A stretch of 28,074 nt of DNA from IMG/VR virus record IMGVR_UViG_3300030105_000998, positions 1 through 28,074 of that record; one strand, given 5' to 3'. This document shows, piece after piece, positions 1 through 28,074 of this stretch. A program made the position numbers and the translations under genes. Numbering within the stretch: position 1 is the first letter of the stretch; every line of letters starts with the position of its first letter. This DNA comes from a virus. Below the pieces are notes generated by a model that saw nothing but the letters and a program-made list of their open reading frames with translations, did not search any database and was not told where the DNA came from.

Positions 1-108
1 TGCCCATCCATCAATCGCTCTACATCTTCCTTCTTTGTCGCATCCCCACATAATAAACGATGCTCACCTAATATCCACAAATCGCCTTGCTGCGTTATTG
101 CTTCTTCA
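1..108. repeat. Left copy of imperfect 108-bp terminal repeat
   Basis: These bases match the last 108 bases of the window without gaps. They differ at positions 18, 66, 78, 96, 99 and 108. All six positions are multiples of three and fall on the third base of codons in the minus-strand methyltransferase frame, where each change is silent. This suggests a circular or terminally redundant molecule whose two ends come from slightly different alleles, or less likely two diverged copies of the gene. Confidence 0.9.
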
Positions 109-542
109 ACCTCTGGAATATCATCTTCTTCAGTTAATCCTTGAACATCTGGCTCTGTAAATTGTAATTCATCTTCACTAAATCCCCACTCTAACAATTC
201 ACCAACGTCAAAATGATTGGCTAACGCATCCCAATCCCATTGCCCTGTGTTCTTATTAAGTCGGACATTTAATTCTTTTTCTTGATCTGGTGATAAATCA
301 ACCTCAACACAGGGAACATCTTTATATCCTAATTCTTTGGCTATCTTTAATCGTTGATGCCCACCAACTAATATGTTCTTGCGTTCTTTGTGGATGTTTA
401 CAATTAAAGGATCGACCAGGCCGAAGCGGGTAATTGAATCTTTTAAATCTTGGTGTTGGTCTTTGGTGAGTTCTCTGGGATTGTATTCGGCGAATATCAA
501 ATTGCTTACATCGTACTGCACAGTTGTTAAGGTATTAGACAA
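1..542 (-). CDS. ParB-domain/DNA methyltransferase, N-terminal part (cut by the left edge)
   Basis: This is the first 180 codons of a ParB/Srx-fold domain fused to a DNA methyltransferase. Visible ParB motifs are NPRE (residues 21-24) and GGHQR (60-64), followed by an acidic linker and the entry to the methylase (GDLWILGEHRLLCGDAT). The catalytic DPPY half is missing here but present at the right window edge, where the same frame continues. Joined, the two parts give about 388 aa. No ATG fits. The frame has a stop at 543-545 and the first usable codon is TTG at 542, directly after the stop of the small upstream gene (TAA then TTG), which suggests translational coupling. A GTG at 521 is an alternative start. 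Such orphan phage methylases commonly modify phage DNA against host restriction. The ParB part may contribute DNA binding or nuclease activity; its role here is inferred. Confidence 0.85.
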   Translation of the reverse strand, partial: MSNTLTTVQYDVSNLIFAEYNPRELTKDQHQDLKDSITRFGLVDPLIVNIHKERKNILVGGHQRLKIAKELGYKDVPCVEVDLSPDQEKELNVRLNKNTGQWDWDALANHFDVGELLEWGFSEDELQFTEPDVQGLTEEDDIPEVEEAITQQGDLWILGEHRLLCGDATKKEDVERLMDG

Positions 543-722
543 TTACTTACCAACAGACCTTTGTGCGGAAGTGTGACTTTGGTTAAATGTTTTTCCTTTT
601 CGCATTTCTGTTGCCATTTTTTGCAAATGTCTTTTAGTATGATGTATTTTATGCGATTGCATCTTTGTTCGTTGCGTACCTGATAAACCTTTAAGATTTA
701 CCCCTTTTAAATTAGCAGCCAT
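543..722 (-). CDS. Small basic hypothetical protein (59 aa)
   Basis: This short ORF starts with ATG at 722 and ends with TAA at 543-545, immediately before the TTG of the ParB-methyltransferase gene. The product is very rich in Lys, Arg, His and Gln, with almost no acidic residues (one Glu in 59). That composition would suit nucleic-acid binding, but no domain is recognised. The upstream stretch is purine-rich (AAAGAAAAAGAAAAT) without a strong Shine-Dalgarno core. Its exact abutment with the next gene and the lack of any other gene here support it as real. Function unknown. Confidence 0.65.
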   Translation of the reverse strand: MAANLKGVNLKGLSGTQRTKMQSHKIHHTKRHLQKMATEMRKGKTFNQSHTSAQRSVGK

Positions 723-753
723 TTATTTTCTTTTTCTTTTTTTATACATTTAT

Positions 754-930
754 TTAATCTCCATAATTAAGAAAATCTTTTTCTTTTAATATAAATGATA
801 AAGGCGAAATAACTTTACTCGTTTTATAACAATTACAATCTGGACATTCTTCATCAGAGTCATCGTCAATTGTGCGTATAGTTTCCCATACCCAAAGGCA
901 AATATCGCATCTGTATTCGTATCGTTTCAT
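754..930 (-). CDS. Zinc-ribbon protein (58 aa)
   Basis: ATG at 930, TAA at 754-756. The N-terminal start MKRYEYRCDICLWVWE carries a CxxC pair, and a second group CPDCNC follows near residues 29-33. This is the layout of FmdB-like or rubredoxin-type small zinc ribbons. The C-terminal third (SPLSFILKEKDFLNYGD) is unrelated tail sequence. A role in regulation or nucleic-acid binding is inferred from the fold class only. The space before the ATG holds a perfect palindrome (932-941) rather than a Shine-Dalgarno sequence. Confidence 0.7.
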   Translation of the reverse strand: MKRYEYRCDICLWVWETIRTIDDDSDEECPDCNCYKTSKVISPLSFILKEKDFLNYGD

Positions 931-931
931 C

Positions 932-941
932 TAACCGGTTA
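932..941. promoter_or_regulatory. Perfect 10-bp palindrome over the start region of the zinc-ribbon gene
   Basis: TAACCGGTTA is its own reverse complement. It sits one base upstream of the ATG at 930, where a ribosome binding site would be expected. The same CCGG-centred word occurs in the inverted repeats at 6269-6329 and 6354-6420. It could be an operator half of a phage regulator. This is an inference from shared sequence only. Confidence 0.35.
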
Positions 942-1024
942 AATTAACGCTTGTTTTCCTTTTTTCCGATCTATCATATAAGTCCGCAGTACGGAATTTT
1001 CGGGTAGGGTAACAAGACACCCCT

Positions 1025-1357
1025 CTATATATAAGGCGGAATTATAACTTTTTCCCTTTGCGATTCTTCCAAAGCCTTATCACCTCGTGATTTACAACGA
1101 TTCCACGCTTGGCGGATGCTGCCTTCTTTTTTCTTTAAAATTATTGCAATATCTTCAAATGTATTATGCCGTATTTGATACAAGTAATACACTTTTTGCT
1201 CAAGGCGTGTCATATTAAAACAAAGTAAAAAACCCAAATTTAAATGCTTTACATTGTTTATAGCTTGATCTGCAAGGTATTCAATTTGGTTTGAATTCAT
1301 TATTTCCTCTTTAGATTCTCCGCACATTGGGCAAGGTGTATGGCTTGGTTCGTGCAT
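1025..1357 (-). CDS. Sigma-70 region-4-like helix-turn-helix regulator (110 aa)
   Basis: Residues about 50-95 (MTRLEQKVYYLYQIRHNTF, then EDIAIIL and GSIRQAWNRCKSRG) have the pattern of sigma-70 region 4 or RinA-type phage regulators: a helix, 'F.DIA..L' for the first HTH helix and 'GSIRQAW.R' for the recognition helix. A CPMC pair near residues 9-12 suggests a small metal-binding knuckle, but no partner pair is visible. ATG at 1357 directly follows the TAA of the upstream gene with no gap. An internal ATG (residue 20) is an alternative start. It is probably a transcriptional regulator, perhaps of late genes, since it lies at the end of the early module. That role is inferred. Confidence 0.6.
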   Translation of the reverse strand: MHEPSHTPCPMCGESKEEIMNSNQIEYLADQAINNVKHLNLGFLLCFNMTRLEQKVYYLYQIRHNTFEDIAIILKKKEGSIRQAWNRCKSRGDKALEESQREKVIIPPYI

Positions 1358-1606
1358 TTAAAAAGGGTCGTAGTCTTTTGATTCAGGTCTTGCAGCTATA
1401 TCTTTTTTAGGCTTGAATTCATCTTCATAAGCATAATGAGTAACGCCTTTTTCTGAAACTTCTCGCCTTTTACCAATAACAATGTTTACCCATCCATCCT
1501 TTGCCATTTCCTTTAGCTCTTCAATACCAAATGCACAATTAAGAATATAGCCATTATCAAATTCTTTTTCGATTATTCTTGATTTTTGTATAAATTTTCT
1601 ATCCAT
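1358..1606 (-). CDS. Hypothetical early protein (82 aa)
   Basis: The protein is small and charged, with a central segment DGWVNIVIGKRREVSEKG followed by THYAYEDEFKPKK and the terminal DYDPF. The block 'GWVN..I..RRE....G.THYAYED.FKP' looks like a conserved small phage protein, although I cannot give it a function. ATG at 1606 has AAGGAC about 11 nt upstream. It is the first gene after the long gap 1607-1845 and its stop abuts the next ATG. Confidence 0.75.
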   Translation of the reverse strand: MDRKFIQKSRIIEKEFDNGYILNCAFGIEELKEMAKDGWVNIVIGKRREVSEKGVTHYAYEDEFKPKKDIAARPESKDYDPF

Positions 1607-1845
1607 TATTTTTATTGTCCTTTTTTTTTAATTTTTTTAGGGTTAATTCTTTATGCAAGGTGTTCAATTTCTCAAAAAATCATTTTTTTGTTTTTCTCTT
1701 GCTAATTAACCCCAAAGTTTTTGAGGGCAAGGTTTTGCCGACCAAGTCTTGCCTGTTTTGTTTTTTTTAAATCAACCAAAGTCCTACGTTATATTTTTTT
1801 TAACAATAGGGTTAGTTATTTAATCAGTCAAGTATGCCCTCAAAT
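1607..1845. other. Longest gap in the window: intergenic regulatory region
   Basis: No ORF with a credible start is visible in these 239 bases. The gap holds T-rich runs, an inverted pair GGGTTAATT (about 1639-1648) / AATTAACCC (about 1704-1715), a GGCAA-GGTT-TTGCC hairpin near 1729, and a plausible minus-strand promoter at 1803-1831. It separates the DNA-metabolism genes from the regulator/zinc-ribbon genes, so it is likely a promoter/operator region for the latter. Confidence 0.5.
1803..1831 (-). promoter_or_regulatory. Candidate sigma-70-like promoter
   Basis: On the minus strand TTGACT (1831-1826), a 17-base spacer and TATTGT (1808-1803) resemble -35/-10 elements, with five and four of six consensus bases. 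It would drive the genes from 1606 leftwards. In such AT-rich DNA, chance matches are common. Confidence 0.35.
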
Positions 1846-2046
1846 TTAATAATTGTGCGTTATTAATAATTCTAAATATTTTTTTGCTTTTAATAAATCA
1901 GTTTTTCCGCCCTTTTGCTTATACCTTGTTATGTATTTAATAATATTACCTTCGCAAAAGCCTAAATCGTGTGATAAAATAAAATTTGTGACTTCAATTC
2001 CTTTTGTATAATAATCTGGATTTATTGGATCATTTATTTTTTTCAA
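1846..2046 (-). CDS. DUF3310 family protein (66 aa)
   Basis: The sequence INPDYYTKGIEV followed by GNIIKYITRYKQKGGKTDLL and AKKYLELLI is the hallmark of DUF3310, a short family found widely in phages ('P.HY..GIE...I......G...KYI.R...KG...DL.KA..YL'). The biochemical role of the family is unsettled. Some members are annotated as nucleotide-kinase-like, without strong evidence. The ATG lies inside the end of the upstream gene (17-nt overlap), so it belongs to the same operon as the exonuclease gene. It is the last gene before the 239-base gap. Confidence 0.85.
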   Translation of the reverse strand: MKKINDPINPDYYTKGIEVTNFILSHDLGFCEGNIIKYITRYKQKGGKTDLLKAKKYLELLITHNY

Positions 2047-2254
2047 ACCATTTTGCCAATTCTGTTATTGCTTTGAGATTTCCAATTTCTTTTTTTTTCC
2101 ATTTTTTTACTATTTGATTAAACATTCCAAAGGCACGTTGTAAATTTCTTTTTTCAACTGTTAATTTATCAATTTCTTTTATTCTACTATTTAATCGATT
2201 AAGCGTTTTATTATATTCTTTTTTGTTTAATATAATTTTATTAAATATTATCAT
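2030..2254 (-). CDS. Hypothetical coiled-coil protein (74 aa)
   Basis: This is a Lys/Asn/Ile-rich helical protein with heptad-like spacing through residues 15-60 (NRLNSRIKEIDKLTVEKRNL). No domain is recognised. Its ATG overlaps the end of the exonuclease gene by 4 nt and its end overlaps the DUF3310 gene, so it is co-translated with both. Function unknown. Confidence 0.65.
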   Translation of the reverse strand: MIIFNKIILNKKEYNKTLNRLNSRIKEIDKLTVEKRNLQRAFGMFNQIVKKWKKKEIGNLKAITELAKWFEKNK

Positions 2255-3189
2255 TTTGATACGCTTCTCAAGGTTGTTTTTACATAATTTGAGTTTTTAT
2301 TGTGTCTTATGTATGGAGTTTTGCAACCCTGACATCTATATACAGGAAATTTATTTGCTCCGGTAAAATAATTGGCATCTGTTTCGTCAAGATATTCACA
2401 ACCGCAGCTTGGGCAGACATCCATATCCATCAATACGCCTAAATTTGGATGATTTTTAATATAAGGTCTTAATTTTAAATAAACTTGTTCTAATCCCATA
2501 ACATCATGCCGATTATATTCTTCCATTTCGTCAAGTCTTGCCTGATTTCCGCCAATACAATCAACCCATAATTTAAATTCTGTTGATAGTTTTTGTTCTA
2601 ATTTAAAATGCTTTGTCAAATAATCTTGCTTGTTTGATACAAAAGCAAATTCCTTGCGGGCTATTTTAAGCGTGTCAATGCTTTTATATGGTGTAGGTGG
2701 TTGCATATCATTATCAATAAAACGTGCGTTTAATTTGCGTAAATCAAACCTGTCCCCATTGTGCGCAATTACAATATCAGCTTGATCAAATAATTTCCAG
2801 ATTGATTTTAATACACGTTTATCGTTTCTTGTTTTTGCTTCTTTTGGTGTCACTATGTCTGATTTTACTTCTTCAGCATAAAGCCATTTAGCCGCCCAAG
2901 ATAAAACAAACCAAGATTTTTCATTGCCGTTTTTATCTTTAATTATATTATTATGAGAAATGAATTGTTTATATAATCCCCAAACATAAACTTCCATTGG
3001 TGAAGTTTCAATGTCAAATAATAATATTTTTGGCAAATCTGTTTTTGGCGATTCTACTTTGTTTTGAAATTGTTTACTGCATTTGTGGCATTCCCATCTT
3101 TGCATATTTCCATTATAGGAAACAGAAAATACAATACCTTTTTTTCTAACGTGTCCCGATCCGCATTTAGGGCATATTGCTCGCATCAT
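2251..3189 (-). CDS. DnaQ/PolB-exonuclease-like 3'-5' exonuclease flanked by two zinc ribbons (312 aa)
   Basis: The central domain carries the three motifs of DEDD exonucleases: ExoI LLFDIETSP (D59, E61), ExoII AHNGDRFDLRKLNARF (143-157) and ExoIII YNRHD (225-229, D229). The YxxxD form and the 'FDIETSP' opening match the PolB-exonuclease-related group (RNase_H_2). An N-terminal ribbon (C6, C9, C34, C37) and a C-terminal ribbon (C259, C262, C286, C289) flank it, probably for DNA binding. The enzyme would remove 3' nucleotides in a metal-dependent reaction. No polymerase is encoded nearby, so it probably works in recombination or end processing alongside the NinG-like gene upstream. The start is a double ATG at 3189, overlapping the previous gene by 23 nt. 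Confidence 0.85.
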   Translation of the reverse strand: MMRAICPKCGSGHVRKKGIVFSVSYNGNMQRWECHKCSKQFQNKVESPKTDLPKILLFDIETSPMEVYVWGLYKQFISHNNIIKDKNGNEKSWFVLSWAAKWLYAEEVKSDIVTPKEAKTRNDKRVLKSIWKLFDQADIVIAHNGDRFDLRKLNARFIDNDMQPPTPYKSIDTLKIARKEFAFVSNKQDYLTKHFKLEQKLSTEFKLWVDCIGGNQARLDEMEEYNRHDVMGLEQVYLKLRPYIKNHPNLGVLMDMDVCPSCGCEYLDETDANYFTGANKFPVYRCQGCKTPYIRHNKNSNYVKTTLRSVSK

Positions 3190-3520
3190 TATCCTTTAGT
3201 GTATCGTCAAAATTTAATTTAAAATTATGTTTTTCAATATCTGCATAATTTTCAGTAAGTAAATGTAAGTTTAAAAAGTGAGCTGCACCCATAAAATAAT
3301 AAATCCACCTTTTTTGCTTTCTTATGTGTATGAAATGTGCCAATGCTTTTTTTCCAGTTGTCTTTTCATATATTACAATTGCTGATTGAGCCGATAAAGG
3401 TATTATTTCATCAATCCAGAACTTTTCACCATTAAAATTGTTGTCACGATCACTATAAGAAAATTTTTTAGCAGTTAGTTCAGCTTCTTTTTTTAAAGTT
3501 ATTGCAACTTGTTTATCCAT
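3167..3520 (-). CDS. Hypothetical protein (117 aa)
   Basis: No family is recognised. The protein is mixed alpha/beta in appearance with an aromatic core (KRWIYYFMGAAHFLNLHLL, about residues 70-88) and an acidic tail. That core is hydrophobic but interrupted by charged and polar residues, so a membrane segment is not convincing. It overlaps the NinG-like gene by 8 nt and the exonuclease gene by 23 nt, placing it in the recombination operon. Confidence 0.7.
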   Translation of the reverse strand: MDKQVAITLKKEAELTAKKFSYSDRDNNFNGEKFWIDEIIPLSAQSAIVIYEKTTGKKALAHFIHIRKQKRWIYYFMGAAHFLNLHLLTENYADIEKHNFKLNFDDTLKDNDASNMP

Positions 3521-3875
3521 TTTTTAATTCCTTTAATAATTCTTGAAGTTCAAAATCTTTAAATTTTCGCACAGTCTTATGCCGCCTTCGTAATTCGTCA
3601 AACTTTTCTTGTCCAAATTTGTCAATATACCATTTGAAGTATTCCCATTGGTCGAAAGTATGCCGAAAATTACACGGCCAACATTGGCAATGGCAATTAC
3701 CCTCATCTGATACATCAAACCGGGTTGAATAATTTTTTCTCGTGAAAATATGACCATTAGTGAGGCGTTGAGAAGCTCCGCATTGTACGCACCATCTATC
3801 TCTTTTTCTAATATATTCTGATACGGCTTTATCAAGATTGTTTATTAATGTTTTTCGACTTGGTTTTCTTGGCAT
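3513..3875 (-). CDS. NinG/Rap-like HNH recombination nuclease (120 aa)
   Basis: The protein shows WCVQCG (C29, C32), then GHIFTR (H42), then GNCHCQCWPCNFRH (N60, C61, H62, C65, C68). This is the NinG layout: a zinc knuckle fused to an HNH-type core, with the 'NCH.QC..CN' signature. Phage lambda NinG (Rap) cleaves recombination intermediates such as Holliday junctions and D-loops, and a similar structure-specific endonuclease role is inferred here. The start is ATG at 3875, preceded by GGAG a few bases upstream. It lies inside the end of the 55-aa ORF. A C-terminal Lys/Arg/Glu helix (about 90-118) may bind DNA. Confidence 0.85.
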   Translation of the reverse strand: MPRKPSRKTLINNLDKAVSEYIRKRDRWCVQCGASQRLTNGHIFTRKNYSTRFDVSDEGNCHCQCWPCNFRHTFDQWEYFKWYIDKFGQEKFDELRRRHKTVRKFKDFELQELLKELKNG

Positions 3876-3999
3876 TTTTCTCCAATGCTTTATAGTATTC
3901 TATTTTATATTTACGTATCTCTGCTTCTGGCAATCCATTTATAATTGCTGTGAGCCATTTTTTATCCAGTTTTTTAAATATATAATCTAAATTTATCAT
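3832..3999 (-). CDS. Small basic hypothetical protein (55 aa)
   Basis: ATG at 3999, TGA at 3832-3834, overlapping the NinG-like gene by 44 nt. The product is helical and lysine-rich, with a KLDKKWLTAIINGLPEAEI segment that resembles a short helix-turn-helix, followed by a basic tail. It fills an otherwise empty stretch between two genes and carries the ribosome binding site of the NinG-like gene. The long overlap and lack of a good Shine-Dalgarno sequence leave some doubt. Confidence 0.5.
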   Translation of the reverse strand: MINLDYIFKKLDKKWLTAIINGLPEAEIRKYKIEYYKALEKNAKKTKSKNINKQS

Positions 4000-4067
4000 T
4001 ATTACTTTAGTATTTAATTAACACCACAGAAAAAACATTTTTTTAAGCTCTATAATTTTATTACGCA

Positions 4068-4835
4068 TTAAAAGTTTTCCACAAGTTTTGCACGGCATTG
4101 TGGACAAGTTGCATAAGTTCCTCGATTGTCCGTTAATCTTTCATAATGTCCATCAGGGCATTTTAATATTATTTGTTTAATGTTTTTAATATCTTTAGTT
4201 GATCCGGGTTTTTCTTTATACCATTCAGATCGACAGCAATTTTTAAAAGCTGCTAAATAATTTTTATATCGTTTATCATTAGCATCTAAATAATCGACAA
4301 ACGATTCATAATAAAATTTTATATTTAAATTTGGGTATTCTTTTTCATAAGATTTTAAATCATTTTTTAACTTATCTAATTGTATTTTTTTAGTATCTCT
4401 TTTATCTTGAACCTTATCCATATCCTTATCCATATATAGTACAGTTGATTTATTTTTTTTAACTGTTATTGAACCCCTTGGCAAGGGTTGAATATTTGTA
4501 TTTAATTTATATTTTTTTAAAATTTTAATTACCGATTTATGAGCATTTACATTTTCATTTAATTCGCCATACTGATAATCGACAAACTTTGATATAAACC
4601 ATTTTCCATCTTTAAAAGGGTAAATTTTATTTTTAAACGTATTTAATATTTCTTCTTCATTTAATTTAACACCTATTTGAAATGCTGCTAAATCTATATC
4701 AACTTCCCATATCCCGGCGTGATCGCAATTATCAAGCAAATAAAACCAAAACAATTTTAAATCGGGGGTAAGTTCCCTTATCCATTTCTTTCGCCAAATT
4801 TGGGTGTCTCTAAAGCGTTTTGGCACTACATCCAA
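4068..4835 (-). CDS. Replisome-organiser-like replication protein with C-terminal zinc ribbon (255 aa)
   Basis: The N-terminal 110 residues (KRFRDTQIWRKKWIRELTP, then LKLFWFYLLDNCDHAGIWEVD) match the winged-helix start of phage replication-initiation or replisome-organiser proteins, which bind the origin and load the host helicase. The middle is a charged linker (MDKDMDKVQDK), followed by a helical region with NYLAAFKNCCRSEWY. A terminal zinc ribbon uses CP..H and CPQC (about 225-250). No ATG lies at the start: the frame is closed upstream by TAG at about 4855 and the first start-like codon is TTG at 4835, with AGGGCGG about 10 nt upstream. GTG three codons in is an alternative. No helicase or polymerase is encoded, so dependence on host replication enzymes is inferred. 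Confidence 0.75.
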   Translation of the reverse strand: MDVVPKRFRDTQIWRKKWIRELTPDLKLFWFYLLDNCDHAGIWEVDIDLAAFQIGVKLNEEEILNTFKNKIYPFKDGKWFISKFVDYQYGELNENVNAHKSVIKILKKYKLNTNIQPLPRGSITVKKNKSTVLYMDKDMDKVQDKRDTKKIQLDKLKNDLKSYEKEYPNLNIKFYYESFVDYLDANDKRYKNYLAAFKNCCRSEWYKEKPGSTKDIKNIKQIILKCPDGHYERLTDNRGTYATCPQCRAKLVENF

Positions 4836-4907
4836 CCATTGTAAACCGCCCTAAATACTTGATATGAAATATAAAGCATTGAAAATAATGAAAAATATAA
4901 AATAAAT

Positions 4908-5126
4908 TTATCCAAGTTGTTTGCCTGTTTGTGGGTGTATTTCTTTTTTATCATTAATATTTACCTTTTGTTTGATTTTAACAATGTTCCAATTATGTGC
5001 TTCAAATCTTCTATAAGTTTTTTGAAATTGTCCTTTATGTTTTACCGCTTCTTCTTCGGGTACAATCATTGCAATTGGCTCTCCACCTTTTGGCGGATAT
5101 AAATAATATATTAAAAATTTATTCAT
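4908..5126 (-). CDS. Hypothetical protein (72 aa)
   Basis: This is a small protein starting MNKFLIYYLYPPKGGEP with a 'VPEEEAVKHKGQF' middle and a basic C-terminus ending TGKQLG. No family is recognised. Its ATG overlaps the end of the upstream gene by 8 nt. The 72 bases between its stop and the replication gene start (4836-4907) hold no further gene. Confidence 0.7.
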   Translation of the reverse strand: MNKFLIYYLYPPKGGEPIAMIVPEEEAVKHKGQFQKTYRRFEAHNWNIVKIKQKVNINDKKEIHPQTGKQLG

Positions 5127-5403
5127 TAATCAAATTCCTTAACTTTTTAATTTCATTATTTATTATATTTATTTCTTCTATTATAGTATCACAAGTTTTA
5201 ATCATTGATGTATAATTTTTATTTATTTCATCTGTGATTTTTTCCAAGTCTTTCGCAAAACGATTAGTAACCTTTGGAGTTGCAAAACTGTCATATTGTC
5301 TATTGGTGGTTTTCTTCCGAATATTTTTTGCTTTATTACCACCACTTTTCTTGCTCCCATCAAATCTTGTGCTAATGCTATTTTTTCTATTTGATCGTAC
5401 CAT
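5119..5403 (-). CDS. Hypothetical coiled-coil protein (94 aa)
   Basis: The first half is basic and polar (NRKNSISTRFDGSKKSGG). The second half is a long amphipathic helix (FAKDLEKITDEINKNYTSM onward) that predicts a coiled coil. A strong Shine-Dalgarno (AAAGGG, about 7 nt before the ATG at 5403) favours this frame over an overlapping 65-aa frame. Neighbours are the possible annealing protein upstream and a small unknown gene downstream. Function unknown. Confidence 0.7.
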   Translation of the reverse strand: MVRSNRKNSISTRFDGSKKSGGNKAKNIRKKTTNRQYDSFATPKVTNRFAKDLEKITDEINKNYTSMIKTCDTIIEEINIINNEIKKLRNLINE

Positions 5404-5406
5404 TGT

Positions 5407-5988
5407 TTATCCCTTTGCATCCTTTAATTTAAGCCTAAAATTATTTTCAAGAGTTGCAAGAAGTTGATATTTTGGTGATTTTGCTTTTGTTAATATCCAA
5501 TGTAATAAGCTTTCATCGATTTCAGACCATTTTTTGTGCGAATTATCTTTTGTTATTTGTATTGGATTTTCCCTATGCGTTTTCCATTCTTTTCGCAATG
5601 CTTGTTCATCGTCAATATTTGATCGCTTAAAATCGTCGGCTTCTTCTTCTGAATAAACGCCTAAATGATAAACGCTAATCAATTTAAGCGTTGCACGATC
5701 TTTCCAACGCTTTTCAGCCATAGCAAAAAAGTATGGATTTTTACAGTTATACGATGAAGCTTCCCCGGTTGTCCATACATCTTTTTTTCCAAGAGTTGCA
5801 CGCCCTAACATGGCAACGCTGCTATTTTCATTTGCAACCATTATTTTTGGTTCGTGAAAAATAATATTTTCTTCTTCTGCGATTCTTGAGCAAGAATTAT
5901 GCGTTAAAATCCAATTCTTATGCAATTGCCAGAAATCATCCTTTTCAAGCCAATCGTATTTTTCTTTTAAATGTTTATTTATATCCAT
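5407..5988 (-). CDS. Putative ssDNA-annealing/recombination protein (193 aa)
   Basis: The core reads WILTHNSCSRIAEEENI, then a strand-rich stretch with VAMLGRATLGKKDVWTTGEAS, then NCKNPYFFAMAEKRWKDRAT and LKLISVYHLGVYSEEEADDF. A 'GEAS....N....AMAEKR..DRA.LKL' block, in which a strand-rich substrate fold precedes an 'A.KR..RA' helix, is reminiscent of Rad52/Sak/Erf-type single-strand annealing proteins and of conserved phage proteins next to recombination genes. The annealing role is inference; I cannot confirm the fold. Co-location with a NinG-like nuclease and a 3'-5' exonuclease supports a recombination function. ATG at 5988 overlaps the preceding stop by one base. Confidence 0.5.
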   Translation of the reverse strand: MDINKHLKEKYDWLEKDDFWQLHKNWILTHNSCSRIAEEENIIFHEPKIMVANENSSVAMLGRATLGKKDVWTTGEASSYNCKNPYFFAMAEKRWKDRATLKLISVYHLGVYSEEEADDFKRSNIDDEQALRKEWKTHRENPIQITKDNSHKKWSEIDESLLHWILTKAKSPKYQLLATLENNFRLKLKDAKG

Positions 5989-6254
5989 TAGTTTTCCTTG
6001 TTTAATCTTCGCATTTTAAGCGTTTCTTTTATTAAGTCGGTTATGTTATCGACTTTTAAAAATTCTTCGTTTATATAGGGTAAATAGCAACGATGTGCGT
6101 GATTTACTAACCAATGGTCACCCCTTTTATATATATTATTAATTAATTCTTTTATATTCATTGCATCAATATTTTTATAAATAGGATTGCCATTATTATC
6201 TGCAATTTCAATAATTGCTCTATAATTGTAAATTTGTTTTTGTTCAATTTGCAT
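5988..6254 (-). CDS. Hypothetical protein, first gene after the palindromic element (88 aa)
   Basis: The protein contains IYNYRAIIEIADNNGNPIY, then a helical region with HWLVNHAHRCYLPYI and a basic C-terminus. No family is recognised. I chose the ATG at 6254. An upstream TTG at 6284 would add ten residues but would run into the inverted-repeat element. It ends with a one-base overlap with the next gene, so it leads the recombination/replication operon. Confidence 0.65.
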   Translation of the reverse strand: MQIEQKQIYNYRAIIEIADNNGNPIYKNIDAMNIKELINNIYKRGDHWLVNHAHRCYLPYINEEFLKVDNITDLIKETLKMRRLNKEN

Positions 6255-6268
6255 AAAAACTGGAAAGA

Positions 6269-6446
6269 TTAACCGACTTGCCAAAAGAAAAATTTTGGAA
6301 AGGCGAGGTATTTACCTCAAGCCGGTTAAGTATTATTATTATTTTTTGAAATATTACCGGCACGAAATCGCTGCTTAAATCGATCGCAAACAGATGTTCG
6401 CTGTATGTATGTGCCGGTAAATAATTTAATATAATCGATTTAAGCA
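6269..6446. promoter_or_regulatory. Palindrome-dense intergenic element with interleaved inverted repeats
   Basis: Several inverted repeats crowd this gap. TTAACCGACTTG (6269-6280) pairs with CAAGCCGGTTAA (6318-6329), 11 of 12. It encloses two hairpins: CCAAAA/TTTTGG (6281-6298) and GAGGT/ACCTC (6305-6318). TTACCGGCAC (6354-6363) pairs perfectly with 6411-6420. TGCTTAAATCGAT (6372-6384) pairs perfectly, over 13 bp, with 6434-6446. The last two are interleaved, the order of an H-type pseudoknot. GCAAACA/TGTTCGC (6386-6401) is a further imperfect dyad. It lies between an XRE regulator gene and the recombination/replication operon. A weak promoter-like pair (TTGAGG at 6320-6315, CAAAAT 17 nt on) overlaps it. 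It may be an operator array, a replication origin or a structured leader RNA. Confidence 0.6.
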
Positions 6447-6455
6447 TACCAAATA

Positions 6456-6629
6456 TTAATATTTTATATGTTTATTAGCAAACACTTTTTTAATTAGCAG
6501 CAAAACGGCTTTTGAAGGATTGCGCAAACCTTGCTCCCAAGATTCAACAGTACGTCCAGATACACCAAGTTTATCGCCAAACTTGACAGTATTTAAGCCA
6601 AGCTTATGTCTAATCTTTTGTATGTTCAT
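6456..6629 (-). CDS. XRE/Cro-type helix-turn-helix regulator (57 aa)
   Basis: ATG at 6629 overlaps the TAA of the upstream gene (TAATG); TAA at 6456-6458. The sequence begins MNIQKIRHKLGLNTVKFG, then DKLGVSGRTVESWEQGLRNP, then SKAVLLLIKKVF. 'FG..LGVS.RTVE.WE.G.R.PS' is the classic XRE HTH with recognition helix followed by the W-E-x-G turn. The protein is almost only the DNA-binding domain, like Cro or antitoxin-type regulators. Its gene ends 10 bp before the outer arm of the palindromic element, which is the natural candidate for its binding sites. No partner toxin is seen: the upstream 116-aa gene has no toxin signature that I recognise. Confidence 0.9.
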   Translation of the reverse strand: MNIQKIRHKLGLNTVKFGDKLGVSGRTVESWEQGLRNPSKAVLLLIKKVFANKHIKY

Positions 6630-6979
6630 TATTTTATCCTCAAGCGGTAATCATTTTTACTGTCAAAATCGCATATATGTTTTTTTGAAACTTCGACAAT
6701 TCTCTCCGCAGATTTAAAATCTAAACCCATTCCATTTTTTAAGTTCTTTTCATCGCCATGCTGTAATGGATTAAATCCATGTAATACCGTTAGATACTTA
6801 CCATAATTATCGTTGTTTGGGTTTACCTTTTTGGATTCGTAAGAAATATGAATAGAGGGAATATATTCCTTATCCTCATGGCTGAATCTATCGTTATAAT
6901 TTACCTCTACAGATTCGAAAGCTAATTCCTTAAAGGTATCCTTCAGTAATCCTATTAGGCTGTTTATTTTTATGTTCAT
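6629..6979 (-). CDS. Hypothetical protein upstream of the XRE regulator (116 aa)
   Basis: ATG at 6979 is preceded by a strong AAGGAGAACAAA. The protein has an N-terminal helix (SLIGLLKDTFKELAFESV), a strand-rich middle (YIPSIHISYES, YLTVLHGFNP) and a C-terminal HICDFDSKNDYRL. No family is recognised. It is coupled to the XRE gene by a TAATG overlap, so the two are co-expressed and may act together. A toxin-antitoxin or regulator pair cannot be ruled out, but no motif supports it. Confidence 0.7.
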   Translation of the reverse strand: MNIKINSLIGLLKDTFKELAFESVEVNYNDRFSHEDKEYIPSIHISYESKKVNPNNDNYGKYLTVLHGFNPLQHGDEKNLKNGMGLDFKSAERIVEVSKKHICDFDSKNDYRLRIK

Positions 6980-6989
6980 TTTGTTCTCC

Positions 6990-7211
6990 TTAAATCTTAT
7001 TATCTAAAAAGTTAATTAAATCTTCAACATAGAACGGATAATCTTCGTCCATTTCTGGAAGTCCATAACCTTCTATCGTTTGTTCTAAATAGAAAATAAA
7101 AGATTCAGAATGATTATATTCTAAATGATTATTAAGTTCATCAATTAAATATAGCTTTATTGCTTTTCTAACCTTTGTTTTACCAAGTCCTTTTAATATT
7201 AACTGTTTCAT
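6990..7211 (-). CDS. Hypothetical acidic protein (73 aa)
   Basis: It has a short basic N-terminus (LKGLGKTKVRKAIKLYL) followed by a strongly acidic, aromatic C-terminal half (GYGLPEMDEDYPFYVEDLI). No family is recognised. ATG at 7211 has a near-perfect AGGAGG six to seven nt upstream, so high translation is likely. The size and charge resemble early phage host-takeover proteins, but that is only an analogy. Confidence 0.7.
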   Translation of the reverse strand: MKQLILKGLGKTKVRKAIKLYLIDELNNHLEYNHSESFIFYLEQTIEGYGLPEMDEDYPFYVEDLINFLDNKI

Positions 7212-7229
7212 TTTGTCCTCCTAAAGACG

Positions 7230-7248
7230 AAGTAGCTTTACGCTACCT
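7230..7248 (-). other. Intercistronic hairpin upstream of the 73-aa gene
   Basis: On the minus strand AGGTAGC, loop GTAAA and GCTACTT form a 7-bp stem with one G-U pair, about 17 nt before the AGGAGG of the next gene. There is no following T run, so it is more likely an mRNA-stability or processing element than a terminator. Confidence 0.4.
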
Positions 7249-7261
7249 CTTTTCCAACTGA

Positions 7262-7552
7262 TTAATAAGTCCAAACATTCATTAAGAATTTCATTAGTCC
7301 AAAGCTTTTAAAATCATCTCTTTTTATTGCTTCATTTAAACCCCAAGCCCCAACCCATCGCCCCCAAGCTTCGTTGTAGACTACAACATATTGCACAGGA
7401 TACGATAATGGCCCAAATGTTTGATCAATTTGCTTTGTTAATTTTATCATAGCTTTATCTGCTGATTCTTCAGTAGCATAACTTTTACAAGGATTTTTAG
7501 TTTCTACTCTACGATCTTCTATTCGTTTAAGTAAATCTTTTATAATGTTCAT
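7262..7552 (-). CDS. Hypothetical protein, first gene of the early operon (96 aa)
   Basis: The sequence shows MNIIKDLLKRIEDRRVE, then KSYATEESADKAMIKLTKQI, then VQYVVVYNEAWGRWVGAWGL near the middle. The pattern of a charged helix, 'YATEE.A.KA' and 'Y.VVY....GRWV..' is reminiscent of small phage proteins that carry a compact alpha/beta fold, but no family is named. I chose ATG at 7552, which has AGGT about 7 nt upstream. ATG at 7585 is also possible but would sit almost on the predicted transcription start. Confidence 0.65.
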   Translation of the reverse strand: MNIIKDLLKRIEDRRVETKNPCKSYATEESADKAMIKLTKQIDQTFGPLSYPVQYVVVYNEAWGRWVGAWGLNEAIKRDDFKSFGLMKFLMNVWTY

Positions 7553-7596
7553 TTTATTACCTATTTGTTGTTTATTGTTTCTCATTACGTAGTTAA

Positions 7597-7624
7597 TGTA
7601 TACTGCATTGTAGTATTAATACAA
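7597..7624 (-). promoter_or_regulatory. Candidate promoter of the early operon
   Basis: Minus-strand TTGTAT (7624-7619), 16-base spacer, TATACA (7602-7597), overlapping an inverted repeat TTGTA/TACAA (7608-7624) that could be an operator. It is placed between the late-operon terminator and the first early gene, where a promoter is needed. The -35 match is poor. Confidence 0.35.
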
Positions 7625-7628
7625 GTAA

Positions 7629-7670
7629 ATAATAAAATAAAAAACCCCCTTACTCAAAGAATAAGAGGGT
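7629..7670 (-). terminator. Rho-independent terminator of the late operon
   Basis: Read on the minus strand, ACCCTCTTA (7670-7662) pairs over nine positions, including one G-U, with TAAGGGGGT (7652-7644). The loop is nine bases and the stem is followed directly by TTTTTTATTTTATT. It lies 25 nt after the last late gene and is the best intrinsic terminator seen in the window. Confidence 0.85.
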
Positions 7671-7694
7671 AGAGGGGTGTATAAAAAAAAGGGT

Positions 7695-8009
7695 TTAGCT
7701 TTTGCCGTTTAATCTTCCGCGAATAAACTGTAAATTATCGCTTAAATCATCAATTTCTTTTATTAACGATTCGTGCTTTCGATCTCTTTCGTTTCGATTT
7801 TCCGTATCTGATCGATCCCAACGTGTAAGCATTTTTAAAATTATTGATTCAGTATTATTTGATTTTGTTTCAATTTTTGCAATTGCTTGCCTAATTTGAT
7901 CTAAATCTTCGTTTTGTAATTTTTGGCTTTTAATTAAATTTGTTATCATTAAAACAAACAATGCAACAATTACGCCAATTGCTCCATATTCCCCATATAC
8001 TTCAATCAT
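7695..8009 (-). CDS. Membrane-anchored coiled-coil protein, possible inner-membrane spanin or holin accessory (104 aa)
   Basis: One N-terminal membrane segment (YGAIGVIVALFVLMITNLI, about residues 8-26) is followed by a long charged helical domain with coiled-coil spacing (NEDLDQIRQAIAKIETK to DDLSDNLQFIRGRL). An N-terminal anchor plus an alpha-helical ectodomain is the architecture of Rz-type inner-membrane spanins. The overlapping upstream gene encodes a lipoprotein, as expected for an Rz/Rz1 pair, but the order is reversed and the lysozyme lies far away at 16907. It could equally be a structural membrane protein. It is the last gene before the late terminator. Confidence 0.55.
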   Translation of the reverse strand: MIEVYGEYGAIGVIVALFVLMITNLIKSQKLQNEDLDQIRQAIAKIETKSNNTESIILKMLTRWDRSDTENRNERDRKHESLIKEIDDLSDNLQFIRGRLNGKS

Positions 8010-8229
8010 TTATTATATTTCCTGATTTTAAACCAATAGGGTTTTTAATTTTTATATTTTCCATTCTATTGTGTTTGAAGCACCAATGCGTGGAATTATT
8101 ATAAATACTTTCTGATAAATAAACGTGACTTTTGTGCTTATCGTCTACTATATAATTATGCATAACGTTAGCACTACATCCTGTGCAAAATAGTATGATA
8201 GTAAATAAAAAAAAATTAGTTTTGAGCAT
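8002..8229 (-). CDS. Small lipoprotein, possible outer-membrane spanin (75 aa)
   Basis: Starting at ATG 8229, the protein has MLKTNFFLFTIILFCTGCSA, a signal peptide ending in a lipobox-like CTGC, so the cysteine at about residue 18 is the likely lipidation site. The mature part is about 58 residues, polar, with another Cys and several His. It overlaps the downstream membrane coiled-coil gene by 8 nt. Lipoproteins of this size beside a membrane coiled-coil protein suggest spanins for outer-membrane disruption; it lacks the proline richness of classic Rz1. Inference only. Confidence 0.6.
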   Translation of the reverse strand: MLKTNFFLFTIILFCTGCSANVMHNYIVDDKHKSHVYLSESIYNNSTHWCFKHNRMENIKIKNPIGLKSGNIIND

Positions 8230-8440
8230 ATAAAGAATCAATATTCATTTTTATTAGCAATAAAAGCGAATCCGCTTTAAAGGCACTATATGCTAATTCT
8301 GTTTTTATTTGGTTTTTACTTTTACCAATTCTAAATGCTACATCTTCACAACTTAACGCAAAAAAAAGAATTGCAGACACAACAGCTAATATGATTGATG
8401 TATTGAAAATTAAATTGATTTTTTGTATCGCTTTTTCCAT
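8216..8440 (-). CDS. Small membrane protein (74 aa)
   Basis: A short basic N-terminus (MEKAIQKINLIFNTS) precedes a single hydrophobic segment (IILAVVSAILFFALS, about 16-30) and a polar helical tail (GKSKNQIKTELAYSAFKAD). Type and topology suggest an inner-membrane protein with one span, such as a holin-like or lysis accessory protein. ATG at 8440 overlaps the stop of the upstream structural gene by one base. No family recognised. Confidence 0.55.
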   Translation of the reverse strand: MEKAIQKINLIFNTSIILAVVSAILFFALSCEDVAFRIGKSKNQIKTELAYSAFKADSLLLLIKMNIDSLYAQN

Positions 8441-9528
8441 TAAAATTCTTCCTCTACTGTTAATGATATATTATATATTTCTGGTGCAATTTGTGTCATA
8501 TCTAATGAGTTGTTTGCAAATCGTCCAAATATGTGTTCTGATTCGGCATTGTCACCTTTTGAACTTTTATCAATTGAAAATATAAAAGGGATATGATTTC
8601 CATTTGTCATATTCCACACATTAGATACAAAATTATCATCTGCTGCAATAGCATCATATTCATCAGGCATTAGTTGCTCATTAGTTAAAAAGCTAAATTT
8701 CATATCATAAATTATTCGCCCACCATAAGTATCAAATCCATTTGATGCTGTCGTGAACGGCGATTTAGATGTGCTTGTTGCTGTTCTGCCAAAGGTGTTT
8801 AAATTGCTAAATCTTTGACCGCCTTGTGATTCTTGTAAATCGTTTAGTCTATTGTATGAAATCATCCGGGTTAAATCTAAATCAGGCGAATGTGGCATAT
8901 CAAAGTATTCGCCAAGCATAATACAACCAACAAAAAAATCGGTACTGCCCCACGTTCCATTTTCTGCAACGCCTGTATTTGTGGTATTTCCTTCAAACTG
9001 GATTGCCCAATATCTCAACGTGTTTTCTGCAAAACTTATTATTGTGCTTCCATCGGCTGCCGGTTCAATAACTACATCTTTATCATCAGCAGCGGCGGTC
9101 GTTGTATCTCCATTTACAATTTCAAGCATGGAATTGTTTGCCCATGTAATATCTGCTGTGTCTGCATTTCCACCATTTAATGCTGTAATATCAGTTGCTT
9201 CATCACCGGCGAATATTCTTATTTTCCCTGCTGAAGAAACTAAATTATGATTTAATATCGCAATATATGATTTTTTAAATGTCGTGCTTTGTGTGTCAAT
9301 TGTTATTAATACGTGTCCATCGGTGTCTGCACTTGTATCAAAAGTAACTTTATTTAATGGCCGCATATCAAAAAGTTCTGGCTCTGATCCTGTTGTAAAT
9401 GTTCCCATAAAACCATTTCCGGCATGAGTTGCAGTTACGTCAAAATTAGTATTTTGTGCAACTCCACGGCTCATTAAATAATTTAATAAGTCTGGATAAA
9501 AACGTGGAGTGCCAATATTCATATTCAT
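8440..9528 (-). CDS. Phage tail/structural protein (362 aa)
   Basis: The protein is rich in Thr, Asn, Asp and Gly, and appears all-beta, beginning MNMNIGTPRFYPDLLNYL. 'Y.DLL.Y...RG' followed by jelly-roll-like beta segments (SYIAILNHNL, RYWAIQFEGN) is common in distal tail or receptor-binding modules. Late position after the tail hub supports a tail-tip, distal tail or side-fibre protein. ATG at 9528 has AAAGGA six nt upstream. Precise role not determined. Confidence 0.6.
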   Translation of the reverse strand: MNMNIGTPRFYPDLLNYLMSRGVAQNTNFDVTATHAGNGFMGTFTTGSEPELFDMRPLNKVTFDTSADTDGHVLITIDTQSTTFKKSYIAILNHNLVSSAGKIRIFAGDEATDITALNGGNADTADITWANNSMLEIVNGDTTTAAADDKDVVIEPAADGSTIISFAENTLRYWAIQFEGNTTNTGVAENGTWGSTDFFVGCIMLGEYFDMPHSPDLDLTRMISYNRLNDLQESQGGQRFSNLNTFGRTATSTSKSPFTTASNGFDTYGGRIIYDMKFSFLTNEQLMPDEYDAIAADDNFVSNVWNMTNGNHIPFIFSIDKSSKGDNAESEHIFGRFANNSLDMTQIAPEIYNISLTVEEEF

Positions 9529-9538
9529 TTATATTCCT

Positions 9539-11926
9539 TTATACATCTACATCGCCAACTTGAATACATTCAATATTTGCGAAAGTTATTGATTTGCTTA
9601 TATCTGTTATCATATAAAATTTATTTGTGCTATCGTCGTTTACAGCAACCCCATAAATTTTCGGTTTTGTAAAGTTTGTAAAATTAATAATATCACCTAT
9701 TTCAAGATGATTATATTTTGGGCTATTTGTTGAAAAATTAATAATATTTTTTCTACTTTTCATTAAATTTTTATATGCAACAGATAATTTTGTTGCTGTT
9801 GTATCGTCAATTATTTGACTCGCAAGAATTTCAATTGTAGCGGGTTGATTAAAGCCATTTACTGTTGTTCCTTGTGAGGTTGAATCGCTTGATGTTGCTT
9901 CTGATAATGTTTGTTTAGCACCATAATCATAATTGTATTTAAAAACAATTTTATTTTTTACAAGGCTTAAAGCGGTTTTTGTAATATTATTTAAATTTAT
10001 ATCGTTTAAATTAATTGTTGCATCAACAGTTGAATAATCTTCTAATGCTCTTAATGTTTTAATTTTAAATTTTCCATCACCACTCATAAACACGTATGAA
10101 AAAGTTAGTTTTGCAAGTTTATCAATAAAGTCTTGTGAATCAATAAATTTAAATTGTGAAAAAGCAAATTTAACGTCTGCAACATCATCAACATATACTG
10201 AACCTAAATTTCCGTTTGTCGTATTACCAGAAGCATCAAAAGTTTCGACATCAATTTCAATCCCTGTTGTTGATGAATCAAGTTCTAATTCGTCACGCAA
10301 AACGCTTTCTATTATATAAATCGGATTTTCAATTAAATCATTAACGCCATAACCGGGATCAGCAGAACCACCATTTTCAGAATTTCTTGCGTTTGAATTT
10401 ATCGTATCAATCCAAGCACCATACTTTCTACCTTTACCAGAATAATATACATAATCAATTTTGGCCGGTACTACAATAGAAGGCTGTATTACATACGTAT
10501 AAAATTCTTGATATCCTTCGTAGCCAGTTCTTTCGTTGTCGTTTCGCATTCTTTGTGCGTATCTGTAACCCTCAAATATTTCTTCGTCTTGGTACTCTAT
10601 AAAATTATCTAATGTAAAATCAACTCGTAGACCAGATTCTGAAATTTGTGCAGCGTTGTTATTGTCACCACTTCCCGCATTTAATGTATAAATAATTGAA
10701 CCTTCAAAATCCCACGCTTTTCTTTTATCCGATGTGAAATAGCTCGAAGCATCTCGCTCTGTTTCTGCGTTTGTGACAGCGTTAGTTTCTGCAATTCCTG
10801 TTGAGCCAACTGTAATTGTAAAATTACCACTTGCGCCGCTTGCTGAAAAATCTGTTACTGTTCCCCATTTTGTTAATAAATTAACTCCAGAATATGTACC
10901 TAATTTATTAATTTTTGGAAATGCAAACGTTAAACTGGCAACAGAATTATTTGTTGTTGCTCCATTTGCTAACCATTGTGCAATTGCTGAAAAAGAACCA
11001 TCGCCGACACGTTCTTCGTTTGCTACTGATCCGCTTCCTGTAACTGCTTCTGCCGCTAAATTTGACGTACTTAATGGAAGGTAAATTGATGCTTCTTTAC
11101 CTCTAAAATCAATTAATGATTTTCCGTTATATGTTCCAGAAGTTGGTAAACTTACCGCATTATTAGCGTTTGTAAGTGTTGCATAAAAGCCGTCTTTATA
11201 TGTATAAATATTTTCTGCGTCTAAAGTATGTATTGATTCATTATCTGCTAATGCTTTTGATTCTTGACCTTGAACATCCCATTGATCAACAATAATTGCG
11301 GGAAATGCTCCTTTGTAAAAATTATGCAATCTATCAAAATGACCTGTTGGTATTGTTCCAATATCCGTTTTTGCATGAAAATCGCCAAAAGCCATTGGAA
11401 TCGGTTTACCGGCATTTTTAATTGCAACTCCGCTATATGTTGTTTTGGCAACTGTTGCGGTTGGCAATCTTTTATGAAACTTTGTACTATTGTCTAATAA
11501 TGATAATGCAATATCATTTTTATCATATTTAAACTCGCCTGAAATAACACCGGAAGCAATCATCCTTGCGGGAGTATCAAGCGTTGCAGTTTCGTTAGTA
11601 TTTAAAAACAATTCCCATTTACGATTTGCAAAATTATTAGTTTCAAATAAATCAGAAAAACGTCCACCTTTAATTGAATTATCAGAATTAATTAAGGTTA
11701 CGGACATATTCCCGGTTGATGTAGTAAAATTAAAAAAATCTATTGATTGTCGATATACTCCCCAAGATGCAACAATACCATAATAAATATCTGTACCATC
11801 GTGCCTATGTCTATCGCTCACACCAATAAAAGCAGATTCATCGTTAAAGTATAGTTTAAGCACCCAAAATGCCGTTGTATTGGAGTTTTTTAAGGCATTT
11901 GATAGATCAGTATCAAAAGATAACAT
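9539..11926 (-). CDS. Putative tail hub / tail tip protein (795 aa)
   Basis: This is one of the two largest ORFs. It lies directly after the tape measure, where siphophages encode the distal tail and tail-associated hub proteins. The N-terminal 200 residues (FWVLKLYFNDESAFIGVSDR, YGIVASWGVYRQSIDFF) resemble the 'Y.G.V.SWG......F' opening of tail-hub proteins with gp27-like beta domains. A later part (IDSQDFIDKLAKLTFSYVF, then GDGKFKIKTL, and DIINFTN near the C-terminus) is hub-like. The middle is low in charge and rich in Thr/Asn/Gly, as in adhesin inserts. It could carry receptor-binding functions. The assignment is by position and style, not by a diagnostic motif. Confidence 0.6.
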   Translation of the reverse strand: MLSFDTDLSNALKNSNTTAFWVLKLYFNDESAFIGVSDRHRHDGTDIYYGIVASWGVYRQSIDFFNFTTSTGNMSVTLINSDNSIKGGRFSDLFETNNFANRKWELFLNTNETATLDTPARMIASGVISGEFKYDKNDIALSLLDNSTKFHKRLPTATVAKTTYSGVAIKNAGKPIPMAFGDFHAKTDIGTIPTGHFDRLHNFYKGAFPAIIVDQWDVQGQESKALADNESIHTLDAENIYTYKDGFYATLTNANNAVSLPTSGTYNGKSLIDFRGKEASIYLPLSTSNLAAEAVTGSGSVANEERVGDGSFSAIAQWLANGATTNNSVASLTFAFPKINKLGTYSGVNLLTKWGTVTDFSASGASGNFTITVGSTGIAETNAVTNAETERDASSYFTSDKRKAWDFEGSIIYTLNAGSGDNNNAAQISESGLRVDFTLDNFIEYQDEEIFEGYRYAQRMRNDNERTGYEGYQEFYTYVIQPSIVVPAKIDYVYYSGKGRKYGAWIDTINSNARNSENGGSADPGYGVNDLIENPIYIIESVLRDELELDSSTTGIEIDVETFDASGNTTNGNLGSVYVDDVADVKFAFSQFKFIDSQDFIDKLAKLTFSYVFMSGDGKFKIKTLRALEDYSTVDATINLNDINLNNITKTALSLVKNKIVFKYNYDYGAKQTLSEATSSDSTSQGTTVNGFNQPATIEILASQIIDDTTATKLSVAYKNLMKSRKNIINFSTNSPKYNHLEIGDIINFTNFTKPKIYGVAVNDDSTNKFYMITDISKSITFANIECIQVGDVDV

Positions 11927-13387
11927 TTACCTTGTTATCCTTGCTTGACCTGTTGATACTGCTTTGTTTATTGCCGGGATTATTGAATTAGCTGCAAAAT
12001 TATGATCAATTACACCCATCCCGCCAAAATTTTGATTTATTGTTATTTTTGCGCTTCCAGAAGAACTTGCGCTTGGTGAAGTTTGGGTGGGCGATGCACC
12101 AAAAAGAAATTTTATGCCAGATGCTATAAATCCGCCTGTTCCGCCTGATGCAAAAGCCATAGCGGATATTTTATCTTGTAATAATTTTTGTAGTTTCATT
12201 TGAGCGGTTATTAATACTTGTTGTAACAACATTCTTTTAAATGCTTCCGTTACGCTATCGCCCATTATTGCAGATGTAGCAAGCGAAGTTGCTGTGCGTG
12301 CTGTAAAAGAGGCTAATTTTTCTGATTCTATTTTTGTGAATGTTATTGCATTTTTTATTTCTTCATAAACAACTGGTTCGGCTTTTAAAAATTCAAATCC
12401 AAATTTGCGAATTTCTAATGCTTGTGCTTCTAATTCTACAATTTCCATGCCTATACTATGTTTTTGCTTTAAAGTAAGAATTAATTCCTGATCTTTTTCA
12501 TGAAAATCACTAAAACTTTTTATTTGCGCTTTTTGGGCATCAGTTCGTTCTTTGATAAGCGATATCGTACTTCCAAGGTCTTTATTAACTTTAGCAAACA
12601 TATCAAAAAAATTTTTAAAAAAACCTTCTTCTTCTTCTATTACTTCACCTAATTGAACATCATTAACACCCTTTAATTGTTTTAAAAAGAAAGAAACATT
12701 ATTCGCTGCCTCTTTAAATGCGTTTGACATTTTAATTACAATTGGAGCAAATAAAACGCCCATTGCTTCGCCGGTATCGCCTAACGCGTTTTTCATTTGC
12801 GTAATTTGCCCGGTCATTGTTCCCGCTTGTGCCGCAGCTTGCCCGCCAAATTTATCCGCAATAGATTCAGTAAGCGAATTTAAACGATCGGTTGAACCTA
12901 CCGCCCCTTGCACTTCTATTCCGTACCTTGACATTGCATTCGTCGACGAACCTAATGTCTTTGATACAAGATCAGCAGCGGCATTTAAATCCATACCTTT
13001 TGCAGCCGCAAGGTCTAAAGTTGCTTTTGTTGCTAATTTTATTTGTTCTTCATCTTTCACAAAAGCTGCAATTAATGCTTGTGCTTCAATTATTGTTTCA
13101 TCGCCAAACATCGACACTTGCTGCAAGGCACTTGCTTGTTTTAATAAAGCGTTAGAAGTTCTTCCCAATGCAGTTTCTAATTTTTTTTCTGCAAGTTCTT
13201 GTTCGCCTGATAATCTAATTGCCGCGCTAAATCCACGAATTAAACCGCTTGCGGCAAAAAAACTTGCGCCGGCAACTGCGGCAGCTTTTCCAAGTTTAGA
13301 TATTCCGCCGGAAACGCCTTGTAATTCTTTTTTTGTTTTTTTTGCTCCAGCAGCTCGTACTTTTATATTTAAATTTTTATCAGCCAT
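11927..13387 (-). CDS. Tail tape measure protein (486 aa)
   Basis: Diagnostic style: alternating Ala/Gly/Lys-rich helices, hydrophobic segments (AAAVAGASFFAASGLIRGF near residues 33-52) and 'ALGDTGEAMGVLFAPIV', the signature segment of tape measure proteins. It also has the stretch 'KFGGQAAAQAGTMTGQITQM'. The C-terminus is Gly/Ser-rich. It follows the tail assembly chaperones, the usual order. Tape measure length sets tail length. At roughly 0.15 nm per residue, 486 aa would correspond to a tail of about 70 nm, short for a siphophage. ATG at 13387 overlaps the preceding frame by 8 nt. Confidence 0.9.
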   Translation of the reverse strand: MADKNLNIKVRAAGAKKTKKELQGVSGGISKLGKAAAVAGASFFAASGLIRGFSAAIRLSGEQELAEKKLETALGRTSNALLKQASALQQVSMFGDETIIEAQALIAAFVKDEEQIKLATKATLDLAAAKGMDLNAAADLVSKTLGSSTNAMSRYGIEVQGAVGSTDRLNSLTESIADKFGGQAAAQAGTMTGQITQMKNALGDTGEAMGVLFAPIVIKMSNAFKEAANNVSFFLKQLKGVNDVQLGEVIEEEEGFFKNFFDMFAKVNKDLGSTISLIKERTDAQKAQIKSFSDFHEKDQELILTLKQKHSIGMEIVELEAQALEIRKFGFEFLKAEPVVYEEIKNAITFTKIESEKLASFTARTATSLATSAIMGDSVTEAFKRMLLQQVLITAQMKLQKLLQDKISAMAFASGGTGGFIASGIKFLFGASPTQTSPSASSSGSAKITINQNFGGMGVIDHNFAANSIIPAINKAVSTGQARITR

Positions 13388-14056
13388 TTTCTTTTTTTGC
13401 TCTTTCTTGTGTGCAAGCGTTTATTTCATTATCTATAATTGTAAAACAATCTAAACGATCAGCCGATATTGTATCCAATTGCCCAAGCGATACATTAAAC
13501 CTTGTTATGTAGTTAAATTCGCTAATTGTTTCCATCATCCAAGGCTCAATAAGTTTATTGCAATCGGCAAAAAAGGGTACAGAATAAAACAAAGCTTGCC
13601 CATCTGTATAATTTTTATTTGGTTTACAAATATCATTTACAATTTTCCAAATATCTTTTGTTGTTTCTATTCTTACCGGATCATGCTTGTAATTTACCGG
13701 GAGTTTTGCCACGCTATAGGGGAGGCATCTATACTTGCTCGGCGGTTCAGGTGTGCCAAATTGCCAACACCAAACCGCAAGGCTCAACCCCCGGAATCTT
13801 TTTTTGTTGGTGAAATTCCTAAATATTCTAAAAATATTGCTTGTAAAACTTCATCAACTTCTTGCATTTGCATATCTTTGAAATCGTTTTCGCCTAAACC
13901 GGCAATATTCCCAACTTTTTCAAGCACTTCGTAATAAGATTCTACATTCATTTCACCTTTCCACCATACTTTGGCGTTTAGTTTATGAAGTTCACGCCTT
14001 TCGGCGTAAGTACAATCTTTTATTTCCCATTTCTTTTCTTTTGCTTCAATAATCAT
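13380..14056 (-). CDS. Frameshift fusion: tail assembly chaperone GT-type protein (225 aa)
   Basis: Two ORFs in different frames overlap here: 14056-13784 (zero frame) and a downstream frame open to the stop at 13380. A -1 slip at A AAA AAA (13805-13799) joins 86 zero-frame codons to 139 -1-frame codons, giving about 225 aa. The downstream frame alone has only a TTG at 13787 with no Shine-Dalgarno, so it is unlikely to be made separately. This is the G/G-T strategy of lambda-like phages, with the fusion just upstream of the tape measure. The downstream part contains several Trp and Cys residues (WCWQFG) and an acidic central helix region. Chaperones of this class hold the tape measure during tail assembly. 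Confidence 0.75.
13784..14056 (-). CDS. Tail assembly chaperone, short form (90 aa)
   Basis: This is a helical, charged protein (MIIEAKEKKWEIKDCTYAER, then VESYYEVLEKVGNIAGLG, then VDEVLQAIFLEYLG). Size, helical content and location between the major tail protein and the tape measure match gpG-type chaperones. The last codons PTKKDSGG overlap the slippery sequence, so terminating ribosomes make this short form and shifting ribosomes make the fusion. No separate downstream translation is needed. Confidence 0.75.
   Translation of the reverse strand: MIIEAKEKKWEIKDCTYAERRELHKLNAKVWWKGEMNVESYYEVLEKVGNIAGLGENDFKDMQMQEVDEVLQAIFLEYLGISPTKKDSGG
13799..13805 (-). promoter_or_regulatory. -1 ribosomal frameshift slippery heptamer
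   Basis: The minus strand reads A AAA AAA G in the zero frame (ACA AAA AAA GAT), a canonical X XXY YYZ site. The -1 frame stays open for 139 codons. A hairpin (13744-13776) begins about 22 nt downstream, farther than typical stimulators, so its role is uncertain. Confidence 0.75.
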
Positions 14057-14073
14057 TTTTGCCTCCCGGATTA

Positions 14074-15063
14074 CTATGTTGCTTTAATTGTAATTAATGC
14101 GTTTGACCCGTCTGCTGTGGCTTTAAACGGCAGATCTACAAACACGCCAGTATCTGTAATTGAATGATTGTAAGCTGTGTATTTTGCTGTTGGTATATCA
14201 AAGTCGATCTTTGTTCCTTCACCAATGCTAATATTAACAGAAGTACCATCCCTAAAATCATCAATTGTATCTGTTACATTATCATCTAATTTTGCACTAA
14301 CTGATCCAACAATTTCAATCATATCGCCACGCATATAGCCTGACGGTTCGTGACTAATTGAATTAACTTCAGTAAATCCAGATCGTTGTGCCGGATTATT
14401 TATTGTGACTTCAAAATTGTTAAGTACAACATCATCGCCGCCAATACTCATTGTTGTGCAATCGAAAAATCCTTCAGTATAATCAACAGCAGTTGCGTTT
14501 ACTGCCGTGCTTTCGGCTGCAATAACAGGTTGAAAGCCACTAAAAAAAGTGCCTGAAGCCGTAAGCCTTCCGCCGTTTGTGGTTGGATTCATTGACAAAG
14601 TGAGCGTTTCTAATATTGAACTGTGCATTAATCTATCTTTGTCAACATCAGGGGATGATATAACAACGCAAGCATACTCGCCTGTTGTTAATCCTGTTTC
14701 ATAAACTACTGTGCCTTGATCTCCTGTCATTTGTGCCGTGCCAGAGGGCGTAGAATCTTCAGTTACTAATCGCAAAAGCAATTGCAAAACCGCTTCGTTT
14801 TCTACTGCATAATCACTAAACGACCATCTAAATTCGCCGCCTTTGTAAATTGCAATATGGTCATCTGGTCTTTGTACTCGTTGCCCTGATCTTACGATAT
14901 CCGCAAATTGTGAACCCGCTGAAGTATCTATGTCAAGCACTTCCGGCGTTCTTATTTTATACAGCGTTCCGGATACATCATTTGTACCTAACGCATCAGA
15001 TTGAAGCGAAATATAGGATTCAAATTGTTTCCCGGAATATACTGTTTTATCTAAAGTTGCCAT
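14074..15063 (-). CDS. Major tail (tube) protein (329 aa)
   Basis: The protein has an all-beta look with Asp/Gly/Thr-rich loops: MATLDKTVYSGKQFESYISL, HIAIYKGGEFRWSFSDYAVE, then GEYACVVISSPDVDKDRL, ISHEPSGYMRGDMIEIVGS. The pattern 'TL.....GG.LTASGTF' around residues 167-178 fits tail-tube proteins. Its place between a tail-terminator candidate and the tail assembly chaperone is the standard siphophage order. ATG at 15063 overlaps the upstream TAA (TAATG) and is preceded by AAGGGA. High confidence on module, moderate on exact family. Confidence 0.75.
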   Translation of the reverse strand: MATLDKTVYSGKQFESYISLQSDALGTNDVSGTLYKIRTPEVLDIDTSAGSQFADIVRSGQRVQRPDDHIAIYKGGEFRWSFSDYAVENEAVLQLLLRLVTEDSTPSGTAQMTGDQGTVVYETGLTTGEYACVVISSPDVDKDRLMHSSILETLTLSMNPTTNGGRLTASGTFFSGFQPVIAAESTAVNATAVDYTEGFFDCTTMSIGGDDVVLNNFEVTINNPAQRSGFTEVNSISHEPSGYMRGDMIEIVGSVSAKLDDNVTDTIDDFRDGTSVNISIGEGTKIDFDIPTAKYTAYNHSITDTGVFVDLPFKATADGSNALITIKAT

Positions 15064-15236
15064 TATTTATTCCCTTTTTCTTTTATAATATATTCACCAT
15101 CAATTAAATTCTTGGGCGGTTTTTTGATTTCTATAAATTTACCGCTTTCTAATTCTTTTGCTTTTTTCTTTCCAAGTCCGTGAAAATCGTTTATAGCAGA
15201 AAACGATTTAATTTTTTTACTCATTTTATATTTCAT
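15063..15236 (-). CDS. Small basic hypothetical protein (57 aa)
   Basis: The start is ATG at 15236, coupled by TAATG to the upstream gene. A longer TTG-started form is unlikely. The sequence MKYKMSKKIKSFSAINDFHG is followed by LGKKKAKELESGKFIEIKK and a basic C-terminus. The stretch 'LGKKKAKELESGKFI' resembles a helix-hairpin-helix-like turn, but the fold is not demonstrated. Its position between the tail-terminator candidate and the major tail protein suggests a tail-assembly accessory role. Confidence 0.6.
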   Translation of the reverse strand: MKYKMSKKIKSFSAINDFHGLGKKKAKELESGKFIEIKKPPKNLIDGEYIIKEKGNK

Positions 15237-15745
15237 TAATAAACCTCTGTGACTGTACAATTAAAAGATAAATTTGCTCGCCAAATATCTAAATTTTCTT
15301 CGTCTTGTTCATAATCTACTGATTCAACTCTTCCATCGTGATATTTATAACTTCCAGAAGGCGAATAATTAGAATTATTGTGCAACAATCTTTTTAAATG
15401 CTCTGCCATCTTTGTCAATTGTTTTTTTACGCTTTTATATCCACCGCCTTTTAGTAATGTATAAATAATATTTATATCATAATTACGAGATTGTCCAGAG
15501 GCAAAATATTCTATAAGTGTATCATCTTGCGGATCAATTACAAAAGATTGATTCCCACGATGTTCGTCAATAACAGGAACATTGAATTCATCTTTAATAA
15601 TGTTTTCAATTGATGATATAACACGATCGTAAACAATATTTTCAAACCCATCTACTTGGCTTGTGCCAAAATTAAACGTAATACTTTCATTTCCAAATGT
15701 GTTTGTATTTTGATTCCACGGAACAGATTTAATTATTGTTGGCAT
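15236..15745 (-). CDS. Putative tail terminator / tail completion protein (169 aa)
   Basis: The protein reads 'VISSIENIIKDEFNVPVIDE' (conserved-looking helix), then NYDINIIYTLLKGGGYKSVK and ends with 'WRANLSFNCTVTEVY', a beta strand hairpin close. An amphipathic helix followed by a strand-rich C-terminal half is the layout of tail-completion proteins of siphophages. Location upstream of the major tail protein agrees. No diagnostic motif, so the role is inferred from position and size. Confidence 0.5.
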   Translation of the reverse strand: MPTIIKSVPWNQNTNTFGNESITFNFGTSQVDGFENIVYDRVISSIENIIKDEFNVPVIDEHRGNQSFVIDPQDDTLIEYFASGQSRNYDINIIYTLLKGGGYKSVKKQLTKMAEHLKRLLHNNSNYSPSGSYKYHDGRVESVDYEQDEENLDIWRANLSFNCTVTEVY

Positions 15746-16728
15746 TAAATTCTTTCCGCTAATGCGTATTTAATTGCCATTGTCCGCGAATCAAGAACGC
15801 CAGAAATTTCAAGTTCCCATTCATCTGAAGCAGAAAAAATTCCCGGCGAAAATCTTACCGCCATGCCATTTCCAACATCTTGAAAGCCCCCATCAATTAT
15901 TTCAGCATCAATAGTTTTAACTATTTTAAGACCTGTATTATCTTTTACAAATGTATCAAATTTTACACCTGAAGCCGAACCGCTTGTAAATGTTCCCGCT
16001 GTGCTAATAGTAATTTTTATTACATCCCAATCAACACTTGGCGTACCTTTTACGTCAATAATTGAACCTGTAGAATTTGCGTTTATTGATACTTCACGTA
16101 AAATACCGCCGTGCTTTGCTAATCCTTCATCTTGAGAAAGGGCAATTTGCCCAGTTCTAACCATGTCAATATATCCGGTATTTTCTGGATTCATTGCCAT
16201 TGCCATAATCTCATCGCCTTTTTCTTTGTCAAAAGGTCTAACTAAATCAGCGCAAGCAATTATTGCGGCTGATCTTACAATTATTTCAGGCCAATCGCTT
16301 CCAACTGCCGAGGACATTCCAACACCTTTGCGTGGATAAATCGGAACAGGTAATACATTTCTGATTAAATCGGAACTCTTTCGCACCGCTTCCAATTTTG
16401 TCTCGTACCAATCCCTTCCGGCTTCAAATACGATACTGTTTAAAATTGATGTCGTTGTATTTTGTAAATAAAAACTCAATAAACCTGTGCTTGTATTATA
16501 ATTAAATTCGTTATCTGCATTTGGCGTATCTGTGACTAATGTCATTTCTACGCCATCCATAAATAATTGCGTTACATGACCGGCAGAATATAAATAATAT
16601 AAATCTGCGGTACTTGTTGCTATCCAATCGCTTGGGACTACACGCCGTAAATTATAATCGTTAATATTTGGTACTATGTATTGTAAATCCGTATTTGTAT
16701 TTGCGTAAGTTGCTTCGTATGTACTCAT
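15745..16728 (-). CDS. Putative head-tail adaptor / neck structural protein (327 aa)
   Basis: An N-terminal part (MSTYEATYANTNTDLQYIVP) is followed by helical sequence 'DWYETKLEAVRKSSDLIRNVL' and 'IIVRSAAIIACADLVRPFDK', which has the look of head-tail adaptor proteins. The C-terminal half is a beta-rich domain (GSIIDVKGTPSVDWDVIKIT). It follows a small gene after the lysis cluster and starts the tail module. Start ATG at 16728 overlaps the previous stop by 4 nt (ATGA). Confidence 0.5.
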   Translation of the reverse strand: MSTYEATYANTNTDLQYIVPNINDYNLRRVVPSDWIATSTADLYYLYSAGHVTQLFMDGVEMTLVTDTPNADNEFNYNTSTGLLSFYLQNTTTSILNSIVFEAGRDWYETKLEAVRKSSDLIRNVLPVPIYPRKGVGMSSAVGSDWPEIIVRSAAIIACADLVRPFDKEKGDEIMAMAMNPENTGYIDMVRTGQIALSQDEGLAKHGGILREVSINANSTGSIIDVKGTPSVDWDVIKITISTAGTFTSGSASGVKFDTFVKDNTGLKIVKTIDAEIIDGGFQDVGNGMAVRFSPGIFSASDEWELEISGVLDSRTMAIKYALAERI

Positions 16729-16910
16729 ACTTGATAAGTCCTATCTTGTAAATCTTTAATATTTATTTCTGTTGGTTCTTCCAAGCTGTTAATTAATTGC
16801 AACAATTCAACGATTTCATTGTAATACGTCCCCGGATTAGTATGTAATACGTTCAAATCAAGGTCGTTTGCCCTGTTTTTTATCTTATTGATAGATTCGC
16901 CTAATGTCAA
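16725..16910 (-). CDS. Small helical protein at the junction of lysis and tail modules (61 aa)
   Basis: A TTG at 16910 overlaps the TGA of the lysozyme gene (TTGA) and has AAAGGA five bases upstream, the only well-placed Shine-Dalgarno for this frame. A much longer form reaching to 17096 would overlap the lysozyme gene almost entirely and is rejected. The product (TLGESINKIKNRANDLDLN, then LQLINSLEEPTEI) is a charged helical protein ending at an ATGA coupling with the next structural gene. Function unknown; maybe a neck component. Confidence 0.6.
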   Translation of the reverse strand: MTLGESINKIKNRANDLDLNVLHTNPGTYYNEIVELLQLINSLEEPTEINIKDLQDRTYQV

Positions 16911-17392
16911 AGATATTCCTTTACTGTGTCGATATATTTTTCTTCTGTTCCTTTTCCCAATTCGGTGTTGTAATATTTTTTCCAAAACATTGATCTGCCT
17001 TGTAATGTATTTGGCAAGCGTTTGGGTACACGCCAATATTTTAATCGGCAATGAACTATTGATGCTGCAATATTTTTTTCTAAAATTTCTTCCCATAGTT
17101 TTTCATTATAATTCTGCCAATGCTTTAAATCAACTAAACTTGATTCTGCACATTTAGCCATTAATTTAGGACGATGAATTAAATAATGTTGAAGGTTATC
17201 AATACAGCTTTGCGGTTCTATCTGCCAAAAACTTCGGGCAACGCCATCGCCTAATTGTCGTAAGTATTTATACCCTGATTCTACGCATCCTGTTTCGTGT
17301 ATTAATGTGATTGCATCTGGCGAACTAAATTTATCGCCCATCTTTTCGCAAGTTGACTGAATAAGCGATTTCATTTGCGTTGAATTAATCAT
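16907..17392 (-). CDS. Lysozyme-like endolysin (161 aa)
   Basis: Residues about 28-60 contain HETGCVESGYKYLRQLGDG, then VARSFWQIEP, the 'E.....YLRQ.G.G.A.G.WQ.EP' pattern of a phage lysozyme-like family (catalytic Glu near the start of the motif). The C-terminal half has HCRLKYWRVPKRLPN and WKKYYNTELGKGT, matching the 'CR..Y.RVP..LP' and 'YWK..YNT..G.GT' segments that recur in that family. It would cleave peptidoglycan. No signal peptide is evident, so export would depend on a holin. It follows two membrane-protein genes (17385-17860) and overlaps the upstream one by 8 nt. The exact glycosidase class is not settled. Confidence 0.7.
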   Translation of the reverse strand: MINSTQMKSLIQSTCEKMGDKFSSPDAITLIHETGCVESGYKYLRQLGDGVARSFWQIEPQSCIDNLQHYLIHRPKLMAKCAESSLVDLKHWQNYNEKLWEEILEKNIAASIVHCRLKYWRVPKRLPNTLQGRSMFWKKYYNTELGKGTEEKYIDTVKEYL

Positions 17393-17624
17393 TGTTTATT
17401 TTTTTTTTAAACTCTGCAAACCAGACATCATCAAGATTGTTTTTACTTGATTTAACAAATTTTCCAATAATTTGTATCGCGATCTTTTTTAAAACTGCTT
17501 CACTAACCATTGTTTTTAAACCCATTAAAACAAACCTTCGCACGAATGGTAAGTATAGCCCGCCGCCAACAACGGCAAATGCTCCAATTACACCCATCCA
17601 ATTACTTTGCATCCATTCCATCAT
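17385..17624 (-). CDS. Holin-like membrane protein (79 aa)
   Basis: Residues about 10-30 (MGVIGAFAVVGGGLYLPFVR) form a membrane segment, with a second, less clear hydrophobic helix (LKTMVSEAVLKKIAIQIIGK, 36-55), then a charged C-terminus. Size, location between an XhlA-like gene and the lysozyme, and a possible double ATG start at 17624 suggest a class II or III holin. No conserved holin motif is visible. Overlap with the lysozyme gene is 8 nt and with the upstream gene 4 nt. Confidence 0.6.
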   Translation of the reverse strand: MMEWMQSNWMGVIGAFAVVGGGLYLPFVRRFVLMGLKTMVSEAVLKKIAIQIIGKFVKSSKNNLDDVWFAEFKKKINND

Positions 17625-17860
17625 AATATTCTCCCTTTAAATAAATAAGCAATAAACCCTGTAAATAAAATACTCAATATTGACCCAACGCCTTTGATTG
17701 TAGCCATTCCACCTTCCAAAGCTCTTACCCTTCCATTTTGTAAATGAATTGCTTGCTTTGTTTCTGTGGCTTCTTTGTGAATCTGTTGCATTGTTGCCTC
17801 AATTCTTGCCAAGCGATCAACAATATCTAATCTGTATTCATTAATTTCTGGCTTATTCAT
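17621..17860 (-). CDS. XhlA-like haemolysin/holin accessory protein (79 aa)
   Basis: An N-terminal coiled coil (IVDRLARIEATMQQIHKEAT) is followed by NGRVRALEGGMATIKGVG and a C-terminal membrane span (GSILSILFTGFIAYLFKG, about 58-75). 'D....L.R.E......' plus a C-terminal TM is the XhlA layout, whose members act with the holin-endolysin system. The gene is the first membrane component of the lysis cluster. Its start ATG at 17860 overlaps the end of a 50-aa gene by 8 nt. Confidence 0.65.
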   Translation of the reverse strand: MNKPEINEYRLDIVDRLARIEATMQQIHKEATETKQAIHLQNGRVRALEGGMATIKGVGSILSILFTGFIAYLFKGRIL

Positions 17861-18005
17861 CTTTTTTCTTTTTAGGCTCTTCTTTTTTCTTTTCTTCTGC
17901 TTTTAATGCTGATTCATAACCATTAATAAGAAAATTGATTTCTGCAATTTTCATATTTAAGTTTTCACGTTCTGCAATTAACTGTTCTAACCTCTTTTTT
18001 GCCAT
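17853..18005 (-). CDS. Small coiled-coil protein (50 aa)
   Basis: ATG at 18005 has a very strong GGGAGG five bases upstream. The product (MAKKRLEQLIAERENLNMKI, then NFLINGYESALKAEEKKKEE) is one long amphipathic helix with a lysine/glutamate tail. No family recognised. Its position immediately before the lysis genes and its strong ribosome binding site argue that it is real and well translated. It could be a structural accessory or lysis regulator; there is no direct evidence for either. Confidence 0.7.
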   Translation of the reverse strand: MAKKRLEQLIAERENLNMKIAEINFLINGYESALKAEEKKKEEPKKKKDE

Positions 18006-18038
18006 ATCGGCCTCCCTTTTTTATTTATTACAATTTAT

Positions 18039-18272
18039 TTATTGCGAATCATCCCATGCTTTTTTGACTGCATCGGTAAAGACTGCATTTGCCAATGCTT
18101 TTACCTCATCTGATTCAGCAGAGACATTGTCTTTTGGTTGTATTGTTTTTCTATGATATGATGCAGATAATTCGACACCATCTTCCATAATTGCAGTTTT
18201 TTCTCTAACTGAAATTATTTTAAATTCGCCTCTTACGTCATAATCGTAAGTTACTTTTTTGCTTAAAGCCAT
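18039..18272 (-). CDS. Hypothetical protein after the fibre gene (77 aa)
   Basis: The protein is strand-rich at first (KVTYDYDVRGEFKIISVREK, then GVELSASYHRKTIQP) and then forms an acidic/alanine helix (SAESDEVKALANAVFTDAVK). It resembles the small beta proteins encoded next to phage fibre genes, possibly a fibre chaperone or attachment protein, which is an inference from position. AAGGAG precedes the ATG at 18272. The 38 bases to the fibre stop at 18311 contain nothing else. Confidence 0.65.
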   Translation of the reverse strand: MALSKKVTYDYDVRGEFKIISVREKTAIMEDGVELSASYHRKTIQPKDNVSAESDEVKALANAVFTDAVKKAWDDSQ

Positions 18273-18310
18273 TTTTCACTCCTTGTTTCCATTTAATTAT
18301 CTAATTAAAA

Positions 18311-20932
18311 TTAATTTGTTATATATGTTGCTGTAATTGATACATTCGCATTATCACTCAATTCTGTGAATGTTAAAGTTGATATTCCGGCCGCATCATC
18401 GAAAACACTCATTTGCGCAAAAGCGTTATTGTTATGGTCTATAAATCCGGTCAAACTTACTCCCGCAGATATATTTAAACCTGTTGCGTAACCTACGGTA
18501 ATTGATGTATAAATATTACTTGTTGATGACTTTGAATTAAAAGGCAGCCCTGTTAAGTGAACTGTATTCCCCATAGTTACACCAGACAATGAATTAACAT
18601 TTATTTCACCTGTTATTGTAACTTGAGAACCAATTTTCACAAATCTTCCTGATGCAGATGCTGTCCCCGCTGTATTACCACCGGAACTTGCATCTCTAAA
18701 AACAGGAGTCCAACTTCCCTCTTGATAATCGTCAAGGGTATTTGCATCTGTACTCAAATTTTCACTTGCAGGAAATTTAATTTGGCCAATTGGTAAACTT
18801 AATACGCCCCCAGATGTAATACGCATTGCCTCGTCAAGAGTAGCATCGTCTTGAGATGTGTAAAAAGCTAATGCTGTTGATGCATCACTATCATTTGCAC
18901 TTTCTTTTAATCCTCCAATTCCTGCCCCTAAAATTGGGTTGGTTTCATCATCAGGTATATAAAAAGAAAGTAATGGCCCTGCCCCTGCTGAACCATTTGT
19001 CCCTGATGATGGATAAAATGTTTTTAACGCTAATACTTCATCAGGTGCAGAGGCATCATTAGCACTAATTGGTCTTTGAATATTAACAATATTGCTTCCT
19101 GCATCAATATGGAATCCATGCGTATTTCCAGTTGTTTCTACTCTGAAATCATTATCACCACCACCTTCATTAAGAATTACTCCTGCTGCTACAGTCAATG
19201 TACTTGCCATATTTACAGCACCATCAATATCCACAATATCAAGATTCGTCGTTCCATCCACATCAATATCGCCGGCAATGTCTAACCCGGCTGCCCCAAC
19301 AAAGACTAAATCATCGGCTGAAGTATCCCACATAACATATGCACCAGAAGTATCACCGAAAAATTTAGTGTCATATCCTTGACCATCCACGCCGCTTGTT
19401 AAAGTCGCATCAATTTGTACAGCACCATCAATATCAACAGCGTCTAAATTAGAAGTTCCATCCACATCAATTGCACCTGATACGTCAAGCGTTGCAGCAT
19501 CTAACTCGCCAGATATAGTAATATTAGTGCCACCTGTTATTGCTCCATTCATTGCAACCGCACCATTAATATCAATAGTTGTTGCAGTTAGATCAATTTC
19601 ATCAGTTGCCCCAATTGATAATACTGTTGCACTTGTTCCTTGTATAAACTGTGAGGCATCATTAAAGCAAAGTTTATTTGTACTGTTAAGCGTCAACCCT
19701 GTGCCATCTGTATGCGTTAAAGTTGTATCGTTATCATCTCCGAACCCAATTACAGCGGAATCAGCCATAAACAAATCACTCCATTGAAGCGATGTTGTTC
19801 CAAGATATGCACCATCCTGTGCATCAGGTACAATTCCTGTTTGTATTGTCGTTAACCCTGATACATTTAATGTCCCATCAATATCAGTATTGTCAAGATT
19901 GCTAACACCATTAACATCAATATTGCCTTCTAAATCAATATTTCCAGTCACTACTAAATTATCATTTACTGTTGTTTCTGATGTTGTATGCCCTATTGAT
20001 ACAGGAACGCCTGAAGTTGCCGTGGCTATTGTTATGCCATTTGATGTATTAGAATTGTCAATGTTTAAAGTTGCTGTTGAGTCTAAAGAAATATTTGATC
20101 CATCAACGACGAGCGTTCCTTCGATATCTGTATTATCAAAATTTGCTGTTCCATCCACGTCAATATCGCCGGCAAGGTCAATGCCCGCAGCACCTACAAA
20201 CACTAAATCGTCTGCTGTTGTGTCCCACATCATGTAAGCACCCGAAGTATCGCCAAAGAATTTTGTATCGTATCCTTGCCCATCTACTCCACTTGTAAAT
20301 GTAGCGTCTATTTGTGTCGCTCCATCAATATCGACAACATCTAAATTTGCTGTTCCATCTACATCAATATTTCCCGCCAAATCTATTCCCGCAGCACCGG
20401 CAAAGACCAAATCATCTGCGGAAGTATCCCACATCATATAAGCTGAAGCGGTATCCCCAAAGAATTTTACATCGTATCCGGCATCATTTACGCCGACATT
20501 AATCGCACCATCTACTTGAACTAATGTTGATGCGTTTATATCAATTGTCGGTGCGGTCATATCTAAAGTTGTACCCGCATTTACTTCTAAATGCCCATTG
20601 GCTGAAGCGACTATATTTTCACCACCGGCCGCATCGTGAAATGATAGCTTTGAATCACCGGCAAGCACTAATTCATCCGCTGACTGATCCCAAAGCAAAT
20701 GTTGCCCGGCTGTATCGCCAAAAAATTGCACGTCAAACCCTGTGCCGTTTGAACCAACTGTTAATGCACCATTGCCTTGTATCTTGTCGGTTGAAAGTTG
20801 TAAGGCAAAAGTTGTTCCATTATCGCCATCTTTAATATTTACTAATGTTGTTGAATTGCCACCGCCGTCACGATCAACGTGTAAAAGTTGTTCGTATGAC
20901 GAAGCAATACTCTGTGAGCCTAAAGCTGCCAT
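18311..20932 (-). CDS. Repeat-built fibre / receptor-binding protein (873 aa)
   Basis: The protein is very low in charge apart from Asp, and rich in Gly, Thr, Ala and Asp. Four copies of a unit with core 'GYD.KFFGDTSGAYMMWDTS' followed by 'ADDLVF.GAAG.DLAGDIDV' lie at about residues 63-97 (degenerate), 151-218, 219-276 and 518-580. Shorter 'DIDGT.NL' beta-like turns connect them. Such repeats suggest a triple-beta-helix fibre. The C-terminal domain begins with NTLDDYQEGSWTPVF (about 731-745), a recurring opening of fibre tail-end domains in marine phages (from memory). It lies between the capsid genes and the lysis cluster, so it may be a head fibre or a receptor-binding fibre. GGGGATAAAAA precedes the ATG at 20932. 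Confidence 0.75.
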   Translation of the reverse strand: MAALGSQSIASSYEQLLHVDRDGGGNSTTLVNIKDGDNGTTFALQLSTDKIQGNGALTVGSNGTGFDVQFFGDTAGQHLLWDQSADELVLAGDSKLSFHDAAGGENIVASANGHLEVNAGTTLDMTAPTIDINASTLVQVDGAINVGVNDAGYDVKFFGDTASAYMMWDTSADDLVFAGAAGIDLAGNIDVDGTANLDVVDIDGATQIDATFTSGVDGQGYDTKFFGDTSGAYMMWDTTADDLVFVGAAGIDLAGDIDVDGTANFDNTDIEGTLVVDGSNISLDSTATLNIDNSNTSNGITIATATSGVPVSIGHTTSETTVNDNLVVTGNIDLEGNIDVNGVSNLDNTDIDGTLNVSGLTTIQTGIVPDAQDGAYLGTTSLQWSDLFMADSAVIGFGDDNDTTLTHTDGTGLTLNSTNKLCFNDASQFIQGTSATVLSIGATDEIDLTATTIDINGAVAMNGAITGGTNITISGELDAATLDVSGAIDVDGTSNLDAVDIDGAVQIDATLTSGVDGQGYDTKFFGDTSGAYVMWDTSADDLVFVGAAGLDIAGDIDVDGTTNLDIVDIDGAVNMASTLTVAAGVILNEGGGDNDFRVETTGNTHGFHIDAGSNIVNIQRPISANDASAPDEVLALKTFYPSSGTNGSAGAGPLLSFYIPDDETNPILGAGIGGLKESANDSDASTALAFYTSQDDATLDEAMRITSGGVLSLPIGQIKFPASENLSTDANTLDDYQEGSWTPVFRDASSGGNTAGTASASGRFVKIGSQVTITGEINVNSLSGVTMGNTVHLTGLPFNSKSSTSNIYTSITVGYATGLNISAGVSLTGFIDHNNNAFAQMSVFDDAAGISTLTFTELSDNANVSITATYITN
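19193..19378 (-). repeat. Fibre protein repeat unit R4
   Basis: Codes for residues about 519-580, including FFGDTSGAYVMWDTSADD. It is nearly identical in protein to units R2/R3 at 20105-20479 but carries many silent base differences. Confidence 0.75.
20105..20479 (-). repeat. Fibre protein repeat units R2 and R3 in tandem
   Basis: Code for residues about 152-276, two adjacent copies with cores KFFGDTASAYMMWDTS and KFFGDTSGAYMMWDTT and a shared 'GNIDVDGTAN' / 'GDIDVDGTAN' connector. A degenerate first unit lies at about 20642-20746. Confidence 0.75.
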
Positions 20933-20960
20933 TTTTTATCCCCTTTCCTTGGGATTAGTT

Positions 20961-20977
20961 GCACGGCTATTCCGTGC
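20961..20977 (-). other. Intercistronic hairpin upstream of the fibre gene
   Basis: GCACGG, loop of five, CCGTGC forms a GC-rich 6-bp stem four bases after the stop of the 115-aa gene. There is no T run on the minus strand, so it is more likely a processing or mRNA-stability element than a terminator. Confidence 0.55.
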
Positions 20978-20981
20978 GGTT

Positions 20982-21329
20982 TTAATCTATGAACGACCAT
21001 TTACGATCTTCATCTTCAAATTTTACTAAAATAGAATTCCATCCAATTTGTCGAACGTATTCTTTTAAACCTTCTGTTACATCTGTTACAGTTGCACCAA
21101 CCATATCGCCTACAGTTGCTTTTAATGCTACTGATATGCTTGCATTGCTTGTGCCTGATTGATCATTTGCCCACGCTTTTAACATTGTATTTAATGAACC
21201 TGTAAAACCAAGTTCAGTAAGTCCCGCCCTAATTGCATCATTCATCGACATTGCGGAAGTTGTACCCGCTACATCTAAAAAATATTCTTTTAACAAAGAA
21301 TTAATGTGCGTTTTTGTGCCAACTGCCAT
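20982..21329 (-). CDS. Hypothetical protein between capsid and fibre genes (115 aa)
   Basis: The sequence reads MAVGTKTHINSLLKEYFLDV, then MNDAIRAGLTELGFTGSLN, then TLTK-free helical stretch MLKAWANDQSGTSNASIS, then VGATVTDVTEGLKEYVRQIG. Alternating helices and short strands. No family recognised. Position after the major capsid gene suggests a decoration, head-fibre-anchor or head-tail component. ATG at 21329 overlaps the upstream TAA (TAATG). Confidence 0.65.
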   Translation of the reverse strand: MAVGTKTHINSLLKEYFLDVAGTTSAMSMNDAIRAGLTELGFTGSLNTMLKAWANDQSGTSNASISVALKATVGDMVGATVTDVTEGLKEYVRQIGWNSILVKFEDEDRKWSFID

Positions 21330-21478
21330 TATTTAGCCTTTTTTGCTTTCTTTTCTTTTTTTTCTTTTACTTCTTCGCCGTACTTATTGCATTTAATATA
21401 CCTTGCTTTAAAATCTTCTATGCTATGGCGTTTTTCATTAAATTCAATTACATCGCCATTTGGTCTTTTAAAATACAT
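21329..21478 (-). CDS. Small lysine-rich protein after the major capsid gene (49 aa)
   Basis: ATG at 21478, with the stop overlapping the next ATG (TAATG). The product begins MYFKRPNGDVIEFNEKRHSI and ends in a lysine-rich tail (KEKKEKKAKKAK). It is preceded by AAAAAAGGAAAAAAA, a fair ribosome binding site. No family recognised. The basic tail suggests nucleic-acid or capsid contact. Confidence 0.65.
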   Translation of the reverse strand: MYFKRPNGDVIEFNEKRHSIEDFKARYIKCNKYGEEVKEKKEKKAKKAK

Positions 21479-21503
21479 ATTTTTTTTCCTTTTTTAAGAT
21501 ACA

Positions 21504-21520
21504 GGGCGGATAAACCGCCC
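21504..21520 (-). other. Hairpin after the major capsid gene
   Basis: GGGCGG, loop TTTAT, CCGCCC forms a perfect 6-bp GC stem 18 nt after the capsid stop. The following bases (TGTATCTT) are only weakly T-rich, so it may be a leaky terminator or a stabiliser of the capsid mRNA. Confidence 0.6.
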
Positions 21521-21538
21521 CATATCAATTTGCAGTTT

Positions 21539-22423
21539 TTAGCTGACATCTGAAAGTATGTAGACACCGAAGGCATCTTTTACTTCAATTTGTCCCCAAA
21601 AGCCTGTGGCTACGTATTCAGTTGATCGGAATGATGCGTTTCTTTCTGATTCGATTCGCATTAATCCTTCAGGCCCAACAGCTAACCCCATTGCCCCTTT
21701 TGAGAACATAAAGGAAGCAGTATCACCACCGGAACCAACATCGTTCGAAATTTCACCACTAAAATATACATTTATTCCGCCAATTGACGAAACATACCCT
21801 TGTGATAACATTTCTTGCCCTTGTGATCCAAGTAACGAATTTGGCTTTGAATTTGATCCAGTTACCGCAACGTCTACAAGTAAACCTTGTAAACCTTTTG
21901 CGCCCCAAATACCTTGATCGCTCATTACAAGGTTATAGGGAGCGGGTGCGTTTGCTGCACGCAACTGTCTTAACCCGCCGAATATATGATCGATTGTCAA
22001 TGCAGTACCCGCACCGCATTCAGTTTGCGAAAAATTTACGCCAAGTGCTGTGAGGTCTGCGTCTAATTTTGCACCAACGGCATTACCAAGGATATCACCG
22101 GTATTGCCCGCAATATCATCAGCATTTCCCATAACTGCTAAATCAGTCACATCTGCACGTATAACGTGTTCTGATACTGTTGCAGTTCTTGCGGTAGTTG
22201 TCACCGATGTTACTGTTGAATAATCTGAACCATCAGTTGCTGCACCAACAGAGCCGGAAGCTACTGCGGTGTATTCTGGCCATTGCACAGTAATTGCACC
22301 CGGAGGGCATTGTTTTACTGCAACTAAAGGGTACATTACATTTACTTCATTGAAGGCAATGACTGCATCTCCAATGACTTTGTCTAAACCACCGGTTGCG
22401 ACACCGGTATCTGTTTCAGCCAT
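21539..22423 (-). CDS. Major capsid protein (294 aa)
   Basis: This is an HK97-fold-like coat protein. Residues include MAETDTGVATGGLDKVIGDA, then ITVQWPEYTAVASGSVGA, then TARTATVSEHVIRADVTDLA, LRQLRAANAPAPYNLVMSDQ and the C-terminal SERNASFRSTEYVATGFWGQ, 'EVKDAFGVYILS'. 'T.........S.....V..TD.A.' (the E-loop/N-arm border) and the 'R.ASFR.TEYVATGFWG' end are typical of coat proteins of this type. Directly follows a scaffold-like gene and a small gene, and precedes a hairpin. Confidence 0.85.
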   Translation of the reverse strand: MAETDTGVATGGLDKVIGDAVIAFNEVNVMYPLVAVKQCPPGAITVQWPEYTAVASGSVGAATDGSDYSTVTSVTTTARTATVSEHVIRADVTDLAVMGNADDIAGNTGDILGNAVGAKLDADLTALGVNFSQTECGAGTALTIDHIFGGLRQLRAANAPAPYNLVMSDQGIWGAKGLQGLLVDVAVTGSNSKPNSLLGSQGQEMLSQGYVSSIGGINVYFSGEISNDVGSGGDTASFMFSKGAMGLAVGPEGLMRIESERNASFRSTEYVATGFWGQIEVKDAFGVYILSDVS

Positions 22424-22426
22424 ATT

Positions 22427-22657
22427 TTACTCTTTTCTTTTATTAGGGGGAATCCATCCGCCAAAATACTTTTTGGTTGATATTGGTTTACCTTTTTTTG
22501 AATTTGTCGCACGTTCTTCAAGTTCGTTAATCATTTCGTCATAATTGACTGTTTCGCCTTTTATTTTGGCGCGTATATCTCCATCAGGCAAATTCTTTTC
22601 TGATAATTCGCCTTTTGGATCAAGATTAACTCCGAATGGTTTATACTTTTCTACCAT
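22427..22657 (-). CDS. Hypothetical protein between scaffold and capsid genes (76 aa)
   Basis: ATG at 22657 (MVEKYKPFGVNLDPKGELSE). A TTG at 22663 is less likely. The middle has IRAKIKGETVNYDEMINEL, and the C-terminus is GGWIPPNKRKE. No family recognised. It overlaps the end of the scaffold gene by 17 nt and ends three bases before the capsid start. It may be a head-assembly accessory. Confidence 0.6.
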   Translation of the reverse strand: MVEKYKPFGVNLDPKGELSEKNLPDGDIRAKIKGETVNYDEMINELEERATNSKKGKPISTKKYFGGWIPPNKRKE

Positions 22658-23195
22658 AACCAACTGTTATCCCGCCTTTTTGTCTGCTGTTTGTTTTATA
22701 ACCTTTTGGATCATTGGTTGCCCATTCTGCCATTGAAGTATATCCACCATAAGCACCCGGAGATTGATTATCAACCTTTACGTTTACAGGGAGTGAATAT
22801 GCTTGCGCCAAATCCTGAAGTGCATCAAGTGAATGCCCCTTGAATTTATCTTGTTTTGATTCGGGCAAACGCTCAAGTAATTCTTGACGGCGTTTTGCCT
22901 CGTATGTATCCAAGCGTTCTTTAAAAGGAGAAAGCGTTTCAATTGTATTTTGCAGTTCGGAAATAAGTTCATCTTTTTTTCCATCTGCAGACATCGTCTC
23001 TTGCCTTCTCTTTTCATCTTTTGCATCTCGTTCAGCTAATCTGGACTCAAGATTTCTTATCTTTTCCTTTTTTGCCATAACTTCGTGCAATAACTCGGAT
23101 TGCCCGGTGGTCTCCGGTGTGGCTTGATTATTCGTTGCCATTTCGTTGCTCTGTGCTTGAGCGTTCTCGCGCACGTTTTCTTGTGCTTCAGACAT
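22641..23195 (-). CDS. Putative scaffold protein (184 aa)
   Basis: The protein is highly charged and predicted coiled coil (KKEKIRNLESRLAERDAKDE, then ISELQNTIETLSPFKERLDT) with a disordered Gln/Asn/Glu N-terminus and a Gly/Tyr-rich C-terminus ending GITVGYGRKV. Location directly before the capsid gene, helical nature and size fit a scaffold. C-terminal basic residues are where scaffolds usually contact the coat. Identity is inferred from context, not from a family motif. Confidence 0.7.
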   Translation of the reverse strand: MSEAQENVRENAQAQSNEMATNNQATPETTGQSELLHEVMAKKEKIRNLESRLAERDAKDEKRRQETMSADGKKDELISELQNTIETLSPFKERLDTYEAKRRQELLERLPESKQDKFKGHSLDALQDLAQAYSLPVNVKVDNQSPGAYGGYTSMAEWATNDPKGYKTNSRQKGGITVGYGRKV

Positions 23196-23227
23196 TATAA
23201 ATGCCCCCTTCTTTTGTTAATAAAATT

Positions 23228-23686
23228 TTATCCAACTTTTACGTTAATCGGTTTACTTGCATATTTTTTTATGTTTTTTCCTACATAATTAGCTATGTTT
23301 TTTATTATTTCTTTTTCATTTTTATCATTAACGCCGAAAATATTTCTTCCTTTATCTGCATTACCTTTAACTTTTAATCCATCTCTAAATAAAATATTTA
23401 CCCCTATATTTGTTGGCTTTTGTGCTGATATAGAATTTAACATTTGCCCTGTTAATCTTAAATTAGGTGGATTAGTTTGCTTGGATGTACTTACACCTTT
23501 TGCCCCCGCTTTACCAGAGGTTTTTTTTAAAGCGTATTCCGATGAATACTTTTTGAATTTATAACTTTTATTATTTTTATCTGTGCCTATGCCCTTATCT
23601 GAATCTTTAACAATTTTGGTTGCAGCTTTTCCACCTACGCTTGCCCATAATGATTTAGGGAGTTTTAAAATATCTTCTGTTTTCAT
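23228..23686 (-). CDS. Virion morphogenesis (gpG / HK97 gp10-like) protein (152 aa)
   Basis: The protein has an N-terminal basic region (LKLPKSLWASVGGKAATKIV), a 'NLRLTGQMLNSISAQK' segment and a 'GKNIKKYASKPINVKVG' end. 'P.LRLTG.ML.SI' followed by 'NADKGRNIFG.......I..IA.Y' is the Mu gpG / phage virion morphogenesis pattern ('L..TG.L..SI...........G.....Y...H..G', 'R.FLG'). It is thought to work in head or head-tail joining. ATG at 23686 overlaps the Mu F-like gene by 4 nt. Confidence 0.7.
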   Translation of the reverse strand: MKTEDILKLPKSLWASVGGKAATKIVKDSDKGIGTDKNNKSYKFKKYSSEYALKKTSGKAGAKGVSTSKQTNPPNLRLTGQMLNSISAQKPTNIGVNILFRDGLKVKGNADKGRNIFGVNDKNEKEIIKNIANYVGKNIKKYASKPINVKVG

Positions 23687-24369
23687 TTAACCATCCATGA
23701 ATGACGGCAATTAAATCCACCACGTACACCGAAAGGCGTATTGCTTGAATTGACTTCTGACTCTGTATATCCTTTAGCCGGTTCGCCAGACAATGTTGAT
23801 TGACATTCATCTCTGGTTGTTGCATCAAGCGGCCCAACGTAAGTCCATTTAACATCTGCGCCCTCAAATACTTTATGCCTTGCCACATCATCAAACTGTC
23901 GTATACCATCATTGACCGAAACATTTAATTGATGCGTTTCAAGCTTAACTGTATCCGCTAAACGATCAACAATTGATGAAGGTCTTTCACCTGATATAAT
24001 CCCTTTAAATAATCCATCTTTTAAATCGTTTGCATAAATCGTTGCTTTTCCTAATAAACTTTCTGCTTCTAAATCTTGCAATAATTCAAGCTGTGCAACT
24101 GTTGCACCTTTAATTGTTTTAATACCTCTTTTTTTTGCTTCTGTGGCTATTGCTTTAACTTCTCCATTGTATGATTGCATTAAACCATTTACCGCATTTG
24201 TATACCCGCTATTTAATAATTCTTGAAAAAAATCTAATTCTTTTGCAATTGCAACTAATTCAGTATCTGATAAATTATTCATACCTTGAGCAATTTTTTT
24301 AAGATCATTAAGCAATTTTTTCTCAATTTTTTTGATTTGACTCATAAATTTTTTTACAGGATCAGCCAC
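23683..24369 (-). CDS. Phage Mu F-like minor head protein (228 aa)
   Basis: The C-terminal 50 residues carry TYVGPLDATTRDECQSTLSG, then 'NTPFGVRGGFNCRHSWMV', the SPP1 gp7 / Mu gpF signature ('D..TR..C....G......E.......P......CRH'). The N-terminal 150 residues are helical (KIEKKLLNDLKKIAQGMNNL). Members are portal-associated minor head proteins, involved in head assembly and possibly DNA ejection. Located directly after the portal with an 8-nt overlap. Confidence 0.85.
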   Translation of the reverse strand: MADPVKKFMSQIKKIEKKLLNDLKKIAQGMNNLSDTELVAIAKELDFFQELLNSGYTNAVNGLMQSYNGEVKAIATEAKKRGIKTIKGATVAQLELLQDLEAESLLGKATIYANDLKDGLFKGIISGERPSSIVDRLADTVKLETHQLNVSVNDGIRQFDDVARHKVFEGADVKWTYVGPLDATTRDECQSTLSGEPAKGYTESEVNSSNTPFGVRGGFNCRHSWMVK

Positions 24370-25681
24370 TTAAAATCCTTTGCAATGGTGTAGTTGGTTG
24401 CTGCGCTTCTGCTTCTTTCTTCTTGTTCTCATCTACTCGGTCTATTAATTTTTGCAATTCTTCTTTCGATATGTCTGGATTAAAATATTTAATTAGATCA
24501 GTACGATCCATTAAACCTTTTGCCATCATAAATTCTAATCGTTCAAATTCTTGTTTTTGGTCTGTTGGAAATTCGACCTCTGCAAAGTCCACAACATAAT
24601 TCTCGCCCAGATCTTTGCCTGTATGTACACGGATAATCTCGCGATCAACTTCATATCTTTCACTTTCCCAGTCACGCCATTTAGGTATGTCTGATGTGCG
24701 TGATTCCATATTTTCCATTTCCATTAGGCGTAACGCTGCACCACTTGGTGCTGTTCCAGATTCATCCCATTTAATACGCAAATGATTATTAATTGCCGTT
24801 TGATTAGCAAATGATTTAGCAACTTCGATCATCTGTTGAAGGTTGGCCGGTGAAGATTGAAAAGAAAATGAACTTTCTGGGGGTAGTAAAAGCACACGAT
24901 CAATACCAAGCTTCATATGGGTTGCTTCTTCAACTCCTGTGACTACAGGCTGCCCAAATGCAAAGCGTGTGGCTAATGCGATTTCTGTATTAACAATACC
25001 AATTTGCACAGCTGCACGAATAACATCGGATGCGCCTGTTGTATATTCGGCAAAAGTTACCGGCAATATTCCGTATGGATTTAATCCATCTTCCCTGACT
25101 TGTATTATTCTTCCGGCTTGATCATACTTAAAATGCTTACCCGGCACGCCATCCATATCTTTTGACCAATAAACAAATATGCGGTTGTTCCTATAATCTC
25201 TGCTTACTTCATACGATACCGCAAAAGGTTCGGAATCTCCTTCAACGTAATATCTTTTGAAAAAAGGTATAATATCATAATTTAATTTATCTTTTTCCCA
25301 TTTACTTCGGAACGCCATGCACCCAGTTAGCCAAGTAGTTTCCGCATATTCTTGTGCTTTAGTATCTAAATGATGTGCTATATTCATATAATCTTTGGCA
25401 ATCTCGCCATTAAGTATACGTTTTACGGGGTTTTTGAATACCATACTTCTTGCCCTTGCAAAGCGTGGCACAACCTTTTGTGGAAATGCCGGCACTTGGC
25501 TCAATGTCGAAGAACTAAACCATTGCTCAATGTGTTGATCTACGTTCCTGTGATAATAAAAATCTAAAGCGGTTGCACGTTCAGCATCTTCGTTTGATTT
25601 TAAAGCATTTTGTGATCTTCTGATAGATTCTAAAACCATTTTTTCTGAATAATCTGGTAACACTACATCATTAACTGTCAT
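24362..25681 (-). CDS. Portal protein (439 aa)
   Basis: The N-terminus reads MTVNDVVLPDYSEKMVLESI, then FYYHRNVDQHIEQWF, RARSMVFKNPVKRILNG, a segment 'FKRYYVEGDSEPFAVSYEVSRD', 'YGILPVTFAEYTTGASDVI' and a helical C-terminus with 'MKLGIDRVLLLPPESSFSFQ'. This is the portal pattern (clip/stem/wing domains) seen in SPP1-like phages. The gene lies between terminase large and the Mu F-like gene, as expected. It forms the ring through which DNA enters the head. Confidence 0.85.
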   Translation of the reverse strand: MTVNDVVLPDYSEKMVLESIRRSQNALKSNEDAERATALDFYYHRNVDQHIEQWFSSSTLSQVPAFPQKVVPRFARARSMVFKNPVKRILNGEIAKDYMNIAHHLDTKAQEYAETTWLTGCMAFRSKWEKDKLNYDIIPFFKRYYVEGDSEPFAVSYEVSRDYRNNRIFVYWSKDMDGVPGKHFKYDQAGRIIQVREDGLNPYGILPVTFAEYTTGASDVIRAAVQIGIVNTEIALATRFAFGQPVVTGVEEATHMKLGIDRVLLLPPESSFSFQSSPANLQQMIEVAKSFANQTAINNHLRIKWDESGTAPSGAALRLMEMENMESRTSDIPKWRDWESERYEVDREIIRVHTGKDLGENYVVDFAEVEFPTDQKQEFERLEFMMAKGLMDRTDLIKYFNPDISKEELQKLIDRVDENKKKEAEAQQPTTPLQRILSG

Positions 25682-25845
25682 ACGTCATACATCCAATTTT
25701 TATTTGTTATTGAACTCATTGCTTGAGTTTCGTATAAATGCTTTTGTGCTTCCCTATATCTTTTGTCTGTTCTGATCCCAAGTATCCATAAACCAATAAA
25801 TGTACAATTAAACGCAATTGATAAACCGAATAAAAATGCTACCAT
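25678..25845 (-). CDS. Small membrane protein between terminase and portal (55 aa)
   Basis: Starting at ATG 25845 the sequence is MVAFLFGLSIAFNCTFIGLW, a hydrophobic span, followed by a polar tail (TDKRYREAQKHLYETQ). A longer GTG-started form (25884) would overlap the terminase by 46 nt, so it is less likely. The 7-nt overlap of the ATG form with the terminase gene and 4-nt overlap with the portal gene fit the compact operon. Function unknown; packaging-site anchoring at the membrane is only speculation. Confidence 0.5.
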   Translation of the reverse strand: MVAFLFGLSIAFNCTFIGLWILGIRTDKRYREAQKHLYETQAMSSITNKNWMYDV

Positions 25846-27041
25846 GTTTGCGATACGCCAATTTTTTTCGTTATAGAAAAGCACATTTCCAAAAAATAAC
25901 TACACGCATCAAGTGCGTGCGTAAGCTCAATATTTGATTTGTCAATACCGCCTTTTTTATCTCGTTGCACTTGCTCTAAATCTTTTATTAAATATATACA
26001 TTTGGGATCAATTGTCATCCCTATTTTTCCATTTGCATCAATTAGCTTTCTATTTAATGCGTTTAATCTATCTATATGTGAGGGGTGTGCTTTTCTTGCT
26101 TTTACAGAAAAACCAAATTCACGTAATAAAGCAAAATCTGATTTATTAGATGTGGTGCTTCTTGCATTCCCGGCCGGATCTGGATAGCAATTAAACACAT
26201 CCGGATGCTTTGCCCGCATTAATTTTGCCATTTTTTCGGTGTTGGAATTTGATTGCCGTATTTCATCGTAATAGTGTACTGTGCCATCAGTATACTCACA
26301 ACCAAGCACGGCGGTCATAAAATCCACGTTCATGTCCATGCCCCACCATTTCTTTGATGATATGTCCGTTGCTTTTTTAAGGTGTATTTCCCTATCGAAA
26401 TTGTATGCTGCACGATTGCCGGTTGATTCGAAAGATGATTCCATTTCTTGACGATACAGCCTTGCGTCCATATTTGATTTGATGCGTTCGATCTCGTCTT
26501 TATCAACAAAGCCACCCTCTATTGTCTTAAATTGCCAAGATTTCCAATCTTTATCGGATTGCCCTTTCATATATAAATCATACATAGCGTTGTAACCTGA
26601 AGGAGTACCGATAAACATCGCATCGCCTTTTGATGTTGCTAACATTGGCAAGATAATTTCTTCCCATACATGGGGTTTAAAATATGCGTACTCATCCAAA
26701 ATGACTTTAAAAATTCCTGCACCTCGTAAACTATCTTCATTGTCCGCACCTTTGATATGAATCGATGCCCCATTGGTCAAAGTAACCGATAATTCGGATT
26801 CGTTTATTTTTGCTTCCGTATGATGCCGAAAAAGTTGTCTCAATATTGGCCACGCTATCATCTTGCCCTGTCGATATGTTGGTGCTATGTACCACCTTGA
26901 TTCGTTTGCAATAAGTTCGGGCGAAAGCAGCCACATTAACGCAAGATGCGTCTTTCCCCATCTTCTCCCCGCAACAATTACTTTGAACCGATGTTTGTCC
27001 TTGATTATTTCTTTTCTTATTGCGTTTATTTGCCATTTCAT
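25839..27041 (-). CDS. terL: Terminase large subunit (400 aa)
   Basis: The ATPase part has Walker A AGRRWGKT (residues 24-31), Walker B VILDE (113-117) and the coupling motif IGTPSG (144-149). The RuvC/RNase H-like nuclease part has GMDMN (D236), YPDPAG (D288) and THALDA (D378). All key residues are present, so the enzyme should be active: it hydrolyses ATP to pump DNA through the portal and cuts the concatemer. ATG at 27041, overlapping the small subunit stop by 4 nt. At 400 aa it is at the short end for this family. Confidence 0.95.
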   Translation of the reverse strand: MKWQINAIRKEIIKDKHRFKVIVAGRRWGKTHLALMWLLSPELIANESRWYIAPTYRQGKMIAWPILRQLFRHHTEAKINESELSVTLTNGASIHIKGADNEDSLRGAGIFKVILDEYAYFKPHVWEEIILPMLATSKGDAMFIGTPSGYNAMYDLYMKGQSDKDWKSWQFKTIEGGFVDKDEIERIKSNMDARLYRQEMESSFESTGNRAAYNFDREIHLKKATDISSKKWWGMDMNVDFMTAVLGCEYTDGTVHYYDEIRQSNSNTEKMAKLMRAKHPDVFNCYPDPAGNARSTTSNKSDFALLREFGFSVKARKAHPSHIDRLNALNRKLIDANGKIGMTIDPKCIYLIKDLEQVQRDKKGGIDKSNIELTHALDACSYFLEMCFSITKKIGVSQTW

Positions 27042-27349
27042 TCCTCAAAATCAAATACTTTAATTGGTTCAGATTTTACTGTTGTTTCTCTAAACTCTGT
27101 TGGCTTGCCTTCAGTACGATCAGCAATAAACTGAACCGCCCACGATTTGCCTTCCAATGCGTATTGAAATACTTTATACATTACCACATCAAGTTTGCTT
27201 TTGCCATCTGTTGTACCTTCTTCATCGCCTATCTTGTGAAGTATGTCTGGTATTGATAGGCTCCCCTTTGGTCTGCCATTAGGATTGCCAGATACACCAG
27301 ACTTAAATTGTCCGTTTAATCTCCTGTTATCGCCTGTAACATCAGGCAT
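27038..27349 (-). CDS. terS: Putative terminase small subunit (103 aa)
   Basis: The N-terminal NGQFKSGVSGNPNGRPKGS (about 11-29) is the 'G.SGNP.GRPKG' segment of the DUF5681 family, frequently found in place of classical small terminases upstream of terL. The following helical part (SIPDILHKIGDEE, then VVMYKVFQYALEGKSWAVQF) continues with FIADRTEGKP, typical of the family ('AI..L.DR.EGKP'). DNA recognition for packaging is the assumed role. ATG at 27349 overlaps the methyltransferase stop by 8 nt. Confidence 0.75.
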   Translation of the reverse strand: MPDVTGDNRRLNGQFKSGVSGNPNGRPKGSLSIPDILHKIGDEEGTTDGKSKLDVVMYKVFQYALEGKSWAVQFIADRTEGKPTEFRETTVKSEPIKVFDFEE

Positions 27350-28074
27350 TTGCTGCCTCGAATCTTTCTGCCTTGTTTCCTGTATAATCTTCCCAACGCT
27401 TAATAATTACATCGCAGTAATGTGGATCAATCTCCATTCCATAACACTTGCGATTAGTCTTTTCACAAGCGATTAGCGTTGAGCCAGAGCCTAAAAATAA
27501 ATCAACGACATTATTACCATTATATTTATCAAAAAACCACAACACTAAATCTATTGGCTTTTGAGTGGGATGGTGTCTTTTTTTGTCAAACTCTTTTTCT
27601 GTACCAAAAATTCCCGCCCATTTTATTCTTGCAATATCTCTTTTATGCTTTGATTTACTCCAACATAACTCAAAACAACTGCCATACATTTTATCAGCAC
27701 TATCATCTAATCTTTTATCCCACACAATCCAAGAATTTCCTTTAGGTAAATATTCAGCGTAATAATCTCCACCCCACCAAAATTGTTCTTTGCAATAATC
27801 AAAATAATTTAAAACAAGTGTTGGATTAAATTGTTTGTCATCCCCTATTATTGGATTATGATAATCTCCACCCGTTTTACCTTTAAACATTTTTGACTTC
27901 ATAGAGCTATAATCAGTATCAAGATTCATACCATAAGGAGGATCAGTAAACACCATATCAGCCTTCTGCCCATCCATCAATCGTTCTACATCTTCCTTCT
28001 TTGTCGCATCCCCACATAATAAACGATGCTCTCCTAATATCCATAAATCGCCTTGCTGCGTAATAGCTTCTTCT
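27342..28074 (-). CDS. ParB-domain/DNA methyltransferase, C-terminal part (cut by the right edge)
   Basis: The catalytic half: VFTDPPYGMN, with DPPY at 27944-27933, near the start of the domain, and the AdoMet-binding FLGSGST close to the end (VDLFLGSGSTLIACEKTN). DPPY before FxGxG is the beta-class order. These enzymes methylate N6 of adenine or N4 of cytosine. HHPTQKPI is also typical of the family. The piece begins in the middle of codons EEAITQQGD and lacks the ParB domain found at 1-542. The two pieces share the 108-bp overlap and form one 388-aa protein when the ends are joined. No restriction partner is visible, so it is an orphan methylase, probably for self-protection. Confidence 0.9.
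   Translation of the reverse strand, partial: EEAITQQGDLWILGEHRLLCGDATKKEDVERLMDGQKADMVFTDPPYGMNLDTDYSSMKSKMFKGKTGGDYHNPIIGDDKQFNPTLVLNYFDYCKEQFWWGGDYYAEYLPKGNSWIVWDKRLDDSADKMYGSCFELCWSKSKHKRDIARIKWAGIFGTEKEFDKKRHHPTQKPIDLVLWFFDKYNGNNVVDLFLGSGSTLIACEKTNRKCYGMEIDPHYCDVIIKRWEDYTGNKAERFEAANA
27967..28074. repeat. Right copy of imperfect 108-bp terminal repeat
   Basis: It aligns to 1-108 without gaps, with six mismatches. All of them are silent third-position changes in the methyltransferase frame. Collapsing the two copies gives a circle of 27,966 bp. Confidence 0.9.

Follow-up and report, generated by a model that had tools for sequence, protein, structure and literature searches.

What does the palindrome-rich gap at positions 6255-6455 encode in the virus record studied here (28,074 bases, called the window), in which nearly all genes lie on the minus strand? 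The gap separates an XRE/HTH_3 gene from the gene of an 88-aa protein (Table 1). A first-pass annotation had proposed three roles for it, namely an operator array of the XRE regulator, a replication origin or a structured non-coding RNA. The flanks it named, the XRE regulator and an operon, are as claimed; we add that the element follows the XRE gene and precedes the early operon, with the RNA on the minus strand. As for the record itself, its ends (1-107 and 27969-28074) repeat over about 105 bases, with a 47-base exact core and the same 35-aa stretch in both end ORFs. Hence, it is probably a whole, end-redundant genome.

Table 1 Features at and around the gap in the window (RNA sequences are given as transcribed)
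Feature	Position	Strand	Remarks
88-aa protein gene	5988-6254	(-)	First gene behind both leader RNAs in the window phage
Three-way junction (TWJ) leader RNA	6267-6330	(-)	P1 6318-6329/6269-6280; P2 hairpin ~6306-6317; P3 hairpin 6281-6298
Pseudoknot (PK) leader RNA	6354-6447	(-)	Stems B and A form an H-type pseudoknot, hairpin C lying between them; ~94 bases; RNA 5' end at or near 6447; alignment and covariance model R1
Stem A, 3' arm	6354-6363	(-)	GUGCCGGUAA; repeat check and alignment
Stem B, 3' arm	6372-6384	(-)	AUCGAUUUAAGCA; repeat check and alignment
Hairpin C	6386-6401	(-)	GCGAAC-AUCU-GUUUGC; double changes in 5/6 pairs
Stem A, 5' arm	6411-6420	(-)	UUACCGGCAC; G-C to C-G and A-U to G-C changes; replaced yet paired in L186
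Stem B, 5' arm	6434-6446	(-)	UGCUUAAAUCGAU; 3 doubly changed pairs; replaced yet paired in L120, L186
Predicted promoter	6453-6481	(-)	-35 TTGCTA 6476-6481, spacer 17, -10 TAATAT 6453-6458; 5 nt before AUG at 6447; within XRE gene end
57-aa XRE/HTH_3 protein gene	6456-6629	(-)	Pfam E 6e-6; upstream of leader
Intrinsic terminator	7644-7670	(-)	Closes preceding operon, after holin-like gene 7695-8009

All of the five or more inverted repeats that had been described were found at their coordinates. The two perfect pairs, matched 10/10 (stem A) and 13/13 (stem B), are interleaved in the order A-B-A'-B' as reported, and the imperfect dyad seen inside them is hairpin C. Beside them lies a pair matched 11/12 (P1 in Table 1), in which the odd pair is G.U on the minus strand and which encloses small hairpins, giving the described shape like a three-way junction. 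For comparison, the window was shuffled 60 times with dinucleotides preserved. Apart from the 13-bp pair, the window has no perfect inverted repeat of at least 13 bp with a loop of up to 70 (shuffle mean 0.08), and the interleaved pairs combine 23 bp, which beats all shuffles (20 bp or less in any of them). The repeats are real and rarer than chance, yet alone they are just moderately improbable, so that the homologues have to decide.

Close relatives of the window phage were collected with its exonuclease gene (2251-3189), and blastn with the gap located the element in L002, L086, and L087 (L-numbers are labels of the loci or records compared in the analysis). A stem-pattern search of viral contigs gave nine true matches and one chance match, and L195 and L196 came from a second stem pattern. 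As the outer bases of stem B were fixed in the first pattern and complementary B arms were required in the second, B is not independent evidence for those copies. More loci were fetched via the holin-like and 88-aa proteins and then with a sequence profile. These protein and profile searches, in which no pairing was required, added diverged copies including L120, L138, L144, L189, and L186. Altogether, homologues are present in 21 virus records, with about 16 distinct sequences and one copy per record. The covariance model R1 recovered a single true copy from each of 21 whole records out of 27, the weak opposite-strand echoes marking the same place, and detected no leader in 85 other loci that had been retrieved via the holin-like or exonuclease gene. 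Two further viral scans seeded on the 3' linker and stem A gave no homologue beyond the known ones. Matches in two GTDB genomes, L199 (Balneola) and L200 (Micrarchaeota), consist of the stem pattern with the rest of the element missing and were judged to be chance. Among INPHARED phages, the leader DNA was unmatched and the protein relatives of the window phage are distant only; therefore, no host or annotation can be transferred from them.

The conserved form consists of stem B with about 12 bp, stem A with about 9 bp, and hairpin C between them. For these three helices, 94.2% of cells are paired in 13 distinct sequences (alignment A8), compared with 29-42% after a shift of one side by 1-3 columns. 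Both sides have changed in 10 of the 29 pairs (three in B, two in A, five in C; 13 sequences). The covariation check on related phages, as the first-pass annotation had suggested, thus found that both interleaved stems have changed in a compensatory way. The covariation score is 0.333 versus 0.154 ± 0.017 for shuffles, and none of 500 shuffles reaches it; as these shuffles ignore kinship, the slid control and the wholesale stem replacements weigh more. In L120, stem B reads GGUUAAUACGA/UCGUAUUAACC where GCUUAAAUCGA/UCGAUUUAAGC stood and is still paired. In L186, which was excluded from the pair counts and in which MAFFT misplaced two bases, stem B is new, stem A is new as well (ACGAGGGCA/UGCCCUCGU), and pairing is kept. 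The arm sequences therefore do vary, which had been named beforehand as a point against the element, but the variation is paired, and the RNA reading stands. Independently, A and C are also predicted by RNAalifold, again with double changes. On the minus strand, the three helices contain 23 G.U cells versus 1 A.C. This places the RNA on the minus strand, as a DNA cruciform or a palindromic protein site gives no reason for a one-strand bias. Taken across the related uncultured phages, the kept pairing indicates that the gap is a real structured RNA of the minus strand.

Explanations at the DNA level, be it an operator array of the XRE protein, a replication origin or a conserved boundary of gene exchange, have to account for the same data. 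The palindromes do adjoin the XRE gene and the replication operon, and exchange occurs exactly at module borders. DNA does not explain why arms vary with pairing kept and why G.U is tolerated on one strand only, and the pseudoknot occurs without an adjoining XRE gene in L002, L086, and L087. We consider a DNA element highly improbable for these reasons. The absent XRE gene, together with arms that are replaced with pairing kept, speaks against the operator array; for the origin, location is its sole support. A boundary role could exist alongside the RNA role. As its place beside the leader is not conserved, the XRE gene is not counted as part of the system: in L086 and L087, the leader comes right after the terminator that ends the preceding operon, while in the window four genes, with XRE as the last, lie between this terminator and the leader. 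In the related phage L089, which has no pseudoknot, the corresponding region (1455-2039) carries the gene of a 194-aa CI-like repressor on the opposite strand.

The position of the RNA relative to its putative promoter is strict. Every homologue has a sigma70-like -10 box that ends 5-6 nt ahead of an invariant AUG, and stem B begins with the bases of this AUG in all of them. Across the relatives, the promoter score peaks exactly at the AUG/stem B spacing, above all 1000 shuffles. L102 and L106 share the same leader and L195 and L196 have near-identical leaders; within each pair, the upstream sequence differs and a promoter-like site is found at the same place. We infer that transcription starts at, or at most two bases from, the invariant AUG. 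Stem B starts at this predicted transcription start in all relatives, and a coupling so strict favors a function at the 5' end. As the RNA starts at a predicted promoter and runs into a ribosome binding site, the term 5' mRNA leader suits it better than free non-coding RNA. Of the third role proposed initially, the structured RNA is thus retained (compensatory changes in both stems, wobble bias on the minus strand), and the term non-coding RNA is replaced.

An invariant AUG at the predicted start site (16/16 aligned sequences) could also mean that the leader is itself read: ribosomes would initiate without a leader at the 5' AUG, read across the pseudoknot, and link up with the following gene through an in-frame fusion or a stop at its start codon, with the fold setting the rate. 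The frame is open in 13/13 sequences tested, but draws from the observed columns are expected to leave it open in 79% of cases. In the window, a 67-codon frame spans the two RNAs and stops shortly after the start codon of the 88-aa gene, whose ATG has no clear Shine-Dalgarno sequence ahead of it, and one continuous frame in L189 takes in gene 1, the TWJ, and gene 2. A gene spacing of 116 or 118 in five phages shows that the frame is not kept, and protein-level selection is not seen (pN/pS 0.84 versus 1.04 and 0.73 in the other frames). With these values, and with differences that are not biased to silent ones, a conserved peptide across the gap was ruled out; the 67-codon frame, raised earlier as a possible conserved protein, shows no conservation at the protein level. 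We regard a translated leader as improbable.

The reading that we favor, although we would give it somewhat less than an even chance, is that the leader acts as a 5'-end clamp, protecting the early mRNA while the ribosome site stays free. RppH and RNase E depend on single-stranded 5' ends, and 5' structure stabilizes mRNA (PMC3997798); a clamp of this kind would presuppose that the host has decay of the same type. With transcription starting at the AUG, stem B would clamp the extreme 5' end and hide it from 5'-end-dependent decay of the RppH and RNase E type. Stem A would stop about 24 nt short of the start codon and so leave the Shine-Dalgarno sequence open. The early mRNA would then be stable and evenly translated with any accessory gene in first position. 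In all 14 leaders tested, the end of stem A lies 23-25 nt ahead of the start codon, and the predicted openness of the Shine-Dalgarno sequence is moderate (0.52-0.86, from a calculation without the pseudoknot). A clamp would need no more than a simple hairpin; that the pseudoknot is conserved, that linker bases are constant, and that CGAUU is duplicated suggest something beyond it.

The genes behind the leader differ from phage to phage. The first gene starts at +116 to +118 from the AUG in 14 of 18 phages, usually at 117 nt, and in the window and L144 a second structure sits between the pseudoknot and the gene. In these 18 phages, the first genes belong to 13 families without similarity to each other; ten were tested and gave no meaningful Pfam family, and an anti-host role would be a guess. 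The rest of the operon is shared, with a gene of the kind at 5407-5988 in 17/18 phages. The module is constant while the upstream sequence and the first gene vary, which makes it an exchangeable 5' leader of the early operon. Judged by these comparisons, the leader is a discrete module, with the predicted transcription start and the start codon as its borders. Because the first gene varies, we favor an effect in cis on the message as a whole rather than on a single gene. In L087 (5501-5516, the same in L097), TGTTTCACGTGAAACA, a perfect 16-bp palindrome, is situated between the pseudoknot and the first gene; it is identical to the classical ParB parS consensus.

Action in cis from the start of an early transcript is also known from the put RNA of phage HK022, which suppresses terminators and pauses via the zinc-binding domain of the RNA polymerase β' subunit (PMC9378689). 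The leader could likewise be a protein-free antiterminator: the nascent RNA would fold, bind RNA polymerase, and resist pauses and terminators along the operon. Both are folded, cis-acting RNAs for which the first gene is irrelevant. The location is right, at the early transcript start with one element per genome; putL lies just downstream of its own early promoter and put RNA acts alone (PMC9378689), and here a predicted promoter is found just upstream of the leader at fixed spacing. Because nearly all window genes run in one direction, one very long transcript is possible. The architecture differs, as put RNA consists of two stem-loops of about 70 nt, while the leader is a pseudoknot of about 94 nt with another plan. 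Moreover, put can act at some distance from where transcription starts (about 270 nt for putR; PMC9378689), whereas the coupling here is strict. Antitermination has been shown for put, while the leader is known by its sequence, and no strong sense-strand intrinsic terminator was seen in about 7-9 kb downstream in L086 and L189 or in the early operon of the window. We therefore consider a put-like function unlikely.

Besides the pseudoknot, the 11/12 pair with its small hairpins is a second conserved RNA, the TWJ. Its fold has a z-score of -4.74. It is present in 13/25 records, in single copy and always downstream of the pseudoknot, either directly behind it (window, L144) or between genes (elsewhere). 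P1 is paired in 95% of cells in 12 sequences, compared with 20-52% when slid, and shows double changes in 5/10 pairs. The P2 loop (UUCCUC/AUCCUC) is complementary over 6-7 bases to the following Shine-Dalgarno sequence (GAGGAA/GAGGAU) in most relatives; the match fails in L144, and the window shows no Shine-Dalgarno sequence. For us this putative anti-Shine-Dalgarno loop is a lead, as one event may account for the GAGGAA/GAGGAU change. In terms of the clamp, the TWJ would be a second leader module behind the pseudoknot, with a P2 loop that could pair with the Shine-Dalgarno sequence in most relatives and not in the window.

Several further observations concern the TWJ. In L102/L106 and in L144/L137, genes of one family follow the pseudoknot, with or without the TWJ, in one phage and the TWJ alone in the other; the two leaders look interchangeable. 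The continuous frame of L189 (4832-5467) covers gene 1, the TWJ, and gene 2 as 211 uninterrupted codons, and the structured RNA may be translated there. The arm-to-arm lengths of the 12 aligned copies are multiples of 3, a hint of translation that was rejected with the diverged L198 copy of 53 nt. Upstream of the TWJ, for instance at about 5140-5160 in L189, a AAAGAGGAATAACAAAAT stretch is nearly the same as the AAAGAGGAATAATAAAATG ribosome site that follows the TWJ; this looks like an insertion of the TWJ at a start codon, with the ribosome site duplicated.

The P2 loop of the TWJ would suit a regulated translational or transcriptional switch, in which the pseudoknot binds a phage protein, as in the gene 32 operator of T4, or a small molecule, and the operon is turned up or down. 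Pseudoknots are common in riboswitches and occur in the T4 gp32 operator (PMC535899), and manA and wcaG are candidate riboswitch-like 5' UTR RNAs of marine phages (PMC2864571). A conserved competing helix is predicted as well: RNAalifold pairs GRUCG with the second CGAUU in the 3' linker, which competes with the inner part of stem B for the same bases, so that the repeated CGAUU would let the GRUCG strand pair within stem B or with the linker. This helix, however, has hardly any double change of its own. The anti-Shine-Dalgarno stretch is absent from the pseudoknot itself, Rfam gave no match, and a first gene without conservation speaks against gene-specific feedback. We judge such a switch to be quite unlikely. 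Combining the elements, one may propose a new class of exchangeable phage 5' mRNA modules, in which a start-site pseudoknot and then a TWJ with an anti-Shine-Dalgarno loop would together protect and time the expression of any accessory gene behind them and switch via the duplicated CGAUU; this broader proposal we hold to be doubtful.

Does the leader belong to a known RNA family? As the first-pass annotation had noted, no known riboswitch, terminator or tRNA fits, the gap being without a tRNA or an Rfam family. Rfam 15 gave no family at the curated score in the window, and in five homologue loci nothing relevant was found even at E ≤ 1 (one snoRNA match was due to chance). There is no hammerhead core by eye and no Rfam match to indicate a ribozyme. 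The T4 gene 32 operator (PMC535899) is likewise a phage mRNA pseudoknot upstream of a Shine-Dalgarno sequence with a less structured stretch between. It has about 28 nt and serves one gene in gp32 autoregulation, whereas the leader has about 94 nt and an extra hairpin, and lies at the transcript start ahead of 13 unrelated gene families (18 phages). The 5'-terminal stem-loops of the E. coli ompA/papA type (PMC3997798) have a paired 5' end just after the promoter and a free ribosome site, as is predicted for the leader; they are simple, mRNA-stabilizing structures of host genes, while the leader is a conserved pseudoknot known from sequence. The manA and wcaG motifs (PMC2864571) are also structured 5' UTR RNAs of uncultured marine phages, with unproven function, but are separate families, as there is no Rfam match at the gathering score or at E ≤ 1. 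The epsC motif or EAR element (PMC2864571), again a leader RNA with a predicted pseudoknot ahead of genes, belongs to bacterial chromosomal exopolysaccharide operons, has another architecture, and found no Rfam match here. The leader thus belongs with the structured 5' UTR RNAs, a kind known from marine phages (manA, wcaG; PMC2864571), in which no named family fits. The structure family is well supported and absent from Rfam, although a prior description may exist outside the open-licence literature.

Few phage mRNA leaders with a conserved pseudoknot or an intricate fold are known, and the known ones, put and the gp32 operator, each revealed a mechanism. The leader described here is a new kind of phage mRNA leader, which probably protects or controls the message. 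It sits where the phage sets the level of its first genes, and it flags candidate early accessory genes. Since promoter, RNA, and gene are exchanged separately, it is a natural plug-in part that can be tested with reporters.
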